Assembly: GCF_013401515.1 (NCBI RefSeq)
Contig: NZ_CP058529.1
Location: 3,100,001-3,164,000 of the forward strand
DNA length: 64,000 nucleotides
Direction: 5' to 3'
Origin: Halorarum halophilum
GTDB lineage: Archaea; Halobacteriota; Halobacteria; Halobacteriales; Haloferacaceae
Positions 1 through 64,000 of the stretch are shown here, piece after piece (the stretch's first letter is position 1; every line of letters begins with the position of its first letter). A program made the position numbers and the translations under genes. Below the pieces are notes generated by a model. The model was not told the origin of the DNA, did not search any database, and saw nothing but the letters and a program-made list of their open reading frames with translations.

Positions 1-305
1 GGCAACGCGACTCCGAGCAATCGCCAGGTGGCCGACCAGGCTCGTAGCGAGAACGGTCGGTCGAGTTTCAGTCCCGCCCCCATGAGCGAGACGATCACGA
101 CGAGCTCGGTTATCCGCTCGGTCAGATGGGCGTTCCCGATCGGATCGAGGGCGGGCGCACCGGGGACGACTGCAAAGAGGAGTACTCCGAGCGCGACGTA
201 TACGATCGGAAACGAGAGGGGTTTGTGTTCGAGCAGCCGTGGGAGGACGGCTGTCCCCAGGAGCGCGATGGCGACAACGATCAGCCCGATCTCGTAGGCG
301 CTCAT
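1..305 (-). CDS. Cation:proton antiporter, CPA1/NhaP type (N-terminal part, cut by window edge)
   Basis: The reverse strand is open from an ATG at 305 to the window edge, giving about 101 residues. The start MSAYEIGLIVVAIALLG is followed by a second hydrophobic stretch (PIVYVALGVLLFAVVPGAP) and by LVVIVSLMGAGLKLDRPF, a pattern typical of the first helices of Na+/H+ antiporters. The family moves Na+ or K+ out against protons across the cell membrane. A purine-rich GGGAGGTGG stretch directly before the ATG acts as ribosome binding site and supports this start. The catalytic Asp residues lie beyond the window. It is unrelated to the toxin locus next to it. Seen: the sequence; inferred: substrate. 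Confidence 0.75.
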   Translation of the reverse strand, partial: MSAYEIGLIVVAIALLGTAVLPRLLEHKPLSFPIVYVALGVLLFAVVPGAPALDPIGNAHLTERITELVVIVSLMGAGLKLDRPFSLRAWSATWRLLGVAL

Positions 306-504
306 CCACCTCCCTCATTCGGGTCCGAAGTACGAAAGCGTGAGTACGGCGGACGGATCGCTTCACGGAGGTCGTTCAGAGTTGTACGAACTACATACCC
401 GATCCGGCCTTCGACCTCGTCAGGGCGTTCCCACCGCTGTGAGGACGCTGTCTGCTCGTTCGGGTCCGTCGGCGGGGTCTGGATGTCGTCGTCCGTCTCT
501 GTCC

Positions 505-663
505 CTATCGAATCAGTCCAGGCGAGTCGAGTTGCGCGACCATCGCGTCTGCGCTCTCCGCCTGGAGGAGTGCGTGCGAGTCCTTGGCGGAAGTGGTGAC
601 GTGGTACGACTGCTGTTCGTAGGTCTCCTCGTAATCGGTGAGCCCGTCCCCGTCGTCGTGTGA
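505..663 (-). pseudogene. Decayed fragment of a TSP3-repeat toxin gene (copy of the 1850-8356 gene's middle)
   Basis: Bases 541-660 match bases 3881-4000 inside the giant gene with 10 mismatches in 120, and weaker similarity continues to about 521. On the minus strand the fragment reads DGDGLTDYEETYEQQSY, then VTTSAKDSHALLQAESAD, then stops at a TAG at 505-507 right after the match ends. Nothing upstream restores a gene. It is the remnant of a second, related toxin gene, or of a duplication of the resident one. In known polymorphic toxin loci such displaced fragments sit behind the main toxin and can feed recombination. The bases from 306 to 504 hold no gene, only the probable promoter of the antiporter. 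Confidence 0.85.
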
Positions 664-700
664 GACTGAATTCTAACCCGTACGTTCCGATTCCGCGAGA

Positions 701-1258
701 TTACGTAGGGAGAACGTCCTCGACCAGGGCGATCTTGAATTCGACGCGCCCGAGGAAATCTAGCTTCCCATCCTCGGGCATCGCGTATCCTTTCGATTCG
801 GCGAACGATTCGAACGCCCAATACGCGTAGTCGAACTCCTCCTCGAACGCCCAGTTACGGCCTGGCTCCGCTTGCGTCTCGTACAGCCGCTTCGCGTCCT
901 GATATCGCTGAACTGCATCATCGCTCTCCAGCATGAGGTGTGCATCTCCCATCCACTCGTGGAGGAGTCCTTCCAGGATGGGGTCGTCAGCGTCCCCTAT
1001 CATCGGCTCGTACCACGGCGATAGGGTCGTGAAGAGGTTCTCTGCACGCGACTGATTCCCTCCTCGGACGTCAGCGCTGATGGCTTCGAGTGTGTGGGCG
1101 AACGCCAATCGCATTGTCCGTCCCGGTTGGAACGTGGACTCGAGTAGCCCGGCGAAGGCGCGAAGGGCGTACAGCTCGGCGGCTTCGCCGTACTCGCCTG
1201 CCTCCTCCAACTGGAACGCGTCAGCGAACAGGTCCCGACTTATATCGTCAATCGGCAT
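701..1258 (-). CDS. Uncharacterised acidic helical protein, possible second (orphan) immunity protein
   Basis: The frame gives 185 residues from MPIDDISRDLFADAFQLEE, the first start that begins the conserved-looking acidic sequence; an upstream ATG would add 13 unlikely residues. The protein is rich in Ala, Glu and aromatic residues and reads as antiparallel helices with a TPR-like flavour (EEAGEYGEAAELYALRAFAG). There is no signal peptide or membrane segment, so it acts in the cytoplasm. It lies on the toxin strand 169 bp behind the first immunity gene and just before a decayed toxin fragment. Position, size and acidity suggest an immunity protein whose toxin has been lost. I do not recognise its family; the function is inference from context. 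Confidence 0.6.
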   Translation of the reverse strand: MPIDDISRDLFADAFQLEEAGEYGEAAELYALRAFAGLLESTFQPGRTMRLAFAHTLEAISADVRGGNQSRAENLFTTLSPWYEPMIGDADDPILEGLLHEWMGDAHLMLESDDAVQRYQDAKRLYETQAEPGRNWAFEEEFDYAYWAFESFAESKGYAMPEDGKLDFLGRVEFKIALVEDVLPT

Positions 1259-1427
1259 AGCCCAAGCTGAGATGGTAGTGTGGCGTGCGTTCATCACCTG
1301 TACCTTCTCGAAATGGTGGTTCGTTCTGCCGTCCTCTCAATTCTCTATCGTTTCTGAATAGCGTTAGCTCGGACATCGTTGCCGGTTTCATCTCTTTTCT
1401 TGTCAACGACGAGGTGAATATCTGCTC

Positions 1428-1847
1428 TCAGTCATAGAGTCGAATCCCGTAACCCTTATCTCTCGCGAACTGACATAATGCGAGTACTTGTTTGGATACA
1501 GTTTCCTGCACACTCGCTCGTCCTACGTTTTCGTGATCGGCCTGCTCTGCATATTCGTCGATAATCACCACTAGATTTGCAATATCTTTGCCGAATATCG
1601 TTCGAGCCTCTCCGCTGTCGATGAGAATATCGTACAACCGTTCGGCTCCATACTCCTCAATCAGGTCCCTCGGAATCGTTTCCACAAGGAGATACTCGCT
1701 TTCATCCCAATTGGTGATTAATCTCTCAGCGGTCTCAGACCCCGCTTCGTGGTCTGAAGAATCGGGTCCTGCACCATGATACTGATTGTAGTACTCCCGG
1801 ATGTCGTCTGCAGTCATGCCGGATGGGACAACTAAACGAAGGTCCAT
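1428..1847 (-). CDS. Candidate immunity protein for the adjacent giant toxin
   Basis: This 139-residue acidic cytoplasmic protein starts only two bases after the stop codon of the 2168-residue gene, so the two are almost certainly co-transcribed and coupled in translation. It has no signal peptide or transmembrane segment and mixes helices with a hydrophobic core strand (KDIANLVVIIDEYAE). The DNA is roughly 46-50% G+C, like the last 500 bases of the toxin gene and unlike the roughly 65% of the stalk, so tip and immunity gene probably arrived together. I do not recognise the fold. Immunity against the C-terminal nuclease is inferred from the gene order typical of polymorphic toxins. Confidence 0.65.
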   Translation of the reverse strand: MDLRLVVPSGMTADDIREYYNQYHGAGPDSSDHEAGSETAERLITNWDESEYLLVETIPRDLIEEYGAERLYDILIDSGEARTIFGKDIANLVVIIDEYAEQADHENVGRASVQETVSKQVLALCQFARDKGYGIRLYD

Positions 1848-1849
1848 GA

Positions 1850-4800
1850 TTATTTCATCTCCTGTGCAGTTTCATATAACGCACTGAGTTGCTCTTCGCT
1901 GAATGGAATCTGCTCGTCGTATGCATCTGACGGCCCAACACTTCGTAATTTATCACTGTCCCTAAATGGATCTGGGAGGTCGTCATCCGTGAGTTCCAGA
2001 CTGTTGGGACTCACTTCGTGGACACCTCCATTGTTCTCAAGCTCCACTAGATTCGACTGGATTTGGCCGGACGCCCCAGGTTGGCCGCGGACCGACTTTG
2101 TTTCAAAGATATATTTAACTCCGCCATTGTCTCCGAGGACCATGTGATCGAATTCGTATTCTTCTCCTGTCGCAGTTCTCACGATGATTCCCTTGTTCTC
2201 GCCGAAAGGAACAAGGTTCCCTTCTGCACGGTATTTAGCCAAAACAGTTTCTTGGGCTATAATTTCTGCCATATCTCCTCGATTTTTACCGACGGTTTTC
2301 CCGGACCTCACATAGATACTCAGTCCTCTTGCGTGTTCCCGTAGGCTAAGCCCCTGAGAGTCCAGCTCATTGATCCGCCCAGCGGAAATATGCTCGGCCA
2401 TCCAGACGATGTCCTCGCTCGTCTCGGCGTCCGCGTCGGCGATGGCTTCGTAGAGGTCACGCTTCGTCCTCGGGTCGAGTCCATCAACGGTCTCAGCAAA
2501 CGCTTCGTGATCGTCGGCGTGTCGGGCATAGTTCGTCCGAAGGTCCTCCAGTTCCGCCTCGGAGAGCCCACAGTCCCTCGGTGTGAACGTGCTGTACCCG
2601 CCCGATGCAGGGACGGAACACCGCGTGCCGAGGTTCAGCAGGTCGCGCCGCGTCTCGGAATCCATACGATTGAGCGTCCGGACGCCGTCCTGCCCGGTCG
2701 TCTGGAGGTACACCCGAAGCGCCTGCTGTTCGGTGGTGGTGAGGTCAGTCCCGTCGACGTCCACCTGCCGGCTCAACTGCCAGACCTGCACCTTCGAGCC
2801 AACGGTCTTCGCCCCGCGAACCGTCCCGGACCCGACGCGTCCGGCCCCCTCCACGAGTTTCGTGACGACGAACACCTCGGCCGCATCCTTCCGGTGTTTC
2901 AGCCCCTTCAGGGAGCGATAGGTCGTCGACCGGTCGCCGAGCACGTCGTCGATCTTCTTAGTGTATCGTGAGTTGGCGACGACCCTGCTCCCAGTTGCGG
3001 TAACGACGATTTGCGCGACTTTCCCGACGACGTACGCCTCGTACCAGCCGACCTTGTATTTCGTATACAACTCGGGGTTTTCTGCCTTGTCGTACGGGTT
3101 GTTCGTCTCTTGGAGCTCATGAATCGGGCCGAAGAACGCGTTGATCAGAATGTCCAGCAGGCCGTACTGCTCCAGGATGTCGATGATTTCCGTGACGCCC
3201 TGGAGGTACTCGACAGGGTTCTCACGGAGTGACTGATACACTTCGTAGGTCCCCTCCACACCCTGTTTGGCGCCGCGAACGGTCGACCCCCAGCTCGCAG
3301 CATACCCGGAGACCGCGCCCAGTCCCCACGCGGCAGCCGGCGTGTTGAGGCTGGGGTAGTCGTACTCCTCGACGAGGTTGCCGTAGAAGTTCGCCCGTTC
3401 GAGCGCGACCATCCGGGTCTCCGTCTGGTGCGCGTCCGTCGCGGTCACGTCCACGGTCGTCCCCGTCACCACGTCGGCGCTTGTCTCCAGGAAGCCGACC
3501 TCGAAGTACACCCGGCCGCCGATGTTCTGCGGCCGGCCGTCGAAGTCGAGTGCCTCCTGAACGTCGCCCTCCTTGATGAACCGCACCTCCGAAACGCCGC
3601 TTGGGTCCTCGGCCGAGTAGAGGATGGCGTACTCGGAGTGGAGGTCCTCCGTGCCGTACTTCGCCTGGTGGATGGTGACCGCCGGCGGCCGGTAGTCGTG
3701 CAACGTCGGGTCCGTCTCCCACCGGTGGACCTCCCGACCGTCCGTGACGCCATCGCCATCCGAGTCGGCATCGTCGGGGTTCGTGCTCAGGGCGACCTCG
3801 CGGGAGTCCGAGAGGCCGTCGTCGTCGGTGTCGGTCCGCATCGGATCGGTCCACGCGGAGCGGGATTCGAGTTCCGCGACCATCTCGTCGGCGCTCTCGG
3901 CCTGCAGGAGTGCGCGCGAGTCCTCGGCGGAAGTGGTGACGCGGTACGACTGCTGTTCGTAGGTCTCCTCGTAATCGGTGAGGCCGTCCCCGTCGCCGTC
4001 GACCGTGGTCGGGTCGCTGTCCAGCCTGGTGTACGTCCCGTAGTCGTTCTCCGCCGGCCCGTCGATCTCCCTGCCGTCCGAGAGGCCGTCGCCGTCCGTG
4101 TCCGCCGAGTACGGGTTCGTGTAGATCGTCTCGCCCGTCCCGAGGGTGAACCCGCCCGTCTCCCTCGCGTTCGTCAGCCCGTCACCGTCGCTGTCGTGCG
4201 TCGCGGAGACGGTCACGTCGCTCACGCGGAGCGTCGCACCGTTCGAGGCGGTGAATCGAACCGTGACCGTGTCGCCGCCGACCTTCGAGAGGTCGACCTC
4301 CCGCGTGACCGTCCCGCTGGTGCCGCTGTCGAGTTGGAACAGTTCCCGGTCGCCGCCGGTCGTCTCGACGACCGCCGCCGCGTCCGACGTACTGTCCGCC
4401 GTGGCGTCGCCCTCGACCGTGACGCTGACCGTCGCGTCGGCCGCGTCGTCCTCGAAGGTGACGCCGCGTTCGAGCGTCGAGGTCGTCCCGCTCGACGACG
4501 AGGTGGCTACACTCCCCGAGAGCGAGACGATGCAGCCGCCGGTGTAACAGCGGTCGTCATCGTCGTCGTCGCCGTCGTCGCCATCGTCGCCATCGTCACC
4601 GCCGTCATCACCGTCATCGCCATCGTCACCACCGCTTCCCCCGTCGTCGACGCTCGGCGCGTCCGACTCCACGACGGCGTCGGTGCCGTCGGTGGAGACG
4701 TCGCCGATCGCGGTCCAGTCGTCGAGATCGGAGAACCCGCCGTCGATGATCCTCCGTTCCTGATCGTCGCCCGACCCGCCGGAGCCGGAGTCACTCGACC

Positions 4801-7800
4801 CGCCGGAGTCGTCCCCGGTCGAGAACTGCGTCGGGTACCACTGCCCGTCGAACACGATGTAGATCGAGAAGTGCGGCGTCGTCGCGCTGACCGTGTCGTT
4901 CGCCGCGTCGACCGTCGACGGGACCTCCTCGAACGTCTGGGCGTCCGGCTTCCACCGGAACACCGCCAGGTCGGACTCGCCGCTCACGGTCGACTCGTCG
5001 TACGACAGCGTGAGCGTCGCCTCGTCGAACTCCCGCCCGGCCGTGAAGTCGAGCGGCTTCGAGGCCGCGACGGACGCGACGGCGTCGCTCGTGACCATCG
5101 CGTCCGTACTGTTCCGTACGGTGACCGACTCCGCCACGTTCCCCTGACCCGTGATCGACACCGAGGCGCCGACTGACTCGTTCGTTGTGGTCGTGGTGAA
5201 CGTCTCCTCACCGTCGGGGACGTCGTCGTCGTCCGTGTCCCCGACGAGCGGGTCGGTCCCGAGCTCGAGTTCCTCGTCGTCACGGAGCCCGTCGTCGTCG
5301 GTGTCCGGCGAGCGCGGGTCCGTCCCGTGCTCGGCCAGTTCGACGGAGTCGTTCAGCGTGTCGAAGTCCGTGTCGGTCGCGGTCGGGTCCGTTCCCGCAC
5401 GCTCCTCGGCTGCGGTTTCGAGGCCGTCGCCGTCGCCGTCCTCCCTGGCGTCCCCGACGCCGTCACCGTCGCTGTCCTCGCTGAGTGGGTCGAGCACCGA
5501 GAAGCGGACTTCGAAGCCGTCGGTGACGCCGTCGCCGTCCGTATCGTCGTCGAACGGGTCCGTGCCGAACACCTCCTCGTAGTGCGACTCGACCTGGTCG
5601 GCGTCGAAGTCCTCGAGCCCGTCCGGAACATCGTTCGCCGATTCGTCGGCGTTCGTGACCGCGGAATCGCTGACGTTCGAGAGCGGGTCAGTCTTCGTCG
5701 TTCGGACCTCGTACGCGTCCGTGAGGCCGTCCCCGTCCGTGTCGGCGAGCAGCGGGTCCGTGTCGAGTTCCTGCTCGCGGGCGTTGGTCAGCGAATCGTT
5801 CTCCAGGTCCTCGGCATCGTCGGTGATGCCGTCGTCGCCCTCGCTCGCGTTCGTCCCCGCACTGTCACTGTCGACCGCGAGCGGCGAGGTGAGCGACCGC
5901 TCCACCTCGAAGGCGTCCGTCAGCGTATCGCCGTCCGTGTCGGGGTCGACTGGACTCGTGCCCGCTGCCTGTTCGTCGATGTTGACCAGCCCGTCGCCGT
6001 CCGGGTCCTCCACCGCATCGAGCGTGCCGTCCCCGTCGGTGTCGTTCGTGAGCGGGGACAGCGTGTCGTAGGCCTGCTCGAAGCCGTCGCGGAGCCCATC
6101 GTCGTCCGTGTCCGGGTCGAACGGATCGGTCTCGGCTGCGAACTCCATCGCGTTCGCGAGCCCGTCGCCGTCGAAGTCCTCGCTCCCGTCGACGACGCCG
6201 TCACCGGCCTCGTCCGGAACCGTCCTCCCGGTGTCGCTGTCGGGAACGAGCGGGTTCGTCTTCGTCGTGTCTACCTCGTAGTAGTCGGTGAGGTTGTCCG
6301 CGTCCGTGTCGGGGTCGAGCGGGAGCGTCCCGTACCGCTGTTCGCCGACGTTCACGAGCCCCTCGTCGTCGGGGTCCTCCCGCCCGTCGGGGACGCCGTC
6401 GCCGTCCGTGTCCCTGCGGAGCGGATCGACCGTCGCGAAGCGATGCTCGAAGAGGTCCGTCAGGGTGTCGTCGTCCGTATCCGCGTCGAACGGGTCGGTC
6501 GAGACGTTCTGCTCGATCCGGGTCGCCAGCGCGTCCCCGTCGAAGTCCTCCGCCCCGTCGCGGACGCCGTCGTCGGCTTCCGAACGGTTCGTCCGCGTCG
6601 AGTCGCTGTCGACGTCGGTCGGATCGGTTCGCGTCGTCCCCACCTCATAGGCGTCCGTCAGGAAATCGTCGTCAGTGTCGGCGTCGGTGGGAACCGTCCC
6701 GTTCGACTGTTCGTGGAGGTTGACGAGCGTCTCGCCGTCCGGGTCCTCCCAGGTGTCGAGGGTGCCGTCCCCGTCCGTATCGTTCGTCGTGGGGTCGATC
6801 GTGTCGTACGCGTGCTCGAACGCGTCTCGCAGCCGGTCGTCGTCCGTGTCCGGGTCGAACGGATCGGTCGAGACGTTCTGCTCCAATGCTGTGGCGAGCG
6901 TATCGTTCTCGAAGTCCTCCGCGCCGTCGGACACCCCGTCCCCGGACTCGTTCGTCCCGGTCCGAGCGGAATCGCTGTCCGCGACGGTCGGGACCGTCAG
7001 CGTCGTGTCCACCTCGTACGCGTCGGTGAGCCGGTCGCCGTCCGTATCGACGACGTTCGGGTTCGTCCCGTGTCGCTGCTCGCGGACGTTGGTGAGCCCG
7101 TCGGGTTCGGTGTCGTCCTGTCCGTCCGGCACCCCGTCACCGTCGGTGTCCGCGGCGAGGGGGTCGAGGTGCTCGTAGGAGAGCTCGAACCAGTCGGTGA
7201 GGTCGTCGTCGTCGGTGTCGACGTCGAACGGGTCGGTTCCGGCGTGGTACTCGACGACCGTGGTGACGCGGTCGCCGTCGAAGTCCTCCGCGCCGTCGAC
7301 GATTCCGTCGTCGGCCTCCGAGACGTTCGTCGTCGGCGCGTCGCTGTCCATATCGAGCGGCGACGTGCCGACGACCGACCGCTCGTAGCTGTCCGGGAGC
7401 CCGTCCGCGTCGAGCAGGAGCGTGTCGCTGCCGGTCGACGATGAGCGTTCCTCGTCACTGCCGGCGCCGTCGTTCCCGTCCCCACGGTTCCCCTTCGCCC
7501 CCCGCTCACGCGCGCCCAGGTGGGCATTCTCGTCGGTCGCGTCGACGGTGATCTCGTTGACCGGCTTGTCCAGCGTGAGCGTCGTGTTGAACCTGCCCGT
7601 CGCGAACGGCGCGGGTCCGCGCTCCAGTTTGACCCCCTTCGCGGTGCCGTCGGCGAACGTGACGGTCACCGTTCGAATCTCGAACGTCCGGACGTCGGTG
7701 ACGGTCCCGTTCAGCCGGTAGGTGATCGACTCGGCGTGTCGGGGGTCCGCACGCGTGGTGATCGAGACGCGGGGGGTAACCGCCCGGTCCATCGTGTCGA

Positions 7801-8356
7801 GTGCGGTCTGGGCGTGCTGCCAGGCGCGTCGGTAGCGCTGAACGCGCGCGACTGGGGTGTCGCCGCCGTTCGCAAGTGCGGTCCGTGCTCGCGAGAGTTC
7901 CTGCTCGACGCTCGCCTCGTCGTAGGTGACGTTCGAATCGGCGGAGAGTTCGTCGTGGGCGGCTTCCGTGTCGGCGAGCGCAGTGCGCGCGAGTCGTTCG
8001 TCCGCGTCGGCGATTCCCTCGGCGACGCCCGGTGCGTCGCGCTGTGTGCGCGTGACGATCCGCCTATCGGCCGCGAACACGGAGTCGTCGACGCGGTTCG
8101 GCCCGACGTAGGCGGCGACCGTTCGATTCAGTGCGGTCAGGAGTTCCTCTTTCTGGCCCGGCTTCCCCTTCACCGTCGTGTCCTGGAGGGCGGAGAACGC
8201 TGCCTCGCGCTGTGAGAGCGAATCGATCTGGCTCGAAGAAGCGGGAACGCCCTCGCTCGGTGTAGAAGCGGGGAACGCAATTCCAACGGTCGTCGCGCTC
8301 AAAATCAGCAGGAGGGAGAAGATAATTGCAGACGTCTGCTGGTGACTGATACGCAT
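1850..8356 (-). CDS. Giant exported TSP3-repeat protein with C-terminal nuclease domain; predicted polymorphic toxin
   Basis: The protein has 2168 residues. Residues 1-30 form a Sec-like signal peptide; 40-190 are helical; about 195-270 is an Ig-like domain; about 310-1048 are thrombospondin-type-3 repeats (DTDGDG/DSDGDGVTD motifs that bind calcium). A beta domain (1050-1180), a Gly/Asp-rich linker (about 1230-1273), a beta-sandwich opening with a CYTGGC pair, more TSP3 repeats (about 1390-1555) and another Ig-like domain (to about 1646) follow. A helical pre-toxin region leads to the C-terminal domain from about 2019. There E2031/E2036, D2070 (EFDHMV) and E2085-x-K2087 (FETKS) form a PD-(D/E)XK-type nuclease signature. 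The family idea is a cell-surface or secreted toxin on a rigid stalk that delivers a DNase or RNase into neighbours. The last 500 bases are distinctly A+T-richer than the rest. The domain assignment is by eye; the toxin role is inferred. Confidence 0.75.
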   Translation of the reverse strand: MRISHQQTSAIIFSLLLILSATTVGIAFPASTPSEGVPASSSQIDSLSQREAAFSALQDTTVKGKPGQKEELLTALNRTVAAYVGPNRVDDSVFAADRRIVTRTQRDAPGVAEGIADADERLARTALADTEAAHDELSADSNVTYDEASVEQELSRARTALANGGDTPVARVQRYRRAWQHAQTALDTMDRAVTPRVSITTRADPRHAESITYRLNGTVTDVRTFEIRTVTVTFADGTAKGVKLERGPAPFATGRFNTTLTLDKPVNEITVDATDENAHLGARERGAKGNRGDGNDGAGSDEERSSSTGSDTLLLDADGLPDSYERSVVGTSPLDMDSDAPTTNVSEADDGIVDGAEDFDGDRVTTVVEYHAGTDPFDVDTDDDDLTDWFELSYEHLDPLAADTDGDGVPDGQDDTEPDGLTNVREQRHGTNPNVVDTDGDRLTDAYEVDTTLTVPTVADSDSARTGTNESGDGVSDGAEDFENDTLATALEQNVSTDPFDPDTDDDRLRDAFEHAYDTIDPTTNDTDGDGTLDTWEDPDGETLVNLHEQSNGTVPTDADTDDDFLTDAYEVGTTRTDPTDVDSDSTRTNRSEADDGVRDGAEDFDGDALATRIEQNVSTDPFDADTDDDTLTDLFEHRFATVDPLRRDTDGDGVPDGREDPDDEGLVNVGEQRYGTLPLDPDTDADNLTDYYEVDTTKTNPLVPDSDTGRTVPDEAGDGVVDGSEDFDGDGLANAMEFAAETDPFDPDTDDDGLRDGFEQAYDTLSPLTNDTDGDGTLDAVEDPDGDGLVNIDEQAAGTSPVDPDTDGDTLTDAFEVERSLTSPLAVDSDSAGTNASEGDDGITDDAEDLENDSLTNAREQELDTDPLLADTDGDGLTDAYEVRTTKTDPLSNVSDSAVTNADESANDVPDGLEDFDADQVESHYEEVFGTDPFDDDTDGDGVTDGFEVRFSVLDPLSEDSDGDGVGDAREDGDGDGLETAAEERAGTDPTATDTDFDTLNDSVELAEHGTDPRSPDTDDDGLRDDEELELGTDPLVGDTDDDDVPDGEETFTTTTTNESVGASVSITGQGNVAESVTVRNSTDAMVTSDAVASVAASKPLDFTAGREFDEATLTLSYDESTVSGESDLAVFRWKPDAQTFEEVPSTVDAANDTVSATTPHFSIYIVFDGQWYPTQFSTGDDSGGSSDSGSGGSGDDQERRIIDGGFSDLDDWTAIGDVSTDGTDAVVESDAPSVDDGGSGGDDGDDGDDGGDDGDDGDDGDDDDDDRCYTGGCIVSLSGSVATSSSSGTTSTLERGVTFEDDAADATVSVTVEGDATADSTSDAAAVVETTGGDRELFQLDSGTSGTVTREVDLSKVGGDTVTVRFTASNGATLRVSDVTVSATHDSDGDGLTNARETGGFTLGTGETIYTNPYSADTDGDGLSDGREIDGPAENDYGTYTRLDSDPTTVDGDGDGLTDYEETYEQQSYRVTTSAEDSRALLQAESADEMVAELESRSAWTDPMRTDTDDDGLSDSREVALSTNPDDADSDGDGVTDGREVHRWETDPTLHDYRPPAVTIHQAKYGTEDLHSEYAILYSAEDPSGVSEVRFIKEGDVQEALDFDGRPQNIGGRVYFEVGFLETSADVVTGTTVDVTATDAHQTETRMVALERANFYGNLVEEYDYPSLNTPAAAWGLGAVSGYAASWGSTVRGAKQGVEGTYEVYQSLRENPVEYLQGVTEIIDILEQYGLLDILINAFFGPIHELQETNNPYDKAENPELYTKYKVGWYEAYVVGKVAQIVVTATGSRVVANSRYTKKIDDVLGDRSTTYRSLKGLKHRKDAAEVFVVTKLVEGAGRVGSGTVRGAKTVGSKVQVWQLSRQVDVDGTDLTTTEQQALRVYLQTTGQDGVRTLNRMDSETRRDLLNLGTRCSVPASGGYSTFTPRDCGLSEAELEDLRTNYARHADDHEAFAETVDGLDPRTKRDLYEAIADADAETSEDIVWMAEHISAGRINELDSQGLSLREHARGLSIYVRSGKTVGKNRGDMAEIIAQETVLAKYRAEGNLVPFGENKGIIVRTATGEEYEFDHMVLGDNGGVKYIFETKSVRGQPGASGQIQSNLVELENNGGVHEVSPNSLELTDDDLPDPFRDSDKLRSVGPSDAYDEQIPFSEEQLSALYETAQEMK
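5600..7335 (-). repeat. Higher-order tandem repeat of about 366 bp inside the TSP3 stalk
   Basis: Within the giant gene the landmark DGAEDFDGD (and variants such as DGSEDFDGDG, DDAEDLENDS and DGLEDFDADQ) recurs at roughly 7300, 6925, 6565, 6190, 5825 and 5620. The first five lie about 360-370 bp, or 122 residues, apart; the last interval is only about 200 bp. Each unit contains several TSP3 motifs in the same order: DTDDD, DTDGDG, EDPDGEGLVN, DTDxDxLTDxYEV, then DSD. The stalk therefore grew by duplication of whole 122-residue blocks, not of single TSP3 motifs. Confidence 0.8.
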
Positions 8357-8381
8357 GACTGCCGGGTTACAGATAATCTGC

Positions 8382-8391
8382 TATATGTATA
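8382..8391 (-). promoter_or_regulatory. TATA-like box of the giant toxin gene
   Basis: The sequence tatatgtata lies 26-35 bp before the ATG at 8356. Transcription starting about 25 bp downstream of it would give a leader of only a few bases. The surrounding 60 bp are clearly A+T-rich compared with the coding DNA on both sides. Confidence 0.55.
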
Positions 8392-8491
8392 TCGATTGAC
8401 TTTCAGCTGCGATATCTAGACGTCATAGGCGAGGGGGTGGGTATGGCGCCGACGAACGGGCCAGACCGCTCCCGTTGGAGTGTGATTTCTG

Positions 8492-9247
8492 CTACATCCC
8501 GCCTGAGACGGGTATGACCGCCCCGTTGATGTTCCCGTTCGCCTCCGAGCCCAGAAACACCACCAAATTGGCCACGTCCTCCGGCGTGGAGATGCGTCCG
8601 CTCGGCGTCCGCTCGGCGACCGCCTCGTGGACCTCCTCGGGTCGCTCCATGTTCTTCTCGGTCAGCACCATCCCAGGCATCACCACGTTCGAGAGGACGC
8701 CGTCCTCGCCGAACTCGTCGGCCAGGACCCCGGTCAGGCCGTGAAGCCCGGCCTTCGCCACCGCGTACGCCGCCATGCCGGCGGTGCCGTCCTCGGCCGA
8801 CAGCGAGGAGATGGTGACGACCCGGCCCCAGCCGGCCTCACGCATCGCCGGGATCGCGGCGCGAACGGTATGGAAGACGCCGTCCTGAACCCCGTGGACG
8901 GTCCGTTCCCACTCGCCGTCGGCGAGTTCCGCCCACGGCGTGGGTCCGACGCCCGACGGGAGGGCGTTGTTGACAAGCACGTCGACGGTTCCCCAGCGGT
9001 CGATCACCGCCCCGACGGCCGCGTCGATCGAGTCCCTATCGGTCATGTCGTACCGGACGACGAATGCGTCGCCGCCAGCCTCGCGCACGCGATCAGCGGT
9101 CTCCGCCGCCCCTTTCTCGTTGGAACGATACGTGATCGCGACGCGCGCCTGTTCCCGTCCGAAGGCCACGGCCGTTGTCCGGCCGATCCCGGACGAACTA
9201 CCCGTCACCAGCACGGCGCGATCCGACAGGTCCGGTGATGATGCCAT
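8492..9247 (-). CDS. SDR-family NAD(P)-dependent oxidoreductase
   Basis: This 251-residue classical short-chain dehydrogenase has the cofactor motif TGSSSGIG near residue 15, the NNA motif (VLVNNALP), a catalytic Ser in TISSLS, and the Y-x3-K pair in YAVAKAG. The C-terminal NGAVIPVSGGM is typical of 3-oxoacyl-ACP-reductase-like members. The family reduces or oxidises carbonyl/alcohol substrates with NAD(P)H in the cytoplasm; the substrate cannot be told. It faces away from the toxin gene. A perfect GAACATGTTC palindrome lies 40 nt before its start codon, shared with the HTH regulator next door, so it probably belongs to that regulon. Confidence 0.85.
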   Translation of the reverse strand: MASSPDLSDRAVLVTGSSSGIGRTTAVAFGREQARVAITYRSNEKGAAETADRVREAGGDAFVVRYDMTDRDSIDAAVGAVIDRWGTVDVLVNNALPSGVGPTPWAELADGEWERTVHGVQDGVFHTVRAAIPAMREAGWGRVVTISSLSAEDGTAGMAAYAVAKAGLHGLTGVLADEFGEDGVLSNVVMPGMVLTEKNMERPEEVHEAVAERTPSGRISTPEDVANLVVFLGSEANGNINGAVIPVSGGM

Positions 9248-9287
9248 CGGCTGATCTATGGTTCTATCGCCTCACGAGTGTTCGCGC

Positions 9288-9297
9288 GAACATGTTC
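9288..9297. promoter_or_regulatory. Palindromic operator candidate GAACATGTTC, site 1 (SDR gene)
   Basis: A perfect 10-bp palindrome, separated by 40 nt from the SDR start codon at 9247. The same ten bases occur at 10129-10138 and 11400-11409, always 38-40 nt before a start codon. Confidence 0.65.
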
Positions 9298-9446
9298 CGT
9301 CGGGCACGCGTTCGCGGGGATCACGAGCGATCGAAACGCCTCACTGCGCCACCGCTCCCCCGCTGCACGAATCCCTTCAGGTAGAACGGATCGACCGAAG
9401 CCCAGTGCCCTGATTCGACCGATCGTCGTACCGGCCCGGATGCAGG

Positions 9447-10088
9447 CTACTCGACTAGCTCCGTGAAGAACTCCTTGACGATAGTCTCCTCGGCGCGGTG
9501 AAGCACCACGCTCGCCGTCGACTTGCTGACCCCGAGATCGTCCGCGAGGTCGGTGAGCGAGCACCCGCGCGGGGTATCGTAGTACCCCCGTTCGATCGCC
9601 GCGGTCGCGAACCGCCGCTGGCGGTCGGTCAGGAGGTTGGTCGGGTCGACCGACTGTCTGACCCAGTCGACCTGGAAGGCGAAGCCGGTGGCCTCGAGTT
9701 CGTCCCTGAACTGCGACAGCCGCTCCTGGGAGGTGGTCAGTTCACAGACCATCCACCCGTCCTCGAGGGTGTGAGGGAACTGCGGCAGGTTCCCCGACGA
9801 GAGGACGGCGCGGTACGGCGGGGGAACGAACGGAAGCGAGAACTGGACCAGTACCGTCTGCTCGTCGGCGTGCAGCACCTCGTGGGAAATCGGCGCCGGA
9901 GCCCCGCCGAAGAGGTCGTCGACTACGGTCGGGTCCGCCGTCCTCGCTTCCATGATCACGAGCAGCCCGCCGTCGTGCGGGTATGCGCTCAGGATCCGGA
10001 ACTCGTCGTCAGGGTACTCGGCCGAGATCCTGAACGGCCCGCCGAGGTGGTCGCCAGGGGGCCTGAACCTCACTCGCGCGCTGGGCAT
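9447..10088 (-). CDS. Bat-type HTH_10 transcriptional regulator
   Basis: This 213-residue protein has an N-terminal beta-rich sensor-like half and a C-terminal HTH_10 domain (about residues 150-213). The domain contains the family pattern LTDRQRRFATAAIERGYYDTP followed by the recognition helix region DLADDLGVSKSTASVVLHRAEE. The family works as haloarchaeal activators binding just upstream of the TATA/BRE region. A GAACATGTTC palindrome lies 40 nt before its own start, in the middle of the divergent spacer shared with the next gene, so it may control itself, the SDR gene, the divergent membrane protein and the CopD-like gene. No sensor ligand is recognisable. Confidence 0.85.
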   Translation of the reverse strand: MPSARVRFRPPGDHLGGPFRISAEYPDDEFRILSAYPHDGGLLVIMEARTADPTVVDDLFGGAPAPISHEVLHADEQTVLVQFSLPFVPPPYRAVLSSGNLPQFPHTLEDGWMVCELTTSQERLSQFRDELEATGFAFQVDWVRQSVDPTNLLTDRQRRFATAAIERGYYDTPRGCSLTDLADDLGVSKSTASVVLHRAEETIVKEFFTELVE

Positions 10089-10128
10089 ATACTCCGTCTA
10101 TGGGTCCCCTCCGTATTCACGTCACCTC

Positions 10129-10138
10129 GAACATGTTC
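10129..10138. promoter_or_regulatory. Palindromic operator candidate GAACATGTTC, site 2 (divergent promoters)
   Basis: Perfect 10-bp palindrome, extended to TCGAACATGTTCGA (10127-10140). It is centred between two divergent genes: 40 nt to the regulator start at 10088 and 39 nt to the membrane-protein start at 10178. Confidence 0.7.
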
Positions 10139-10177
10139 GAGCACACAGCCATAGCGACGCCACACGTTCGATACACT

Positions 10178-10651
10178 ATGGAACCGTCCGAACCAGGGCC
10201 ACCGGAGAACGCCACGAGCCGGGGCAGAGAACCGCAGCACGACCAGGCCCGACGGGTCGCTGGTATCCCCCCGAAGCAGTTGGTGCGCGCGTTGCTCGGT
10301 GTCGAGGCCGCGTCCTTCTTCCTCGCTGCCGCGGTCCACGCGGGTGCGCTCGTCGACGGATACGCACACTACGAGGCGAGGATAGCCGAAACCGTGATCG
10401 GCGCCGTCCTGCTCGTCGGCCTGGTGACGACGTGGGTCCGTCAGCGCTCGACGTTCACCGCCGCCACGGCCGTGCAGGCGTTCGCGTTACTCGGGACGCT
10501 CGTCGGACTCTGGACGATGTTCGTCGGCGTCGGCCCCCGTACCGTCCCGGACGTCGTGTATCACGTGGTTATCGTACTCGTGCTGCTCGCTGGTATCGGA
10601 GTCGCGTGGCGTGCCCGAGGTGCCGAATCGACACAAGCGACGCCTCGGTGA
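10178..10651 (+). CDS. Small four-helix membrane protein, unknown function
   Basis: The 157-residue protein begins with a charged, Pro-rich cytoplasmic segment (MEPSEPGPPENATSRG) and then has four hydrophobic segments, for example VEAASFFLAAAVHAGALV, AVLLVGLVTTWV, AFALLGTLVGLWTMFVGV and VVYHVVIVLVLLAGIGVAW. The last segment carries a His typical of small haloarchaeal integral membrane proteins. I chose the ATG at 10178 because an upstream in-frame start would place the palindromic operator inside the gene. It shares site 2 with the divergent HTH_10 gene. I do not recognise a family with a known function. Confidence 0.7.
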   Translation: MEPSEPGPPENATSRGREPQHDQARRVAGIPPKQLVRALLGVEAASFFLAAAVHAGALVDGYAHYEARIAETVIGAVLLVGLVTTWVRQRSTFTAATAVQAFALLGTLVGLWTMFVGVGPRTVPDVVYHVVIVLVLLAGIGVAWRARGAESTQATPR

Positions 10652-10803
10652 ACCGGGCCGCGTTTCACGGACGAGCAGGACGGTCCGAAGCTCGGTGACG
10701 GTCGGGGGCGTACTCCGGACGACTTCCGTCTCGAACCGGTCGCCTCGAACGATCCCCTCGCCTTCCGGTAGACGGTTGTTCCTGCCCGGAGTAGCGGTAG
10801 GAG

Positions 10804-11376
10804 ATGTTCAACCACGTGTTCTGGACACCGGTCGACGAGGTCGGGCTCGAACACCTTCAGGTCGGCGAGGACCGTGCGGGGATCGCCGCGGAGGGCGTCG
10901 TCCTCGGAACGAGCAACGGGACCCCGTTCCGAATCCGCTACGAGATCGACTGCGATCGTCACTGGCGGCCGGAGCGAGTCTCCGTCGAGACGCTCGGTCC
11001 GTCAGCTACGTCGATGACGCTCCGCGCGGACGGCGACGGGACGTGGATCGACGGGCGCGGCGACGAACTCCCGGCGCTGCGGGGGGCGGTCGACGTCGAC
11101 GTCTCGGCGACGCCGTTCACCAACACCCTGCCGATTCGGAGGCTGGACCTCGACCCCGGCGAGTCGGCGGACCTGACGGTCGCCTATCTGGACGTTCCGG
11201 AGCTCCGCGTCGAGGCCGACGCCCAGCGATATACCTGTCTCGACCCGGTCGATGAGAACGGCGGTCGGTATCGGTACGACGCCATCGATAGCGACTTCTC
11301 CGCCGAACTGGTGGTCGACGCGGACGGTCTCGTCGTCGAGTATCCCGGCCTGTTCGCACGCGTCGACCCCTCGTGA
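10804..11376 (+). CDS. Putative glycolipid-binding domain protein (DUF1089 type)
   Basis: The 190-residue cytoplasmic protein has the look of the DUF1089/putative glycolipid-binding family: an early FWTPVDEVGLEHLQV segment, ITYEID-like strand GTPFRIRYEIDCDRHW, the WIDGRGDELPALRGAVDVD core, NTLPIRRLDLDPGESADL, and RYTCLDPVDENGGRYRYDA near the end. The family forms a beta barrel and has no proven cellular role. It lies downstream of the membrane protein in the same direction, 152 bp away, and ends just before operator site 3. No signal peptide is present. Confidence 0.8.
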   Translation: MFNHVFWTPVDEVGLEHLQVGEDRAGIAAEGVVLGTSNGTPFRIRYEIDCDRHWRPERVSVETLGPSATSMTLRADGDGTWIDGRGDELPALRGAVDVDVSATPFTNTLPIRRLDLDPGESADLTVAYLDVPELRVEADAQRYTCLDPVDENGGRYRYDAIDSDFSAELVVDADGLVVEYPGLFARVDPS

Positions 11377-11399
11377 CGTCTCGGCGCCCCCCGCACCGA

Positions 11400-11409
11400 G
11401 AACATGTTC
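11400..11409. promoter_or_regulatory. Palindromic operator candidate GAACATGTTC, site 3 (CopD-like gene)
   Basis: Third perfect copy of the palindrome, followed by GAGCGAAC, 38 nt before the ATG at 11448. Confidence 0.65.
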
Positions 11410-11447
11410 GAGCGAACGCCCACTGTGCGTCCCCCCGTCGTCCTCCC

Positions 11448-12263
11448 ATGGTCACCGTGACGCTCGACGCGGCGATGCGCGTACTGCACCTGATGACCGC
11501 CGGCGTGTGGGCCGGCTGGACCGTGTTCATGGCCACGCTGGTCGTCCCGGGGGCGCGCGACGGCCGCCTCGACGCGGACGCCCTACGGTGGTTCACGAGC
11601 CGGTTCTCGCTGTTCTCGAAGGGGGCTCCAGTCGTCATGTTCCTGACCGGGATGTACATGGTCGGGCAGGGATACACGACCGACGCCTTGCTCTCCAGTT
11701 TGCGGGGAACCCTCGTCCTGACGATGATCGGCCTCTGGCTCGTCCTATCGGCCCTGACCAACGTGTCGAGTCGGCGCCTCGCCGGCGGGCTAGAGGCGAC
11801 CGGCGTCGAGCGGGCCGCGACGAACGCCGGGGCACTGTTTACCGCCGCCGGCGTCGTCGCCCTCGCGCTCCTGCTCGTGGGGGGCTGGTTGTCGGAACGC
11901 CACACCAGCAGGTCAACCGATCACTTCGTCGCGAAAGCACGGGTTCCCAGTTCCCCCTCCTCGACCCGAACGTCGTCGAATCCAGCCCGCTCGAGGAGCG
12001 GCCGCAACTCGCCCGACGACTGCCCGGCGATCGGCGTGAACCCCAAAGCAAGTCGTCCGCCGGGGTGCAGGACCCGTCGGATCTCCTGGAGCCCGGCGGC
12101 GGCGTCGGGCCACACCTGCATCGAGTTGATCGAGAACGCGGCGTTGAAGGCCGCGTCATCGAAGGGAAGGTCGTCGGCGGGACCGTATCGGAGGTCAACT
12201 CGGCCGGCGTCGACGGCCTCGGCGTTGCGCGTTCGCGCCATCTCGACCATCTCCCGCGAGTAA
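11448..12263 (+). CDS. CopD-like integral membrane protein with an abnormal C-terminal extension
   Basis: Residues 1-150 form about four helices (VLHLMTAGVWAGWTVFMATL, VVMFLTGMYMVGQGY, GTLVLTMIGLWLVLSALTNV, LFTAAGVVALALLLVGGWL), the pattern of haloarchaeal CopD-family proteins linked to copper handling. Such proteins normally end soon after the last helix. Here no stop codon follows, and the frame runs on for about 115 residues rich in Ser, Arg and Pro, entirely antisense to the methyltransferase gene. The extension is unlike halophilic protein and probably reflects loss of the original stop near 11900. Operator site 3 lies 38 nt before the start. Copper transport is a family-level guess. Confidence 0.7.
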   Translation: MVTVTLDAAMRVLHLMTAGVWAGWTVFMATLVVPGARDGRLDADALRWFTSRFSLFSKGAPVVMFLTGMYMVGQGYTTDALLSSLRGTLVLTMIGLWLVLSALTNVSSRRLAGGLEATGVERAATNAGALFTAAGVVALALLLVGGWLSERHTSRSTDHFVAKARVPSSPSSTRTSSNPARSRSGRNSPDDCPAIGVNPKASRPPGCRTRRISWSPAAASGHTCIELIENAALKAASSKGRSSAGPYRRSTRPASTASALRVRAISTISRE

Positions 12264-12496
12264 TCGACGCCCGCCACCAGACCCTCGGGCGCGGCGTCGG
12301 CTGCCGTCTGGATGCCGATTCCCGGCCCAAAGCCGACTTCGAGGACGCGGTCGGTCGGCTCGACGGCGAGTCCCGAGAGGACCCACTCGGCCATCTCGCG
12401 CTTGTCGCGCCCCGTCATCAGCCGCCCGCCGAGTCGTCCGAGGAGCCCCCGGGGTCGTCCGAACGTCCGGTACAGGAGCGCCTCCTTCAGACCCAT
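11921..12496 (-). CDS. Class I SAM-dependent methyltransferase
   Basis: The 191-residue protein carries the SAM-binding motif VLEVGFGPGIGIQ at residues about 50-62, the acidic motif GVDYSREM, PADDLPFDDAAFN, and the RVLHPGGRLALGF strand. These identify a Methyltransf_11/25-type fold acting on a small molecule or lipid in the cytoplasm; the substrate is unknown. Its 3' half-kilobase is overlapped on the opposite strand by the run-on C-terminus of the CopD-like gene. A divergent or upstream partner on its strand is missing. Confidence 0.85.
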   Translation of the reverse strand: MGLKEALLYRTFGRPRGLLGRLGGRLMTGRDKREMAEWVLSGLAVEPTDRVLEVGFGPGIGIQTAADAAPEGLVAGVDYSREMVEMARTRNAEAVDAGRVDLRYGPADDLPFDDAAFNAAFSINSMQVWPDAAAGLQEIRRVLHPGGRLALGFTPIAGQSSGELRPLLERAGFDDVRVEEGELGTRAFATK

Positions 12497-12833
12497 TCCG
12501 TCCCCCCTCGATCAGGTCTCGAGCCGCCCGCCACCGGTCCCAGCGAGGCGGCGTTCGCGGTGCAGCGCTCACCGACGATGCCGGAGACTCGGACGGGCGC
12601 TGGTGCTGATTTCGCCGCGTTGAACCGCATACGCGATGGGACGCGGTCGAGGTCCGTGAGATCACCGACGAGGCTCTTCGCCCTGGGTTCCCGGAGTGGA
12701 CGCGCACGCTGGATCCCATCCGACCTGTTTGGCTGGGGTCATGCTTGGGGACGTGGGTCCCGTCGGGAGTGACGAATCCCCACCCGGCGGTAGCCCGGCC
12801 CCGATGGGGGCCGCGTCCGACACGGCGGCCGCG

Positions 12834-12965
12834 TCACTCGATCGTCAGCGTTCGCTCCGCCTCCGCGCCGCCCACTCCGATTCGGTACTTGCCGGGGAGC
12901 ACCTGCAGGTCCCCCTGCGAGAACACGTCGCCCGGGACAGTCGTCAGGGTCGGCGTCGATCGACC
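12834..12965 (-). pseudogene. Possible remnant of a glycoside hydrolase C-terminus (Fn3-like)
   Basis: On the minus strand a short coherent stretch ends FSQGDLQVLPGKYRIGVGG...ERTLTIE and a TGA at 12834. The pattern 'LxVxPGxYRIxVGG' is that of the final strands of the fibronectin-like domain that closes GH3 beta-glucosidases. Upstream of about 12965 the frame turns into Ser/Arg-rich nonsense, so the body of the gene is missing. The remaining bases between 12497 and 13014 hold no gene I can support. The assignment is by eye and could be a coincidence. Confidence 0.35.
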
Positions 12966-13014
12966 CTGGACTCCATGTCGGGGCACATTAGACGGTGCCG
13001 TCCGTCGCCGGCAC

Positions 13015-13671
13015 ATGGACAGGGGGATCCACGCGCAGCTCTCCGTTGACGGCGTCGAAACCTGCCCGGTCACCGCGCTGAGCGCGGAGGTCACGGTGGA
13101 GTCCATCGTCAGCGGGGGACGGGACGCGGATGAGGGGGCCATCAGTGAGGCGACGGTCACCGACCCCCACGATCGCAGTTCGGTACCCAACGAGGTCGAC
13201 GCCGTGTTCGTGGACGGCTCGCGGTCAGTCTATCGGTTCGAAGCCGACGGCGACTGTCCGTGTACCCGACTCCCAGCCCACGGCTGTCCGATCCGCGACA
13301 TGCACGCCGAGGCGGGGACGCTGCACGTCTCGTTCATCGTTCCGAGCGTCGAGACGGTTCGAACGATCGTCGCCGACCTCCGTTCCCGCTGCGAGACCGT
13401 CCGGGTTCGCCGACTCACGCGCTCCGCGCCCGACGACGAGCGGACGCTCGTGCTCGTCGACCGGTCCGCGTTCACCGACCGCCAGTACGAGGTGCTCCGG
13501 ACGGCCCACGAGATGGGGTACTTCGAGCAGCCGAAGGAGGCCACTTCTACCGACGTCGCGGCCGCGCTCGGCATCTCGGTGGGGACCTTCAGCGAACATC
13601 TCGCGACGACCCAGTCGAAGCTGCTGGACCAGCTACTCACCAGCCGACCCGCCGCCGACGCGACCCGGTAG
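13015..13671 (+). CDS. HTH_10 (bat-type) regulator with a cysteine cluster
   Basis: The 218-residue protein has a C-terminal HTH_10 domain (TDRQYEVLRTAHEMGYFEQP, then VAAALGISVGTFSEHLATTQSKLLDQLL). Its N-terminal half contains C81-P-C83 and C91 within CPCTRLPAHGCP plus C17, a likely metal, redox or nitric-oxide sensing site. The start at 13015 gives a standard length for the group; upstream in-frame codons are low-quality. It precedes the truncated haemoglobin gene by 76 bp in the same direction, and the pair may form a gas- or redox-responsive unit. Seen: domain and cysteines. Inferred: sensing role. Confidence 0.8.
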   Translation: MDRGIHAQLSVDGVETCPVTALSAEVTVESIVSGGRDADEGAISEATVTDPHDRSSVPNEVDAVFVDGSRSVYRFEADGDCPCTRLPAHGCPIRDMHAEAGTLHVSFIVPSVETVRTIVADLRSRCETVRVRRLTRSAPDDERTLVLVDRSAFTDRQYEVLRTAHEMGYFEQPKEATSTDVAAALGISVGTFSEHLATTQSKLLDQLLTSRPAADATR

Positions 13672-13747
13672 CAGTCGGTCACTTATAGACCCGAACGGGC
13701 TAGCGAGAGGGGGTATCCGGGGAGCGGCCGACGGTCGGCGTACGGCA

Positions 13748-14107
13748 ATGTCCGGGACCATCTATCACGAGATCGGCGGTCGGGAAGCGGTCGAAAACGT
13801 CGTCGACGACTTCTACGACCGCGTACTGTCGGACGAGCAACTCGCCGAGTACTTCGAGGGAATGGACATGCGGGAGCTCCGAGCACACCAGGCGCAGTTC
13901 ATCAGTTCGGTCGCCGGGGGGCCGACCGACTACTCCGGCGCCGACATGCGCGAGGCGCACGCGCACCTCGACATCGACGAGGAGGACTTCGACACCGTCG
14001 CGACGTATCTCGAACGGGCGCTTCGAACCAACGGCGTCGGGACGGAGAACGTCGAGGCCATTATGGCGGCGGTGGCCGACCTGAAGGAGCCGATCCTCGA
14101 CCGATAG
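13748..14107 (+). CDS. Group I truncated haemoglobin
   Basis: The 119-residue protein matches the trHbN pattern: GGREAVENVVDDFYDRVLSD with the B10-type Tyr at residue 23, HQAQFISSVAGGP, then YSGADMREAHAHLDI with His71 aligned to the proximal haem ligand, followed by DFDTVATYLERALRTNGV. The family binds haem and handles O2 or nitric oxide in the cytoplasm. The ATG at 13748 gives the usual length. It follows the cysteine-containing HTH_10 gene. The organism is probably aerobic, which fits. No unusual residue is missing. Confidence 0.92.
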   Translation: MSGTIYHEIGGREAVENVVDDFYDRVLSDEQLAEYFEGMDMRELRAHQAQFISSVAGGPTDYSGADMREAHAHLDIDEEDFDTVATYLERALRTNGVGTENVEAIMAAVADLKEPILDR

Positions 14108-14300
14108 GCCCGGCGAGCGACTGAATCGAATCACTCCTCGGATCGATCGTTCCTCCCCAGTTCACTGCGCTCGTGAGTCGCGAGTCGTGCCGGGTCGACG
14201 GCCGCACTGACTCACGGTACCCAGTTCCCGTGGCCGGGCGGTTCGGCGCCGGATGCGGGGACAGTGATAAGGAAGAGACGACCCTAGAGCACCCATACAG

Positions 14301-14474
14301 ATGGCTGGACGAATCAAACGGATCGCGCGGGGGATCGACGATGTGACGAGGAGCGTCTGGGACGACTCCAGCACCGGGGTGAAACTGGTGATCCTCGTCG
14401 TTCTCATCGTCACGGCGACCGCGATCCCGCTCGTTCCACTCGCTATCCTCGCACGGTACATCGCGAACAGGTGA
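14301..14474 (+). CDS. Small single-span membrane protein (57 residues)
   Basis: The open frame starts at an ATG after an A-rich leader (gataaggaagag about 30 bp upstream) and encodes a basic N-terminus (MAGRIKRIARGIDD), a charged stretch, then one long hydrophobic segment (LVILVVLIVTATAIPLVPLAI) and a short basic tail. That is a one-helix membrane protein with the N-terminus inside. No family is recognised. It stands alone between the haemoglobin and the convergent aminotransferase. Confidence 0.6.
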   Translation: MAGRIKRIARGIDDVTRSVWDDSSTGVKLVILVVLIVTATAIPLVPLAILARYIANR

Positions 14475-14573
14475 GCGGGGAACGCGAGCCGATTCGATCC
14501 CACCCCCACTAAGCGAGCCAGTCGGCCAACGAGGGGTGCGACAGATTCCGGAGTGAGCGGCGCGAGAACCCGT

Positions 14574-15920
14574 TCACTCCTCCATGGCCTCGTCGGACAC
14601 CGCGAGCGCCTCGTCGAGGACGGCGACGGCCTCGTCGACGTCCGACTCGGTGATCGTCAGCGGCGGCGCGATGATGAGCGTGTTGATCATGCTGGCCACG
14701 TAGACGCCGCGTTCGTAGGCGTCCTGCGTGACCTCGTCGACGACGGTCGTGCCGGTCGAGAGCTTGTCCTCGCGGTGACCGAAGGGGACCCGCTCGTCGG
14801 CGCGCTTCGTGAGTTCGATCCCGCGGAACAGGCCGACGCCGCGGACGTCGCCCACGCTGGGGTGGTCCTCGGCGAGTTCGTCGAGCCGGGTGCCGAGGTA
14901 GTCGCCGACCTCGCCGGCGTGCTCGACGAGGTTCTCCCGCTCGTACGTCTCGACGGCGGCGAGGCCGGCCGCAACGGTCACGGGGTGACCCGCGTAGGTG
15001 TGCCCGTGGACGAGCATGTTGTCCTCGAAGTGCTCGGCGACGTCGTCGCTGACGATTGTCGCGCCGAGGGGGGCGTACGCGCCGCTCAACCCCTTCGCCA
15101 TCGTCATGATGTCGGGCGTCACGTCGAAGACGTCGCAGCCGAACCACTCCCCGGTCCGGCCGAAGCCGCTCATCACCTCGTCACAGATGAGCAGGGTGTC
15201 GTGGTCGTGGGCGATCTCCTTGAGGCGCGGGAGGTAGTCGTCGGGGGGGACGAGGATGCCGTTCGAGCCCACGATCGGCTCGACGAGCACTGCCGCGACC
15301 GTATCGCCCTCCAGCATCAACATCTCGTCGATGTACTCCACGCTCTCCATCGGGTCGAGCGTCGACCCGTAGTCGTACGGGTCGGGCGCCTTGATCGCCC
15401 CGGGGATGCCCGGTTCGGCCGGGAGCCGTCGCGGGTCGCCCGTGACGCTGATCGAGCCGTAGGTCGCACCGTGGTACGACCGATACCGGGAGACGATCTT
15501 GTGCTTCCCCGTGTAGAGGCGGGCCATCTTGATCGCGGCCTCGATGGCCTCCGTCCCGCTGGTCGAGAAGAACGTCTTCGAGAGGTCGCCGGGGGTGACG
15601 GCCGCGAGCTTCTCGCCGAGCCTGGCGCGGGCCTCGGTGGTGAACCCCGGGGCGAAGTAGGCGCCCTCCTGGGCCTGCTCGGCGATGGCGTCCGCGACGG
15701 CGTCGGCCGAGTGCCCGAGGTTCGAACACATGAGCTGGCCGGAGAGGTCGAGGTACTCGTTGCCGCGTGCGTCGGTGAAACGGACCCCCTCGGCGCCGGT
15801 CACCTCCGTCGGGCTCACCTCCTTCTGGTACGACCACGTTCCGAAGACGTACTCCCTGTCGAGACGCTCGATCTCGGTCGATGCGTCCCCTTCCGCGTCC
15901 GGTGCGTCAGCGTCTGACAT
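14574..15920 (-). CDS. Class III omega-aminotransferase (PLP)
   Basis: The 448-residue enzyme has the SGTEAIEAAIKMAR phosphate-binding loop, the ICDEVMSGFGRTG motif with D247, and the PLP-binding lysine K276 in MAKGLSGAYAPLG. These define a class III transaminase of the beta-alanine/omega-amino acid:pyruvate type, which moves the terminal amino group to pyruvate or 2-oxoglutarate and leaves a semialdehyde. The start MSDADAPDAEGDAST at 15920 gives an acidic halophile-style N-terminus. It diverges from the semialdehyde dehydrogenase gene at 16100, a natural next step in the pathway. The exact amine is inferred. Confidence 0.85.
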   Translation of the reverse strand: MSDADAPDAEGDASTEIERLDREYVFGTWSYQKEVSPTEVTGAEGVRFTDARGNEYLDLSGQLMCSNLGHSADAVADAIAEQAQEGAYFAPGFTTEARARLGEKLAAVTPGDLSKTFFSTSGTEAIEAAIKMARLYTGKHKIVSRYRSYHGATYGSISVTGDPRRLPAEPGIPGAIKAPDPYDYGSTLDPMESVEYIDEMLMLEGDTVAAVLVEPIVGSNGILVPPDDYLPRLKEIAHDHDTLLICDEVMSGFGRTGEWFGCDVFDVTPDIMTMAKGLSGAYAPLGATIVSDDVAEHFEDNMLVHGHTYAGHPVTVAAGLAAVETYERENLVEHAGEVGDYLGTRLDELAEDHPSVGDVRGVGLFRGIELTKRADERVPFGHREDKLSTGTTVVDEVTQDAYERGVYVASMINTLIIAPPLTITESDVDEAVAVLDEALAVSDEAMEE

Positions 15921-16066
15921 ACTCACGCACAGGGTTAACCCGTCCGATTCATTAATCTTTGGCAAAAATGCGTTCTCGCACAGAAATTTCCTTCCGATTA
16001 GCCATCTCGATGGACGGTGTGCTTCTGAACCTCTGTTCAGGAGAACAACGTCGAACTCGTTCCGAA

Positions 16067-16075
16067 GGTTTATTC
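16067..16075 (+). promoter_or_regulatory. TATA-like box of the semialdehyde dehydrogenase gene
   Basis: ggtttattc lies 25-33 bp before the ATG at 16100, inside the 179-bp divergent spacer, which also contains an A+T-rich run (attcattaatctttgg) that may serve the aminotransferase gene on the other strand. Confidence 0.5.
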
Positions 16076-16099
16076 CACTGGGTCGTGGTAGTTCCTCAC

Positions 16100-17581
16100 A
16101 TGACACAGCTTGCAGCGGTTTCGGAGGCTGGCGACGTCCGGAGCTACGTCGGCGGCGAGTGGCGTGAGGCGACCGGCGACGACGGACGGGACGTGATCAA
16201 CCCGGCGACGGGCGAGCGGCTCGCGTACGTCCCGTTCAGCGACGCGGACGACGTCGATGCGGCGGTTCGAACGGGACGTGAGGCGTTCGAAGACTGGTCG
16301 CAACGGCCGGTCGAGGAGCGCATCCAGCCGATGTTCCGGCTCAAGACGCTCCTCGAGGAGCACCAGGAGGAGCTCGCGGAACTGCTGGTGACGGAGCACG
16401 GCAAGACGCTCGCGGAGGCGCGCGGCGAGCTCCGGCGCGGCATCGAGAACGTCGAGGTCGCGTGCGGGATCCCCTCGATGATGCAGTCGGGGAGCCTGCT
16501 GAACGCCGCGCCGGACATCGACGAGAGCGCGGTGCGCAAGCCACTCGGCGTCTTCGTCGCGGTCACGCCGTTCAACTTCCCCGGGATGATCCCGCTGTGG
16601 TTCCTCCCGTACGCCGTCGCGACGGGGAACAGCTTCGTCCTCAAACCGAGTGAGCAGGACCCGCTGGTGGCGGGGCGGCTGTTCGAACTCATCGACGAGG
16701 CGGGCTTCCCGGAGGGCGTCGTCCAGCTCGTCAACGGCGGGGTGGACACCGTCAACGCGTTCCTCGAACACGACGGCGTCGAGGGCGTCTCCTTCGTCGG
16801 CAGCACGCCCGTGGCGAAGCACATCTACGAGACCGCGGCGGCCAACGGCAAGCGCGTGCAGGCACAGGGCGGCGCGAAGAACCACATCATCGTCACCGAG
16901 ACGGCGGACCTGGAGTACGCCGCCGAGAAGACCATCTCCTCGGCGTGCGCCTGCGCGGGCGAACGCTGTCTCGCCAACGACGTCGCGGTGGTCGAGGAAG
17001 GGGTCTACGACGAGTTCGTCGACCTGGTCCTCGAGGAGGCACGGGCACAGACCGTCGGGTACGGCCTGGACGAGGACACCGATATCGGCGCGCTCATCAC
17101 GCCGGAACACGAGCAGAACGTCCGCAACTACATCGAACTCGGCGTCAACGAGGGGGCGGAACTGCTGCTCGACGGTCGCGACATCGACGTCGAGGGGTAC
17201 GAGGACGGCAACTTCCTCGGCCCGACCATCTTCGGTGACGTCACGACCGACATGGTCATCGCCCGGGAGGAGATCTTCGGCCCGGTCCTCGCGCTCACGA
17301 CCGTCGAGTCCGTCGACGACGCCATCGACGTCCTCAACCGGAGCGAGTTCGGCAACGCGGCGAGCCTCTTCACCGGGAGCGGGGCCGACGCCCGGAAGTT
17401 CCGCCACCGGACCGACGTCGGCAACCTCGGCGTGAACGTCGGGACGTCGGCGCCGATGGCGTTCTTCCACTTCGGCGGCTGGAAGGACTCGTTCTTCGGC
17501 GACCTCCACGCCCAGGGCGAGGACATGATCCAGTTCTACACGGACAAGGCGATCTACATCGAACGCTGGCCGGACGCCTAG
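16100..17581 (+). CDS. mmsA: Methylmalonate/malonate-semialdehyde dehydrogenase (CoA-acylating)
   Basis: The 493-residue enzyme belongs to the aldehyde dehydrogenase superfamily. The catalytic cysteine is C290 in GERCLAN. At the position where ordinary ALDHs have ELGGKNP it has QGGAKNH, the hallmark of the CoA-dependent MmsA group that lacks the general-base Glu. The reaction converts malonate or methylmalonate semialdehyde to acetyl-CoA or propionyl-CoA with NAD+ and CO2 release. It is divergent from the aminotransferase that would supply the semialdehyde and is followed 50 bp later by another ALDH. The start MTQLAAVSEAGD gives family length. Confidence 0.9.
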   Translation: MTQLAAVSEAGDVRSYVGGEWREATGDDGRDVINPATGERLAYVPFSDADDVDAAVRTGREAFEDWSQRPVEERIQPMFRLKTLLEEHQEELAELLVTEHGKTLAEARGELRRGIENVEVACGIPSMMQSGSLLNAAPDIDESAVRKPLGVFVAVTPFNFPGMIPLWFLPYAVATGNSFVLKPSEQDPLVAGRLFELIDEAGFPEGVVQLVNGGVDTVNAFLEHDGVEGVSFVGSTPVAKHIYETAAANGKRVQAQGGAKNHIIVTETADLEYAAEKTISSACACAGERCLANDVAVVEEGVYDEFVDLVLEEARAQTVGYGLDEDTDIGALITPEHEQNVRNYIELGVNEGAELLLDGRDIDVEGYEDGNFLGPTIFGDVTTDMVIAREEIFGPVLALTTVESVDDAIDVLNRSEFGNAASLFTGSGADARKFRHRTDVGNLGVNVGTSAPMAFFHFGGWKDSFFGDLHAQGEDMIQFYTDKAIYIERWPDA

Positions 17582-17631
17582 ATACGGATGCGGGCCAAAC
17601 GGTTATCGGACTCCGAGCGAGCCGAGTACGC

Positions 17632-19110
17632 ATGAGAACCGCTGACGAATACATACGGGATACGTACGACCTCTACGTCGGCGGGCGGTGGACGTCGGCA
17701 GCGGCCGGCAAGCGGTTCGCCACCGTCGACCCGGCGACCAAGGAGCCGCTCGCGGAGGTGGCGGCGGGGAAGGCTCCCGACGTCGACCGCGCGGTAGCGG
17801 CCGCCCGCGAGGCGTTCCCCGGGTGGCGCGACACGCCGCCGGACGAGCGCGGGCGGATCGTCCACCGGATCGGCCAACTCGTCCGGGAGTACCGGGACGA
17901 ACTGGCCGCCGTGGAGAGCGTCGACCAGGGGAAGCCGCGCTCCCAGGCGGAGAGCGACATCGAGGGAGCGGCCCGCTACTTCGAGTACTACGCGGGCGCG
18001 GCCGACAAACTCGAGGGGACGACCGTGCCGGTCGGCCCCGACCAGCTCGACTACACCGTGCGGGAACCGTACGGCGTCAGCGCACAGATCACGCCGTGGA
18101 ACTTCCCCGCGAACCTCTTCGCCCGCGGCGTCGCGCCGGCGCTCGTCGCCGGGAACGCGACCGTCGTCAAGCCGGCGGAGCAGACCCCGCTCTCGACGCT
18201 CCGACTCGCGGAGCTGTGCGCGGAGGCGGGCGTCCCGGACGGCGTCGTCAACGTGGTCACGGGGTTCGGCGACGAGGCCGGCGCGGCGCTCTCCTCGCAC
18301 CCCGGCGTCGATACGATCACGTTCACCGGGAGCGTGCCGACCGGTCAGGCCATCATGAAGCGGGCCGCGGACAACGTCGTCCCGGTCACGCTCGAACTCG
18401 GCGGCAAGAACCCCGCCGTCGTGTTCCCCGACGCGGACCTCGACGCGGCAGCGAACTGGATCGCCAGGGCGATCTTCACGAACGCCGGGCAAGTGTGCTC
18501 GGCCGCCGACCGCGTCGTCGTCCACGAGGGGGTCCACGACGAACTGGTCGAGCGCCTCGTCGACCGCGCCGAGCGGTACGACCTCGGGCAGGGAACCGAC
18601 GATCCGGGAATGGGCCCGCTCGCCTCCGCTGACCAGCTCGAGCGGGTGACGCGCTACATCGACCTCGGCCGCGAGGAGGGAGCGACGCTCGCCACCGGCG
18701 GGCGGGCGCTCGACCGCGAGGGGTACTTCGTCGAGCCGACGGTGTTCACCGGCGTCGACACCGACATGCGCATCGCACAGGAGGAGATCTTCGGCCCGGT
18801 CCTCGCCGTCATCCCCGTCGCGGACGAGGCGGAGGCGCTCGCCGTGGCAAACGACGTCGAGTACGGCCTCGTCGGTGGCGTCTTCACGGCCGACGTCACG
18901 CGGGCCCACCGGTTCGCCCGACGGCTCGAAGCGGGCAACGTCTACGTCAACAAGTGGTTCGGCGACACGAACCAGACCCCGTTCGGCGGGTACAAGCGGA
19001 GCGGCATCGGCCGGGAGAAGGGGCTGGAGGCGCTCGACTCGTACCTCCAGACGAAGAACGTCGCCGTGAACCTCGCGGACGACGACGGGACGGACCTCCC
19101 CGGCGCCTGA
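17632..19110 (+). CDS. NAD(P)-dependent aldehyde dehydrogenase
   Basis: The 492-residue enzyme shows the ALDH catalytic pair: Glu in TLELGGKNPAVVF and Cys in NAGQVCSAADRVV. The TPWNFP motif, FTGSVPTG cofactor loop and EEIFGPVLAV are also present. It oxidises an aldehyde to the acid without CoA; similarity by eye is greatest to succinate-semialdehyde and betaine-aldehyde dehydrogenases, but the substrate is open. It is transcribed with mmsA upstream (50-bp gap) and an SDR and M20 hydrolase downstream, so it is part of the catabolic island. Confidence 0.88.
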   Translation: MRTADEYIRDTYDLYVGGRWTSAAAGKRFATVDPATKEPLAEVAAGKAPDVDRAVAAAREAFPGWRDTPPDERGRIVHRIGQLVREYRDELAAVESVDQGKPRSQAESDIEGAARYFEYYAGAADKLEGTTVPVGPDQLDYTVREPYGVSAQITPWNFPANLFARGVAPALVAGNATVVKPAEQTPLSTLRLAELCAEAGVPDGVVNVVTGFGDEAGAALSSHPGVDTITFTGSVPTGQAIMKRAADNVVPVTLELGGKNPAVVFPDADLDAAANWIARAIFTNAGQVCSAADRVVVHEGVHDELVERLVDRAERYDLGQGTDDPGMGPLASADQLERVTRYIDLGREEGATLATGGRALDREGYFVEPTVFTGVDTDMRIAQEEIFGPVLAVIPVADEAEALAVANDVEYGLVGGVFTADVTRAHRFARRLEAGNVYVNKWFGDTNQTPFGGYKRSGIGREKGLEALDSYLQTKNVAVNLADDDGTDLPGA

Positions 19111-19239
19111 GCGCGCGGCGTCGAGCCGGACGGATCCTGTTGGTCGAAACGACGCATCCGTTGGCATTTGTCCCGCTGGCTCGGCGCTCAGTCGAACGTT
19201 GTCCGGTGCTTTGATGGCGCAACGTGCCGACAGTCGATT

Positions 19240-19995
19240 ATGGTACTGCGTGACAAAGCGACGGTCGTCACGGGCGCGGGGTCGGGAATGGGCCGGGCGA
19301 CCGCCCGCCTGTTCGCGGAGCGTGGCGCTCGGGTCGCCGTCGTCGACCTCGACGGCGACGCCGCGGCCGAGACGGCCGCGACCATCGAAGCCGACGACGG
19401 CGACGGAGCGGCCGTCCCGGTGACCGCGGACGTCTCCGACCCCGAGGACGTGGCGTCGTTCGTCGAGCGCACAGTCGAGGAGTTCGGGCGCATCGACGTC
19501 CTCCACAACAACGCGGGGGTTCCCCAGGAGTCGACGCCGGTCGAGGACGTGACCGAACGGACGTGGGACCGCATCCAGGACGTGAACCTGAAGAGCGCCT
19601 TTCTCGGGGCCAAGTACGCCGTCCCGCACATGCGCGAGGGGGGCGGGGGCGTCATCCTCAACACCGCGTCGACGGCGGGCATCCGACCGCGGACGGGCCT
19701 CTCGGCGTACGCCGCCTCCAAGGGTGGGATGATCACCCTCACGAAGCAGTTGGCCCACGAACTCGCCGCGGACGGCATCCGGGTCAACGCCATCTGCCCG
19801 GTCGCGACCGACACCGACATGCTCCCCGAGTTCGCCGGCGGCGACCTGAGCGTCGACGGGATGGCCGAGACCATCCCGCTGGGTCGGCTGGCCGAACCGG
19901 GGGACATCGCCAGTGCGGCCGCATTCCTCGCCAGCGAGGAGGCGTCGATGGTGACCGGAACCGCCCTCGAAGTCGACGGGGGGCGGGACATCTAG
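19240..19995 (+). CDS. SDR-family oxidoreductase
   Basis: The 251-residue classical SDR has TGAGSGMG for cofactor binding, NNAGVP, catalytic Ser in NTASTAG, and YAASKGG with Tyr and Lys. The acidic residue after the second strand (VVDLDGD) suggests NAD over NADP. The last codon block (EVDGGRDI) ends one base before the ATG of the M20 gene, so both are translated together. The role is probably oxidation of a hydroxy compound or reduction of an oxo compound in the same degradation pathway; the substrate is unknown. I chose the ATG at 19240, which directly precedes the Rossmann strand. Confidence 0.88.
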   Translation: MVLRDKATVVTGAGSGMGRATARLFAERGARVAVVDLDGDAAAETAATIEADDGDGAAVPVTADVSDPEDVASFVERTVEEFGRIDVLHNNAGVPQESTPVEDVTERTWDRIQDVNLKSAFLGAKYAVPHMREGGGGVILNTASTAGIRPRTGLSAYAASKGGMITLTKQLAHELAADGIRVNAICPVATDTDMLPEFAGGDLSVDGMAETIPLGRLAEPGDIASAAAFLASEEASMVTGTALEVDGGRDI

Positions 19996-19996
19996 C

Positions 19997-21259
19997 ATGG
20001 TCGCCAAACGGGACATCTACGACGCGGTCGACGACCGGACCGACGGGATGGTCACGTTCCTCCGGGAGTTCGTCGCCATCGAGACGGAGAACCCGCCGGG
20101 GCGGAACTACCGGGCGGGCGCTCGGTTCCTCGCCGACGAGTTGGCCGACCGGGGCTACGACGTCGAGACGGTCGACGTCCCCGAGGCCGTCGTCGCGGAG
20201 CACTACCCGGAGCGAACCGACCACGAGCGTGTGAACGTGCTGGGCCGGAAGGCGGGCGAGCAGGAGGGTCCGGACGTCCACTTCACGGGCCACTTCGACG
20301 TCGTCCCCGCCGGGGAAGACTGGAGCACCGACCCATACGACCCCGTCGTCGAGGACGGCCGCATTTACGGCCGAGGTGCCAGCGATATGAAGTCCGGCAT
20401 CGCGGCCAGCCTCCTCGCGGTCGACGCGCTCGAGGCGGCGGGCGCCAACCTCCGCGGGTCGATCACCCAGAGCATGACCGTCGACGAGGAGACCGGCGGG
20501 TTCACCGGCCTGGGCTATCTCGTCTCCGAGGGGTACGTCGCCCCTGAGAACACCGACTACTGCGTCTACACGGAGTGTTTCGACTCCTCCCGCATCTGTC
20601 TCGGCCACCGGGGGGTCCTGAAGTTCCACGTCACCGCCCGCGGCGAGAAGGCCCACGGCTGTATGGCCCACGACGGCGCGAACGCCCTCATGGCGATGAA
20701 CGACTTCCTCGGCCGCGTCGACGAGTACGAGGACGACCTCCACGACCGGACGACTGACCTGCCGGTCACGCCCCCGGAGTCGAGGCGCGCGGACATCTCG
20801 GCGACGATGGTCGACGCCGGCTACTCCGAGAACGTCGTCCCCGACCGGTGTCGGGCGACGTTCTATCGCGTGCTCGTCCCCGGCGAGACCGTCGAGAGCG
20901 CCCGCGAGGAGGTCCACGCCCTGATGGCCGACGCGGAAGCCGCGACCGGTCGGCCGTTCGAGTACGACGAGATCATGTTCGCCGAGCCGACGAGCGTCCC
21001 GGCGGACTGCACGGTGGGCCGGACGTACACGGAGAACATCCTGGAGTTCTACGACGAGACCGACCCCGTCGTCTCGCCGGGGTCGGACGACCAGCGGTTC
21101 GTCGTCAACGACGCGGGCATCGAGGAGTGCATCGTCTACGGCCCCGGACTGCTCGACCAGGCCCACGTCGTTGACGAACACGTGCCGGTCGAGGAGGTCG
21201 TGACGGCAGCGAAGGTGATGGCCGCCTCGACGGCCGACCTGATGGGCATCACCGAGTAG
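19997..21259 (+). CDS. M20 family metallohydrolase (ArgE/DapE-type deacylase)
   Basis: The 420-residue protein has the M20 metal ligands: His in FTGHFDVVP, Asp in GRGASDMKSG, the catalytic Glu in TVDEETGGF, and a late His in DQAHVVDEH. The family uses two zinc or cobalt ions to remove acyl groups from amino acids or to cut dipeptides in the cytoplasm. It starts one base after the SDR stop. Its convergent neighbour is a HyuC-type enzyme 18 bp away. Together with a second M20 at 24574-25746 it suggests that the island degrades N-blocked amino compounds. Confidence 0.87.
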   Translation: MVAKRDIYDAVDDRTDGMVTFLREFVAIETENPPGRNYRAGARFLADELADRGYDVETVDVPEAVVAEHYPERTDHERVNVLGRKAGEQEGPDVHFTGHFDVVPAGEDWSTDPYDPVVEDGRIYGRGASDMKSGIAASLLAVDALEAAGANLRGSITQSMTVDEETGGFTGLGYLVSEGYVAPENTDYCVYTECFDSSRICLGHRGVLKFHVTARGEKAHGCMAHDGANALMAMNDFLGRVDEYEDDLHDRTTDLPVTPPESRRADISATMVDAGYSENVVPDRCRATFYRVLVPGETVESAREEVHALMADAEAATGRPFEYDEIMFAEPTSVPADCTVGRTYTENILEFYDETDPVVSPGSDDQRFVVNDAGIEECIVYGPGLLDQAHVVDEHVPVEEVVTAAKVMAASTADLMGITE

Positions 21260-21277
21260 ACGACGGGATCCGCCCGT

Positions 21278-22516
21278 TCACTTCTCGGTCCCCGTCGCAC
21301 GCTCGAGCGCCGCGTTCGCGAGGACGGTCGCCGCCTCGTAGCAGTCGTCCCAGCTCGTGAACTCCGCCGGCGAGTGGCTCTTGCCGCCCTCGCTCGCGGC
21401 GAACACCATGCCGGTGTCACAGACCGACGCGAGGTGGGTCGCGTCGTGGCCCGCGCCGCTGACGAGGTCGAGGTGTCGGCAGTCGCGGGCGTCCGCGGCA
21501 CGGCGAACGGCGTCGACGGTGCGGTCGGGGAACGTGATCGCCGGCGCGCGCATGCGCTCCTCGGTCTCGACGTCGGCGCCCTCACGCGCGGCCGCGTGGT
21601 CGGCCTCCGCGAGCACCCGTCGGTACGCCCGCTCGACGGTCTCGTCGTCGGGGTCGCGGAAGCCCCACGTCACCGTCACCTCCTCGGGGATGACGTTGAT
21701 GGAGTTGGGTTCGGCGTCGATGTAGCCGACCGTCCCGACCGTCCGCTCGCCGAGCGTTCCGGGGATGCGGCGAACCGCCGTGATGAGGTCGGCGGCGGCC
21801 ACGAGGGCGTCGCTGCGGTGGTGCATCGGCGTCGGGCCGGAGTGGTCGGCCTCGCCGCGGAAGGTGACCGCGCCCCACGTGAACCCGACGATGCCAGTGA
21901 CGACGCCCACGGCCGCGCCGGCCTCCGCGAGCGTCGGCCCCTGTTCGACGTGGAGCTCGAGGTAGGCGTCGTACTCGGTGGCGGGTTCCGCCGGGACGTC
22001 CCCGCGGTAGCCGATCTCGTCGAGCGCGGCGCCGAGCGCGACCCCGTCGTCGTCGGTCTTCGCGTACTCGACGTCGATGTCGTGGGAACCGGCCCACACG
22101 CCGCTGCCCTGCATCGCCGGCTGGAAGCGCGATCCCTCCTCGTTCGTCCAGTTGACGATCTCGACGGGGCGAGCCGTCTCGATGCCCTCGTCGTCGAGCG
22201 TGCGGACGAACTCCAGGGCCGCGATCACGCCGAGTGCCCCGTCGTAGATGCCGCCGTTTGGCTGGGAGTCAAGGTGTGAACCGACGAGGACCGGAGCGGC
22301 GTCGGGATCGGTCCCCGCCCGCCGGCCGAAGACGTTCCCGAACTCGTCGACGCGGACCGTGAGGTCGGCCGCCCGGAGCCGGGCGACGAACCAGTCCCGG
22401 ATCTCCCGGTCGGCCTCGGTCAGCGCCAGCCGGTGGAGCCCGCCGTCCTCGGTGGCGCCGTACGTCGCCTGTTCCTCCATCGTCGCGACGAGGCGTTCAC
22501 GGTCGAGGCGGAGCAT
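21278..22516 (-). CDS. hyuC: Zn-dependent N-carbamoyl-amino acid hydrolase, HyuC/beta-ureidopropionase type
   Basis: The 412-residue enzyme shows the HyuC/allantoate-amidohydrolase signature: VGSHLDSQPNGGIYDGALGV with metal His and Asp, the NEEGSRF catalytic Glu motif, and LELHVEQGPTL with a metal His. The late SGAGHDATHLA carries the last metal ligand. The reaction removes a carbamoyl group (CO2 + NH3) from N-carbamoyl amino acids, ureidopropionate or allantoate. With the neighbouring omega-aminotransferase and MmsA it could turn ureidopropionate into beta-alanine, malonate semialdehyde and acetyl-CoA. The ATG at 22516 follows a GTG that could also serve. Confidence 0.88.
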   Translation of the reverse strand: MLRLDRERLVATMEEQATYGATEDGGLHRLALTEADREIRDWFVARLRAADLTVRVDEFGNVFGRRAGTDPDAAPVLVGSHLDSQPNGGIYDGALGVIAALEFVRTLDDEGIETARPVEIVNWTNEEGSRFQPAMQGSGVWAGSHDIDVEYAKTDDDGVALGAALDEIGYRGDVPAEPATEYDAYLELHVEQGPTLAEAGAAVGVVTGIVGFTWGAVTFRGEADHSGPTPMHHRSDALVAAADLITAVRRIPGTLGERTVGTVGYIDAEPNSINVIPEEVTVTWGFRDPDDETVERAYRRVLAEADHAAAREGADVETEERMRAPAITFPDRTVDAVRRAADARDCRHLDLVSGAGHDATHLASVCDTGMVFAASEGGKSHSPAEFTSWDDCYEAATVLANAALERATGTEK

Positions 22517-22770
22517 CACACGACGCCTCCCAGTTGGTCGGCGTGGGTGGTCCGGCCGGGTGGACCGTGGGTTCCATCCGACTGCTGGTCCGTACGGTCG
22601 ACGAGGACGCTCGTGTCGGGTCGAGGACGCTCCCGTAAGCTCGTGCTGGGGAACTGCAGTACCCTCTCCCCGGAGACGCCGGGTACAGCAGCGATGCTCC
22701 GTTCGGTCGCCGTTTCCCGTCCGTGGGCGTGTCGAAGTTCAGTCACTGTGAAATCGGGGGTCGGGTGCGG

Positions 22771-24210
22771 TCAGTCGCCCGCCATCGCGCCGCCCTTCGG
22801 TTCGCTCCCCCCGAGGAGCATGTGGCCGACGACGAGCACGAGCGTCGCCGCGCCGACGCCGATGAACGTCGACGGGATGCCGAACAGCCCGCCCGTTATC
22901 TCGGTCGCGACGCCGAGGATCGCGCCGGTGACGACGGACGCGAGGATCGCCCGTCCGCTCAGGCCGACCCAGTAGAGCCCCAGGTACACCGGGATGAGGA
23001 ACGCGCTCGTCAGCAGGACCGCCCGGAAGTTGTAGAGCTCGATGATGGTGCCCGGCGGATTGACCGCCGCCGCGGTGGCCGTGATACCGAAGACGATGGT
23101 CGCGACCCGCGAGACCTTCAGCTGTGAGTCGTCGCTGGAGTCGGGCCGGAAGTAGCTGTAGATGTCGCGCGCCGTGGTGATCCCGGTCGAGTGCAGGCGC
23201 GTGTCCGTCGTCGAGAGGATGGCGCTCATGACCGCGAGGATGATGATGACGCCGACGCCCGAGGGGACGTAGTTGGTGATGAGTGCGGGGAACGCGGCGT
23301 CCTGCGTCTGGACGGCCATCCCGTTCGAGTCGAGCGCGACCGTCGTCGCCCCGCCGAGGATGACGAGCGCCGAGTAGAACACCGACAGGATGACGCCCGC
23401 TGCAGCGAGGTGGATCTTCGCCGCCCTGACGTTCTTGGTCGCGGCGATCCGGACGATGTTGTTCTGCTCGGTGAAGATCGTCCCGAAGAAGGCGACGATC
23501 GTCGCGATGATGCCGATGGCGGTGTACGCGCCCTGGCCCGTCGGGTGCACGTTCGCGGCGTTCAGCGAGGCGAACTGCTGATTGATGCTCGTGAGCCCGC
23601 CGAGGTCGAAGATCATGTACCCGAGCGCGAGCAGCACAGCGCCGACCATCAGCGTCCCCTGCAGGAAGTCGGTCCACGCGACGCTGATGAGCCCGCCGAG
23701 CACGGTGTAGGCGATGAACACGATGCCGATGACCCACACCATGTACTCGTAGGGGACGCCGGTGATGGTGGTGACGAGGAGGCTCGCGCCGACGAGCTGC
23801 ATCACGAGGTACAGCCACCCGTTGCCGAGGAGGACCGTGCCCGCGATCGGCCTGGCCACCTGGTAGCCGGTCACGCTGGCGATGATGTCCGGGAAGGTGA
23901 GCAGGTCGAGGTTCCGGACCCGATCGACCGCGAAGTACAGCGCGCTCGTCCCGAGCATCAGTCCGAAGATGGTGTGGGTCATCAGCGTGTACCCCTCGCC
24001 GTACACCGCCCCGATGAAGCCGATGACGCTGACCGCGCTCACGAAGTTGGCGACGAACGACCACGTCGCCAGCCACGGGCCCATCTCCTGGCCGAACGCC
24101 CAGAAGTCCATGACGTCGGAGGTCTGCGTGTACCCCCAGAGGCCGATCGCGAGCACGATGAGGAGGTACACGACGAACGTCCCGAGGTAGAACGGGTTAA
24201 TTTCCGCCAT
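22771..24210 (-). CDS. Sodium:solute symporter (SSS family)
   Basis: The 479-residue protein has about 13 hydrophobic segments, a start at MAEINPFYLGTFVVYLLIV, the SSS motif region GGLISVAWTDFLQGTLMVGA and a conserved core helix ILAVMSAILSTTDTRLHS. The family takes up organic solutes with Na+ across the cell membrane; relatives carry pantothenate, proline or monocarboxylates. It overlaps the preceding 76-residue membrane protein by 14 bp and lies between an M20 deacylase and HyuC on the same strand, so it probably imports the substrate of these enzymes. Confidence 0.88.
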   Translation of the reverse strand: MAEINPFYLGTFVVYLLIVLAIGLWGYTQTSDVMDFWAFGQEMGPWLATWSFVANFVSAVSVIGFIGAVYGEGYTLMTHTIFGLMLGTSALYFAVDRVRNLDLLTFPDIIASVTGYQVARPIAGTVLLGNGWLYLVMQLVGASLLVTTITGVPYEYMVWVIGIVFIAYTVLGGLISVAWTDFLQGTLMVGAVLLALGYMIFDLGGLTSINQQFASLNAANVHPTGQGAYTAIGIIATIVAFFGTIFTEQNNIVRIAATKNVRAAKIHLAAAGVILSVFYSALVILGGATTVALDSNGMAVQTQDAAFPALITNYVPSGVGVIIILAVMSAILSTTDTRLHSTGITTARDIYSYFRPDSSDDSQLKVSRVATIVFGITATAAAVNPPGTIIELYNFRAVLLTSAFLIPVYLGLYWVGLSGRAILASVVTGAILGVATEITGGLFGIPSTFIGVGAATLVLVVGHMLLGGSEPKGGAMAGD

Positions 24211-24427
24211 CGATCTGCCCCCCGTCGGTCGCACGGTCCTTCGTGGAATCGCCTCCCTCCGCAGCCCGGTCCGCCGCCAGATCGTTCACGGGTTTCCCGA
24301 GGAGGACGTGGACGACCACGTAGTGCATCGCTCCCAGGCTCCCGGCGAGGAGCGTCGCGACGAACACCAGGAACATCGCGTCTGGCATGCCAAGTATTGT
24401 CATGACTGACTCTGGCTCCCACATCAT
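24197..24427 (-). CDS. Small one-helix membrane partner of the symporter
   Basis: The 76-residue protein has one hydrophobic segment (MFLVFVATLLAGSLGAMHYVV) and a charged acidic tail. A strong AGGAGGT ribosome binding site precedes two adjacent ATG codons (24427 and 24424); the second has the better spacing. Its end overlaps the symporter start by 14 bp, so translation is coupled. Small subunits encoded directly before SSS transporters are known in several groups of prokaryotes, and a stabilising or regulatory role is plausible. I do not recognise its exact family. Confidence 0.7.
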   Translation of the reverse strand: MMWEPESVMTILGMPDAMFLVFVATLLAGSLGAMHYVVVHVLLGKPVNDLAADRAAEGGDSTKDRATDGGQIDGGN

Positions 24428-24573
24428 CGTACCTCCTTGTAAATATGAGGGTAGTTACGATACTAATTCCTGCGAAATATTGTCCTACTAGGAAATTATC
24501 CAGGAATACTGCGCAGCTACGCACATGATAGCACATCCAAAGAAGTTCTGACAGGTGCCGGCCTGCCGACGAG

Positions 24574-25746
24574 TCACTCCACGTCGCCGGAGAGCACCTC
24601 CCGCGCCGCGCTCCGGAGCGCTTCGAGGCCGTCCGCTGCCGCCGACAGGTCGACGTGTTCGTCGTAGGTGTGCGCCTGCGAGAGGTCGCCCGGTCCCCAC
24701 GTGATGGCCTCGATGTCGGCGTCGTTCACGAAGTTCCGGACGTCGGTCGACGCCTTGACCCCCCACGGATCCGTCGGCACGTCGGCGACGTCGGCGGAGT
24801 GTCGTCTGAACACCTCAGCCAGGGGACTGTCCTCGTCGATGGCGGCCGACTCGTACGTCCGGGTGCGCTCCCACGACACCTCGATATCGTTGTCGGCGGC
24901 GACGTCGGCGAGGAGGTCGTCGAACTCCGCGTCGATCTCCTCGACGCTCTCCTGGGGGAGGAACCGCCGGTCGACCGTGATCGTCGCCCGTTCCGGGACG
25001 ACGTTCTCCTTCGTCCCCGCGTCGAACATCGTCACCGTCGCGTACGCCTGCCCGACGAGGTCGTCAGTCCGCGCCCGCACGTCGGCATCGTAGTCGGCGA
25101 GCGCGTCGAGAACCGGTCGCGCGTGTTGGATGGCGTTCTCCCCCTGGTCGGGCCGACTCGCGTGGGACGGGTCGCCGGAGACGGTGATCTCGTACCAGGC
25201 GAGCCCCTTCTCGCTCGTCGCCGTCCGCATCGAGGTCGGTTCGAGAACGACGCCGTACTCGCCGTCGTAGCCCCGTTCGAGCAGCGTCCTCGTCCCCGGT
25301 TCGGCGGTCTCCTCGCCGATGGCGGCGTGAAAGACGATCGATCCCGGGAGGTCGCCCGACTCGATCTCGTCGGCGAGCTCCGCCGTCGTCAGCATCGCGA
25401 TCGCGACCCCCGTCTTCATGTCCACGCTGCCGCGGCCGTATAGGCTGCCGTCCGCCACCTCGGCGCCGTACGGCTCGTGGGTCCACTCGTCGAGGTCCCC
25501 CGCGGGCACGACGTCGATATGGCCGTTCAGGACGAGCGTCGGGTCGCCCGTCCCGACGCGAGCGCCGACCTGCGGCCGGTCGGCGTACGGCTCCGCGACG
25601 AGCTCGGCGTCGATGCCACGCTCGTCGAACCACTCGACGATGTACTCCGAACACGCCCGTTCGTTGCCGGGGGGGTTCTCCGTCTCGATCCGTACCAGAT
25701 CGCCGACGAGCGTGGTGAGCTCCTCGGCGCGGTCCGTGAGGGACAT
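24574..25746 (-). CDS. M20 family metallohydrolase (ArgE/DapE-type), second copy
   Basis: The 390-residue enzyme contains LNGHIDVVP, GRGSVDMKTG, the catalytic Glu in AAIGEETAEPG, and a late QAHTYDEHVD motif, a full set of M20 metal ligands. The start MSLTDRAEELTTLVG at 25746 fits the family; an upstream in-frame extension is non-halophilic in composition. It heads the minus-strand group M20 - small membrane protein - symporter - HyuC. Its likely job is removal of an acyl group from an imported amino compound. Its N-terminal pattern (RIETENPPGNE) matches that of the plus-strand M20 (AIETENPPGRN), so the two are paralogues. Confidence 0.87.
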   Translation of the reverse strand: MSLTDRAEELTTLVGDLVRIETENPPGNERACSEYIVEWFDERGIDAELVAEPYADRPQVGARVGTGDPTLVLNGHIDVVPAGDLDEWTHEPYGAEVADGSLYGRGSVDMKTGVAIAMLTTAELADEIESGDLPGSIVFHAAIGEETAEPGTRTLLERGYDGEYGVVLEPTSMRTATSEKGLAWYEITVSGDPSHASRPDQGENAIQHARPVLDALADYDADVRARTDDLVGQAYATVTMFDAGTKENVVPERATITVDRRFLPQESVEEIDAEFDDLLADVAADNDIEVSWERTRTYESAAIDEDSPLAEVFRRHSADVADVPTDPWGVKASTDVRNFVNDADIEAITWGPGDLSQAHTYDEHVDLSAAADGLEALRSAAREVLSGDVE

Positions 25747-26065
25747 ACACACGCGTACCGTCGCATCAGTGAAAAACTGTTTTGAAAGTGGTATGATATT
25801 ATGCGGGAGGGCGTCGGGTAGCGGAAACGGAATCCAATAGAACGTGAGGAACTCAGAAATTCGTTCAATATCCGCGAGTTGCCGGGTCGACGAGGGCGCA
25901 ACGAGGTCGCTCGGGCGATCCCCCCGGGCCGAAGTCGTGGACGGCGAGGGGAACCGATGCGGAGGAATCCCTACAGCAGTGCCTGTGTCCCGGAAAGTAG
26001 TCGAACGCGCGGCACGTTCGGTCGACAACGGCGTTTTCTTGGCGGGCGCCCTCCCATCGACAGGC
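25747..26065. other. Divergent promoter region between M20 hydrolase and Lrp regulator
   Basis: These 319 bp hold no gene. Near the M20 start lies an A+T-rich stretch (gtgaaaaactgttttgaaagtggtatgatatta, 25768-25801) that should contain the hydrolase promoter. The rest is G+C-rich without a clear TATA box. Confidence 0.5.
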
Positions 26066-26590
26066 ATGAACGACGCACTCCGGACCGCGCCGAACCTCGA
26101 CGAGACCGATCTCGCCATCCTCGAACGGGTCGAGACCGACTTCGACGTCAGCCTCGAGACGCTGGCCGAGGAGCTGGACCTCTCGAAGTCCGCGATCCAC
26201 TACCGCCTGAATAAGCTCAAGGACAACGACGTCATCGAGGGGATCACCGCGGACGTCGACCCGCTCGCCTTCGGCCTGGAGATGGTCGCGATCACCGACG
26301 TCTCCGTCACCCACGAACAGGGCTACTCCGAGGACATCGGCGAGGCCCTCGCCGGCCTCGAGGGCGTCGACCAGGTGTACTACACGCTGGGCGACATCGA
26401 CTTCGTCGTGATCAGCCGTGTGCAGACGCGCGAGCAACTCAACGAGCTCATCGACCGGATCGTCGCGATCGGCGGCGTCAACGAGACGTCCTCGAAGTTC
26501 GTGATGCGAGAGTTCGAAAACGAGCGGTCGGTCACCGCGAACCTCACGCCGGCGGCCCGGGAGGCGGTTCTCGAGCCGTCGACCGACTGA
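26066..26590 (+). CDS. Lrp/AsnC-family transcriptional regulator
   Basis: The 174-residue protein has an N-terminal winged-helix domain (LDETDLAILERVETDFDVS...LAEELDLSKSAIHYRLNKL) and a C-terminal RAM/AsnC effector domain (DVSVTHEQGYSEDIGEALA...YTLGDIDFVVISR). The family senses amino acids and controls their metabolism. It is divergent from the M20-symporter-HyuC group, so it is the obvious candidate regulator of the catabolic island. The ATG at 26066 gives the standard length. Confidence 0.9.
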   Translation: MNDALRTAPNLDETDLAILERVETDFDVSLETLAEELDLSKSAIHYRLNKLKDNDVIEGITADVDPLAFGLEMVAITDVSVTHEQGYSEDIGEALAGLEGVDQVYYTLGDIDFVVISRVQTREQLNELIDRIVAIGGVNETSSKFVMREFENERSVTANLTPAAREAVLEPSTD

Positions 26591-26777
26591 ACATCGCCGC
26601 CTGGAGGACGGGGAACGGACGACGTCATCCTGGTCGTCCTGACCAACCCGCACCCGCTGGAAACGCGAGGAGCACAGCGGTTCGTCGCTGGTGGTCCGAC
26701 GCTCGTTCGTTCACGGCCCTGTCCACGTGACCTTCGGAGAGCCCAACCGTTATCGGTCGCAGTCCCCCACGCCGGGC

Positions 26778-27806
26778 ATGGACCTCTCTATCGTCGATCT
26801 CTCCCCGGTTCCGGACGACGGCACGGCGACCGACGCGTACGCGAACACCGTCGAAACCGCACGTCGGGCCGAGCGACTCGGCTACTCGCGGTTCTGGGTG
26901 GCCGAACACCACGGGATGGCGGACACCATCGCGGGCACGACGCCCGAAGTCCTGCTCGGGCACCTCGCCGCCGAGACCGACTCGATCCGGCTCGGGTCCG
27001 GGGCGGTGTTACTCAACCACTACAGCCCGTTCAAGGTCGCCGAGGAGTTCGGCGCGCTGGACGCGCTCGCACCCGGTCGGATCGACGCGGGCCTCGGTCG
27101 GGCGAACGGGTCGCCGGCAGCCGACCACGCCCTCGGAACGGACCGCCACGTTCAGAATCCGGACGAGGACCACGCCGAGAAGATCGAGGCCGTCGTCGCT
27201 CACCTCTACGACGAGTACCCCGACGAGCACGCCTACAGCGACCTGACGATCCCACGCTCGGGCGAGGACCGACCCGTTCCATGGGTGCTCGGGTCGAGTC
27301 CATCGAGCGCGGCCATCGCGGGCGAACTCGGGTTGCGGTACTGTTTCGCGGCGTTCATCCGCCCGCAACTGGCCACGCGTGCGCTCGAGGCGTACCGCGA
27401 GCACTTCCAGCCGTCGCGGCTGGCCGGCAGCAGCGACGAGCCACGGGGGGTGGTCGCGGTGAACGCGGTCTGTGCGGGGACCGACCAGGAGGCGGCGCGG
27501 CAACGATCGGTGGCCGAGGCGACGTACGCGCGGATGCGACGCGGCGTCGTCGGCACCAGGCCGTCGGTCGACGAGGCCATCGACGAACTCGGCGGTGCCC
27601 CCGAGCCGACGCCTGCGACACTCGATGCCGACGAGTGGCCACGATCGATCTCCGGGAGTCCGGAGACGCTCGCCGACCTGCTCGCACAACTCGCGGGTCG
27701 CGTCGGCGTCGACGAGGTGATGATCCAGCACACCGTCGCCGATCACGACGACGCGCTCCGATCGCACGAACTACTGGCCGACGCCGTCGGCCTCGATCCT
27801 CGCTGA
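26778..27806 (+). CDS. LLM-class flavin-dependent monooxygenase (luciferase-like)
   Basis: The 342-residue protein shows the bacterial-luciferase-like barrel: a start LSIVDLSPVPDD, RAERLGYSRFWVAEHHG, RLGSGAVLLNHYSP, and LDALAPGRIDAGLGRANG. The family uses F420 or FMN to oxidise organic compounds; the EHH and SGAVLLNH segments place it in the FMN-binding MsnO8 branch. No partner gene is visible, and the substrate is unknown. It stands alone between the Lrp regulator and the convergent exported protein. Confidence 0.87.
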   Translation: MDLSIVDLSPVPDDGTATDAYANTVETARRAERLGYSRFWVAEHHGMADTIAGTTPEVLLGHLAAETDSIRLGSGAVLLNHYSPFKVAEEFGALDALAPGRIDAGLGRANGSPAADHALGTDRHVQNPDEDHAEKIEAVVAHLYDEYPDEHAYSDLTIPRSGEDRPVPWVLGSSPSSAAIAGELGLRYCFAAFIRPQLATRALEAYREHFQPSRLAGSSDEPRGVVAVNAVCAGTDQEAARQRSVAEATYARMRRGVVGTRPSVDEAIDELGGAPEPTPATLDADEWPRSISGSPETLADLLAQLAGRVGVDEVMIQHTVADHDDALRSHELLADAVGLDPR

Positions 27807-27882
27807 CGGCGGTTTGCAGTCGGACGACGGGTGAGTATCCGACCCCGCTCCCGTTCCACCCGGACGCGGTAACTCGTCCATG

Positions 27883-28854
27883 TCAGGCCGTGTAGGCGTC
27901 GACCCAGACGAACTCCTCGAGCGTGATGGCGTAGGCGTCCGCGCTCCCGACGTAGCGGGTCGTGTAGCTCGTTGGGTAGTAGCCGGCCTCGGGGAACGCG
28001 CTGGGAAGTGGGACGGCGGTCGTGACCTCGCCGGCGGCGCTGGCGGCGACATCGCGCATGAACGCCTCGGTGATCATCGGCTCGGTGAACGTGAGCTGGC
28101 CGGTACCCCCACCTAGGTAGGTCGGGAGGTCGAGTAGGCTGCCGCCGGGACCCAGCGGCAGCTGGAGGGTCCCGTCCGGTTCCGTGGGGTCGATGGCGAA
28201 GTCGTACGCCCCGTAGATGTAGGTGTGGGTGAACGGCACGGTCGGGTCCCACTCGGGAGACGTCTCGTCGTAGAGGTGTTCGCCCATCGCCTTCACGATG
28301 AACCGCGGCTCCTCGTAGACGTAGTTCTCGGGCCAGAAGGCCTCGGGGAGGTCGTAGGTCGCGACGCCCATGAACGGGAGCGGTCCCGGCGTGACGATGG
28401 CATCGACCGCGGCTTCGTCCACGAAGTAGTAGTGGAAGTCGAAGTGCGGGGTCGTCCACACGTCGGCGGGTGGGTGGCCGGCGGGGTTCCAGTCGATGCC
28501 GGCGAACGTGTACGCGAGCCCGTCGACGTCGGGGAAGTCGAGCTTGAGGTGTCGCCCCTCGGACTGGCTCGTGAGCCGTTCGAAGGCGTCGCTGGACATC
28601 CAGATTCCCAGGTGAGTTGGTTCGTCGGCCCGGTTGGTCGTGGCGAACGTCCAGACGTCGTCGTCGCCGGCAATGGACGCCGCTTCACCGCGTTCGTAGT
28701 TCGAGTTCGGGGTGTCGAACGGATTCCGGCCGCGTGCGGCGGTGCCGCCGACTGTTCCGACGAGGGCGCTCCCGGCCAGCGCCGCCCCGAGTCCGTACAG
28801 CACGGGACGGCGACCGACGGTGGACACACGGCGTGGAGAATCCTGTTTCGACAT
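27883..28854 (-). CDS. Tat-exported protein of a DUF5602/TTHB210-like kind
   Basis: The 323-residue protein starts with a twin-arginine signal (GRRPVLYGLGAALAGSALVG). The mature part has PHFDFHYYFVD with two His, then FMGVATYDLPEAFWPENYVYEEP, a pattern seen in TTHB210-like extracellular proteins whose function is unproven. The His-x-x-x-His segment could bind a metal. It is folded in the cytoplasm and exported across the membrane by Tat, as is common in haloarchaea. No operon partner exists. The DUF assignment is by eye. Confidence 0.75.
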   Translation of the reverse strand: MSKQDSPRRVSTVGRRPVLYGLGAALAGSALVGTVGGTAARGRNPFDTPNSNYERGEAASIAGDDDVWTFATTNRADEPTHLGIWMSSDAFERLTSQSEGRHLKLDFPDVDGLAYTFAGIDWNPAGHPPADVWTTPHFDFHYYFVDEAAVDAIVTPGPLPFMGVATYDLPEAFWPENYVYEEPRFIVKAMGEHLYDETSPEWDPTVPFTHTYIYGAYDFAIDPTEPDGTLQLPLGPGGSLLDLPTYLGGGTGQLTFTEPMITEAFMRDVAASAAGEVTTAVPLPSAFPEAGYYPTSYTTRYVGSADAYAITLEEFVWVDAYTA

Positions 28855-29142
28855 GGTACACGGCTCTCAACGCCGCCAGCGAGCATATCCTCGTAGTGAT
28901 ACGTGATAGCATGCCCTGAGAGGTGGAACCGTCCACGTCAAGCGGACCGCGAGATCACACGCCCCGGGCGACAGCGGGGGACGCGCTAGTCTCGGCGGCC
29001 GGCTCGGCTGTGCCCTGAAACTCGACGCCGTGAGCTGGGCACGTTTGGGGGCGCGCGTCGATATTACGAACAGGGTACGCGGATGTGCTGGCAGTGACGG
29101 TCGACGGAGGCGAAAGAGCCGCCCCCGACGACGCCCGGATGG

Positions 29143-29940
29143 TCACTCCGTGGTCCGTTCGAGGGTGAGCGGTCGGGCCTCGCGTCGGTACGACTCGTAC
29201 GTCGATTCCGCCCACTCCCACGCCGCCGAGGCGTCGGTGTCGAGCAGTGCCTGCACCGTGCCGCTGTCGGGGTTGTGGCAACTGATCGCGATTCGGTCGT
29301 CGAAGAGACTGAGCCCGTAGGAGGGTACGTCGTCGTGCAACCGGACCAGGAGGTTACCGCTCTCCAGCGGTTCGGAACAGTGCTCCTCGTACCGTGAGAG
29401 GATGTACCTGGCGACGTTCGGCGGATCGATGACCTCGGTGTCCATGCCGTCGACGATCCGGCGTGAGAGCTCGTCCTTACACGGTTCGAGCAGGGCGACA
29501 TCGTACCCCACGAACCGGAACCGGTCCGTCTCCCGGAGCAGCGACACGAACCGGTTCACCGGACCGTACGGGTTGTCGGCCCCGGCGTTCGTCACGACCG
29601 CATCGGACACCATCTCGACGGTAAACCCGCTCGTCTCGGTCGGGAGCCACCGCCAGACGTCCCGTAGCCGCTGCTCCGTCTCGATTCGGTCGATCAGCTC
29701 CCGTATTCCAGCCGCGACGAACCCGCCCAGTTCCGTGGTCGTGAACCGGTGTCCGTCGCGGCGGATCCATCGTCGTTCCTCGAACTGGCGCAGGGTCCGC
29801 CCGATCGTGGACGCCGACGACCCTGTATTCTCCAGGAGGTCGGACCGGCTCCGGGGCCGGTCGGCCAGGGCGGTGAGTACGGTGACGCGGTGTTCCGACC
29901 GGGCGAGGTACTCGATGTCGTCGAGCGGCGACTGGTCCAT
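29143..29940 (-). CDS. Winged-helix regulator with DUF1724/methanogen-output-type domain
   Basis: The 265-residue protein has an N-terminal winged helix (HRVTVLTALADRPRSRSDLLENT, then STIGRTLRQFEERRWIRRDG) and a C-terminal domain beginning near FTVEMVSDAVVTNAG, with DRFRFVGYDVALLEPC and GLSLFDDRIAISC, as in haloarchaeal DUF1724 regulators. It is divergent from the DUF1326/DUF2182 pair; a GTGACC-CGA-GGTCAC dyad lies between them and may be its binding site. I use the ATG at 29940; one 15 bp upstream is possible. The effector is unknown. Confidence 0.8.
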   Translation of the reverse strand: MDQSPLDDIEYLARSEHRVTVLTALADRPRSRSDLLENTGSSASTIGRTLRQFEERRWIRRDGHRFTTTELGGFVAAGIRELIDRIETEQRLRDVWRWLPTETSGFTVEMVSDAVVTNAGADNPYGPVNRFVSLLRETDRFRFVGYDVALLEPCKDELSRRIVDGMDTEVIDPPNVARYILSRYEEHCSEPLESGNLLVRLHDDVPSYGLSLFDDRIAISCHNPDSGTVQALLDTDASAAWEWAESTYESYRREARPLTLERTTE

Positions 29941-30063
29941 GGTCTTTGATAGCATGGCCCATAGAGGCGGGCCAGCGACATAATCGTTCGCGCTTCTCGA
30001 CCAGCGCTTGGAGACGACTTCACGTTCCGGTCGGGACCCGGATACGTCCGGTAACTGCACGTG

Positions 30064-30078
30064 GTGACCCGAGGTCAC
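30064..30078. promoter_or_regulatory. Dyad operator candidate GTGACC-N3-GGTCAC
   Basis: A perfect 6+6 inverted repeat with a 3-bp spacer lies directly upstream of the TATA-like box of the DUF1326 gene and 123 bp from the start of the divergent regulator. The position suits an activator or repressor site of the divergently encoded winged-helix protein. Confidence 0.5.
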
Positions 30079-30082
30079 GGGG

Positions 30083-30092
30083 TGACTATATC
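30083..30092 (+). promoter_or_regulatory. TATA-like box of the DUF1326 gene
   Basis: tgactatatc lies about 25-34 bp before the ATG at 30117, immediately after the GTGACC dyad. Confidence 0.5.
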
Positions 30093-30116
30093 GTCTTGGT
30101 CGGCCGCTAGGGAGCT

Positions 30117-30728
30117 ATGGCGGATTCCTGGTCCATCACCGGCGACTACGTCGAAGCGTGCAACTGTGACGTCTCCTGTCAGTGCGTCCTCCTGGAGCCC
30201 CCGGACGACGACGCCTGTGCCGTCTCGTTCGCGTGGCGGATCGAGGACGGTCGGTACGGCGACGTCGATCTGAGCGGGCTCCACGCGGCGATGCTCGTCC
30301 GGAGCGAGGAGGGGGTCCTGTTCGATCCGGCCGTCGCGTGGCACATGGTGGTCCTCGTCGACGAGACGGCCGACGATGATCAGCGGGCCGCCCTCGAGGA
30401 CGTTCTCCTGGGCCGGGCGGGCGGTATCTTCGCGGCCGCCGCCGATACGCACGTCGAGCGCGCCGAGGTGGCGACCGCCCCCTTCTCGTTCACCCGGAAC
30501 GATGCGGATTTCTCGGTCGAGGTCGGCGACGTCGTCTCCATGGAGGTGGTCGGGAAGTACGGGTTCAACGATGAACTCGGGACGATCGCACCCCATCCGT
30601 TCACCAAGGATCGGGAGATGTCCACTGGAAAATCCACCACCGCCACGGTCTCCTACGACGACGAGTTCACGTGGGACGTCTCGGGGAACAACGCGTTCTT
30701 CTGTGAGTTCGAACTGGCGAACGGATGA
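30117..30728 (+). CDS. DUF1326 domain protein
   Basis: The 203-residue protein opens with ITGDYVEACNCDVSCQCVL, the Cys-rich hallmark of DUF1326, and continues with the family's alternating strands (VVLVDETADDDQRAALEDVLLG, APFSFTRNDADFSVEVGD). The cysteines may bind a metal. Function is unknown, but DUF1326 genes are typically next to DUF2182 membrane proteins, as here with an ATGA overlap. A TATA-like box and a dyad operator stand in front. It is cytoplasmic, with no signal peptide. Confidence 0.9.
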   Translation: MADSWSITGDYVEACNCDVSCQCVLLEPPDDDACAVSFAWRIEDGRYGDVDLSGLHAAMLVRSEEGVLFDPAVAWHMVVLVDETADDDQRAALEDVLLGRAGGIFAAAADTHVERAEVATAPFSFTRNDADFSVEVGDVVSMEVVGKYGFNDELGTIAPHPFTKDREMSTGKSTTATVSYDDEFTWDVSGNNAFFCEFELANG

Positions 30729-31549
30729 CGCCGAGGGGGGAGCGCTCCCGCCACCGGCTCGCGTCCACACGTAGCTCGGTCGGCGACTACCTCGCCCGCC
30801 GCCTGCCAGTCGTCGCGCTCGTCTCCTACGTGACCGGGTTGCTCGCCTGGGTGGCGGTCATCGACCGCTGGCTCCCGATGCCAGGGGTGGTGACGGACAT
30901 GCGGATGTCCGATCCCGGGGTGCCGGAGGCGATGGCGCTCTCGAACGGGGTCGCCGGCGTCTCCCTGTACCTGCTCATGTGGGGCGTGATGATGGTCGCG
31001 ATGATGTTTCCGTCGTCGGTCCCGCTCTTCCGGCTGTACTCCAGGACGCTCGAGGGGACGACGACCGCGGGTAAAGCGACGCGGGTCGGGTCGGTCATGG
31101 GAACGTACGCGCTCGTGTGGACGCTGACGGGGTTCGTTCCCCTCCTCGTCAACAGCGTGGTACCGATCACCGCTCTTTCCACCGAACACGGGGGGCCACT
31201 GCTGGGCGGGACGCTGCTGCTCCTCTCGGGGTACCAGCTTTCACCGTACAAGGACCGATGTCTGCGCCAGTGTCGATCGCCGCTCGGCTTCCTCATGGGT
31301 CACCACCGGCCGGGCGTTCGCGGGGCGATCCGGATGAGCTGGCAGTTCAGCGTCTTCTGCGTCGGGTGCTGTTGGGCGCTGTTCGCGCTGATGGTGGTCG
31401 TCGGCTCGATGAACATCGTCTGGATGGCACTCATCGCGGTCGTGCTCTCGCTCGAACGGACGGTTTCGTGGGGAACGCACCTGGCCAAGGGGGTCGGGGT
31501 AGTCGCTGGTATGGTCGGGAGCGTCCTCCTCCTGATCTCCCTGTTGTAG
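30725..31549 (+). CDS. DUF2182 integral membrane protein
   Basis: The 274-residue protein has about seven hydrophobic segments, with the family motif LMWGVMMVAMMFPSSVPLFRLY (split around a Met-rich helix) and YQLSPYKDRCLRQCRSPLGF followed by FCVGCCWALFALMVV. The Met- and Cys-rich helices support the family's description as a predicted metal-binding membrane protein. It overlaps the DUF1326 stop by four bases (ATGA), so both are made together and probably form a complex. No reaction is known. Confidence 0.9.
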   Translation: MTPRGERSRHRLASTRSSVGDYLARRLPVVALVSYVTGLLAWVAVIDRWLPMPGVVTDMRMSDPGVPEAMALSNGVAGVSLYLLMWGVMMVAMMFPSSVPLFRLYSRTLEGTTTAGKATRVGSVMGTYALVWTLTGFVPLLVNSVVPITALSTEHGGPLLGGTLLLLSGYQLSPYKDRCLRQCRSPLGFLMGHHRPGVRGAIRMSWQFSVFCVGCCWALFALMVVVGSMNIVWMALIAVVLSLERTVSWGTHLAKGVGVVAGMVGSVLLLISLL

Positions 31550-31671
31550 CCCCATTCGGCCCGTCCGAGGGACACCGGAGTGACGGACGGCGCGTTTAGA
31601 CGGATGGTAAGTCGTCCGTTTCGCGAGGAGAATCATGGGGGTATAACAGACCGCGGCGACACTTCCTTTCC

Positions 31672-32445
31672 ATGGGGGAGGAGACGAATCACAGCAGGCG
31701 GAGAGCACTCCAAACGATCGGCAGCGTCGCCGTCGCCGGTCTCGCTGGCTGTAACGCGACGGGGTCCTCGGACCCCACACAGCAGCCGACCGACACCTCG
31801 ACGGCCACGTCGACCCCGACGGAGACGTCGACCGAGACCGCCACGAACGAACACACGGGCTCCGAGCAAACCCACGAGCACACGGACGCTGAGCCAGCCG
31901 AGGGCGTCGAGTTCGCCCGGAACCCGGAGGAAGTCCACCCGACACTGGTCGAGGAGACGTCGGTCTCCTCCGACGAGGTCCTGATCGGCTATCGTCTCGA
32001 GGACTCGTCGCTCCCGTTCGAGACCGAGGTGTATCACGCGCCGGACGGCGCCGAGATGCAGGCCACGAAGACCTACGACACCCAGGATCTCAGTCAGGTG
32101 GACCTGCTCCCGGACCAACCACAGGCGCTCGACACCGTCGCCACCGACCAGGAGGACATCCACTACGGGACGACGACCGTCGGCGAGCCACTGGCGGTCA
32201 CCCTCGTGGCGCGCCACGACGGCGAGGCCTTCGACTGGAGCGCCTGGGATCGCACCGGCCATCCCTACGGCGGCCACGACGAGGAGGATCCAGCACTGGA
32301 GGTCGATTGTTACTGCGGCGGCATGGTCTACACCGCCCCGAGCGGTGGTACCTGGGCACGGGTGATCCAGGTGACGCCCACCGAGCGCGTCGACCCCGGC
32401 TCGACCATCGTGGTCAACTGGACCTCCAGCCGGGTCAGAACCTGA
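31672..32445 (+). CDS. Exported lipoprotein, unknown function
   Basis: The 257-residue protein has a Tat-like arginine pair (SRRRALQTIGSVAVAG) and a lipobox ending LAGC, so it is attached to the membrane outside the cell. A Thr/Ser-rich linker (residues about 30-60) precedes a globular domain with VDCYCGGMVYTAPSGG and a His-rich stretch (HTGSEQTHEHTD). A TATA-like tataac at about 31643 lies 29 bp before the ATG. The CYCGG pair may bind metal or form a disulphide. I do not recognise the domain. Confidence 0.75.
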   Translation: MGEETNHSRRRALQTIGSVAVAGLAGCNATGSSDPTQQPTDTSTATSTPTETSTETATNEHTGSEQTHEHTDAEPAEGVEFARNPEEVHPTLVEETSVSSDEVLIGYRLEDSSLPFETEVYHAPDGAEMQATKTYDTQDLSQVDLLPDQPQALDTVATDQEDIHYGTTTVGEPLAVTLVARHDGEAFDWSAWDRTGHPYGGHDEEDPALEVDCYCGGMVYTAPSGGTWARVIQVTPTERVDPGSTIVVNWTSSRVRT

Positions 32446-32724
32446 CAACCCGGCTCGGGCCATCCCACTGACCAGGTCCTCGTAACCACCTCTAGATCCG
32501 CGACCGACACCCCCGACACGTCGATGTCGAAGTGCTCGGGGACCACGGACCGGAGCGTCCCGAGGTGGATTCCGGCCGCGGTGGTGAGACGTCCGGATCG
32601 CGGGCCAGCAGGGGAGAGTGATCTCGCCCGGTTCGCGGTCCGCGGCGCGGGTGAACGCCGTCGCCGTGCCGGTGATTCCGTACCGGGTGGATGTAGGTGG
32701 TCCCGATGATGGGTTTTCCGTCGA

Positions 32725-34029
32725 TTACGGCCAGATCCCCCGCGCATCGTGTGCGCGACCGACCCGGTCGAGCGCGACCATGTACGCCGCGTCACGCCAC
32801 GTGACGTCCCGCTCGTCGACCGCGGTTCGGACCGCCTCCCACGCGGCGGTCATCTCGGCCTCGAGTTCCCTGTGTACCCGTTCGAGCGACCACGACCGGC
32901 GATTGATGTCCTGGAGCCACTCAAAGTAGCTGACGGTCACGCCGCCCGCGTTCGCCAGGATGTCGGGGACGACCGGGATCCCTCGTTCCTCGAAGATGGT
33001 ATCGGCGGTACTCGTCGTCGGCCCGTTCGCGCCCTCGACGATCATCGCCGCTCGGACGTCGTCGGCGTTCGCCTCGGTGAGGACGTTGCCGATCGCCGCG
33101 GGGATCAACACGTCGACGTCGAGTTCCAGTAGTTCCTCATTGGTGATGACGTTCTCGGCGTGTGTGTTCGCGTACTCCGTGACCGCTTCGGGTTCCTCGT
33201 CGTGGGAAGGGATCTCGTGAACCGGGATCCCACCGGGGTCGTACGCGGCACCGTTGACGTCACTGATCGCCACGACTGTTGCCCCCCAGTCGTCGAGCAA
33301 CCGAGCAGCATTGGCACCGACGCTGCCGAATCCCTGCACAGCGATGGTTGTCTGTTCGAGCGGGTAGTCGTAATACTCGCACGCCTCGCGAGTGATGAGC
33401 GCGACGCTCCGACCGGGGGCTTCCTCCCGACCCTCGCTCCCGCCGATAACGGGTGGTTTCCCGGTGACCACGCCCGGCATCGTCTCTCCCTCCTGCATGC
33501 TGTAGGCGTCCATCAGCCACGCCATCACCCGCGCGTCAGTTCCCATGTCCGGGGCAGGGATGTCCTTGTTCGGCCCGATGGCACCGCGGATCTCCTCCGT
33601 GAAGCGACGCGTGAGTCGCTCGAGTTCCACCTCGCTCAGGTCCTTTGGGTCGACGACGACGCCGCCTTTCGCTCCGCCGAACGGGAGGTCCATCACGGCG
33701 CACTTCCAGGTCATCCACATCGAGAGGCCGATGCACTCCTCCCGGGTGACGGCGGGGTGATAGCGGAGGCCGCCCTTGTACGGCCCGCGGACACTGTCAT
33801 GTTGAACTCGGTAGCCAGTGTACACGTCCAGCGTCCCGTCGTCCCGGACGAGCGGGATGTTGACCTCGTGGACGTGTGCGGGATGTTTCAGGCGTTCGAC
33901 GATGTTCGGATGGACGTCGAGGTGTTCGGCGGCGTGGTTGAGCTGGCGGATCGCCGTCCGCTGGGCTGGTTCTTCGGACTGGTCTCCGCTCTGAGATGCG
34001 ACTTCCGATGCAGTCGAGTTGGAGGTCAT
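32725..34029 (-). CDS. gdhB: Glu/Leu/Phe/Val dehydrogenase, glutamate dehydrogenase type
   Basis: The 434-residue enzyme has [11 protein letters not shown], the catalytic-lysine motif [24 protein letters not shown], the cofactor motif [12 protein letters not shown] and [10 protein letters not shown]. It interconverts glutamate with 2-oxoglutarate and ammonia in the cytoplasm using NAD(P). The N-terminal 25 residues are a variable acidic extension. It follows the tiny zinc-ribbon gene by 18 bp and is co-transcribed with it. The bases from 32446 to 32724 hold no supported gene, only a short coherent minus-strand stretch I cannot name. Confidence 0.93.
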
Positions 34030-34047
34030 AAAAAACCAGAGCGGGAG

Positions 34048-34191
34048 TTACTCGAGGGACATCGCGCGGTTCTGCATCTCCTCACCGCATTCCGGGCACG
34101 GGCCAGGGTGCGACGTGGCCGTGACGATCGTCCCGCAGTTCAGGCACTCGTACGCGGACTCCGTCGCGGAATCGTTTGGAACGTCGTGCAT
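34048..34191 (-). CDS. Rubrerythrin-like zinc-ribbon microprotein (47 residues)
   Basis: The frame encodes 47 residues with two CxxC pairs, YECLNCGTIV and GPCPECGEEMQ, forming a zinc ribbon of the kind at the end of rubrerythrins. An A+T-rich promoter stretch (cattattaatatc, about 34210-34222) lies upstream. It is followed after 18 bp by gdhB, so the two form an operon. Haloarchaea contain many such small zinc-finger proteins; a regulatory or protein-binding role is likely but unproven. Confidence 0.82.
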   Translation of the reverse strand: MHDVPNDSATESAYECLNCGTIVTATSHPGPCPECGEEMQNRAMSLE

Positions 34192-34390
34192 CGATTGATG
34201 GTGGGGGCCCGATATTAATAATGCCCAGGTTATTAGGATGTATTATGGGCCTAGTACGAGCCCGAAATCGCACCTCGAGTTCTCCCCGTTATCTGGACCT
34301 CCCTGACGATCACGGAGCCAGCGGATCGATCCCCGCATCGTAAACGCCACTCGAAAGTCACTCCAACTGACGCGGTACGTCGGCGGAGTG

Positions 34391-34588
34391 CTAGAAGAGG
34401 CCGCTGATCGCCGCGAGGACGTCGAATTGAAACCCCAGCCACTCGACTCCTTTGTATCCGAGGAAGATGCCGCCGATCCCCAGTAGACCCGGAAGGCTCG
34501 GTGGTGCCGGAATCGGGACCTGAATCGCACTAAACAAAGCTCCAGTGAAAACCCCCGCCAGCAGGGCCAGAACGAGCTGTAACGTCAT
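34391..34588 (-). CDS. XapX-domain small membrane protein
   Basis: The 65-residue protein has two hydrophobic segments, LVLALLAGVFTGALFSAI and LLGIGGIFLGYKGVEWL, joined by the loop QVPIPAPPSLPG. This arrangement is the XapX domain, known from small membrane proteins near xanthosine-related and other transport genes; its role is unproven. A TATA-like cgtatacgttta (minus strand, about 34613-34624) lies 25-35 bp upstream. No partner gene is visible. Confidence 0.85.
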   Translation of the reverse strand: MTLQLVLALLAGVFTGALFSAIQVPIPAPPSLPGLLGIGGIFLGYKGVEWLGFQFDVLAAISGLF

Positions 34589-34860
34589 GTTCCCACCGAT
34601 AGTTTTCCCCGCTCATAAACGTATACACGATGAAACCGCGCTCCAGTACAGCCCCTCTCGAACGAGAATCGCACCACTGCATCGGCCACGTATTCGTACT
34701 CATCGGAATCAGGCGAAGTCGGATGACGTTGGTAGACCCGGCAGAGATGTACCAGTCGCTGGGGAACAGGTGTTGTTGAGGGCGCTATCGGTTTAAGGGA
34801 CGAACCTGCGACAGTCCGGCGGGGAACAGGGATATAGTAGCGCGGGGAACGGAGGTTGGG

Positions 34861-35190
34861 ATGGCGATGGCCTGGTACATCTTGATACTCGCTGGACTGT
34901 TCGAAATCGGGTGGGCGATCGGGCTCGGCTACTCTGACGGCCTCTCGAAACCACTCCCGACGCTCGGCACCGTCGCCGCGCTCGTCGTCAGTATGGTGCT
35001 GCTCGCGCAAGCCGTGAAAGACCTCCCCGTGGGAACGGCGTATGCGGTCTGGACCGGGATTGGAGCCGTCGGGACGGCCTCGCTCGGGATCCTCCTCTTC
35101 GACGAGCCGGCCACGTCCCCCCGAATCGCCTGCATCGGGGTGATCGTCGTTGGGATCGTCGGGCTTCACGTCACCTCGGGAGGGCACTGA
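34861..35190 (+). CDS. sugE: Small multidrug resistance family exporter (SugE/Gdx-like)
   Basis: The 109-residue protein has four transmembrane helices and the conserved membrane Glu in LAGLFEIGWAIGLG. Other family marks are AVKDLPVGTAYAVWTGIGAVGT and GILLFDEPATSPRI. The SugE/Gdx branch exports guanidinium ions against protons, while QacE/EmrE relatives export cationic drugs; the motif WAIGLGYSDGL points to the former. It works as a dual-topology dimer in the cell membrane. No riboswitch was seen in front. Confidence 0.88.
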   Translation: MAMAWYILILAGLFEIGWAIGLGYSDGLSKPLPTLGTVAALVVSMVLLAQAVKDLPVGTAYAVWTGIGAVGTASLGILLFDEPATSPRIACIGVIVVGIVGLHVTSGGH

Positions 35191-35555
35191 CGCTCGACTT
35201 GCGGTACTCTTCATCCAGAGACCGACAAGCGTGCGGGGCGACGTAGCGGCGTATCTTGACCGAGAGCCGTGAACTGTACGAGCGTCTTCGGCCACGTTCG
35301 TACGCTACGAACGGATGAACTTCTCGTCGGTCAGTTATTCGGAAACGTACGAGCTAAACGCGATGCGCCACCAGCGAGCACGAGTGTCCACCCGACGATC
35401 ACTGGTTCGCTGTCGAACGGGACACACGCCCCCACACTCTGTACATCGACCGAGACCAGCGGGCCTCCAGCCACGACGTGAATCCCCGTCGGTCACCGAC
35501 TCAAAGATGGGTGTGGAAAGCGCGCCTACCCCTCGCGACCGAGCACGTCCGTCGA
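35191..35555. other. Gene-free spacer
   Basis: These 365 bp contain short open stretches but none with a convincing start, composition or neighbour. An imperfect inverted stretch around 35279-35314 (cgttcgtacgctacgaacg) could be a transcription end signal for the exporter. Confidence 0.4.
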
Positions 35556-35942
35556 TCAGGTGGTTTCGTCGGGTTCGTCCTCGGAGAAGGCGCGGACGAG
35601 CAGCATCAGGGCCGCCCCGAGCAGGGCCGTGTTCTTGAGGAACTGGACCTGCTCGGTCTGTCGGGTCTCGTCGTCGTGGTTCCAGAAGTCGTGCATCGTC
35701 GGCGTGATTCCGACGAACCATGCGACCATCGCCGCGGCAGCGAGTCGCGGCGCACGCCACAGGAGGACGCCGACGCTGCCGAGGAGGAACATCCCGCTCG
35801 CGAGCGGGACGAGAACGTCCGGGAGGGGCACGTCCTTGGCCCGGGCGTACTCGATACGGCCCTCGAGCTCCTGGAAGTTCTCGACCGCGGTGTAGGCGAG
35901 CACACCGGCGTACAGCGCGCGTCCGAGTCGGGACGGGGGCAT
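35556..35942 (-). CDS. DoxX-family membrane protein
   Basis: The 128-residue protein has four hydrophobic segments. The DoxX-type marks are LGRALYAGVLAYTAVENFQELEGRIEYA near the start and ALLGAALMLLVRAFSEDEP at the end, with MHDFWN between. DoxX proteins are tied to thiosulphate:quinone oxidation in some archaea and to unknown redox roles in others. No partner subunit is present here. The ATG at 35942 gives family length. Confidence 0.85.
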   Translation of the reverse strand: MPPSRLGRALYAGVLAYTAVENFQELEGRIEYARAKDVPLPDVLVPLASGMFLLGSVGVLLWRAPRLAAAAMVAWFVGITPTMHDFWNHDDETRQTEQVQFLKNTALLGAALMLLVRAFSEDEPDETT

Positions 35943-36434
35943 CAGCGGCCCTCCTGGGGACGGTGAACCGACGGGTGGTCGGCGAATCGCTTCGCGACTG
36001 AACGACTCGAGCGATCTGGACGGGGTCGCATCACGGGGTACGTTCGTAGCGCCATCGCCAAGAATGATTCGAGGCTGCCGATCGAACCGCTGGGTGCAGC
36101 AGGCAACAGCAGCGTGTCCGCCGGCCCGCGATCGACGTGGGCGCAAAGGCCCCCGTCCTCCGTCGCCGGCAGGGTGCACCGCAAGGTCTGACTCCGCCGG
36201 TCTCGGAGTCAACCCCGGTCTCGCCGCCGTATCGTTCGCCGATCCGTCGGCGAAGCGCGGGACCGATTCCCCACCGCCGAGCACTAACCGGCCCGCGATC
36301 GCGATCCGCATTCCCCGGTTCAGAGCGAGTGGCAACGGATTCTCGACTGGCAACACTGGAAGACCGGAGCCCCCCGTTCCCAGACTTCGTAATTTGAGGG
36401 ATGGATTTAGTTCGAGGTCGTTTGAAGGGCGATC
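35943..36434. other. Gene-poor stretch with promoter of the next gene
   Basis: No supported gene in these 492 bp. The minus-strand frame continuing upstream of the DoxX start is Arg/Pro-rich and not halophile-like. A TATA-like gatttagttc lies at about 36404-36413, about 21-31 bp before the GTG at 36435. Confidence 0.4.
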
Positions 36435-36707
36435 GTGTCCAGCGAATCAGCGTCCGAACCCGAGTTGTGGGCGGAGGGGCCCGACGGGAAGTTCCAGCGG
36501 CTCGGGGAGGACGCCTACATGCTTATCGGTGCCGTGAGCGCGCTCGTTGCCCTGTTGTTGTACCCACCCGCCTTCGGGTTCGTCTCCATCATCTGTGGCG
36601 TGCAGCTCCTCCGCAGACACAGCGAGCCTCTGCGGATCGCGATGCTGGGGTGGACCGGCGTGGGGTTGGCCCTCGGAATGAGCCTGAGCGCGGGACTCTG
36701 GGGGTAG
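36435..36707 (+). CDS. Small two-helix membrane protein
   Basis: The 90-residue protein begins at a GTG and has an acidic N-terminus (MSSESASEPELWAEGPDG), then hydrophobic segments AYMLIGAVSALVALLLYPPAFGFVSIICG (read as one to two helices) and MLGWTGVGLALGMSLSAGL. The composition and length are those of common haloarchaeal small membrane proteins of unknown role. It stands alone; the convergent gene follows 107 bp later. Confidence 0.65.
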   Translation: MSSESASEPELWAEGPDGKFQRLGEDAYMLIGAVSALVALLLYPPAFGFVSIICGVQLLRRHSEPLRIAMLGWTGVGLALGMSLSAGLWG

Positions 36708-36814
36708 CGTCGGACACGCCCGTGACGTGGTGGATGCATCCCGGGTTTCGTGTCGATGCGAGCGGATCAACGGCGACGGAGGCCGTCGGGCCTGAGGCCG
36801 TCGGGACTACACGT

Positions 36815-38014
36815 TCACGAGCGCCCGCCGAGCGGGCCGAGCGCATCGTTCGGGTCGTCGTCGGAGACGTTGTCGCGGACCTCGATGCCCGCCGCCTCGA
36901 ACGACGGCGCGTCGCCTTCGGGGACCTCGAGGAGCACCGCGTCACCGTCCCGTCCCGGGCCCGTGGTATCGAACCGATCGGACGGGTGGTGGAACCGGTT
37001 GTCGACGATGCGGGCACCCTCCGTCGGCACGCCCCGGAGTTTGATCGCCTCCTGGGGCCGCCCCGAGATACGGTCCGTCGTGAACAGCATCTCGTTGTGG
37101 TGCACGGAGACGCGCCGCCCGCCCTGTTTCGAGGTCCCGTCGTCCGAGTTTCGGCAGTGCATGTCGATGGCGTGGAGGACGCCGTGGGGGCCGAACAGGT
37201 TGTGGCAGGCGATGAACGAGCAGTCCTCGTGGCCGCTCCCGGCGATGCTGTGTCGGTTGTTGTCGAAGTAACAGCGCTGGATGAGCGGCTCCGCGTGCCG
37301 CATCGACACGCCGTAGCCGAGCGCGTCCTGCGGGTTGTCGACGAGGTCGCAGTGGTGGACGTGTGCCCTCTCGACGAAGCCCGCCCGCCCGATGTTGATG
37401 GGCGTGTGGCCCCACCCGCGACCGACGACGTTGTCGATCTCGACGCGGTCGGCGTTCACCTCGATCCCCGACATCGGCCGGTTCTCCTCGTAGCTGACCC
37501 ACTCGTTGTGCGTAGACTGCGGACCGACCAGTCGAAGACCCGTGAGCCGGAATCCCGGCTCGGTGACGTTGAACACGCGGCGGATCTCCTCGTCCCTCAT
37601 GTACATCGAGTCGCGGACGACGAGCTCCGCACCCTCCGAACCCGTCCCGCGGTCGGAGGCGAGCGTGACGTTCGGGGCCGCGACGCCCTGGTCGTGGACG
37701 CCCGTGAGGTCGATCGTCGCCCGCCCCGGGACGAAGATGACGTCCCCCTTCTCGGCGGTCTCGAGCGCCTCGACCAGCTGCTCACGGTTCTCCGGGGTGA
37801 CGTCCGCGTCGGACTCGGTTGGTTTCGTGCCCGCTGTGGGCCAGCCTCCACCCCGCGTCCCCTCGTCCGTGGTGACGGTCGACGGGTCGTAGGATGAGCC
37901 AGCACCGACGTCGTCCAGGTCGTCGAGTCGTATCGGAGGGTCGTACTCGTACCGCGCTCGGGTGGAGTTGGCGTCCGGCATGGATTGGAGAGTGCTGTTG
38001 CTTTGGTCGGTCAT
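36815..38014 (-). CDS. Right-handed parallel beta-helix protein
   Basis: The 399-residue protein contains short repeated strand-turn units (FRLTGLRLVGPQ, VEIDNVVGRGWGHTPINIGR, AHVHHCDLVDNPQDALGYG, QRCYFDNNRHSIAG, VHHNEMLF, RIVDNRFHH), the pattern of pectate-lyase-like beta helices that bind or cut polysaccharide. There is no signal peptide, which is odd for a polysaccharide enzyme. A second start MPDANSTRARYEYD lies 33 bp downstream and may be the true one. It has no operon partner and no catalytic residues I can assign. Confidence 0.8.
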   Translation of the reverse strand: MTDQSNSTLQSMPDANSTRARYEYDPPIRLDDLDDVGAGSSYDPSTVTTDEGTRGGGWPTAGTKPTESDADVTPENREQLVEALETAEKGDVIFVPGRATIDLTGVHDQGVAAPNVTLASDRGTGSEGAELVVRDSMYMRDEEIRRVFNVTEPGFRLTGLRLVGPQSTHNEWVSYEENRPMSGIEVNADRVEIDNVVGRGWGHTPINIGRAGFVERAHVHHCDLVDNPQDALGYGVSMRHAEPLIQRCYFDNNRHSIAGSGHEDCSFIACHNLFGPHGVLHAIDMHCRNSDDGTSKQGGRRVSVHHNEMLFTTDRISGRPQEAIKLRGVPTEGARIVDNRFHHPSDRFDTTGPGRDGDAVLLEVPEGDAPSFEAAGIEVRDNVSDDDPNDALGPLGGRS

Positions 38015-38588
38015 TAGGACGGGAAGGAGTTGCGGACCACATTCTTCACGGCGGATTGGACTTCGATCGTCCGTTGTCAGTACCGGTGAGGACTGACGCG
38101 AGACGAGCCGGTTGTTCGACCTGAGGGGAGAGAGCGGACTTGCAGACGGTCACCTCGGTGCGACGCCTGCGCAGTCGGGAGAGGAACCTCCTCAATCCAG
38201 AAGTTCGTACTCATTCGCGCAAGCGACGCGGGAGTGATCAGATCCTATGCGTCTGCCAGCTCGACTCCTGTTTCGATGAGGGGGTCGATTTGCTGATCGG
38301 GATCAGGGTCGGCTATGCTGTAGAGGAGTCGAGATGCACGACCCCTCACTGGGCGTGAGGTCGAGCGAGGACGGCGGGAAGGCCACTCCCGACTTACATC
38401 CTCACACCTCATTGGAACTCGGGGTAGTTCGGGTGGTCGGGAATTCGACGGGCGTCGTCCGCTGACAGCGTGTCCAACCGACTCCGTCGGCCATTGCCCG
38501 GAGTCGGACTCCGTGGGTCGTGAACTTCTCGAATCCGGTCGAATAGGGCATACCGGGATTCTATCGGGTGTGACAGATCACGAATGGT
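38015..38588. other. Gene-poor stretch with a possible gene fragment on the minus strand
   Basis: No complete gene is seen. On the minus strand 38409-38553 reads as a plausible C-terminal fragment ending TLSADDARRIPDHPNYPEFQ and a TGA, without a start codon. It may be the end of a broken gene that began at 38885. Confidence 0.4.
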
Positions 38589-38885
38589 CTAGACGGGGTT
38601 TTCAGCCCCGATCGGCTGTACCTTAATCTGCTCCTCGTCCCTGATGGTGATCTCCGTATCGTTGTACTCGAAGGACAGACGGCCGTCGAACGACACCGAG
38701 CGAAGCACGGAGACCATCACACTCCCGGGTTCCACCTGGCTCAGTATCAGGACTACTCGCGGCCACTCACCGGTCGGTGACGGCTGGTACGTGTCTACAT
38801 CCTGCCACCCGCTGGGTGTAGTATCGACTTCGGACTTCTCCGCCACTGTCGCCCAGGGCCCGTACGAGTGTCGTCGACGGCACAC
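38589..38885 (-). CDS. Hypothetical protein, possibly a fragment
   Basis: The frame gives 98 residues. The second half (WPRVVLILSQVEPGSVMVSV, then LSFEYNDTEITIRDEEQIKV) looks like a real beta-rich halophilic domain, while the first 25 residues are basic and less convincing. The start is therefore uncertain. It has no recognised family and no clear promoter. It may belong with the fragment downstream on the same strand. Confidence 0.4.
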   Translation of the reverse strand: MCRRRHSYGPWATVAEKSEVDTTPSGWQDVDTYQPSPTGEWPRVVLILSQVEPGSVMVSVLRSVSFDGRLSFEYNDTEITIRDEEQIKVQPIGAENPV

Positions 38886-38906
38886 GCCCGCTGTGAGGAG
38901 TCCGGC

Positions 38907-39446
38907 TTAGACGTCGATGCGACAGTACCGTGGATCACCCGATCGTGCGAGGAAGTAGAGCAGGAGGACGATGCCGCCGACTCTGAGGAGGTTGCCGTGG
39001 AAAGGCATCGCGGCGAGTGCGCCCGCCAACCCAAGCAGTCCGAGGACGCCCGCTCCACAGCTCGCACACCCCGAGGCAACCAGTCCAGGGATGACGCCGC
39101 CGAGATTGGTTACGTCCCCGAGACCCTGGACACGAACCTGGGCGAGTGTGTTTGTCACGGCGACGCCCGTCAGAAACGCGTACGCCACGACGAGGCCCAG
39201 TCCGATCGCGCCGGTGGTGGCGTAGGTGTTCTCCGTCAGGAGGAGGACTGCATCGTCGAGCCACTCGGGCCCAGCCGAGAGCATCTGGACGCTCATGCTC
39301 GGGAACGAACTCAGGATGAGTCCGACGTACGTAACGGCTGCGACGGCAGACGCCAGTCCCGTCCGGCGTGTCGTGGTGAACGGATAGCTGAGCGCCGCTC
39401 CGATTCGTGCGACCGTTCCGTCGAGCACGCGCCGAGTGTCGCTCAT
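38907..39446 (-). CDS. Membrane protein with CASCG motif, redox partner candidate
   Basis: The 179-residue protein has about four hydrophobic segments. A helix start bears CASCGAGVLGLLGLAGALAA, in which two cysteines two residues apart face the membrane border, and another Cys occurs in the C-terminal tail (RYCRIDV). It overlaps the DsbA-like gene by four bases (ATGA), so the two are made together. DsbA needs a membrane partner such as DsbB or VKOR to pass on electrons; this protein may be that partner, though it matches neither by eye. Confidence 0.75.
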   Translation of the reverse strand: MSDTRRVLDGTVARIGAALSYPFTTTRRTGLASAVAAVTYVGLILSSFPSMSVQMLSAGPEWLDDAVLLLTENTYATTGAIGLGLVVAYAFLTGVAVTNTLAQVRVQGLGDVTNLGGVIPGLVASGCASCGAGVLGLLGLAGALAAMPFHGNLLRVGGIVLLLYFLARSGDPRYCRIDV

Positions 39447-40186
39447 GCGTTCTGGACCGACTCGATCGTCGACCGGAACCGCTCGTACGGTTGTGCCCCG
39501 GTGATCGTCTCCGCCTCCCCCGACTCGGGGTTGTACACGATGAACCCAGGGGTCACGCTAATACCGTTGTGGCGAGCCATCATCTTCTCCTCGGTCACCT
39601 GTCTCCGCATCGATTTCCAGCTCCCGTTCAGGCACTGTTCGACCACGGTGGTGTCGACGTCATCGACGTCAGCGGTGATCTCGAGGAGGTTTTCCCGGTT
39701 CGCCCACCCCGAGTTCGGTTCGCCCTGTGCGTCGAAGACGGCGGCGTGCCACCGGAGGAACGCGTTTGGATTAGAGTCGCGGACCTGCCGCCACACGCAC
39801 CGCGAGGCGACCGCCGCGGTCAGGGAGTCGTCACCGATGTTCGGAAACTCCAGGAGCGGCATACGAACCGTGTCGGCTTCGATCTCGTTGGCGAGAAGTT
39901 GCGGCAGTACGTCCTCCTCGACACGCCCGCAGAACGGACACTGATAGTCGCTCCAGTAGTAGAGATCGAGGGGTGCGTCCGGCGAGCCGACGATAGGTGT
40001 ACCGGCGAGCTCGATGTCGAACGAAGTGGTCGAATCCGACGCGTGAACGGCGACATTAGCGATGGGGGGCCCACTCGACCCGTCGTCCGATTCGGCGTTG
40101 TCGGCCCCGCCGATCGTCTGCGAGACGCCAACCCCCGCCAGGGCAGTCCCCGCCCCGAAGAGGAGGACGTTCCGTCTGGTCCTCAT
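39443..40186 (-). CDS. Exported DsbA-like thioredoxin-fold protein
   Basis: The 247-residue protein starts with a twin-arginine signal (MRTRRNVLLFGAGTALAGVG) and has the DsbA pattern YYWSDYQCPFCGRVEEDVLP with a CPFC active site. Later segments EKMMARHNGISVTPGFIVY supply the cis-Pro loop (TPG). It catalyses disulphide formation or reduction outside the cell or on exported proteins. The mature domain of about 200 residues fits DsbA-like (DSBA/Thioredoxin_4) members. Coupled with the CASCG membrane protein downstream. Confidence 0.9.
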   Translation of the reverse strand: MRTRRNVLLFGAGTALAGVGVSQTIGGADNAESDDGSSGPPIANVAVHASDSTTSFDIELAGTPIVGSPDAPLDLYYWSDYQCPFCGRVEEDVLPQLLANEIEADTVRMPLLEFPNIGDDSLTAAVASRCVWRQVRDSNPNAFLRWHAAVFDAQGEPNSGWANRENLLEITADVDDVDTTVVEQCLNGSWKSMRRQVTEEKMMARHNGISVTPGFIVYNPESGEAETITGAQPYERFRSTIESVQNA

Positions 40187-40350
40187 CGTCTCGCACCCCC
40201 CGAGTCGAGGCCCGGCCGGCCAAAGAAAGAACGAACGTCGGAGGTCGTGTCGCCGGACTGTGGATTCCGGTTCAGTCGCATACGAGTCCCTGAACGAAGC
40301 CGGGACCGTAAACGGAGAGGCGCGTTCGCAGCGCCAGCGAACGCTGTCAA

Positions 40351-40360
40351 GATTTAAATC
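40351..40360 (+). promoter_or_regulatory. TATA-like box of the HTH/DUF7521 pair
   Basis: gatttaaatc, a perfect palindromic TATA-like sequence, lies 21-30 bp before the ATG at 40381, so the transcript should be leaderless or nearly so. Confidence 0.6.
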
Positions 40361-40380
40361 CGATCGCCGCTGGTCTACGC

Positions 40381-40734
40381 ATGAGTGTGGAGGTGGACCC
40401 GGCGGAGGTGCTCGGCCTGCTCTACGACGAGTACGCACGGTCCATCCTCATGCGGACGAGTAGCAAACCGATGTCAGCCGACCAACTCGCGGACGCCTGC
40501 GACGCATCGATTTCGACGGTCTACCGACGGGTGGACGAACTGGAGGAACTCGGATTGATTCACGGCGAAGAACAGTACGACCCGAACGGCGATCACTATC
40601 GGACGTTCGAGGCGGTGGTCGACCACGTCGGCATCGATATCGAGGACGGAGACCTCTCGGTCACGATGTCTCGATCGGAGAACAGGGCCGACAGATTCAC
40701 TCGGGCATGGGAGAACCTCCGGGAGGACGAATGA
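40381..40734 (+). CDS. ArsR-type winged-helix regulator
   Basis: The 117-residue protein has a winged-helix domain (YDEYARSILMRTSSKPMSADQLADACDA..., recognition helix ISTVYRRVDELEELG, wing LIHGEEQYDPNGDHYRTFE) and an acidic tail. Such one-domain regulators are abundant in haloarchaea, often paired with a DUF7521 membrane protein, as here. The ATGA overlap links both in translation. Target genes and signal are unknown; the pair may be a simple membrane-linked regulator. Confidence 0.88.
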   Translation: MSVEVDPAEVLGLLYDEYARSILMRTSSKPMSADQLADACDASISTVYRRVDELEELGLIHGEEQYDPNGDHYRTFEAVVDHVGIDIEDGDLSVTMSRSENRADRFTRAWENLREDE

Positions 40735-40994
40735 GCCTCCCGCTCGTCCTCGGAAACGTCCTGATACTCGGACTCGGACTTCTCATCGCCTACCAGGCGT
40801 TCCGGGGGTACCGGCGGAACGGGAGTCGGATGATGTTCTCGATCGGCGTTGGCTTCGTCCTGCTGAGTGTCGGCGGTGTCACCGGCTGTTCGACGTTCGA
40901 ACTGCTCGGCCTCTCCTTCCCGGGGATGGAGTTCCTGAAGACGTGTCTCATTGGAACGGGGATGTCCGTCATCTCGATCGCCCTCTACCGGTAA
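40731..40994 (+). CDS. DUF7521-type small membrane protein
   Basis: The 87-residue protein has three hydrophobic segments: LVLGNVLILGLGLLIAYQAF, MMFSIGVGFVLLSVGGVTG, and a third containing FLKTCLIGTGMSVISIALY. It overlaps the winged-helix gene by four bases. This two-gene arrangement is common in haloarchaea and suggests that the membrane protein passes a signal to the regulator. No enzymatic motif is present. Confidence 0.8.
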   Translation: MSLPLVLGNVLILGLGLLIAYQAFRGYRRNGSRMMFSIGVGFVLLSVGGVTGCSTFELLGLSFPGMEFLKTCLIGTGMSVISIALYR

Positions 40995-41550
40995 GTCGGG
41001 CACCGCTTGGTGGTCGACCGGCTGGTGCAGCGGTACGGAGCGGAAGACCGGGGTCACTGGGTGGGGACAACCAATCCGTAGTCACCCGGGTGAGGAAAGG
41101 GGGGCACGGCGGTCGAATGCGGGTAGTAGTAAACGAGACTATCACCCGCTACCGAAAACAAGGACCGGATACGTACTCCTCCCTCGGTTGACAACGGCTG
41201 AATCCGAGACGGTACCGCCGTGAATCCCTCGATCCCTGAAGCTCGAAAATCTGCGACCGTCAGCGACACGACCACGGCGGAGCCTTCGTGTCCGATGACG
41301 GTGATCGGGATCCCGCGGAAGGGGACTGTTCCTCCTGGAAGCGTGATCGTGAGACGAGAGGTGTAGGAGCGACGGAGAAACACCTACTCGGGTTCCTCAA
41401 CCGCGGAGTATACTCGTTCCCGTGGAATCCGGACGGACTAGGGCAACGTATGGCGGCCTTCGATATCTGACCTCACGATAGCAGTGGCGCTATTGGCGGT
41501 CGGTTCTCTCGTACCAAATCATTTCCATCGTCGAACGGCCGTCGGGACAC
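40995..41550. other. Gene-poor stretch
   Basis: No gene can be supported in these 556 bp. A 109-codon minus-strand frame (41054-41383) has a beta-rich look but no promoter, partner or halophilic acidity. The region is poorer in G+C than its neighbours. Confidence 0.4.
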
Positions 41551-42195
41551 TCAGATCCGCTGTACCGTCGGGAGCGTCACGTTCCACTCCGTCACGGTGC
41601 CCTGCTGGTCGGTGGAGTACTGCCGGGTGTCGCTGCCCGACGGCGCGATCACTCCCGCGCGGGTCTGCGAGTCCGTCTCCCCTCCCTCGAACTGCCAGGT
41701 GACGGCGGCCTCGACGTACACCGCGTAGTCGTTGGTGTTGGTCAACTCCACCACCACTCGCGTGTCGTCGCCGGACTGGGAGGTCCCCTCCACCTCGATA
41801 CCGTCACGCGCCCCCGGGGTCGATGTCGGGCTCGTCCCCGTTCCCGTCCCCGTCGAGCCCGGCGTCTCGGTCGCTGTACCCCGCGGCGTCTCCGTCCGCG
41901 TGGCACCTCGCGTTTCGGTGCTCGTGGTATCCGTCGTGGCAGTCCCCGACTCGGTGGACGTGCCGGGCGGGGACTCGGTGTCGGTGGCCGTCGACGTCTC
42001 GGTTCCGGTGGGCGAGCGTTGCGGTGACTCGGTCGTCGTCGGGGTCGGCGTCCCGTTCGGCCCGTGGCCGTCGGAGTCGTTGGCAGGGCCTGCTTCGTCG
42101 CTGCCCCTGGGGCCGATGTCCAGGATGGCCGCCCCCGCCGCCGCGATCGCCCCACTGGCTCCGAGCGCGGTCAGGACGAAGTCTCGCCGGTTCAT
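41551..42195 (-). CDS. Tat-exported protein with long Thr/Ser/Pro linker
   Basis: The 214-residue protein has a Tat signal (NRRDFVLTALGASGAIAAAG), then about 90 residues almost entirely Thr, Ser, Pro, Gly and Glu, a likely glycosylated spacer, and a C-terminal beta domain of about 80 residues (TRVVVELTNTNDYAVYVEAAV, later SDTRQYSTDQQGTVTEWNVT). The domain resembles FxLYD/CARDB-like modules that comment on tail conformation, without enzymatic residues. I prefer the ATG at 42195 to the GTG six bases upstream. The role is unknown. Confidence 0.75.
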   Translation of the reverse strand: MNRRDFVLTALGASGAIAAAGAAILDIGPRGSDEAGPANDSDGHGPNGTPTPTTTESPQRSPTGTETSTATDTESPPGTSTESGTATTDTTSTETRGATRTETPRGTATETPGSTGTGTGTSPTSTPGARDGIEVEGTSQSGDDTRVVVELTNTNDYAVYVEAAVTWQFEGGETDSQTRAGVIAPSGSDTRQYSTDQQGTVTEWNVTLPTVQRI

Positions 42196-43413
42196 GCTCA
42201 CACACTCGCGGGGACACGCACGTTATTACGCTCACAATAAACCGCCGGTCGGTAGCGTTCGAAACCCTGGGATGGTCATTACCGAGTGTACTCATCGAAC
42301 GGAAACTCGATCGCGCTCCGTCGACCGAGCGGGGACGGAATCCGATGATTGGCTTTCCGAGGACGAGTCGCTCGGAACTCAGGGAACCGTCGTAACGACC
42401 GTCAGTTCGGCCGCTCCCTCGGGGTCGGTCACGGTCACGTCGAAGGCGACGGCGAATACCATCGTATCGCTCGACAGCCAGGAACTCCTCGTTCATGAGA
42501 CATATCAAGCACTAGTTCGAAGGTGCCAGGGCGGATTGGACAATGATAGAAAAGCATATGGAAAATTATAGCAACGAAAAGCTATTAAGTGTTTGATGTT
42601 GATAAGTGGATGCCCGAGACGGTACCTCTCGTAGGCTAAAACCGTCTCCAATGACGATTCATGGTTCGCCTCATCCCCGCCGAGAGGTGAAACAACGAGG
42701 AGGTATCGGACTCGAAGTTCTTTCTCATGGCCAGGGAAAACGATGTCCCACCGAAGATCGTCTATTTTCGGACCAAAAGGAGCTCAGCCGGGAGAATGAG
42801 GGAATATTCTCCTGAACACAACGAGGCTGAATTCGTTCGTGGATACCCACTTATTCCCACGAAACTCCACTTCGGAGCGGGATTGAAGTCCGCTGGAGAA
42901 CCTGTTTCCACTCGGGTTCCTCCAGGGGTCAAACCCCGTCTCATCTCTGAAGCAGACGATGAGGTCGAAGACTTTCTGACTTAAATATGATATACCTTGG
43001 TATTCGATGGATAGTTCCTCATAGTGGCCAATGATGTAATTCAATTGTCTACTATCCGCCCTTCGAACTGAAACTCCGATGGCTGCTACGGCAACCACCG
43101 AGTGAGATCGGGGATTATGGCAGTCTAACGGATCCCCGAGCACTCACCGGATCGGTATCTATGAAAAGGCACCTACGTGTACTCGATTGAGGACCACTAC
43201 AGATCGAGTACACGTTAGAAGTACCTGAAAAACAGGTTCCGAGCCTATGTGATTTCAGATGGTAATTCGACAGCTGAACGAGCAAAATGTTCACGTCTCG
43301 TAAACACATTTTTGAGAATAGAGCGTACGTTGTCTCGTTTCCCAATTCGTTACAGTGTTACAGTTGTAATCCCTCTCGACTCATCAGCGTCTCGTTAGCA
43401 GTGAGTGAACGAA
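42196..43413. other. Long gene-poor, A+T-richer stretch
   Basis: About 1.2 kb without a supported gene. A minus-strand fragment ending at 42384-ish reads SSDTMVFAVAFDVTVTDPEG before a stop; its core VFAVAFDV occurs again in the gene-free stretch near 56262-56290. Around 42540-42600 is an A+T-rich run followed by the hairpin at 42616. From about 42985 the base composition drops to around 45% G+C, as in decayed or foreign DNA. Confidence 0.5.
42616..42648. repeat. Perfect 8-bp inverted repeat (hairpin)
   Basis: GAGACGGT (42616-42623) and ACCGTCTC (42641-42648) can pair over a 17-nt loop. It follows an A+T-rich promoter-like stretch by about 20 bp, so it could be the 5' end of a small RNA or an operator. 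Confidence 0.4.
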
Positions 43414-44169
43414 TCAGGCCGAGAGCAGTTCGTTCTCGATGGCCTTGGCAGCACTGGTGACGAGTCCAGTGACGTCCTCCTCGAGGCGTTTACCGGACAT
43501 GTGATGGACGTTCCCGGTGACACTCACTGCGCCAACCGGGGTACCGTCGCCCCTGACGACCGGCGACGCGACACACTGGTGCCCCTCGAGGAATTCCTCG
43601 CGATCGAACGCGATCCGCTGATCACGGACGGAGCGGAGTTCGTGTTCTAGCTCCTGTTCGTCGACGATCGTCTTGTCCGTGTACGCGTCGAGACCGGTAC
43701 CGTCGAGGATGCGAGCACGTTCGTCGCCCGGAAGAAACGCGAGGATAGCCTTTCCACCGGCCGTCGCGTGCAACGGAGCGACATCACCCTCCGTGATCTC
43801 GTCGTGTTCCTCTTCAGTGCCGATCCGAAGTGCGTACACGCCGCGGTCGTTCTCGTGGACGATGAAGCTCGACGTATGTCCCGCTGTTGCGGCGAGATTA
43901 CTGGTGACTTCGCGTATCGTTTCCAGTGGAAGCCGTCCGCGAGCGCGTCGGCCGAGACTGAGAAATCGATTACTGAGGTAGTAATCGTCACCCTCACGAA
44001 CGAGGTATCCCAGCCGAGTGAGCGTCTGAACGTGCTTATAGACCCCGCTCTTCGAGAGTCCGACTTCCCGGGCAAGTTCGCTTATCCCGGCTCCCTGTTT
44101 TTGCTCCAGGAGCTCGATGATGTGGAAGCTGGTTTCCGTGGCTTTCACCGTGGCCGGGTCGGTGGTCAT
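43414..44169 (-). CDS. IclR-family transcriptional regulator
   Basis: The 251-residue protein has an N-terminal helix-turn-helix (FHIIELLEQKQGAGISELAREV, recognition part LSKSGVYKHVQTLTRLGYL) and a C-terminal IclR effector domain (LPGDERARIL, FLEGHQCVASPVVRGDGTPVGAVSVTG). The family binds sugar acids or aromatic metabolites and controls nearby catabolic genes. It is divergent from galactonate dehydratase, so it is the likely regulator of the galactoside cluster. The ATG at 44169 gives standard length. Confidence 0.9.
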   Translation of the reverse strand: MTTDPATVKATETSFHIIELLEQKQGAGISELAREVGLSKSGVYKHVQTLTRLGYLVREGDDYYLSNRFLSLGRRARGRLPLETIREVTSNLAATAGHTSSFIVHENDRGVYALRIGTEEEHDEITEGDVAPLHATAGGKAILAFLPGDERARILDGTGLDAYTDKTIVDEQELEHELRSVRDQRIAFDREEFLEGHQCVASPVVRGDGTPVGAVSVTGNVHHMSGKRLEEDVTGLVTSAAKAIENELLSA

Positions 44170-44235
44170 ACGGTGCCCACGAGTCGCACTCACAAAACAA
44201 TTTACGATGAGTAAACGCTCGTACTCGTGAAATTA

Positions 44236-44256
44236 TCGTTCACGCCTGGCGAACGA
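44236..44256. promoter_or_regulatory. Imperfect palindrome, possible IclR operator
   Basis: TCGTTC-acgcctggc-GAACGA has perfect 6-bp arms with a 9-bp centre. It lies 66 bp before the IclR start in the spacer shared with galactonate dehydratase. IclR proteins commonly bind such dyads in divergent spacers. Confidence 0.4.
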
Positions 44257-44402
44257 CGGGCGATTCGCCATCCGAATCACGGTGGCCACACGTTCACTCG
44301 CCTTGTACTGCCTCGATCTCCCGGAGGGGGTCGCGACCAGCCTGAACCACAGGAACAATTAACACACCCAGGTTCAAACACGGCGAACACGAGATCGCTC
44401 CA

Positions 44403-45557
<1,155 letters not shown>

Positions 45558-45616
45558 AATCGGTTCGTTATTTGAATTGTTCCGTCGCTAGGAGACTACT
45601 CCGTTCGCGGCCGGCG

Positions 45617-48898
<3,282 letters not shown>

Positions 48899-48923
48899 TT
48901 ACAGAACCGAAACATTGATATAA

Positions 48924-48933
48924 TGGCTTATCG
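48924..48933 (+). promoter_or_regulatory. TATA-like box of the sugar transporter operon
   Basis: tggcttatcg lies 21-30 bp before the ATG at 48954, within an A+T-rich run (acattgatataatggctta). Confidence 0.5.
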
Positions 48934-48953
48934 AACGCGGCATTGGATAACCT

Positions 48954-50345
48954 ATGTCACGGTCTTCAGATCCGGACGTGAGGCGTCGGCGCCTCCTACA
49001 GTCGCTCGGCGTTGCAGGTTCGGTCGGTTTGGCTGGTTGCAGTGTCGAAACCGGTGGCGAGAGTAACGGGAACGGAAACGGTAACGGGAACGGTAACGGG
49101 GGTGGGAATGGCGGAAACGGTGGCGGTACTGACGCCGGTTCCGGATCGAATATGGCGTCGGCGGCTACTGGCTGGGGGTGGAACATCGCAGCTCGATCCC
49201 TTCAGGACGCTGCCGAGACGTACAACCAGGAGCACGATGCCGAGGTCTCCGTCGAGGAACTCGGGGGCGACGCCTGGGAGCAGCGGTTCCAGACCGCGGT
49301 CACGAGCGGAGAGGGCGCGCCCGACTTCTCGGTCGTGCAGAACTACGACGTCACGAACTACGCCAGTATTGACGGTCTCACCGACCTGACGGCTCGGATC
49401 GACGAGGCAGGCATCCGCGAGGACATCGTCGAGGGGAAGTGGGTGACGGTCAACTACGACGGGTCAGATTACGCGATTCCGTGGGACATCGGGCCGACGG
49501 GCGTCTTCTATAAGCGGGATAAATACGAGGAGGCCGGGATCTCGGTTGACAGCATCGAGACGTGGGACGACTTCATCGAGGCCGGGAAACAGCTCCCCGA
49601 CGACGTCGCGATGATCAATCTCCCGCCCCAGGATATGGCACAGATGTGGCGGATGCTGTTCCGCCAGCTCGGCGGGCAACCGTTCACCGAGGACGGCGCC
49701 GTGAACATCCACAGCCAGGAGAGCGTCAGCGTGGCGGAACTGATCAAGAAGATGAGCGACGCCGGAATCACGACGCGGATCGAGACGTGGTCCGGCGGCT
49801 GGTTCACCTCGTTTGCGGAGGGGTCACTCGCCTCCCTCGCGAGCGCAGCATGGATGGACGGGACGCTCCGTGCAGAGTTGCCCGACACCTCTGGGAACTG
49901 GGGCGTGTACAAGCTTCCGGCGTTCGAGAAAGGTGGTACACGTGCATCGAACCGTGGTGGATCGAACATGGCGATCCCCTCCCAGATCGAGGACGAGGGC
50001 GTCGTCAACCGCGCCTTCGATTACTGCCTGTGGGCGATGTCGACCCCGGAAGTCCAGAACAAGATGTTGCAGGACTACGGCCTCTTCCCGTCGCTCACCA
50101 CGGCCTACGAGTCCGACGTGTACGACGAGAATCTCGACTTCTACGGCGGCCAACCCGTCTTCCGACTGTTCGCCGACGTCGCCACCGAGATCGAACCGTA
50201 CCGGTACACCACGGACACCCCTGAGGTCCAGGACGCGATCGAGACCGAACTCGGTCGGATGCTCGACGGCAAGAAGTCGCCACAGAAAGCGGTGGAGTCC
50301 GCGGCCCAGACCGTCGCTGACCGGACCGATCGCGAGTTAGCATAA
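48954..50345 (+). CDS. ABC transporter sugar-binding lipoprotein
   Basis: The 463-residue protein has a Tat-like arginine run (RRRRLLQSLGVAGSVG) and a lipobox with C29 (GLAGC), so it is tethered outside the membrane. A Gly/Asn spacer coded by near-perfect AACGGN repeats follows. The rest is the family-1 extracellular solute-binding fold (DFSVVQNYDVTNYASIDGLTDL, YAIPWDIGPTGVFYKRDKY, SLASAAWMDGT). It captures an oligosaccharide, presumably a galactoside, for the two permeases downstream. A 270-bp gap with a hairpin precedes the permease gene, which may make the binding protein more abundant. Confidence 0.92.
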   Translation: MSRSSDPDVRRRRLLQSLGVAGSVGLAGCSVETGGESNGNGNGNGNGNGGGNGGNGGGTDAGSGSNMASAATGWGWNIAARSLQDAAETYNQEHDAEVSVEELGGDAWEQRFQTAVTSGEGAPDFSVVQNYDVTNYASIDGLTDLTARIDEAGIREDIVEGKWVTVNYDGSDYAIPWDIGPTGVFYKRDKYEEAGISVDSIETWDDFIEAGKQLPDDVAMINLPPQDMAQMWRMLFRQLGGQPFTEDGAVNIHSQESVSVAELIKKMSDAGITTRIETWSGGWFTSFAEGSLASLASAAWMDGTLRAELPDTSGNWGVYKLPAFEKGGTRASNRGGSNMAIPSQIEDEGVVNRAFDYCLWAMSTPEVQNKMLQDYGLFPSLTTAYESDVYDENLDFYGGQPVFRLFADVATEIEPYRYTTDTPEVQDAIETELGRMLDGKKSPQKAVESAAQTVADRTDRELA

Positions 50346-50531
50346 CCGTTCGAGCGACGATTCCAACACGATCTAACGGGAGCTCACACGATTCCACACT
50401 GTATGAAGGAAGCACTCACCATGACCGGTCTTCGGCTCCAAACACCACGGATGGCATATCGGGCGATCGGTGGGGAAGGACGAATCGCCTCTAGAGGGAC
50501 TGCCTGTACATGGGACGGGTGGGTGGCCAGC

Positions 50532-50557
50532 GATCCCGGCCTCCCTCGGACGGGATC
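50532..50557 (+). terminator. Hairpin between binding protein and permease genes
   Basis: GATCCCG (50532-50538) and CGGGATC (50551-50557) form a 7-bp stem with a 12-nt loop in the 270-bp spacer. It could be a partial terminator or RNA-processing site. No gene is seen in this spacer. Confidence 0.3.
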
Positions 50558-50615
50558 TCCCACGCAGCAGTGGCCCAGTGGAACACCTCGTATGGGGCGA
50601 GCGTAACCTCCCAAC

Positions 50616-51635
50616 ATGGTCATCAACGCCATCCAAACCAGGGTTCGGTCCTCCGGAGCGTACCAGCAGGTGTCCGACAGGGTTCGATTCGCGCGTCAGG
50701 ATCTCTCACGACTCGTGCCAAAGATACCAGGGCTCCCGTACGCCTACGTCTCCCCGTTCTTCATCCTCTTCGGGATCTTCCTGTTGTTCCCGACGGTCTA
50801 CACGCTCTACCTCTCGTTCTTCAACTACCTCGGCGTCTCGAACGAGATTCTACTCACGGCCCGAATGGGGCCCCTCCGGCTAACGATTCCACGCATCGCG
50901 AATCTGGAGTTCGTCGGGTTGTCCCACTACGAACGGCTCATCTTCCGCGACTCGTTGTTCCACCGGTCGCTGTTCAATACGTCGTTCATCTTCTTCGTCC
51001 AGGTCCCGTTGATGGTCACCCTGGGGCTCGCGACCGCACTCGTGCTCGACGCGAAGTTCATCAGGGCGAAGGGGCTGTTCCGAACGTTGATCGCACTGCC
51101 AGTGGCGACGGGTCTCGTCGCGTACTCGACGATATTCCTGCTTCTGTTCAACGGCAGGGTTGGCCTGGTCAACTTCGTGCTCGAGAGCATCGGCCTGTCG
51201 GCGATTCCGTGGCTCGGCGACGGGGTCTGGGCCCGAATCACGCTGGTGATCGCCGTCACTTGGCGGTGGCTCGGCTACAACATGATCATTCTCCTGGCGG
51301 GGCTACAGACGGTTCCACAGCAGTTGTACGAAGCTGCGGAGATCGACGGTGCCTCGCGGTGGCAGAAGTTCCGATTCGTCACGCTCCCGCAGATCAGACC
51401 GGTGTTGCTGTTCGTCGTGGTCTCCTCGACGATCGGCACGTTCCAGATCTTTGCGGAGCCGTACGTCATCACCGGGGGCGGCCCGTCGAACGCGACAATC
51501 ACGGTGGTCCAGTACATCTACAATCAGGCGTTCCTCCAGCTGAACCTGGGGTACGCCAGCGCAGTCTCGGTCATCCTCGTCGTCATCGTCAGCGCGATGG
51601 CCATCGTCCAGATCCAGTATGGGGGTGAGACGTGA
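50616..51635 (+). CDS. Sugar ABC transporter permease (MalF/UgpA type)
   Basis: The 339-residue protein has a long N-terminal cytoplasmic stretch and six hydrophobic segments. The conserved loop that touches the ATPase, EAAEIDGASRWQKFRFVTLPQI, has the EAA-G pattern of binding-protein-dependent permeases. It forms a heterodimer with the next gene product. The stop overlaps the next ATG (TGATG). A sugar path is supported by the neighbouring beta-galactosidases. Confidence 0.93.
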   Translation: MVINAIQTRVRSSGAYQQVSDRVRFARQDLSRLVPKIPGLPYAYVSPFFILFGIFLLFPTVYTLYLSFFNYLGVSNEILLTARMGPLRLTIPRIANLEFVGLSHYERLIFRDSLFHRSLFNTSFIFFVQVPLMVTLGLATALVLDAKFIRAKGLFRTLIALPVATGLVAYSTIFLLLFNGRVGLVNFVLESIGLSAIPWLGDGVWARITLVIAVTWRWLGYNMIILLAGLQTVPQQLYEAAEIDGASRWQKFRFVTLPQIRPVLLFVVVSSTIGTFQIFAEPYVITGGGPSNATITVVQYIYNQAFLQLNLGYASAVSVILVVIVSAMAIVQIQYGGET

Positions 51636-52471
51636 TGCAGTCGGAGACGCAAAAGGAAGCGCTCTGGAAGTTCGGGAGCTACATCTTCCTGTTGACGATT
51701 ACGGTGCTCGTGCTGATCCCGCTGTACTGGATGATCGTCGCGGCGACGATCCCCCAGTCCGAGTTCTTCTCGTGGCCGCCCCGCCTGATCCCGGGGTTCC
51801 AGTGGCTCGAGAACTTCCGGGCGCTCCAGGAGAACGTCGATTTCATCAGAAGCATAGGCAACAGCATCATCATCGCCGTCTCGTACACGGCACTGTCGCT
51901 CGTCCTGTGCTCGATGGCCGGCTTCGCCTTCGCGAAGTACGAGTTCCGGTTCAAGGAGCCGCTGTTCTACTTCATCCTGGCGACGCTCGTCCTCCCCATC
52001 CAACTGTTGATCATCCCGCTGTTCCTGTTGATGGTCCAACTCGGGTGGACGAACTCGTATCTGGCAGTGATCCTGCCGTGGGCGGCGAACCCGCTCGGGA
52101 TCTTCCTGATGCGCCAGAACATGCAGGCGATCCCCGATTCGCTCCTCGAATCGGCGCGGATGGACGGCGCGACCGAGTTCCAACTGTACTACAAGATCGC
52201 GTTACCGACGATGCTTCCATCGCTGGCGGCGCTCTCGATCATCCTGTTCCTCAACCAGTGGCAGGCGTTCCTCTACCCGCTGGTCGTGCTGCAGGATCCG
52301 AAGATGTACACGATCCCCCTCGCGCTCGCCGAGCTCGTCGGGCAACAGCGCGTGTACTTCGATCAGATCATGGTCGCGACGTCGCTCGCGGTGATCCCGA
52401 TCTTCGTCGTGTTCCTGACCCTCCAGCAGTACTTCATCAAGGGGATCCTTTCGGGGTCGGTCAAACAGTGA
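51635..52471 (+). CDS. Sugar ABC transporter permease (MalG/UgpE type)
   Basis: The 278-residue protein has six helices and the EAA-G loop ESARMDGATEFQLYYKIALP. It is the partner of the preceding permease, joined by a TGATG overlap (a GTG three bases earlier is an alternative start). The ATPase gene follows after 11 bp. Family members import di- and oligosaccharides. Confidence 0.93.
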   Translation: MQSETQKEALWKFGSYIFLLTITVLVLIPLYWMIVAATIPQSEFFSWPPRLIPGFQWLENFRALQENVDFIRSIGNSIIIAVSYTALSLVLCSMAGFAFAKYEFRFKEPLFYFILATLVLPIQLLIIPLFLLMVQLGWTNSYLAVILPWAANPLGIFLMRQNMQAIPDSLLESARMDGATEFQLYYKIALPTMLPSLAALSIILFLNQWQAFLYPLVVLQDPKMYTIPLALAELVGQQRVYFDQIMVATSLAVIPIFVVFLTLQQYFIKGILSGSVKQ

Positions 52472-52482
52472 GGTAATTCAAC

Positions 52483-53613
52483 ATGGCAACAATCGACATC
52501 AAGAATCTTCGCAAGGTGTTCGGAGATGCGGGTGAACAGATCGTCGCGGTCGACGACTTCGACCTGACCATCGAGGACGGAGAGTTCCTGGTCTTCGTCG
52601 GTCCGTCCGGCTGTGGGAAGACGACGACACTGCGTTGCGTCGCCGGCCTTGAGGACGTGACCGAGGGGAGTATCGAGTTCGACGGAACGGACGTTACGGA
52701 CCAGCGTGCTCGAGAACGCGATGTCGCGATGGTGTTCCAGAACTACGCGCTGTACCCACACATGACTGTGAGAAAGAACATCGGGTTCCCCCTTCGGCTC
52801 TCGACGAAGCAGTCCACCGCGGAGATCGACGCTAAGGTCGACGAGGTCACGGAGATGCTCGGCATCCAGCAGCTCCTCGACCAAAAGCCGAAGGAACTCT
52901 CCGGTGGCCAGCAACAGCGCGTTGCCCTCGGCCGCGCGATCATCCGCGATCCCGAGCTCTTTCTGATGGACGAACCGCTGTCGAACCTCGACGCGAAACT
53001 CCGGTCGACGATGCGGACCGAACTGCAGGAACTCCAGCAGGATCTCGGTGTCACGACGGCGTACGTGACCCACGACCAGACGGAGGCGATGGCGATGGGT
53101 GACCGCATCGCCATCCTCAACGAGGGGAAACTCCAGCAGGTCGGAACCGCCGAGGAGGTGTACCGGTCCCCGACCAACGAGTTCGTCGCCGGCTTCATCG
53201 GGAGCCCGAGCATCAACCTCTTCACCGCGGATGTCGACGGCGATACGCTCACCGGCCCGGGCGGGTTCACATTCACGCTGGAGGATACAGCACTGCTCTC
53301 CGACAAGGACCGAGTCCGCGTCGGCGTCCGACCCGAGGACCTGCGGCTCTCGTCCGGAGGGAGCATGCCGAGCGTCGTGACAGTCGTCGAGCAGATGGGG
53401 AACGAGAACTTCCTCTACGCGGAGATGGGGGGCGTCGATCTGACTGCTCGGATCGAGAGCGGAATCAAGCCCGAGGAGGGCACTCGGGTTGCGTTCGCGT
53501 TCGACGAAGAGGATCTTTACCTCTTTGACAGTCAGACGGGCGAGGCCATCAAGACGAAGACGAGCGAAACCGACGTGGACTACGACCAGTACGTCCACAC
53601 GGAGGGCGCCTGA
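52483..53613 (+). CDS. Sugar ABC transporter ATPase (MalK/UgpC type)
   Basis: The 376-residue protein carries Walker A (GPSGCGKTT, residues 40-48), the Q-loop FQNYALYPHM, signature LSGGQ (139-143), Walker B LFLMDEP (159-165) and the switch His in YVTHDQTEAM. The C-terminal 130 residues form the TOBE regulatory domain typical of MalK-like subunits that serve sugar importers. It powers the two permeases. It is followed 105 bp later by the GH42 gene. Confidence 0.94.
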   Translation: MATIDIKNLRKVFGDAGEQIVAVDDFDLTIEDGEFLVFVGPSGCGKTTTLRCVAGLEDVTEGSIEFDGTDVTDQRARERDVAMVFQNYALYPHMTVRKNIGFPLRLSTKQSTAEIDAKVDEVTEMLGIQQLLDQKPKELSGGQQQRVALGRAIIRDPELFLMDEPLSNLDAKLRSTMRTELQELQQDLGVTTAYVTHDQTEAMAMGDRIAILNEGKLQQVGTAEEVYRSPTNEFVAGFIGSPSINLFTADVDGDTLTGPGGFTFTLEDTALLSDKDRVRVGVRPEDLRLSSGGSMPSVVTVVEQMGNENFLYAEMGGVDLTARIESGIKPEEGTRVAFAFDEEDLYLFDSQTGEAIKTKTSETDVDYDQYVHTEGA

Positions 53614-53718
53614 CCGGACGGGCGTCTCCCGCGCCACACCGTCTCTCGACGACCGCTGCGGGCGTTGCCGGCGGGCGAACTACTATCCGTTCATCGCGTT
53701 TCAGGGAGCGTACCACAC

Positions 53719-55758
53719 ATGAACGTCGGGGTCTGTTACTTTCCGGAACACTGGCCAGCCGAGCGGATGAAAGCCGACATCGAACGGATGGCCGAGACGG
53801 GACTGGAGTACGTTCGGATGGGGGAGTTTGCCTGGTCGCGCCTCGAGCCAGAACCCGGCACGTTCGACTTCGAGTGGCTCGAACGAGCGGTCTCGCTGAT
53901 CGGGGACCATGGGATGCAAGCGGTCCTCTGTACGCCGACCGCGAGCCCGCCGAAGTGGCTCGTCGACGAGCATCCCGGAATCTTGCAGGAGGAGGCTGAC
54001 GGCACGACCCGTCACTACGGGGGGCGTCGCCACTACTGTTTCAACTCCGAAACATACCGGTGCGAGAGCGAGAGGATCACGGAGAAGTTGGCCGAACGGT
54101 TCTCGGATACCCGGGCCGTTGCCGGCTGGCAGACGGACAACGAGTACGGGTGCCACGGCACCCTCCGGTGTTACTGCGATGATTGCGCGGCCGCCTTCAG
54201 GGATTGGCTGCGTGCCAGGTACGGTGACGTCGAGGCGCTCAACCGAAAGTGGGGGAACGCCTTCTGGAGTCAGGATCTCAACTCGTTTGCCCAGGTGGAT
54301 CCCCCGCAACACACGGCTGCTGGTCACCACCCCGCTCGACTCCTCGATTACTACCGGTTCTCCAGTGACGCAGCCGTCGAGTACAACCGGATGCAGGTGG
54401 AGGTGCTCCGGGCAGCCAACGACGACTGGTTCGTCACGCATAACTTCATGTCGCAGTTCGGCGCCCTCGACGCCTACGACGTGGCCGAAGATCTCGACTT
54501 CGCGTCGTGGGACTCGTATCCCACGGGCCACGTGCAGACGCAACGCGAGTCGGTCTCGAGCGAGCAACTGCGCGTCGGCGACCCCGACCAGGTCGGACTC
54601 GATCACGACCTCTATCGGAGTGTCACCGATTCGCCGTTCTGGGTGATGGAACAACAACCGGGCGATATCAACTGGCCCCCGTATTCGCCGCAACCCGCCG
54701 AGGGTGCCATGCGCCTCTGGGCACACACTGCGGTCGCTCACGGGGCCGACGTGGTCTCCTACTTCCGGTGGCGTCAGTGTCGGATGGGTCAAGAACAGTA
54801 CCACAGCGGGTTGCTCGCCCAGGACGGCTCACCGGATGCCGGATACACCGACGCGGTCGAGGCAGCGTCGGACTTCGAGGACCTCATCGAAACGATCCGA
54901 CCCGAGGAGGGCGCCAACCCGTCGATGGCAACACCCGACGCGAACGTCGCACTCCTCCACGACTACGAGAACCTCTGGGCGCTCGAGATCGAACCGAACA
55001 CGCCCGACTTCGACTACTGGCGACACCTCGAGACGTACTACTCCGCCATCCGAGAGCGGTCCGTCGGCGTCGACGTCGTCCACCCCTCCTCGGACCTCTC
55101 GGCGTACGATGTGGTGATCGCACCGTCGCTGTATCTCGTCGACGATGGACTCGCCGACGGACTGGAAGCGTACGTCGAGGCCGGGGGTGAACTCCTCGTA
55201 ACGATGCGGTCCGGCGTGAAGGACGTCCACAATAAGCTCCACGACTCACGGCAACCCGGTCCCCTGCGCGAACTCGTCGGTGCGGAGGTCGACCAGCACG
55301 AGAGCATCCCCGAGTTCATCGAGAGTAGCCTCTCGTACGGCGGCCAGCAGTTCGGCTGTCGCGTCTGGAACGAATGGGTATCGCCGATCGGTGCCGAGAC
55401 GGACGTCGTGGGTCGGTACGAGGGAGAACTCGCCGACGGTACCCCGGCTATCGTCCAAACTCCCGTCGGCGAGGGATCCGTCACCTACGTCGGTACCTGG
55501 CCAGACGATGAACTCGCCGGCGCGCTCGTAGGTGACCTCCTCGAACGAGCGAACGTCCCCACGACCGAGCGACTGCCCAACCAGGTCCGAATCGTGCGGC
55601 GGGACGGATTGACGTGGATCGTCAACTTCAGCAGCGAGCCGCTCTCCGTGGACGCACCGGCCGAGGCTACGTGGATCGTCGGCGACTCGATCGTCGACGA
55701 CTACGACATCGCCGTCACGGATGCGAGCCCCTCCACGCTCTCAGTAACCGATTCCTGA
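53719..55758 (+). CDS. bgaH: Beta-galactosidase, glycoside hydrolase family 42
   Basis: The 679-residue enzyme has a TIM barrel with acid/base E142 in QTDNEYG and nucleophile E311 in VMEQQPGDINW, a cysteine cluster (C107, C151, C153, C156) that binds zinc in the family, a trimerisation domain and a small C-terminal beta domain. It is of the halophilic BgaH type, cytoplasmic, and hydrolyses beta-galactosides. With lacZ of family 2 it gives the cluster two unrelated beta-galactosidases, probably for different linkages. The ATG at 53719 directly precedes the conserved VGVCYFPEHW. Confidence 0.95.
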   Translation: MNVGVCYFPEHWPAERMKADIERMAETGLEYVRMGEFAWSRLEPEPGTFDFEWLERAVSLIGDHGMQAVLCTPTASPPKWLVDEHPGILQEEADGTTRHYGGRRHYCFNSETYRCESERITEKLAERFSDTRAVAGWQTDNEYGCHGTLRCYCDDCAAAFRDWLRARYGDVEALNRKWGNAFWSQDLNSFAQVDPPQHTAAGHHPARLLDYYRFSSDAAVEYNRMQVEVLRAANDDWFVTHNFMSQFGALDAYDVAEDLDFASWDSYPTGHVQTQRESVSSEQLRVGDPDQVGLDHDLYRSVTDSPFWVMEQQPGDINWPPYSPQPAEGAMRLWAHTAVAHGADVVSYFRWRQCRMGQEQYHSGLLAQDGSPDAGYTDAVEAASDFEDLIETIRPEEGANPSMATPDANVALLHDYENLWALEIEPNTPDFDYWRHLETYYSAIRERSVGVDVVHPSSDLSAYDVVIAPSLYLVDDGLADGLEAYVEAGGELLVTMRSGVKDVHNKLHDSRQPGPLRELVGAEVDQHESIPEFIESSLSYGGQQFGCRVWNEWVSPIGAETDVVGRYEGELADGTPAIVQTPVGEGSVTYVGTWPDDELAGALVGDLLERANVPTTERLPNQVRIVRRDGLTWIVNFSSEPLSVDAPAEATWIVGDSIVDDYDIAVTDASPSTLSVTDS

Positions 55759-56422
55759 CTGATTCCTACCGCGTTCAGTCTGCGGCTGGTGCGCGGTTGA
55801 CGGTACGCGAGCGGTCTGAGCTCTCGCAAACTGAGCATGAAGTCGGCATTACGATAACTTATCAATATATTATTAATTGGGTCGTGGTTACTGCCATAGA
55901 GTGAAACTAAGGTGAGTTATCAATTTGGAATTTCTATCAGCTATCAATTAGCTGCTGACTGTATCTGGAGTTACGTTGAGGACGACACTTCAGCTCGAAT
56001 CCAGCGTCGCTCAATCCACAGGGGAGCACGGCTCGAAACTCCCACCAAACTGCGAGTCGAGCTCTGAAGGGTCGGAACATACCGAAAGTCCGATCGTCCT
56101 TCGTTGTCGACAGGGTCTGCTAACGATCTCCGGTAGCTTCCGATCCCGAGACGAACAGATGATATAACTAAGTATAGTGAAAAACTGACTGTAATGTAGT
56201 ATCTATTCGCAATCTATTGGTGATATTGAGATTGAATGTTCATCCTCGGTTTAGGGAGATCGTGTTAACGTCAAAGGCGACGGCGAACACGTGAACTTCG
56301 TCGACCCTGGTCTGCGTCACCACGCCGTCGTCGACGGCGCGGTCGCCGAACTGTCGGTTGGTCTTCTTACACCGTTTCGGCCAAAGCTCTCGACTGATTC
56401 CAACGGCGAAGAACGACACTAC
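55759..56422. other. A+T-rich gene-free border of the mobile region
   Basis: These 664 bp hold no gene. Bases 55850-55960 are very A+T-rich and contain three TATCAAT motifs (cttatcaatat, gttatcaattt, gctatcaatta). Bases 56255-56330 read on the minus strand as a short fragment, DEVHVFAVAFDV, that echoes the fragment near 42440. The stretch marks the change from the ordered galactoside cluster to decayed element DNA. Confidence 0.5.
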
Positions 56423-56980
56423 CTAGCAGTCGAGCGAGTAGATTTGACTCCGGTAGATGGACTCGATGTCCTCGTAGTAACTGTGAATGTATGCGTCGAT
56501 TGCCCCCCGTTCCTCGATGTCGGCACTTTCGGGTGTGTCCCCCCGCATATACTTCACGAGTTCTCGGTTGAGATCGACTTCGACTCGCCAGTAGGTGGTG
56601 AATCTGTGTCGGCCATAGTGACTCGTGACTGCTCGGTGCTGCTCGCTCTCTGCGTACTCCGGATGAAAAGCCCCCTTCCAGATCTGATTGATCACCTTCT
56701 TCCGGAGTTGCTCGTTCCGAGTCTTCGAGGGGAAGAGCGTCGACGCGCCGGTGTCAGGGCGAATCAAGAGGTAGTCGGTGAGGGCCCGTTGGGTTTCCTT
56801 ATCGAGTGGAAGGAGTCGTGTACGTCGCGACTTGTTTCCTTCGCGGTTGTGAGGAATCACCATCGCCTTCTCCCGGTCGCTGAGTAAGTCGTGAGTGCCA
56901 AGTCTGGAATTATTCTGATTCAAGTCCTGATTCGGGAGTGCTACCTCCTCAAGTCCGCCCTGTCTTACGATTATCCAGTC
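56423..56980 (-). pseudogene. N-terminally truncated tyrosine recombinase (integrase)
   Basis: The frame is open back to a TGA near 56981 and lacks the N-terminal SAM-like domain. What remains is most of the catalytic domain: a box-I-like VRQGGLEEVALPNQDL with an active-site Arg, the HxxR motif in SHYGRHRFTTYW, and a late Tyr in DAYIHSYYEDIESIY. Full haloarchaeal integrases are about 330-400 residues; this has about 185. No ATG exists before residue 20 of the fragment, so it is probably inactive. It marks an old integrated element. Confidence 0.75.
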
Positions 56981-57083
56981 TCACGCGACGTATGGCCCCG
57001 ATATCGCGTATAAACCTCAGGGCCAATGCGTGACGAATGGCACGTCGTAACCATGATGCATAATCAAAACCACCACACGAGAA

Positions 57084-57593
57084 CCGGTTATGAGTCTTCT
57101 CGGGGATCTTCAACGGCTGGAGAGCGGTTCATAATCGGGGGTATTCTCCGCAAGAAGCCCTCACACGCCATATGGAACACGGAACTAGGAAGAAACTCCG
57201 ACCGCACGATGAATAGCCCAATCACCCGAATACTGCACTGCAGAACTGTCTGGACGCCGTTTACGGATACTCCTCGATCGTCTCTCCGAGAACCATACTG
57301 CCCCCAATTCTCCATAATCGGTTCCCGTCTTGCGATTCCGGACCGAGTATACTCACACCGAACAGAATCTTGGTGGAGCGGAATACCACCAGACGGAAGC
57401 AAGACCACCTGACGTCACGTCCTGCCCTCGCAGCTGCAACTGCCCACCATCCCTGGAACTCCCCCTAGTCGAAGCGCCAACCTCGAAGTGGGCGTTCTTG
57501 CGGAGGAGAGACCCGATTATGACTCCCTCGAAACCGATGCAGGCTCCATGAGCCGCTGTCTCCTCGCTGCTCCGCCCGCCGCACCGATTATGA
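57084..57593. repeat. Cluster of CCGATTATGA motifs (iteron-like)
   Basis: Five copies of CCGATTATGA or a one-base variant occur in 510 gene-free bases: 57084-57093 (CCGGTTATGA), 57129-57138 (reverse), 57312-57321 (reverse, one mismatch), 57513-57522 and 57584-57593. Spacing is irregular and both orientations occur. I noticed no exact copy elsewhere in the window. They lie between the broken integrase and the end of the large ATPase gene and could be binding sites of an element replication or transfer protein. The rest of 56981-57628 holds no supported gene. Confidence 0.55.
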
Positions 57594-57628
57594 GATGGAC
57601 TTGCACAGCGGTTCGATGGCGACTCGCG

Positions 57629-60600
57629 TTATGGCACAGTTCCGTCATCGAGTCGGTCGCGCAACCACTCGGCTGGATAGATCGCCGTCAGTCCTGGCGT
57701 GTCGATCCGGAACTGCTGGGGTGGCGTCGACTTGGCATACGTTTTCTCGACTCGGGGGTCGCCCTCGGGCGGGTCGTTCAACGCTTGGAGGACATCGTGC
57801 CCCTCGGACTGAGTCATGACCACCCAGATTGCCTCATCGACATCACAGTCTGCAATCTTGTCGAAGTCCTCTGGGACTGCACGGTTGATATCGTGATTGA
57901 CGCGTTCGGCTTCGACGGCGGCGACGATGGTCCCCTCCCGATCGACGCCCGCGATATCGAGTCGGCGGTTCTCGTCGAGGTCGTAGTATGGGACGACCTC
58001 CACAATGGGAGAATCAGGATCGTCGACGAACGCTCCTTCGAGATACTGGCGTCCGATCTCGACGGCGAAGACGTGCTGGCTCGACTCCTCGAGGTCGCCC
58101 GCGCCATGGCCGTAATCTACACCCTGGCGATAGCTCTCGCCGATCACTGTGCGGCCGTCAGGCGTCACCGTGTAGAGCCGATGCGGGTGGTCAGTGTCGT
58201 GGCGGAGGAGGTCCGCCTCGAGCAGGTCCTGAACGGCATCCGAGTCGATGCCCACGTACTCCTGGAGGCGGATCATCGAGTCGTGGAGGAGATCATATTC
58301 AAGCGAGTTGTACCGCAGTTGCTGGCCGTTGTACACCGCCTGGAGGAACATGAGCTGGCGATCAGACCACTCCGTGGCGGCCCGCTCGTCCGGTGCGAGT
58401 TTGAGATTGAGCTCACAGATCGGAACGTCGTCCCGGTCGACATCGTCCAGTGACGAACAGCACGAGATCGCGCGTTTCATCCCTTCGATCGAGGGGTCGT
58501 AGCGGTTGTCACACTCGGTACAGCGGAGCGCGTGTGTCTCCCCCTCGTATTCCACCGTCGGCGGAAGGCGATTCGTATGCGGGAGTGCCGAGTCGGTGCG
58601 AAGTCGGGGTTCGTCTGCTTCGACGTCCGCGTCGGTGTCCTGTTCGGCCGGATTGGGTTCGCCGAGCGTCAGCCCCGACTCCGTCAGCGTCCGTTCGCGA
58701 ACGCGCTCGATCGCGTCCGCAAACCCCTCCGCTTCCGCTGGACTGAGTGGTTGGGGCCCCTCGACATCGCCCGGTGGTGGCGGAAGCGACTCAACAGTGA
58801 ACGGACGGGGCTCGTCCTCCCCGAACGTGGCAGGCAGGGTGACGAGCCACTGGCCGCGGCGGAGTGCGCGGAGGCGGTTGCCCACCGCCTGTGGATCCAT
58901 TACATCAGTGGCGAGGCGCTGGGCGAGTTGACGGTCGATGGGGACGTTGCCCGTCACGAACGTGGAGATGTTATTCAGCACTTCGTCGTAGGCCGCAGGA
59001 TCCGCCTCACGGAGCTGGGCGGGAAACTGCATGGCGAGCGTCATCGCGCAGTTGAACCCGCGTGACTGGGCCAGTAGCTCCTTCAGAAGGTCCGACACCG
59101 CGACACTCGCGGCTTCCTCGACGTAGACGTTCACCAGGGCATCGTCATCCCCTCGTCGGGTGCGCCGGCGGAGTGCCGTCCAGAGGTTCGAGAGGACGAC
59201 GAGCGTGAAGACGCGCTGGGCGTCGCTGCGGAGTTCGCCTGTGTCGATGATGATGACTTGATTCCGGTTGAGGTGGTCTGCGAGGTCGAAGTGCGGGTCG
59301 TCGGCTTCGGGCACGTGATTGAAGATACGGGCGAGGCGCTGGTCGACGGGGATCTTCTCCATCCGGTTGGCGACACCCTGCATGATCTCGTCGAACGTCT
59401 GGGCGCGATTCGCGACGACGCCGCCGAGCATACGTTCGAGGTCGGCATCCGAGACGGGGGGAACGGACTGGCGTTCGTGCATGCGGCGGACGGCGCCGTG
59501 GAGTTCGCGGTGGGAGAAGGCATCCTGGCCGTTCACTGGGTCAAACAGGGCTTTGACCATGTACCGGATGACGTCCGGGGAGCGGACCGCCTGCTCGAAG
59601 CGCTCTCGACCCATGATCTGGGTGAGGATCTCGATGTAATGGTCGGTCGCGTCCTCGATCGCTGTTGTCCGGGGGATGCCGGCATCGAGTTCGTCGCGGA
59701 TGTCGAAGAAGCCGAACGCGGGAAGCGTATTGGCACAGTCGAAGTACAGCACGTTCTCGAGGGTGCCGTACTCGGCGTAGTGAGCGCGGAGGTAGTCGGT
59801 CGCCATGCCGTCGCCCTTCGGGTCGATGAGGATATCTGCGCCATCTGTTGCTCGGTGGTTGGCGAGGATGGCGTTGATGAGGCTGGTGGACTTGCCGGAG
59901 CCGGTTTTGCCGAACCAGCCGACGTGGAGCGGTTGGAGCTGTGGTGGAAGTGTGAGCGGCACATTGTCGGGCGTGCCGTCCTGCGCGAGTGGGCGACCGA
60001 GCGGGAGGCCCTTGGATCGATAGTTGGCGAGGAGGTCGTGTGGTGGTCGCGGGAGGGCGGTCCGTTCCCCTGGTGTTGGTGCGAGGGCTCTCGTCCCGCT
60101 GGCCGTGAGGGCGCTACCGTCGAGCAGGCAGAACACCGGCGCTTCTGTGGCGTCGGCGATGATTGCTCTGCTGGTGTTGGCCGTCCAGGGGAGTTTCGCG
60201 ATGAGGGTGTCGTACTGAGGTGGGTGAACCGTTCGGCTGATGAGATCCTCGAGGACCGTCCGGGCGTCATTGTCCGTATGGGTGTGGGCATCGATACTGT
60301 AGCAGGTGTGACTTGCCGTCTCGAACGCCGAGGTGAGCCCTGCAAGGGCTGCTGGTGATGGTTCGTCGGGGTGTGTGGCAGCGACGACGCGGGCGTTCAC
60401 GACGAACGAGCGGCGGGCGTCTTTGTCATCGAGTTCGTCGAGCCGGCTGCGTGCTGCAGGATCGTTCTCATAGTCGTAGTCGGTGTTCGGGAGAAGGATG
60501 TCGACGAAGCGCGCGCCGGGCGTGTCGAGTCCCTCTTTGAGTTTGTAGCGACGATCCTCGGCCTGGCCGGTCCAGTCCGGATATGGCTGTAGGAGCGCCT

Positions 60601-61162
60601 GATACACGATTGGCGTCGTGGCGGTCGCGAGCGACTCGACGATGGCTGCGAGGGGGAGGCGAGTGTCCTCCGAGACAGTGAACGTCTCGAACGGGGTGAG
60701 TGCGGTTTGCCAGTCGTCGCGGCGGTCTGTCCGGCCGATGAACTCGACAGCGTGGCATTCGAGTGGTGGGGTGTCGGCAGGCTGTTCTTGGTCAAGGTCT
60801 GGCGTTGGGAGGATGTCGCTCGGGTGCCACTCGGTACGCTGGAGTTCGTACTCGTTCGGGACGAGCGCGCGACAGCACTGTTCGAGGGCGTCGATGGCAG
60901 TGTCATCGTCGACGCCGACGTAGTAGTGCAGCGGGGTGTCAGGGTCGCCGTCGGTGACGAGGAGCCACTCGATCGTCGGGGGTGTGTGTTGGTTGAAGAG
61001 CTGGCCGTACCAGGACTCGTTGGGTTCGCTCGTGGAGAGGGTGTGGAGACGTCTGAACTGTGATTCGACGGTCGTCGGATCGAGCGGTGTGTCGGTGGGC
61101 GTGAGTTCGATGTACTGGCGGGTGGGCGGGGTGTCTGTGTTAGGGTCGGCAGGCGATTGCAT
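57629..61162 (-). CDS. Large VirB4/HerA-like ATPase of a mobile element, with zinc ribbon and nuclease-like domain
   Basis: The 1177-residue protein has an N-terminal domain of about 400 residues, then a P-loop ATPase with Walker A GKTGSGKST (418-426) and Walker B VNVYVEEA (677-684), as in VirB4/VirD4/HerA-type motors that pump DNA. A cysteine set (C881, C884, C901/C902, C916) suggests a zinc ribbon, a winged-helix-like part follows, and the C-terminus has a PD-(D/E)XK-like pattern (D1069, E1084-x-E1086 in LDIAG and VEAER). It probably moves element DNA in conjugation-like transfer or replication. It faces the broken integrase. The nuclease assignment is by motif only. Confidence 0.82.
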   Translation of the reverse strand: MQSPADPNTDTPPTRQYIELTPTDTPLDPTTVESQFRRLHTLSTSEPNESWYGQLFNQHTPPTIEWLLVTDGDPDTPLHYYVGVDDDTAIDALEQCCRALVPNEYELQRTEWHPSDILPTPDLDQEQPADTPPLECHAVEFIGRTDRRDDWQTALTPFETFTVSEDTRLPLAAIVESLATATTPIVYQALLQPYPDWTGQAEDRRYKLKEGLDTPGARFVDILLPNTDYDYENDPAARSRLDELDDKDARRSFVVNARVVAATHPDEPSPAALAGLTSAFETASHTCYSIDAHTHTDNDARTVLEDLISRTVHPPQYDTLIAKLPWTANTSRAIIADATEAPVFCLLDGSALTASGTRALAPTPGERTALPRPPHDLLANYRSKGLPLGRPLAQDGTPDNVPLTLPPQLQPLHVGWFGKTGSGKSTSLINAILANHRATDGADILIDPKGDGMATDYLRAHYAEYGTLENVLYFDCANTLPAFGFFDIRDELDAGIPRTTAIEDATDHYIEILTQIMGRERFEQAVRSPDVIRYMVKALFDPVNGQDAFSHRELHGAVRRMHERQSVPPVSDADLERMLGGVVANRAQTFDEIMQGVANRMEKIPVDQRLARIFNHVPEADDPHFDLADHLNRNQVIIIDTGELRSDAQRVFTLVVLSNLWTALRRRTRRGDDDALVNVYVEEAASVAVSDLLKELLAQSRGFNCAMTLAMQFPAQLREADPAAYDEVLNNISTFVTGNVPIDRQLAQRLATDVMDPQAVGNRLRALRRGQWLVTLPATFGEDEPRPFTVESLPPPPGDVEGPQPLSPAEAEGFADAIERVRERTLTESGLTLGEPNPAEQDTDADVEADEPRLRTDSALPHTNRLPPTVEYEGETHALRCTECDNRYDPSIEGMKRAISCCSSLDDVDRDDVPICELNLKLAPDERAATEWSDRQLMFLQAVYNGQQLRYNSLEYDLLHDSMIRLQEYVGIDSDAVQDLLEADLLRHDTDHPHRLYTVTPDGRTVIGESYRQGVDYGHGAGDLEESSQHVFAVEIGRQYLEGAFVDDPDSPIVEVVPYYDLDENRRLDIAGVDREGTIVAAVEAERVNHDINRAVPEDFDKIADCDVDEAIWVVMTQSEGHDVLQALNDPPEGDPRVEKTYAKSTPPQQFRIDTPGLTAIYPAEWLRDRLDDGTVP

Positions 61163-61275
61163 GTGTCGACTCCGCTGTTTGGTTCTGAACTATGAATCTC
61201 TCATAAATGCGCTAGATTGTGGAATTTACTGCAGTGGTTCGTCGTCGATTGCTGTGGAGAATTCCTCGAAAGCCC

Positions 61276-61367
61276 CCGTTGCGCTCGCCGCCTGCGACTC
61301 GCTGTGCTCCTCGCCTCGCGTTGCTCGCCTGCGGTGCTTGCGTCGTCTCGACTGGCGAGCGCAACGG
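61276..61367. repeat. 14-bp perfect inverted repeat flanking a G+C-rich 64-bp loop
   Basis: CCGTTGCGCTCGCC (61276-61289) pairs with GGCGAGCGCAACGG (61354-61367). It is followed by the motif ccctttcagtcccacccg and a further hairpin CCACCCGA-N10-TCGGGTGG (about 61382-61407). Similar G+C-rich 'GCTCGC...' blocks occur at many gene borders in haloarchaea. No gene is supported between 61163 and 61473; the block may be a structured RNA or a recombination site. Confidence 0.6.
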
Positions 61368-61473
61368 CCCCTTTCAGTCCCACCCGATTCAGGTTGGTCG
61401 GGTGGTCGCGGCAGCTTTCGTCCGGTGTGCGCCGTGGGAGTTTATCGGCACCCTCAGGGGTGAGGTGCTTCGA

Positions 61474-61728
61474 ATGCGCGATGCAGCGTCAGTTCCACGA
61501 CGACTTGCCGAGTTCCTCCCGGACGCGTCGGGAGCGAATCAGTTCAGTGCTCAGGGACGCGGTGATCCTCTGGTTGGATTCCGGCCCCGCTGTCCGCACC
61601 GGTATTCAGATCGGTCGGTGGCCATGATCGAGGGCAATCTTCTGCGGTGCTGTGAGCGATGCGGGTGCGTCCTCATGCGGATTCCAATCCGCGAACCGCA
61701 GCTGTTGGTGTCCGGTGGTGAGCGATGA
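61474..61728 (+). CDS. Small cysteine-rich element protein
   Basis: The 84-residue protein has a late CCERCGC motif (GNLLRCCERCGCVLMR) and an earlier Cys-His (RCPHR), together a likely zinc knuckle. A GGGGTGAGGTG stretch precedes the ATG at 61474. Its stop overlaps the next start (ATGA). Arg-rich composition suggests nucleic-acid binding. No family is recognised; it belongs to the mobile region. Confidence 0.6.
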   Translation: MRDAASVPRRLAEFLPDASGANQFSAQGRGDPLVGFRPRCPHRYSDRSVAMIEGNLLRCCERCGCVLMRIPIREPQLLVSGGER

Positions 61729-61943
61729 CCGCCCATCGGTTCACCATTACGTTCACGCTGGATGGCGGTGGGCAGCGTCGGCTCGTGTTTCAGCCGTCTC
61801 CAGCGAGTGGCGGCTGGAACCGCATCGAACTTCGGCGGGATCGAGCGGACGACCCATGGGTCCAGGTCGGGATGGATTCAGTGAGTGACGTACAGCTGGA
61901 GGCGATGCCGGTGTCACTACCTGACGGGTTTGCCGGGCCGTGA
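61725..61943 (+). CDS. Small element protein, unknown
   Basis: The 72-residue protein reads as a compact beta-rich domain (HRFTITFTLDGGGQRRLVFQ, then NRIELRRDRADDPWVQVGM). It overlaps the preceding zinc-knuckle gene by four bases, so the two form an operon. It has no signal peptide or membrane segment and no recognised family. Confidence 0.6.
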   Translation: MTAHRFTITFTLDGGGQRRLVFQPSPASGGWNRIELRRDRADDPWVQVGMDSVSDVQLEAMPVSLPDGFAGP

Positions 61944-62010
61944 AGCATGGGGGAGACCAGGAGGTGAAATACAGCAATACATCTAATACACTCTGAGACA
62001 AGTGATACAC

Positions 62011-62370
62011 ATGCCGATCGATATCGAGCAGTTCGAATCGAGTTCGGAGGACCGGCTCCAGGGGGGAGGTGAGACAAACGCGGAGCGCGTCATGCGCTTC
62101 CTGGCTGCCCATCCGGACAAGGCGTTCACACAGAGCGAGATCCGGGACGCGACGGGCGTGAAAACTGGAAGCATCAGTGTCGTCCTCTCCCGCCTCGAGG
62201 ACCGTGAGCTAGTCAGACATAAGGGCACGTACTGGGCACTCGGCGACGACGAAGACGTAGCAGCCTACACCAGTCTGCTGGAGAGCACTCGGGCGGCGAA
62301 CGACCGCTTCGGTGAGGAAGACATGGACGAATGGCTGGAGCACGCTGTCGACGAGGAGGAGAGTGAATGA
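62011..62370 (+). CDS. Winged-helix (MarR-like) protein, antitoxin partner of a broken MazF
   Basis: The 119-residue acidic protein has a winged helix (ERVMRFLAAHPDKAFTQSEIRDATGV, recognition part GSISVVLSRLEDRELVRHKG) and an acidic C-terminal tail (DEWLEHAVDEEESE). In haloarchaea such genes directly precede PemK/MazF toxin genes, and here the stop overlaps the start of a truncated MazF by four bases. It would act as antitoxin and autoregulator. A TATA-like run (tacatctaatacac) lies about 20-35 bp upstream. Confidence 0.82.
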   Translation: MPIDIEQFESSSEDRLQGGGETNAERVMRFLAAHPDKAFTQSEIRDATGVKTGSISVVLSRLEDRELVRHKGTYWALGDDEDVAAYTSLLESTRAANDRFGEEDMDEWLEHAVDEEESE

Positions 62371-62435
62371 GCTACATGCGAGGTGATGTCGTCTGGGAGA
62401 CGGATCCGTTCACGTCGGATGCGAATCACCTCTGA
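62367..62435 (+). pseudogene. Truncated PemK/MazF-type toxin (22 codons)
   Basis: The frame starts in an ATGA overlap with the winged-helix gene and reads MSYMRGDVVWETDPFTSDAN before an early TGA. That is the typical N-terminus of haloarchaeal MazF proteins (S-Y-x-RGDVVW-x-x-DPF), which are normally about 110-130 residues. No later sequence continues the family, so most of the toxin has been deleted. The bases from 62436 to 62578 hold only the promoter of the next module. Confidence 0.75.
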
Positions 62436-62578
62436 ATGGGCTGTTCCAGCTGATCTCGACTGAATGGCCGATGTGAGAGCACTGCAAGGGCGTTTGGATT
62501 GTGCGTGTCAGGGATGAATGACCACCATCCGTCATAGCTGGTAGAAACCGTTATCCAGTAGAAGACTCGACTATACGT

Positions 62579-62854
62579 ATGGCGACGTCAGTCAAACTCG
62601 ACGAGGCGACGAAATCGCGCCTCGAGCGACTGCAGGCAGAAATCCGGCTCGAAACGGGGAGGCGCGTCACCCAACAGGCCGTCCTCGAGCGGCTCGTCGA
62701 CGAGGCGTACGCATCAAAGGAAGAGTTCATTGACTCGTTCCACGAGACGCGTGTCCCACTCGATGCGGATGCTCAGGAGGCGTTTCACGAGGGGACGGTT
62801 GCCTCCGGACGACAGACCGACGAGGAGGATATCGACGAACTGCTCTACGGATGA
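62579..62854 (+). CDS. VapB-like antitoxin
   Basis: The 91-residue protein begins with a ribbon-helix-helix-type DNA-binding part (TSVKLDEATKSRLERLQAEIRLETGRRVTQQAVLERLVDEAY) and ends in an acidic toxin-binding tail (QTDEEDIDELLYG). It overlaps the PIN-domain gene by four bases. A TATA-like ctatacg lies just before the ATG. It should neutralise the ribonuclease and repress the operon. Confidence 0.88.
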   Translation: MATSVKLDEATKSRLERLQAEIRLETGRRVTQQAVLERLVDEAYASKEEFIDSFHETRVPLDADAQEAFHEGTVASGRQTDEEDIDELLYG

Positions 62855-63288
62855 GCGTCTTCATCGACACGGGGGTGTTCTACGCGCATCACGACAAGGA
62901 TGCCTCACGTCACGACGAGGCCCATGCCTTCTTCGAGGCGATGCTGGATGGGGAGTTCGGCCAGCCTTTCACGAACGATTACGTCTTCGACGAGGTCGTA
63001 ACGCTTACTCAGCGGCGGACTAGGGACTTCGACGCAGCCCGCACGATCGCAGATCGCATCCGCGGGGTGGATCCCTTTCCCGACGTCGTCAGTCTGGAGT
63101 TCATCGACCAGCCGGTCTTCGAGTCCGCACTCGAGGTTTTCGAGACCTATGCGGATCACTCGTTGAGTTTCACCGATGCGGTTTCGGTATCACACTGTGA
63201 GCAGGCGTCCATCGACCAAATCGCGAGCTTCGACGATGATTTCGATGGCGTGTTTGAGCGCCTCGATCCGACTGCTGTCTCTGGATAG
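62851..63288 (+). CDS. vapC: VapC-like PIN-domain ribonuclease toxin
   Basis: The 145-residue protein is a PIN domain with acidic active-site residues D6 (FIDTGV), E48 (FDEVV), D109 (SFTDA) and D128 (FDDDF). The family cuts RNA, often tRNA, with Mg2+ and slows growth when the antitoxin is lost. It overlaps the antitoxin stop (ATGA). All catalytic residues are present, so the module appears functional and may stabilise the element. Confidence 0.92.
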   Translation: MSVFIDTGVFYAHHDKDASRHDEAHAFFEAMLDGEFGQPFTNDYVFDEVVTLTQRRTRDFDAARTIADRIRGVDPFPDVVSLEFIDQPVFESALEVFETYADHSLSFTDAVSVSHCEQASIDQIASFDDDFDGVFERLDPTAVSG

Positions 63289-63389
63289 CGGCTCATCGCA
63301 GCATCGAACCCGGGCTCATGGACAATCGCCCTGGGTGAACATTCGATCGGTGAGGGTGTGGACCGGGTGAAGAGCTAGCTGTACGAGGA

Positions 63390-63856
63390 GTGAATCAGTC
63401 TCGTCGACGGAGTGGGTCTGGCCCTGATGCTGAGCGAGTCGAATACTCTGAAGAGATCTCAGGTGATGACGCACATATCAGTATTCGCGTCCAGGATGTG
63501 CCAGTAGCGAACCTTTCGACGATCTCCCTTGAGGAACGGGATGGGCAGCTCGAATTCGAGGATCGAATTTTCGTTAATGAGTCAGCGGAACCCGCGTCAG
63601 AAACTGAGGCGGGTACATGTCAGGGTTGGTCGTGCAGTATACACTCATCATGCCGGCCGAAATCACGAGTTCGAACGCGGATGAGGTCGATGGAAACGAA
63701 GCGACCTGGCGGCGGACTAGGTCGGATGCGATGACGAACACGAGCGTTCAGGCTCAGAGCGATCCCCCCTCTGTTGCGTCTGGTGATGGATTTGGAGTAG
63801 GTACCGCGTTTGTTGCAGTCCTCGTTTCCATCACACTGCTCATCAGGCGATCATAG
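63390..63856 (+). pseudogene. Frameshifted DUF3153-like surface protein lacking its N-terminus
   Basis: The first part (VEYSEEISGDDAHISIRVQD, then VANLSTISLEERDGQLEFED) and the second part (LVVQYTLIMPAEITSSNADE, then VDGNEATWRR) lie in different frames that meet near 63612-63625. Together they resemble DUF3153/LppM-like proteins, whose mark is MPxxIxxSNADEVxGNxxTW. The C-terminus (DGFGVGTAFVAVLVSITLL plus RRS) resembles a PGF-CTERM anchor. A signal peptide and lipobox are missing before 63390. The gene is broken twice. Confidence 0.65.
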
Positions 63857-64000
63857 CGGAGTTGGAGCCTTTCCTGAAGCCACGTCGTCTGGTCCATCTA
63901 CGCTGATTTTGAACACGTTGTGTCTCGCGTGACCTCCCTTCGGAATCCTCGCTGTTCAGTGACTGCCCGCCCCGCTCGCCGCTGCCGCCCTCCGCGTCGC
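63857..64000. other. Window end, no gene
   Basis: No supported gene in the last 144 bp. The final 40 bases turn into a G+C-rich block (cccgccccgctcgccgctgcc) similar in style to the inverted-repeat block at 61276, suggesting another copy begins at the window edge. Confidence 0.35.

Follow-up and report, generated by a model that had tools for sequence, protein, structure and literature searches.

HTH_10 proteins are numerous in haloarchaea, and few of them have a defined site on DNA. A 64,000-nucleotide stretch of Halorarum halophilum DNA, called the window below, raises the question of which protein reads a 10-bp palindrome, GAACATGTTC, that recurs between its genes. Three perfect copies are present in the window (9288-9297, 10129-10138 and 11400-11409), each intergenic, as an earlier note on this DNA had stated. 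The spacings given in that note are also exact: counted as intervening bases up to the predicted start codons, the palindrome stands 40 nt before an SDR gene, 40 nt before an HTH_10 regulator gene, 39 nt before the gene of a probable membrane protein and 38 nt before a CopD-like gene. The analysis described here leads us to regard the HTH_10 protein of gene 9447-10088 as very likely the one for which GAACATGTTC serves as operator.

The locus and its palindromes

The proposed owner of the operators is a regulator of 213 amino acids encoded on the minus strand (9447..10088, start at 10088). Its HTH_10 domain (PF04967; E 5.8e-19, above the cut-off) is C-terminal, spanning residues 153-204, with a recognition helix at residues 188-200 (KSTASVVLHRAEE from residue 189). 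The AlphaFold2 model of the protein has a pLDDT of 89.8. A structure search with the regulator gave a single match to E 9e-4, Thermoplasma Ta1207 (5m86; TM 0.46), which is too weak for a ligand to be named, and the regulator profile found no significant match among PDB sequences.

Operator 1 (GAACATGTTC, 9288..9297, assigned to neither strand, like the other two) precedes the gene of an SDR-family NAD(P)-dependent oxidoreductase of 251 amino acids (8492..9247, minus strand, start at 9247; PF13561, 9.5e-53). The copy at 10129 is the core of a longer palindrome, CTCGAACATGTTCGAG, perfect over 16 bp, and this operator 2 (10126..10141) is common to two divergent promoters, that of the regulator and that of a 157-residue hydrophobic protein belonging to no Pfam or NCBIfam family, which is probably a membrane protein (10178..10651, plus strand, ATG at 10178). 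Operator 3 (GAACATGTTC, 11400..11409) precedes a CopD-like membrane protein gene (11448..12263, plus strand, ATG at 11448), whose Pfam CopD match of 1.5e-4 is below the curated cut-off; an ortholog matches at 1.4e-6. The conserved part of this protein corresponds to ~11448-11900, and its frame runs about 120 codons beyond the point where its orthologs end, antisense through a convergent methyltransferase gene (11921-12496). Between the two membrane protein genes lies a Glycolipid_bind gene (PF06475, 3.9e-59; 10804..11376, plus strand) that carries no operator of its own; transcription from the promoter of the membrane-protein gene may reach it. Elsewhere in the window, positions 1850-8356 encode a protein of 2168 amino acids with many acidic DxDxDG-type repeats.

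The H. halophilum genome (4.28 Mb, 99.85% complete) holds 10 perfect copies of GAACATGTTC. Because this frequency amounts to just ~0.15 per 64 kb, three copies within 2.1 kb are far above chance expectation, which bears out the excess reported earlier; at up to one mismatch, the window contains 4 matches versus 1.2 expected from shuffles. The remaining 7 genomic copies lie inside open frames, where most of them encode Asn-Met-Phe in frame (AAC ATG TTC), and no promoter-like site was found among them. All promoter-type copies of the genome therefore cluster in 2.1 kb next to a single HTH_10 gene, and random placement across the genome is not seen. A relaxed search of the same genome for GAACRYGTTC 36-42 nt before an ATG, with the matched sequences judged by eye, found no further promoter-like site. 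Judged by its perfect and near-perfect sites, the H. halophilum regulon would thus be limited to four promoters. An Rfam search returned no RNA element. A role of the palindrome's ATG as a leader-peptide or alternative start was also considered and rejected; it is in frame for the membrane protein only (45 nt) and out of frame with the CopD-like protein (44 nt) and the regulator (46 nt).

Conservation of the four promoters

Phylogenetic footprinting was performed on loci fetched through similarity to the regulator protein, the larger stretches being the surroundings of such matches, and loci fetched through motif search were excluded. The site (0-1 mismatch, 37-42 nt) is kept in 37 of 40 orthologous promoters of these relatives. 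Some of the larger stretches (G103:C1, G332:C2, G461:C2, G335:C7 and G430:C1) were extended with the motif positions known, and the targets in these are not a wholly blind sample. It stands at 40 nt before each of the six SDR orthologs found near regulator orthologs, at exactly 39 nt before all ten membrane-protein orthologs, at 37-42 nt before all seven CopD-like orthologs and at 39-41 nt before 14 of the 17 regulator orthologs, the other three lacking it. The expectation from composition-preserving shuffles is 0.02-0.08 sites per gene. Close regulator orthologs carry the palindrome as GAAYATGTTC, 39-41 nt before the ATG, and the Glycolipid_bind and methyltransferase genes have no site. In the sister species G103, all four sites are kept, even though ~9.4 kb separate the regulator from the genes of the membrane and CopD-like proteins. 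The SDR gene of this species (L143 1508-2259) matches in two frames, over residues 1-141 and 140-251, with its operator intact, which suggests that it is frameshifted.

The pattern GAACATGTTC-N36-42-ATG has 51 matches in 12 genomes with the regulator, versus 3 for a reversed control pattern, and it is found in 231 of 392 Halobacteriales genomes. Targets elsewhere include a HiPIP or an ABC transporter. In several genomes, the operator is also located 38-39 nt before the start of a family of 280-320 amino acids without Pfam or NCBIfam assignment (L092, L096, L090 and L078, minus strand from 1501).

The architecture of these promoters was derived from 33 target sites, the majority obtained through motif search. 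Their consensus reads GAACATGTTC-GAGYRAAY-AnYCA, with a conserved A at -27 and a conserved C at -13 from the ATG. In the window, the GAAY element at the BRE position is GAAC, +5 to +8 after the operator, both at operator 3 (11414..11417, plus strand) and at operator 1 (9280..9283, minus strand); this block could instead be a third half-site. The TATA region is poor in target promoters, and the regulators' own promoters often show GATAAGG near the TATA position instead.

Recognition helix and operator flanks

The site also follows the regulator more widely. The interval 25-75 nt from the start was scanned in 143 distinct homologs, and a perfect RAAYATRTTY is present in 64 of them (0.05 in shuffles), located at 38-57 nt and, in 57 of the 64, at 38-47 nt. 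One mismatch adds 34 homologs (1.6 in shuffles), and the palindrome with 0-1 mismatch thus precedes the start of 98 of the 143 regulators, against about 1.7 in shuffles. Placed ~38-47 nt ahead of the start of the regulator gene itself and conserved among orthologs, it has the arrangement taken here as the mark of autoregulation.

Operator forms are paired with particular recognition helices. Helix KSTASVVLH goes with ctcGAACATGTTCgag, KSTxSETLH with ccGAACATGTTCgg, NKATASGILH with cgcAAACATGTTTgcg, a further helix of ten residues with cgtGAATATATTCacc and HKSAASRLLH with ggGAACAAGTTCcc. When all alignment columns were scanned for information on the flanking base, first, second and fourth rank went to residues 194, 191 and 188; all three map to the beginning of the final helix in the confident AlphaFold2 model. 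With V, E, D or I at residue 194, the flank is C in 104/104 half-sites; with G it is mostly T (50/60), and with R mostly G (17/28). This variation of the flanks with recognition-helix residues is an indirect pointer to binding by the regulator itself. Helix and flank both track the protein tree, with 10 changes in each and 15 in the two together, and the tree-corrected test of helix-flank pairs is underpowered, with too few independent contrasts. Together, footprinting and covariation strongly support the proposal of the earlier note that the sites form a small regulon of the local HTH_10 protein. That note had considered either HTH_10 protein of the region as the binder; the second, a DmsR_N-HTH_10 protein (13015-13671; Pfam DmsR_N 4e-37), was rejected as an unlikely partner, since its recognition helix, GISVGTFSEHLATTQ, is of another kind and its upstream DNA lacks such a site. 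The genome contains 23 matches to the regulator protein; 20 paralogs and the DmsR-type gene were examined for an operator upstream, and none of them has one.

Other arrangements were observed within the family. In a further HTH_10 group (L209, L236, L240, L257 and L224), a AAACCGGTTT palindrome, mostly ggAAACCGGTTTcc, lies 36-38 nt before the start and represents another variant of the operator. In L022, L065, L067, L182, L187, L193 and L200, a GTGAATATATTCAC palindrome is found at 56-57 nt rather than ~40, so that the start is misplaced or the promoter is leadered.

Proposed mode of action and comparison with known systems

Haloarchaeal messages are mostly leaderless, and leaderless transcription was assumed for the target genes. 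An operator that precedes the start codon by ~40-50 nt would therefore sit just upstream of the BRE (~-33 to -37) and of a poor TATA (~-27), the place from which archaeal activators usually act. Since the sign is read from this position only, we consider the regulator likely, with somewhat less assurance than the operator itself, to be an activator rather than a repressor, and it may also act in both ways. In the model that we propose, a signal would be sensed by the N-terminal alpha/beta domain, and a regulator dimer would bind the palindrome through the recognition helix (residues 188-200), activating its own gene and the SDR, membrane-protein and CopD-like promoters, with the Glycolipid_bind gene reached by read-through. 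The nature of the targets, a reductase and two membrane proteins here and a HiPIP or ABC transporter elsewhere, gives a faint hint of a redox or envelope stress response.

The palindrome word itself is already known from Haloferax denitrification promoters, having been published for Haloferax mediterranei as CGAACATGTTCG / CGAAYATDKTYG (PMC10062603, PMC11218638). It occurs there in the nirK, nor and nosZ promoters (PMC10062603) and before E6P09_00735, an HTH_10 gene of the nirK-nor cluster (PMC11218638); its binder was called undisclosed in 2024 (PMC11218638). Operator 2 fully matches the 12-bp CGAAYATDKTYG consensus, and operators 1 and 3 match it at 11/12 positions, the outer base differing. 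Regulator homologs of ~40% identity sit in nirK/halocyanin/DUF2249 clusters, most with a site upstream of themselves. In Haloferax larsenii, the HTH_10 gene and halocyanin each have the site 43 nt upstream, and it stands 67-68 nt before neighbouring cbb3-type oxidase and multicopper-oxidase genes. The H. halophilum locus has no denitrification gene, and the best NirK match of the genome scores 57.8 bits against a cut-off of 296.3, so the word appears to be common to sister regulators controlling different genes.

Three other explanations of the sites have to be weighed. The same protein could use the same operator as an autorepressor, its dimer blocking TBP/TFB recruitment until a ligand releases it; one operator between divergent genes combined with autoregulation is a common repressor layout, and the promoters of the regulator itself have a GATAAGG-like TATA element close to the site. 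We nevertheless hold this to be unlikely, though worth keeping in mind, as the site is placed upstream of the BRE/TATA and not over it, the TATA region of the target promoters is poor, and the word acts positively in H. mediterranei, where mutation of CGAAYATDKTYG lowers nos and nor promoter activity (PMC10062603). It is improbable that the palindrome belongs to a global NarO/DmsR-type regulator of anaerobic growth or denitrification, for example the 13015-13671 protein, which would place these genes in an oxygen-response regulon. The identity of the word with the reported denitrification box and the encoding of a DmsR_N protein 1.6 kb away speak for it, but that protein differs in its recognition helix and its gene lacks a site, no NirK match in the genome exceeds the family cut-off, and all promoter-type copies stand beside the 9447-10088 regulator, whose homologs the site follows. 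After the DmsR_N-HTH_10 gene, a small protein (13754-14110) looks truncated-globin-like by eye, the frame tried having no Pfam match; for H. mediterranei, the genes given under the denitrification box include a cyanoglobin (PMC11218638).

Even less credible, to the point of being very improbable, is the reading that the word has no dedicated regulator behind it and either belongs to the core promoter of haloarchaea in general or arises from in-frame Asn-Met-Phe codons. The spread of the spaced pattern over Halobacteriales and the many genomic copies encoding Asn-Met-Phe would fit; a core element, however, would be common, whereas just 3 promoter-type copies exist in 4.28 Mb, and their presence tracks one regulator clade while the flanks track the recognition helix.

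With activation by the 9447-10088 protein as the preferred reading, we also lean, with more reserve, towards a rule for a large haloarchaeal HTH_10 subfamily: each member would be autoregulated through nnnRAAYATRTTYnnn ~40 nt before their own start, the flanks being set by residues 188, 191 and 194, and the cluster-encoded HTH_10 protein would be the binder of the denitrification box. If true, this rule would be the first specificity code for HTH_10 proteins, and it would offer a candidate answer, in the form of that cluster-encoded protein, to the stated open question of which protein binds the box in haloarchaea. Pairing regulator and operator through conservation and helix covariation yields testable binding predictions for dozens of HTH_10 proteins. 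The putative four-promoter regulon and the apparent correspondence between operator and recognition helix across the subfamily are new, as is the likely partner of the word, a docking site that very probably belongs to the regulator.

Among known systems, Bat of Halobacterium salinarum is, like the present regulator, an HTH_10 protein, and it is an activator; the bop upstream activator sequence sits just above the TATA. The Bat/bop operator sequence differs from GAACATGTTC, the regulator's targets are unrelated to bacteriorhodopsin, and, unlike Bat proper, the 213 residues of the regulator contain no PAS, GAF or BAT match. Mutagenesis of the bop upstream activator sequence is cited in PMC2253796. 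With NarO of Haloferax volcanii and DmsR of Halobacterium, the regulator shares the HTH_10 domain and a short one-domain sensor without PAS or GAF; unlike that subfamily, it has no DmsR_N match. The closest parallel is the H. mediterranei denitrification box, in which the core palindrome is the same and the promoter of an HTH_10 gene also bears the motif. The box nonetheless lies 66-79 nt before the nirK, nor and nosZ ATGs (PMC10062603), as opposed to 38-40 nt here; the flanks are cc/gg in the cluster-type homologs and ctc/gag in the best H. halophilum copy, and the H. halophilum targets are not denitrification genes.
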